From assembly GCA_946886425.1 (NCBI GenBank), contig CAMPIP010000173.1:1-5149 (forward strand): a stretch of DNA of 5,149 nt, in the 5' to 3' direction. Below, one piece after another: positions 1-5,149 of the stretch (positions are counted from its first letter, which is position 1; each line of letters begins with the position of its first letter). The position numbers and the translations under genes were made by a program. Below the pieces are notes generated by a model. That model made no database searches. It was not told the origin of the DNA and saw nothing but the letters and a program-made list of their open reading frames with translations. This DNA is from an uncultured Actinomycetes bacterium (GTDB lineage: Bacteria; Actinomycetota; Thermoleophilia; Solirubrobacterales; 70-9).

Positions 1-1
1 G

Positions 2-334
2 CGCCGCGCGCAGCCGCCGCGGCTGCCGGAGTGCAGCGAGCCCGAGATCGTCCGGGAGCTGGCCTCGACCCTGGCCGAGCTCTACAAGGCCGACGTCGAC
101 GCCACCGGTCAGCCGATGAGCCCGGAGCCGTTCTTGGCCGTCAAGAACGCCATCGAGCACTACCGGATCGACGAGGTGCTGATCTCGACTTTCGCCGGCG
201 AGAGCTCGCGCTGGCTCGAGGAGGACCTGATCGGCCGGGTGCGTGAGATCACCGAGAAGCAGGTCGAGCACATCGAGGTCGGTCGTCCCGCGGCCGCGGT
301 GGCGGCCGCGGTCGCCGAGGGAGGGGAGTCCTGA
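2..334 (+). CDS. Universal-stress-like (Usp-type) protein, C-terminal part, 5' end outside window
   Basis: This reading frame is open from the left edge and ends at TGA 332-334, giving 110 residues with no certain start. The frame upstream of the internal ATG at 116 stays open and reads like protein (EIVRELASTLAELYKADVDA), so that ATG is unlikely to be the real start. The core, with PFLAVKNAIEHYRIDEVLIST followed by SSRWLEEDLIGRVRE and VEHIEV, follows the order of the last strand-helix-strand units of a Rossmann-like Usp fold: a helix, a strand ending in IST, a Ser/Trp-containing turn, a helix, and a final strand. I recall similar proteins with 'DEIIIST...SRWL..DL' in Thermoleophilia, but this is from memory. 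The tail is Ala/Val-rich low complexity. The stop overlaps the subunit III start by one base (TGATG), so the two are probably translationally coupled. A specific function cannot be given. Confidence 0.72.
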   Translation, partial: RRAQPPRLPECSEPEIVRELASTLAELYKADVDATGQPMSPEPFLAVKNAIEHYRIDEVLISTFAGESSRWLEEDLIGRVREITEKQVEHIEVGRPAAAVAAAVAEGGES

Positions 335-957
335 TGGAGAGCGCCACGGTTGCCGTTGGGCACGCCCACGACGAGCCGCACGGTCCGCCCGAGGCCAACG
401 AGAGCTCGCGGATCGATCGCCAGACGCTCGGCATCCTCCTTTTCATCGTCTCCGAGGTGATGCTCTTCGGGGCCTTCTTCGCCTCGTACTTCTTCCTTCG
501 GGTCGTCGTCAGCCCCGACACCTGGCCGCCCCATCCGTACGAGCTGCCCGTCGCCGTCGCCGGCATCAACACGGCGATCCTGGTCTCCTCCAGCTTCACG
601 ATCCATTACGCCCTGGAGGCGATTCGCCACGGCAACCGCGCCGGTATGAAACTGGGCCTGGTCCTCACCTGGCTGCTCGGCATGACTTTCCTCTTCATCC
701 AGGTCAACGAGTACGTGCACCTCGGCTTCAGCGCCCGCGACCTCGGCTTCGGCGCGATCTTCTACAGCCTCACCGGTCTGCACGGCGCCCACGTCTTCGT
801 CGGCCTGCTGCTCCTCAGCTTCGCGACGATCCGCGCCTTCCGCGGCCACTTCGGGCCGGCGGCCAAGGACCACCTCGGTGTCGAGGTGCCAGGGATTTAC
901 TGGCATTTCGTCGACATCATGTGGATCATCGTCTTCGTGACTGTGTACGTCCTTTAG
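334..957 (+). CDS. ctaE: Cytochrome c oxidase subunit III (heme-copper oxidase, short five-helix form)
   Basis: This 207-residue protein is an integral membrane subunit of the aa3-type terminal oxidase. In this family subunit III stabilises the catalytic subunit I and the proton uptake path. About five hydrophobic helices are visible, at residues 31-56, 71-93, 106-124, 138-168 and 187-206. That matches the short bacterial form rather than the seven-helix mitochondrial form. Family hallmarks are SEVMLFGAFFASYF with Glu41 in the first helix, NEY (Glu126) after the third, GLHGAHVFVG (His150, His153) in the fourth, and YWHFVDIMWI (His191, Asp194) in the last. The start is supported by a GGGGAG ribosome site at 323-328, five bases before the ATG, and by the one-base overlap with the preceding gene. 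Residues 1-27 form a hydrophilic, His-rich N-terminus. Subunits I and II are not in the window. Confidence 0.95.
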   Translation: MESATVAVGHAHDEPHGPPEANESSRIDRQTLGILLFIVSEVMLFGAFFASYFFLRVVVSPDTWPPHPYELPVAVAGINTAILVSSSFTIHYALEAIRHGNRAGMKLGLVLTWLLGMTFLFIQVNEYVHLGFSARDLGFGAIFYSLTGLHGAHVFVGLLLLSFATIRAFRGHFGPAAKDHLGVEVPGIYWHFVDIMWIIVFVTVYVL

Positions 958-1126
958 CGCGGCCGCTGCAAACCGGCGCATCTCGGGGTCCTCGGTCGCT
1001 CGGATCGGGTCACGCACCGGAGTGCGCTCCCCTTGTCTCGCTCCCTGCGTCCCCCGACCTGCTTGGTTTTCGCGGCCGTTCGCGGGACCGCTCGGGACCA
1101 ACCGCTAGTGGAACGAGGATGGCGGG
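958..1126. other. Intergenic stretch without a visible gene
   Basis: These 169 bases separate oxidase subunit III from the small 60-residue membrane protein gene. I see no convincing reading frame, tRNA or promoter. A perfect 5-bp inverted repeat (CGCAC 1013-1017, GTGCG 1022-1026) around the tetraloop CGGA could form a small hairpin, but no T-run follows it. It is therefore a poor candidate for a classical terminator. Confidence 0.4.
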
Positions 1127-1309
1127 ATGAAGATTTCTGAGGAGGCGGTTTTTCGGTGGGTCGTGATCGTCGGGATCGCGGCGGTTTCGGTGATCTTGTT
1201 GGCGTTGCTGATCCAGCCGTTGGTGGGTGCGCTTTGGGCGTTGGTGCTGGTCTGCTGGGGCGGCGTGCACGCCTACCGGTGGGGCGTTCGAAAGTGGCGG
1301 GGACGTTGA
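1127..1309 (+). CDS. Small hypothetical membrane protein, two predicted helices
   Basis: This 60-residue protein has a short N-terminal hydrophilic stretch (MKISEEAVFR), a hydrophobic helix at about 9-28, a second at about 31-49 containing LWALVLVCWGG, and a basic tail (RWGVRKWRGR) that should lie in the cytoplasm. A GAGGA ribosome site at 1115-1119 sits seven bases before the ATG, which supports translation. Third codon positions are dominated by G (TTG, GTG, GCG), whereas subunit III upstream prefers C. This may reflect different codon preference or origin. No family is recognised. Position downstream of an oxidase subunit gene makes a respiratory accessory role possible, but nothing in the sequence shows it. 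It could be a chance frame, though the hydrophobic pattern plus ribosome site argue against that. Confidence 0.6.
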   Translation: MKISEEAVFRWVVIVGIAAVSVILLALLIQPLVGALWALVLVCWGGVHAYRWGVRKWRGR

Positions 1310-1340
1310 CGCGGAAGATTTTGCTTCTGCGGACAACACA

Positions 1341-1367
1341 TTGCATCTTTCTCTGTAGCCTGGCACC
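1341..1367 (+). promoter_or_regulatory. Possible promoter for a leaderless transcript
   Basis: The stretch before the ATG at 1368 is noticeably richer in A/T than its surroundings and has no purine-rich ribosome site. TAGCCT at 1356-1361 fits the actinobacterial -10 pattern TAnnnT and ends six bases before the ATG. Transcription would then start at or next to the start codon, giving leaderless translation, which is common in actinobacteria. No good -35 element is seen at the standard spacing, so this is an inference from position. Confidence 0.35.
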
Positions 1368-1682
1368 ATGCATGCCGTGAGAGAAAAGTGGACGGACGAG
1401 CGGCTGGACGACCTGAACGAGCGCGTCAATCAGGGATTCGCCCGGGTCGATAGCGACATTCGCGAGCTGCGGAGCGAAATGAATTCTCGCTTCGACGCGA
1501 TGGAGACCCGCATGGACGCGAAGTTCGACAAGGTCGACGCGCGGTTCGAGAAGATCGACGCGCGGTTCGAGAAGATCGACGCCCGGTTCGACGCTCTCAG
1601 CAAGCTGCTGCTCCGCGCCGCCGGCGGGGCCATCGCGGTGCTTGTCACGACCGGCGTGGCGCTGGTCGCAACGCAGCTCTGA
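1368..1682 (+). CDS. Tail-anchored coiled-coil protein with heptad repeats
   Basis: This 104-residue protein has a charged N-terminus (about 1-50; WTDERLDDLNERV), a long coiled coil running to about residue 77, and one hydrophobic helix at about 84-103 ending in VATQL. The coil contains near-identical seven-residue units AKFDKVD, ARFEKID, ARFEKID and ARFDALS, with Phe and Ile/Val at spacing suited to heptad core positions. Ile/Val-Asp alternates with Phe-Glu/Asp throughout, and similar proteins (DSDIRELRSEMNSRFDAM) are common in high-GC actinobacteria as I recall. It is probably an oligomeric, membrane-anchored coil with the bulk in the cytoplasm. The function is unknown. The ATG has no ribosome site and may be used leaderlessly. 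The last 38 bases overlap the convergent gene on the minus strand. Confidence 0.85.
   Translation: MHAVREKWTDERLDDLNERVNQGFARVDSDIRELRSEMNSRFDAMETRMDAKFDKVDARFEKIDARFEKIDARFDALSKLLLRAAGGAIAVLVTTGVALVATQL
1518..1592 (+). repeat. 21-bp tandem repeat encoding coiled-coil heptads
   Basis: Two exact 21-bp units lie side by side at 1539-1559 and 1560-1580. A diverged unit precedes them at 1518-1538, and a 12-base partial unit with one or two changes follows at 1581-1592. Each unit encodes exactly one heptad (ARFEKID), so gain or loss of a copy lengthens or shortens the coil by one heptad without breaking frame or phase. Confidence 0.9.
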
Positions 1683-2442
1683 GCTGCTCGCGGCGACCCA
1701 CCTCGAGGACGGCCAGTACCAGTGCTACGGGGACCGTGGCCGGCAGCTGGTCGAGGGTGAAGAAGAGAAAGTCGAAGGAGACGCAGAAGACGGCGGTGAG
1801 GCCGGCGGCGGTCAGCTGCAGCCGTCGGTCAGCCGCGATCAGCGCGCCGAGGGTGGCGGCAACGAAGAGGTCGCCGAAGCCCATTACCGCCGAGCCGAAG
1901 GCGGCGAGCTGCAAGCGCGGCAGGTCGGCCAATGGCGACGCGGCGTTGAGGATCGCGTTGGGACCCTGCAGGAGGTTGGCGCCGACCAGCCAGGCATCGA
2001 TCGCCGCCATCGCGTAGATCCCCCATTTCAGCCACTGGCCGGGGACGAGGCCGGCCAGCGCCCAACCCAGCGAGACGCAGGCGAGCGCCGAGAGCGTCAG
2101 GGCCGCCGCCTCGCCGGATAGCGCGCCCTGGGCGGCCCAGGCGAGCGCGAACAGCGGCGGGACCAGCAGCGCCAGTACCGGCCGGGATCCCCGCACGATC
2201 GCGGCCAGGGCCAGCGCCGCCAGCGGCGGTACCCCGATCAGGGCGACGTAGGTGAGGACCCGGGCGCTGGCCGAGTCCAGGGCGATGGCGCTGACGACGA
2301 TGACGATCGAGAGCGGCGGCAGCAGCGCCCACCAGCGGGTCCGCACCACCGGCGGCAGTCGCAGCCCGGCCGCCCGTGGTGCCGCGACCAGCGCCGCCTG
2401 CACGAGGCTGAGAGCGCCGATCGAGAGCCAGAATGGCAGCAC
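1645..2442 (-). CDS. Nine-helix membrane protein, putative presenilin/SPP-like GxGD intramembrane aspartyl protease
   Basis: This 265-residue protein is almost entirely hydrophobic. By eye there are nine helices, at about 4-20, 38-55, 62-82, 88-104, 112-132, 137-158, 176-204, 208-226 and 233-247. Presenilin and signal peptide peptidase also have nine helices, with one catalytic Asp in helix 6, GxGD in helix 7 and a PAL-type motif in helix 9. Here Asp149 (AIDAW) lies in helix 6, GFGD (188-191) opens the conserved stretch of helix 7, and LPATVPVAL (233-241) sits at helix 9. The two Asp are 42 residues apart, close to the spacing in signal peptide peptidases. The YD motif is ID here and PAL is PVAL, so the match is diverged. 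The start is GTG (complement of 2440-2442), three bases after the ctaA stop and in the same frame, with no clear ribosome site, suggesting coupled translation. The C-terminal tail is basic. It could instead be a non-catalytic membrane protein; the gene is certain, the protease call is inference. Confidence 0.8.
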   Translation of the reverse strand: MLPFWLSIGALSLVQAALVAAPRAAGLRLPPVVRTRWWALLPPLSIVIVVSAIALDSASARVLTYVALIGVPPLAALALAAIVRGSRPVLALLVPPLFALAWAAQGALSGEAAALTLSALACVSLGWALAGLVPGQWLKWGIYAMAAIDAWLVGANLLQGPNAILNAASPLADLPRLQLAAFGSAVMGFGDLFVAATLGALIAADRRLQLTAAGLTAVFCVSFDFLFFTLDQLPATVPVALVLAVLEVGRREQLRAALRPAPRRS

Positions 2443-2445
2443 GCC

Positions 2446-3429
2446 TCAGGTGGCGCCGGCGGCGGCCCGGGCGGCGCCGCGCTCGTCCCCTCGCTCGGCC
2501 GGGGCGCTGGCTTCGCCGCGCGGCTCGAGGCGGCCAGCCGCGGCGACCGTCCATAGCATCGCCAGCCAGTTGCCGGTCGCCACGGCGATGTGGACCCAGA
2601 CGATCCCGGCGGGAAGCTCCAGGAGCCACTGCACGCCCCCGATCGCCCCCTGAAGGGCAAGGAGACCCAGAACGACGGTGAGGGGCTTGAGAGCCCTCCT
2701 GTCGCCTCCAGGGCGCCGCAGGAGGAACCAGACGCCGATCGCGGCGAATCCGTAGATGGCGGCGATGGCGGCGTGGCGTTGGACGACCCATTCGAGGGTT
2801 TCGGCGCCGTAGAACTCGAAGCGGTGGACGAGCTCTCCGTCGTGGTCCCCGGCGTGGGGCCCGGAGGCGGTGGCGATCGTGCCGGCGAGGATCGTCAGCT
2901 GGCCGAACGGGATCAGCGTCCGCACCGCCCAGACCCCGAGCCGGTCGCCGGAGCGGCGGCGCTCCCAGGGCTCGTAGCGGGCGCACCAAGCGAGCGCGAA
3001 GGACGCGTCCAGCAGGATCATCGAGAGGATGAAGTGGGACATCACCAGGCCGGGGGCGAGGTGGAACTTCACGACAAGTGCCCCGAGGATCGCCTGCCCG
3101 AGGACACCGAGGGGGAGCAGCGCCCCGAACAGGGCGAGGTGCCAGCGGTAGGGCCGGCGGAAGAAGGCGAGCACCGAGGCGGCGATCACCGCGAACCCGA
3201 CGAACCCGGTGATCAGCCGGTTGCCGTACTCGATCACCGCGTGCATTTCCAGCGGCGGCGTCGTGCCGCCGTAGCATTTCGGCCAGTCCGGGCAGCCCAG
3301 CCCGGAGCCGGTCAGCCGCACCGCGGCGCCGGTGAGGACGATCATGGCGAGGGCGGCGAGGGCCACCGCCGTGACCTGGGCGTAGCGCTTGGGGGAGATC
3401 TCGAAGCGGTCTCGGAGTCGTTCCCGCAT
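2446..3429 (-). CDS. ctaA: Heme A synthase (COX15/CtaA family)
   Basis: This 327-residue enzyme oxidises the C8 methyl of heme O to a formyl group, making heme A for aa3-type oxidase in the cytoplasmic membrane. Eight helices are visible, at about 18-40, 65-90, 97-120, 128-150, 166-188, 215-238, 247-268 and 275-298, in two four-helix halves as in the family. Hallmarks are GAAVRLTGSGLGCPDWPKC with the loop cysteines Cys46 and Cys52, IEYGNRL (Glu67) in helix 2, MSHF (His132), QRHA (His219) and WVHI (His280). The heme-ligand His expected after the helix 2 Glu is Asn70 here, a form I recall from actinobacterial enzymes. The C-terminus (about 300-327) is Ala/Glu-rich low complexity. The ATG at the complement of 3427-3429 lacks a strong ribosome site. 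The gene lies 39 bases after the cytochrome c gene, probably in one operon. Confidence 0.95.
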   Translation of the reverse strand: MRERLRDRFEISPKRYAQVTAVALAALAMIVLTGAAVRLTGSGLGCPDWPKCYGGTTPPLEMHAVIEYGNRLITGFVGFAVIAASVLAFFRRPYRWHLALFGALLPLGVLGQAILGALVVKFHLAPGLVMSHFILSMILLDASFALAWCARYEPWERRRSGDRLGVWAVRTLIPFGQLTILAGTIATASGPHAGDHDGELVHRFEFYGAETLEWVVQRHAAIAAIYGFAAIGVWFLLRRPGGDRRALKPLTVVLGLLALQGAIGGVQWLLELPAGIVWVHIAVATGNWLAMLWTVAAAGRLEPRGEASAPAERGDERGAARAAAGAT

Positions 3430-3446
3430 CTCAGGTGATGATGGCA

Positions 3447-3462
3447 GCGGCCCCAGGGCCGC
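3447..3462 (-). other. Short inverted repeat between the cytochrome c gene and ctaA
   Basis: GCGGCCC (3447-3453) and GGGCCGC (3456-3462) are perfect inverted copies. As RNA they could form a 6-bp GC stem closed by a four-base loop, in the 39-base gap between the two minus-strand genes. No T-run follows, so it is not a standard terminator. It could tune message stability or ctaA translation, or be chance in GC-rich DNA. Confidence 0.3.
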
Positions 3463-3468
3463 CCGGCC

Positions 3469-4179
3469 TCAGCCTTTGTTGTCGGACCCGCCGGCTTTGC
3501 TGCCGCCCGGGGTGTTTTCGACGAGGAATTCGACCAGCTGATCGAGTTCTTCCGCCGAGAGGATTTCCTCGAAGTTCGGCGGCATCACGCCGGGCGCGAA
3601 GCCGGGGGCGATGACCTTGTCGGGATCGACGATGTCCTCGTGGACTTTCGCGTCGCTCTGGCCCTGCAGCACTTCGTCGAGGTTCGGGCCGGCGACGCCG
3701 CCCGAACTGGCGGCGGCGAAGGTGTGGCAGCCGCCGCAGCCGTTGTTGGCGAAGACCTGGGCCCCGGGGCCACCCGGCACCTTCGGCGGTGCCGCGCCGG
3801 GCACGCCAGCGTATTTGCCGACGTAGGCGGCGACGTCGTCGAGGTCCTGGCCGGTGACGAGATCGGCCGGCATCGAGACGGCGGGGTTGTCGGTGCTCGG
3901 ACGGGGCAGCTCGACCTGGGCCTTGACGACCCCTTCGATCGTGTCGCTGTCGTTGCCGATTTCGCGGGCGGCGGCGAAGGCGTCGTCGAGGTCGGGGCCG
4001 ATTTGGGCGGTGGTCCCGGCCTGCGCCATCGCGTGGCAGGTGCCGCACTTCTGGACGAACAGCATGCGGCCCCGCTCGGTGTCCTGCGTCGCCGTGCCAC
4101 AGCCGCTGGCGGCCACGACGACGATCGCCAGGGCGGCGAGCGCGAGCAGGGGTCGGAAGATTTGCGAGCGGGTAGACAT
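3469..4179 (-). CDS. Diheme c-type cytochrome lipoprotein
   Basis: This 236-residue protein starts with a basic N-terminus and a hydrophobic helix ending in VAASGC, a lipobox-like signal with Cys27 as probable lipid-modified residue. It should therefore be anchored on the outer face of the membrane. Two cytochrome c domains follow. The first has CGTCH (Cys45, Cys48, His49) and a probable Met ligand at Met103 (SMPADL). The second, after a Pro/Gly-rich linker (124-140), has CGGCH (148-152) and Met199 (GVMPPNF). Both domains end with the usual helix signatures (LDDVAAYV, LDQLVEFL). The Gly/Ser/Lys tail is low complexity. It probably carries electrons to the cytochrome c oxidase, since ctaA follows in the same direction. 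The exact partner is inference. The ATG has no clear ribosome site, but the signal sequence fits this start. Confidence 0.92.
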   Translation of the reverse strand: MSTRSQIFRPLLALAALAIVVVAASGCGTATQDTERGRMLFVQKCGTCHAMAQAGTTAQIGPDLDDAFAAAREIGNDSDTIEGVVKAQVELPRPSTDNPAVSMPADLVTGQDLDDVAAYVGKYAGVPGAAPPKVPGGPGAQVFANNGCGGCHTFAAASSGGVAGPNLDEVLQGQSDAKVHEDIVDPDKVIAPGFAPGVMPPNFEEILSAEELDQLVEFLVENTPGGSKAGGSDNKG

Positions 4180-4305
4180 ACGGCTGCGGCGGCCGGAAGT
4201 CTATATGTCGCGGCCCCTCGAAAGCTTCCGTGTCAGGCACGGATCATCGGGTAGTCTTGCCTCAATCGGCACTATCTCCCAACCGGGACCAGAGGAGGGA
4301 TGCAG
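4180..4305. promoter_or_regulatory. Divergent promoter region between cytochrome c and CBS genes
   Basis: Both genes must be transcribed outward from these 126 bases. For the minus-strand cytochrome operon, TATAGA (complement of 4200-4205) is a plausible -10 that would give a leader of roughly a dozen bases. No matching -35 is clear at 17-18 bases. For the plus-strand CBS gene, TAGTCT (4252-4257) fits the actinobacterial TAnnnT -10 pattern, giving a leader of about 40 bases. GAGGAGG at 4292-4298 is a strong ribosome site for the CBS gene. Confidence 0.4.
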
Positions 4306-4716
4306 ATGCAGGTGAGGGACGGGATGTCGGAGGTATCGCTGACCGTTGGGCCGGCGCACACCCTGCGCGAGGCGGCGCGGATGATGGTCGAGAAGGGGAC
4401 CGGGGCGGCCCTCGTCAACGACGCCGACCTGCCGACCCCCAGCATAGTCACCGAGCGCGACCTGCTGATCTCGGTGGCCCGTGGCGAGAGCCCGGACCAG
4501 GAGCGGGTTGGCGAGCACATGAGCGAGGGCGTGATCGCCGCCGGCCCGGAATGGAGCCTCGAGCGCGCCGCCGCCGAGATGTCGCGCCGCGGCGTCCGCC
4601 ATTTGGTCGTCTTCGACGGCGCCGAGGCGGTCGGCGTCCTCTCGATGCGGGACATCGTCCGCTGCTGGACCAGCGAGGGGGCCACGTCGGAAATGGAAGC
4701 CCTCAGGGGCGCCTGA
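4306..4716 (+). CDS. Stand-alone tandem CBS-domain protein
   Basis: This 136-residue protein consists almost only of two CBS domains, at about 1-57 and 66-120, forming one Bateman module. Such modules bind adenine nucleotides (AMP, ATP, NAD or S-adenosyl ligands) and usually report energy state. Each domain ends with the ligand-pocket pattern [ST]-x-R-D: TERD (49-52) in VTERDLL and SMRD (113-116) in GVLSMRDIV. The Gly that usually precedes IVTERD is Ser46, and the first-domain loop (NDADLPTPS) is short. Two in-frame ATGs lie at 4300 and 4306. GAGGAGG at 4292-4298 is seven bases from 4306 but only one base from 4300, so 4306 is chosen. The partner is unknown. The gene is divergent from the cytochrome operon and convergent with the next minus-strand gene. 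Confidence 0.92.
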   Translation: MQVRDGMSEVSLTVGPAHTLREAARMMVEKGTGAALVNDADLPTPSIVTERDLLISVARGESPDQERVGEHMSEGVIAAGPEWSLERAAAEMSRRGVRHLVVFDGAEAVGVLSMRDIVRCWTSEGATSEMEALRGA

Positions 4717-4735
4717 GAGGCCGCTGGAGGCGGTT

Positions 4736-5029
4736 CTAGGGCTTCGGCGGGGCCGAGATCGTCTCGACCGGCAGCGCCGCGCCGCGGGTGTGCTGCTTGC
4801 GGGGGAGGCCGTAGTAGCCGCGGATCGCGCCGCGGACGAGGCTGCGGAAGGCGAAGAGGGCGACGATGGCGCCGACGACCGCGTAGAAGACCGTCGGGAA
4901 CATGAACCCGGCCGCGTAGATGCCGGCGAGGAGCCCGAGGATGCCGAGGGCCAGGAAGGCTGGCGCCCAGGAGGGCTTCGGCGAGTAGACAAGCTCGCCG
5001 GGCTCGGGGATGTGACGGTGATCGCTCAC
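4736..5029 (-). CDS. Small two-helix membrane protein, probable cytochrome c oxidase subunit IV-type accessory subunit
   Basis: This 97-residue protein has a hydrophilic N-terminus (HIPEPGELVYSPKPSW), two hydrophobic helices at about 21-41 and 44-62, and a basic then Pro-rich C-terminus (RGYYGLPRKQ). The Pro-Ser-Trp-x-P entry to the first helix resembles small oxidase subunit IV-type proteins that I recall from actinobacterial oxidase clusters. That resemblance is loose, so the call is tentative. The start is GTG (complement of 5027-5029), three bases after the TAG of the upstream minus-strand gene, so translation is probably coupled. No strong ribosome site is seen. It is convergent with the CBS gene, with 19 bases between the two stop codons. 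An unrelated two-helix protein is the alternative. Confidence 0.78.
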   Translation of the reverse strand: MSDHRHIPEPGELVYSPKPSWAPAFLALGILGLLAGIYAAGFMFPTVFYAVVGAIVALFAFRSLVRGAIRGYYGLPRKQHTRGAALPVETISAPPKP

Positions 5030-5032
5030 CGG

Positions 5033-5149
5033 CTACTGGGCGATGTAGAAGAGGGCGACGACGAAGGCTAGGGCGAAGACGCCCGTTGCTATGCAGGCGG
5101 CAACGAGGCCGGCGGCCATGTTCTTTCGTGCGTTCTCACGTTCCACTGG
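5033..5149 (-). CDS. Small single-helix membrane protein, C-terminal part running off the window
   Basis: Reading the minus strand from the right edge gives 38 residues, ending at TAG (complement of 5033-5035). The start is not certain. The visible part is a charged segment, VERENARKN, followed by one hydrophobic helix (AGLVAACIATGVFALAFVVA) and a short tail ending in YIAQ. A GTG near the edge (complement of 5144-5146) could be the start of a 37-residue protein, but the gene may equally begin outside the window. The layout, a charged 'ERENARKN' stretch then one helix, is like small oxidase-assembly or accessory membrane proteins. I cannot assign it. It abuts the 97-residue gene with a three-base gap and is probably in the same operon. 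Confidence 0.65.
   Translation of the reverse strand, partial: PVERENARKNMAAGLVAACIATGVFALAFVVALFYIAQ

Follow-up and report, generated by a model that had tools for sequence, protein, structure and literature searches.

A compact nine-helix membrane protein of Solirubrobacterales as a candidate intramembrane protease with a predicted presenilin/SPP-like fold

The locus and its gene family

The window, that is the whole stretch of 5,149 nucleotides of soil-bacterium DNA that was analysed, carries on its minus strand a gene for a membrane protein of 265 residues (1645..2442), which starts with a GTG at 2442 and ends with a stop codon at 1645. The original prediction had noted this open reading frame without naming its strand, and the frame itself is borne out. 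The GTG is found, by its coordinates, 3 nt past the stop of ctaA, the gene for heme A synthase (2446..3429, minus; PF02628, E 3.3e-25), which is in turn preceded on the same strand by a gene for a cytochrome c-type protein with two CxxCH motifs (3469..4179; PF00034 in two stretches, E 4.3e-19). At its 3' end, the frame overlaps by 38 nt with a convergent plus-strand frame (1368-1682). This encodes 104 amino acids that comprise heptad-like repeats (ARFEKID) and a hydrophobic C-terminal helix; its Pfam and NCBIfam matches all fall below the curated cut-offs, and counterparts occupy the same position in several ctaA-linked relatives. A hydrophobic protein of 60 amino acids is encoded after COX3 (1127-1309, plus) and recurs at the same place in relatives with 47-70% identity. 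It has no match above cut-off in Pfam or NCBIfam, and is perhaps a small oxidase subunit.

The 265-residue protein belongs to a large family. A protein search scored 7995 candidates, of which 3995 are homologues at E<=1e-3, and a family of this size indicates that the frame is a real gene. The closest four homologues are 92, 86, 80 and 77% identical to the protein, and the only name found among the 120 best of the 3995 matches, which were those listed, is 'hypothetical protein'. So large a family has gone without a name because the profile libraries miss it. Scanning genome contigs for motifs yielded 63 loci, whose titles assign them to Solirubrobacterales, Thermoleophilia and other actinobacterial groups, with the sole exception of one from an assembly titled 'Chlamydiae bacterium' (L044). 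The protein of this locus groups among those of Solirubrobacterales in the tree, and the assembly is probably mislabelled or mixed. Profile searches, with the centre genome included, place the family in 59/151 genomes of the order to which Conexibacter arvalis belongs, 14/149 of the class and 4/296 of the phylum; absences from individual genomes are soft, since the searches score part of the candidates and many of the genomes are drafts. Some genomes harbor a second, diverged copy. Four relatives (L092, L093, L094 and L095, from genomes G036, G042, G073 and G079) have an insertion between helix 5 and helix 6, and retain both of the aspartates described below.

The position of the gene behind ctaA had led to the suggestion that the protein may process or clear a respiratory membrane protein, or a signal peptide from oxidase or cytochrome maturation. 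In its strongest form, the protein would be a dedicated assembly factor for heme A or cytochrome oxidase, and the short distance to the ctaA stop in the window is in keeping with such a role, as is the finding that in 11 of the 63 loci ctaA immediately precedes the family gene in the same orientation and is itself preceded by a cytochrome c gene (some of the other contigs are too short to judge). In a tree of 70 proteins, however, the ctaA-linked members fall in one clade (including L010, which is ctaA-linked and lies inside the clade, although it is unlabelled in the tree), whereas 22 members linked to PEPCK form another, and other lineages have neighbours of the Nramp, MgtE or RmuC type, where each of these neighbour names comes from one identified representative. 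Moreover, the pair of aspartates is as strictly kept in the PEPCK-linked clade and the other lineages as in the ctaA-linked clade. The ctaA position is thus the arrangement of one lineage and provides no clue to a substrate for the whole family; confined to a single clade, the link makes a dedicated oxidase or cytochrome role for the family very unlikely. A protein of 187 amino acids without a Pfam match at E<=0.001 (L036:3862-4425) represents a cluster that is found near the family gene in 21 loci, most of them PEPCK-linked.

Predicted fold and membrane orientation

The AlphaFold2 model of the protein has a pLDDT of 93.8 and contains nine long helices (residues 4-20, 36-55, 58-82, 88-103, 108-132, 135-154, 189-201, 206-226 and 236-258) together with an additional short helix (159-167). 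The original prediction of nine hydrophobic helices, with Asp149 in helix 6, GFGD (188-191) at helix 7 and LPATVPVAL at helix 9, agrees with the model at every point. Helix 6 (1981..2040, minus) also appears in a fragment model. Helix 7 (1840..1878, minus) directly follows a beta-hairpin of residues 179-188 (1879..1908, minus), which DSSP assigns in the model with strands at 179-182 and 185-188, and which recurs in the fragment model. Helix 9 (1669..1737, minus) leads into a basic C-terminal tail. When the model is used in a fold search, places 1-17 are all taken by presenilin, SPP or PSH structures, and the match spans all nine helices in the same order, so that the helix order, a point on which the kinship might have failed, is that of presenilin in the predicted fold. 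By structural register, Asp149 falls on residue 257 of presenilin-1 (PS1), provided that helix 6 is ungapped, and Pro234 lies about three residues off the PALP motif. We infer from the fold match that Asp149 and Asp191 would be within mutual reach in the membrane.

The distribution of charged residues points to the way in which the protein may be inserted. Per protein, loops 1-2, 3-4, 5-6 and 7-8 hold 8.6 Lys and Arg residues, or 11.4 with the C-terminal tail, against 2.8 in the N-terminal end and loops 2-3, 4-5, 6-7 and 8-9, and the bias has the same direction in 44/44 proteins. The main contributors are loops 1-2 (4.2), 7-8 (2.0) and 3-4 (1.7). Some charges run against this pattern, as loop 5-6 (0.70) is not above its opposite neighbours and loop 6-7, with 42 residues, has more (1.16). 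Under the positive-inside rule, these counts predict an N-out/C-in topology. SPP and SPPL proteins are N-out and cleave type II proteins, whereas presenilins are N-in and cleave type I proteins (PMC7768045). The predicted topology is therefore the orientation of SPP, which we regard as the probable one for the family.

Profile comparisons of sequence give no significant match to these families. The 265-residue protein has no Pfam or NCBIfam match at E<=1, and the presenilin, SPP and PSH profiles searched (PF01080, PF04258 and PF06550) match none of the 44 members. The profile search against the presenilin/SPP families was thus negative in Pfam and NCBIfam, and it was equally so with hhalign, which gives 2.1-4.8% against PSH, a value that is not significant. 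This non-significant alignment pairs GFGD with the GMGD of PSH, and places Pro238, rather than Pro234, opposite the first proline of LPPL, the sequence in PSH of PDB 4hyc being LPPLN. PF06550 itself is found in 0/296 Actinomycetota genomes, and in 2/14 controls, both of them archaea (Haloferax volcanii and Methanosarcina acetivorans). As the profile searches are negative, kinship to the MEROPS peptidase family A22 rests on the predicted fold.

The type IV prepilin peptidases (A24, PF01478) are likewise GxGD aspartyl proteases of the membrane, present in 55/61 genomes of the same order, and a protein of this kind, rather than a presenilin-like one, would also carry a GxGD motif. Indeed, the hhalign values for A24 proteins from this order (6.5-6.9%) are a little higher than those for PSH, and the GxGD motifs are aligned. 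Yet this path, which is also not significant, pairs Asp149 with no A24 aspartate, so the first Asp is not aligned; PF01478 gives no match to the protein at E<=1, nor is it among the families matched by the 44 members; and no A24 chain appears among the 50 fold matches listed, which begin with the presenilin-like structures. Furthermore, among 61 genomes tested, 17 of the 18 that are positive for the family carry an A24 gene as well. An A24-like identity is hence the least probable of the readings considered here, and the protein is most likely one that is built like presenilin and SPP in the predicted model, with two aspartates at the positions of their catalytic pair.

The aspartate pair and the question of catalysis

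Conservation was followed over an alignment of 248 rows, composed of the query, the 120 best of the 3995 homologues, 58 matches from a second search, run with a profile built from the most divergent members, and 69 loci. It draws on the best-listed matches and the fetched loci rather than on a census, and a few proteins are present twice. One row (P0299, the 248th) seems to be out of frame over its latter half, which leaves 247 rows aligned at the aspartate positions. Asp149 in helix 6, the first proposed catalytic aspartate (codon 1996..1998, minus), and Asp191, the second, which closes the GFGD motif at the start of helix 7 (1870..1881, minus), are identical in 247/247 of these rows, so that no homologue aligned there lacks either residue. 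Only Asp149, Pro175, Asp191 and Gly199 are fully invariant over the 248 rows, which makes the two aspartates the sole invariant acids; Asp224 and Asp231 vary. In an alignment of 76 rows, with pairwise identity down to 22%, 7 of 265 positions are invariant, namely Pro72, Asp149, Pro175, Asp191, Gly199, Pro234 and Thr236.

The motif around the second aspartate reads GFGD in 138 rows, GYGD in 84 and GWGD in 19, giving GxGD in 241/247, and DYPD (2), DYGD (2), GYAD (1) or GWLD (1) in the others. At the start of helix 9, the PAL-like PATVP segment (residues 234-238; 1729..1743, minus), part of LPATVPVAL (233-241), retains PAT in 238/248 rows and Pro234 in 245/248, and is without the Leu of PAL. The position before the first aspartate is never Tyr (0/247), as it would be in the YD motif, and holds I, V, A, S, L, T or G. 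As the 63 scan loci were found with patterns that hold MGFGD or PATVP, their Asp191 and PAT counts are biased; Asp149, present in 63/63 of them, is free of this bias. When the composition of the 265-residue protein is shuffled, an Asp in TM6, a GxGD in TM7 and a PA in TM9 come together in 56/200,000 cases, for a pattern that was chosen post hoc. The six relatives that have lost one or both of the GxGD glycines (L063:7774-8574, P0294, L098, L099, L058 and L091) retain both aspartates; five of them are spread over more than one branch of the tree, with P0294 outside it, and they may be either altered enzymes or inactive paralogues.

These features bear on whether the protein cleaves anything. 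A pseudo-protease would keep the presenilin/SPP fold and employ its two acids to bind a cation or proton, in a transport, channel or chaperone role. The loss of the Tyr of YD and of the Leu of PAL would suit such a protein, as would the few relatives in which GxGD is replaced while both aspartates stay. Set against this are the standing of Asp149 and Asp191 as the only invariant acids, the mapping of the former on Asp257 of PS1, and the retention of both motif glycines and of Pro234 in nearly all rows. We consider the pseudo-protease unlikely, and catalysis by the 265-residue protein quite likely.

The original prediction of a compact presenilin/SPP-like protease thus stands in part. The fold, the register of Asp149 and the invariance of both aspartates speak for it, whereas there is no profile match, the YD tyrosine is absent and PAT takes the place of PAL. 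Because the profile test failed, the tyrosine is absent and the PAT segment takes different registers, the protein is not filed in A22 proper. In comparison with the SPP and SPPL proteins (such as SPPL2a; A22B), whose N-out topology is matched by its predicted one, it is bacterial, has short loops, and has [IVA]D in most rows for YD. From presenilin-1 (the A22A protease of gamma-secretase) it differs in its predicted topology, which is opposite, and in a short TM6-TM7 connection without the long loop, while its profile similarity to archaeal PSH (MCMJR1) is not significant. Judged by prediction, the protein has the fold of presenilin and SPP and would act as they do. We therefore propose it as a candidate aspartyl protease that would cut within the membrane, a minimal bacterial version of the presenilin/SPP fold, and this designation is probably right.

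Such an enzyme would bury Asp149 and Asp191 among its nine helices, where a water molecule would be activated by the two residues. The unwound substrate would be held as a beta-strand by the hairpin that precedes helix 7 together with the PATVP turn at helix 9, and the peptide bond would be cut within the bilayer.

Possible substrates and significance

Given an N-out/C-in topology, the expected substrates have a cytoplasmic N-terminus, and in the SPP orientation these would include signal peptides left after signal peptidase, as well as small membrane proteins. Remnant signal peptides sit N-in/C-out, and are a natural candidate substrate. The bacterial signal peptide peptidase SppA (S49), an unrelated peptidase with the same proposed job, is found in 9/151 genomes of the order, against 11/14 control genomes, which leaves room for another enzyme of this function. 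The two are not distributed in a complementary way, as genomes without SppA show no enrichment for the family (SppA in 4/59 family-positive and 5/92 family-negative genomes, p 0.74). The four genomes whose relatives have the helix 5-6 insert (G036, G042, G073 and G079) are the sole SppA carriers among the 59. Signal-peptide clearance as the main job of the protein is a tentative assignment, and rather less than an even prospect.

In the literature consulted, relatives of presenilin and SPP are described from eukaryotes and archaea (PMC9282858, PMC2947513, PMC4343526). No bacterial family with this fold was found in a literature search, which covered few subscription papers. It is possible, if somewhat doubtful in its entirety, that the proteins described here constitute a bacterial branch of the presenilin/SPP-fold proteases that has so far gone unrecognised, and that in Solirubrobacterales, where SppA is rarely found, this branch works in the orientation of SPP to cleave signal peptides within the membrane. 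If this is true, the presenilin/SPP fold is not restricted to archaea and eukaryotes, and a bacterial family would broaden the question of its origin. Presenilin is the enzyme behind the production of amyloid in Alzheimer disease, and a family of around 265 residues that shares its fold and dyad by prediction and has short loops may provide a minimal model of it. For bacteria where no SppA is found, the family would also offer a candidate, amenable to testing, for the clearance of signal peptides.
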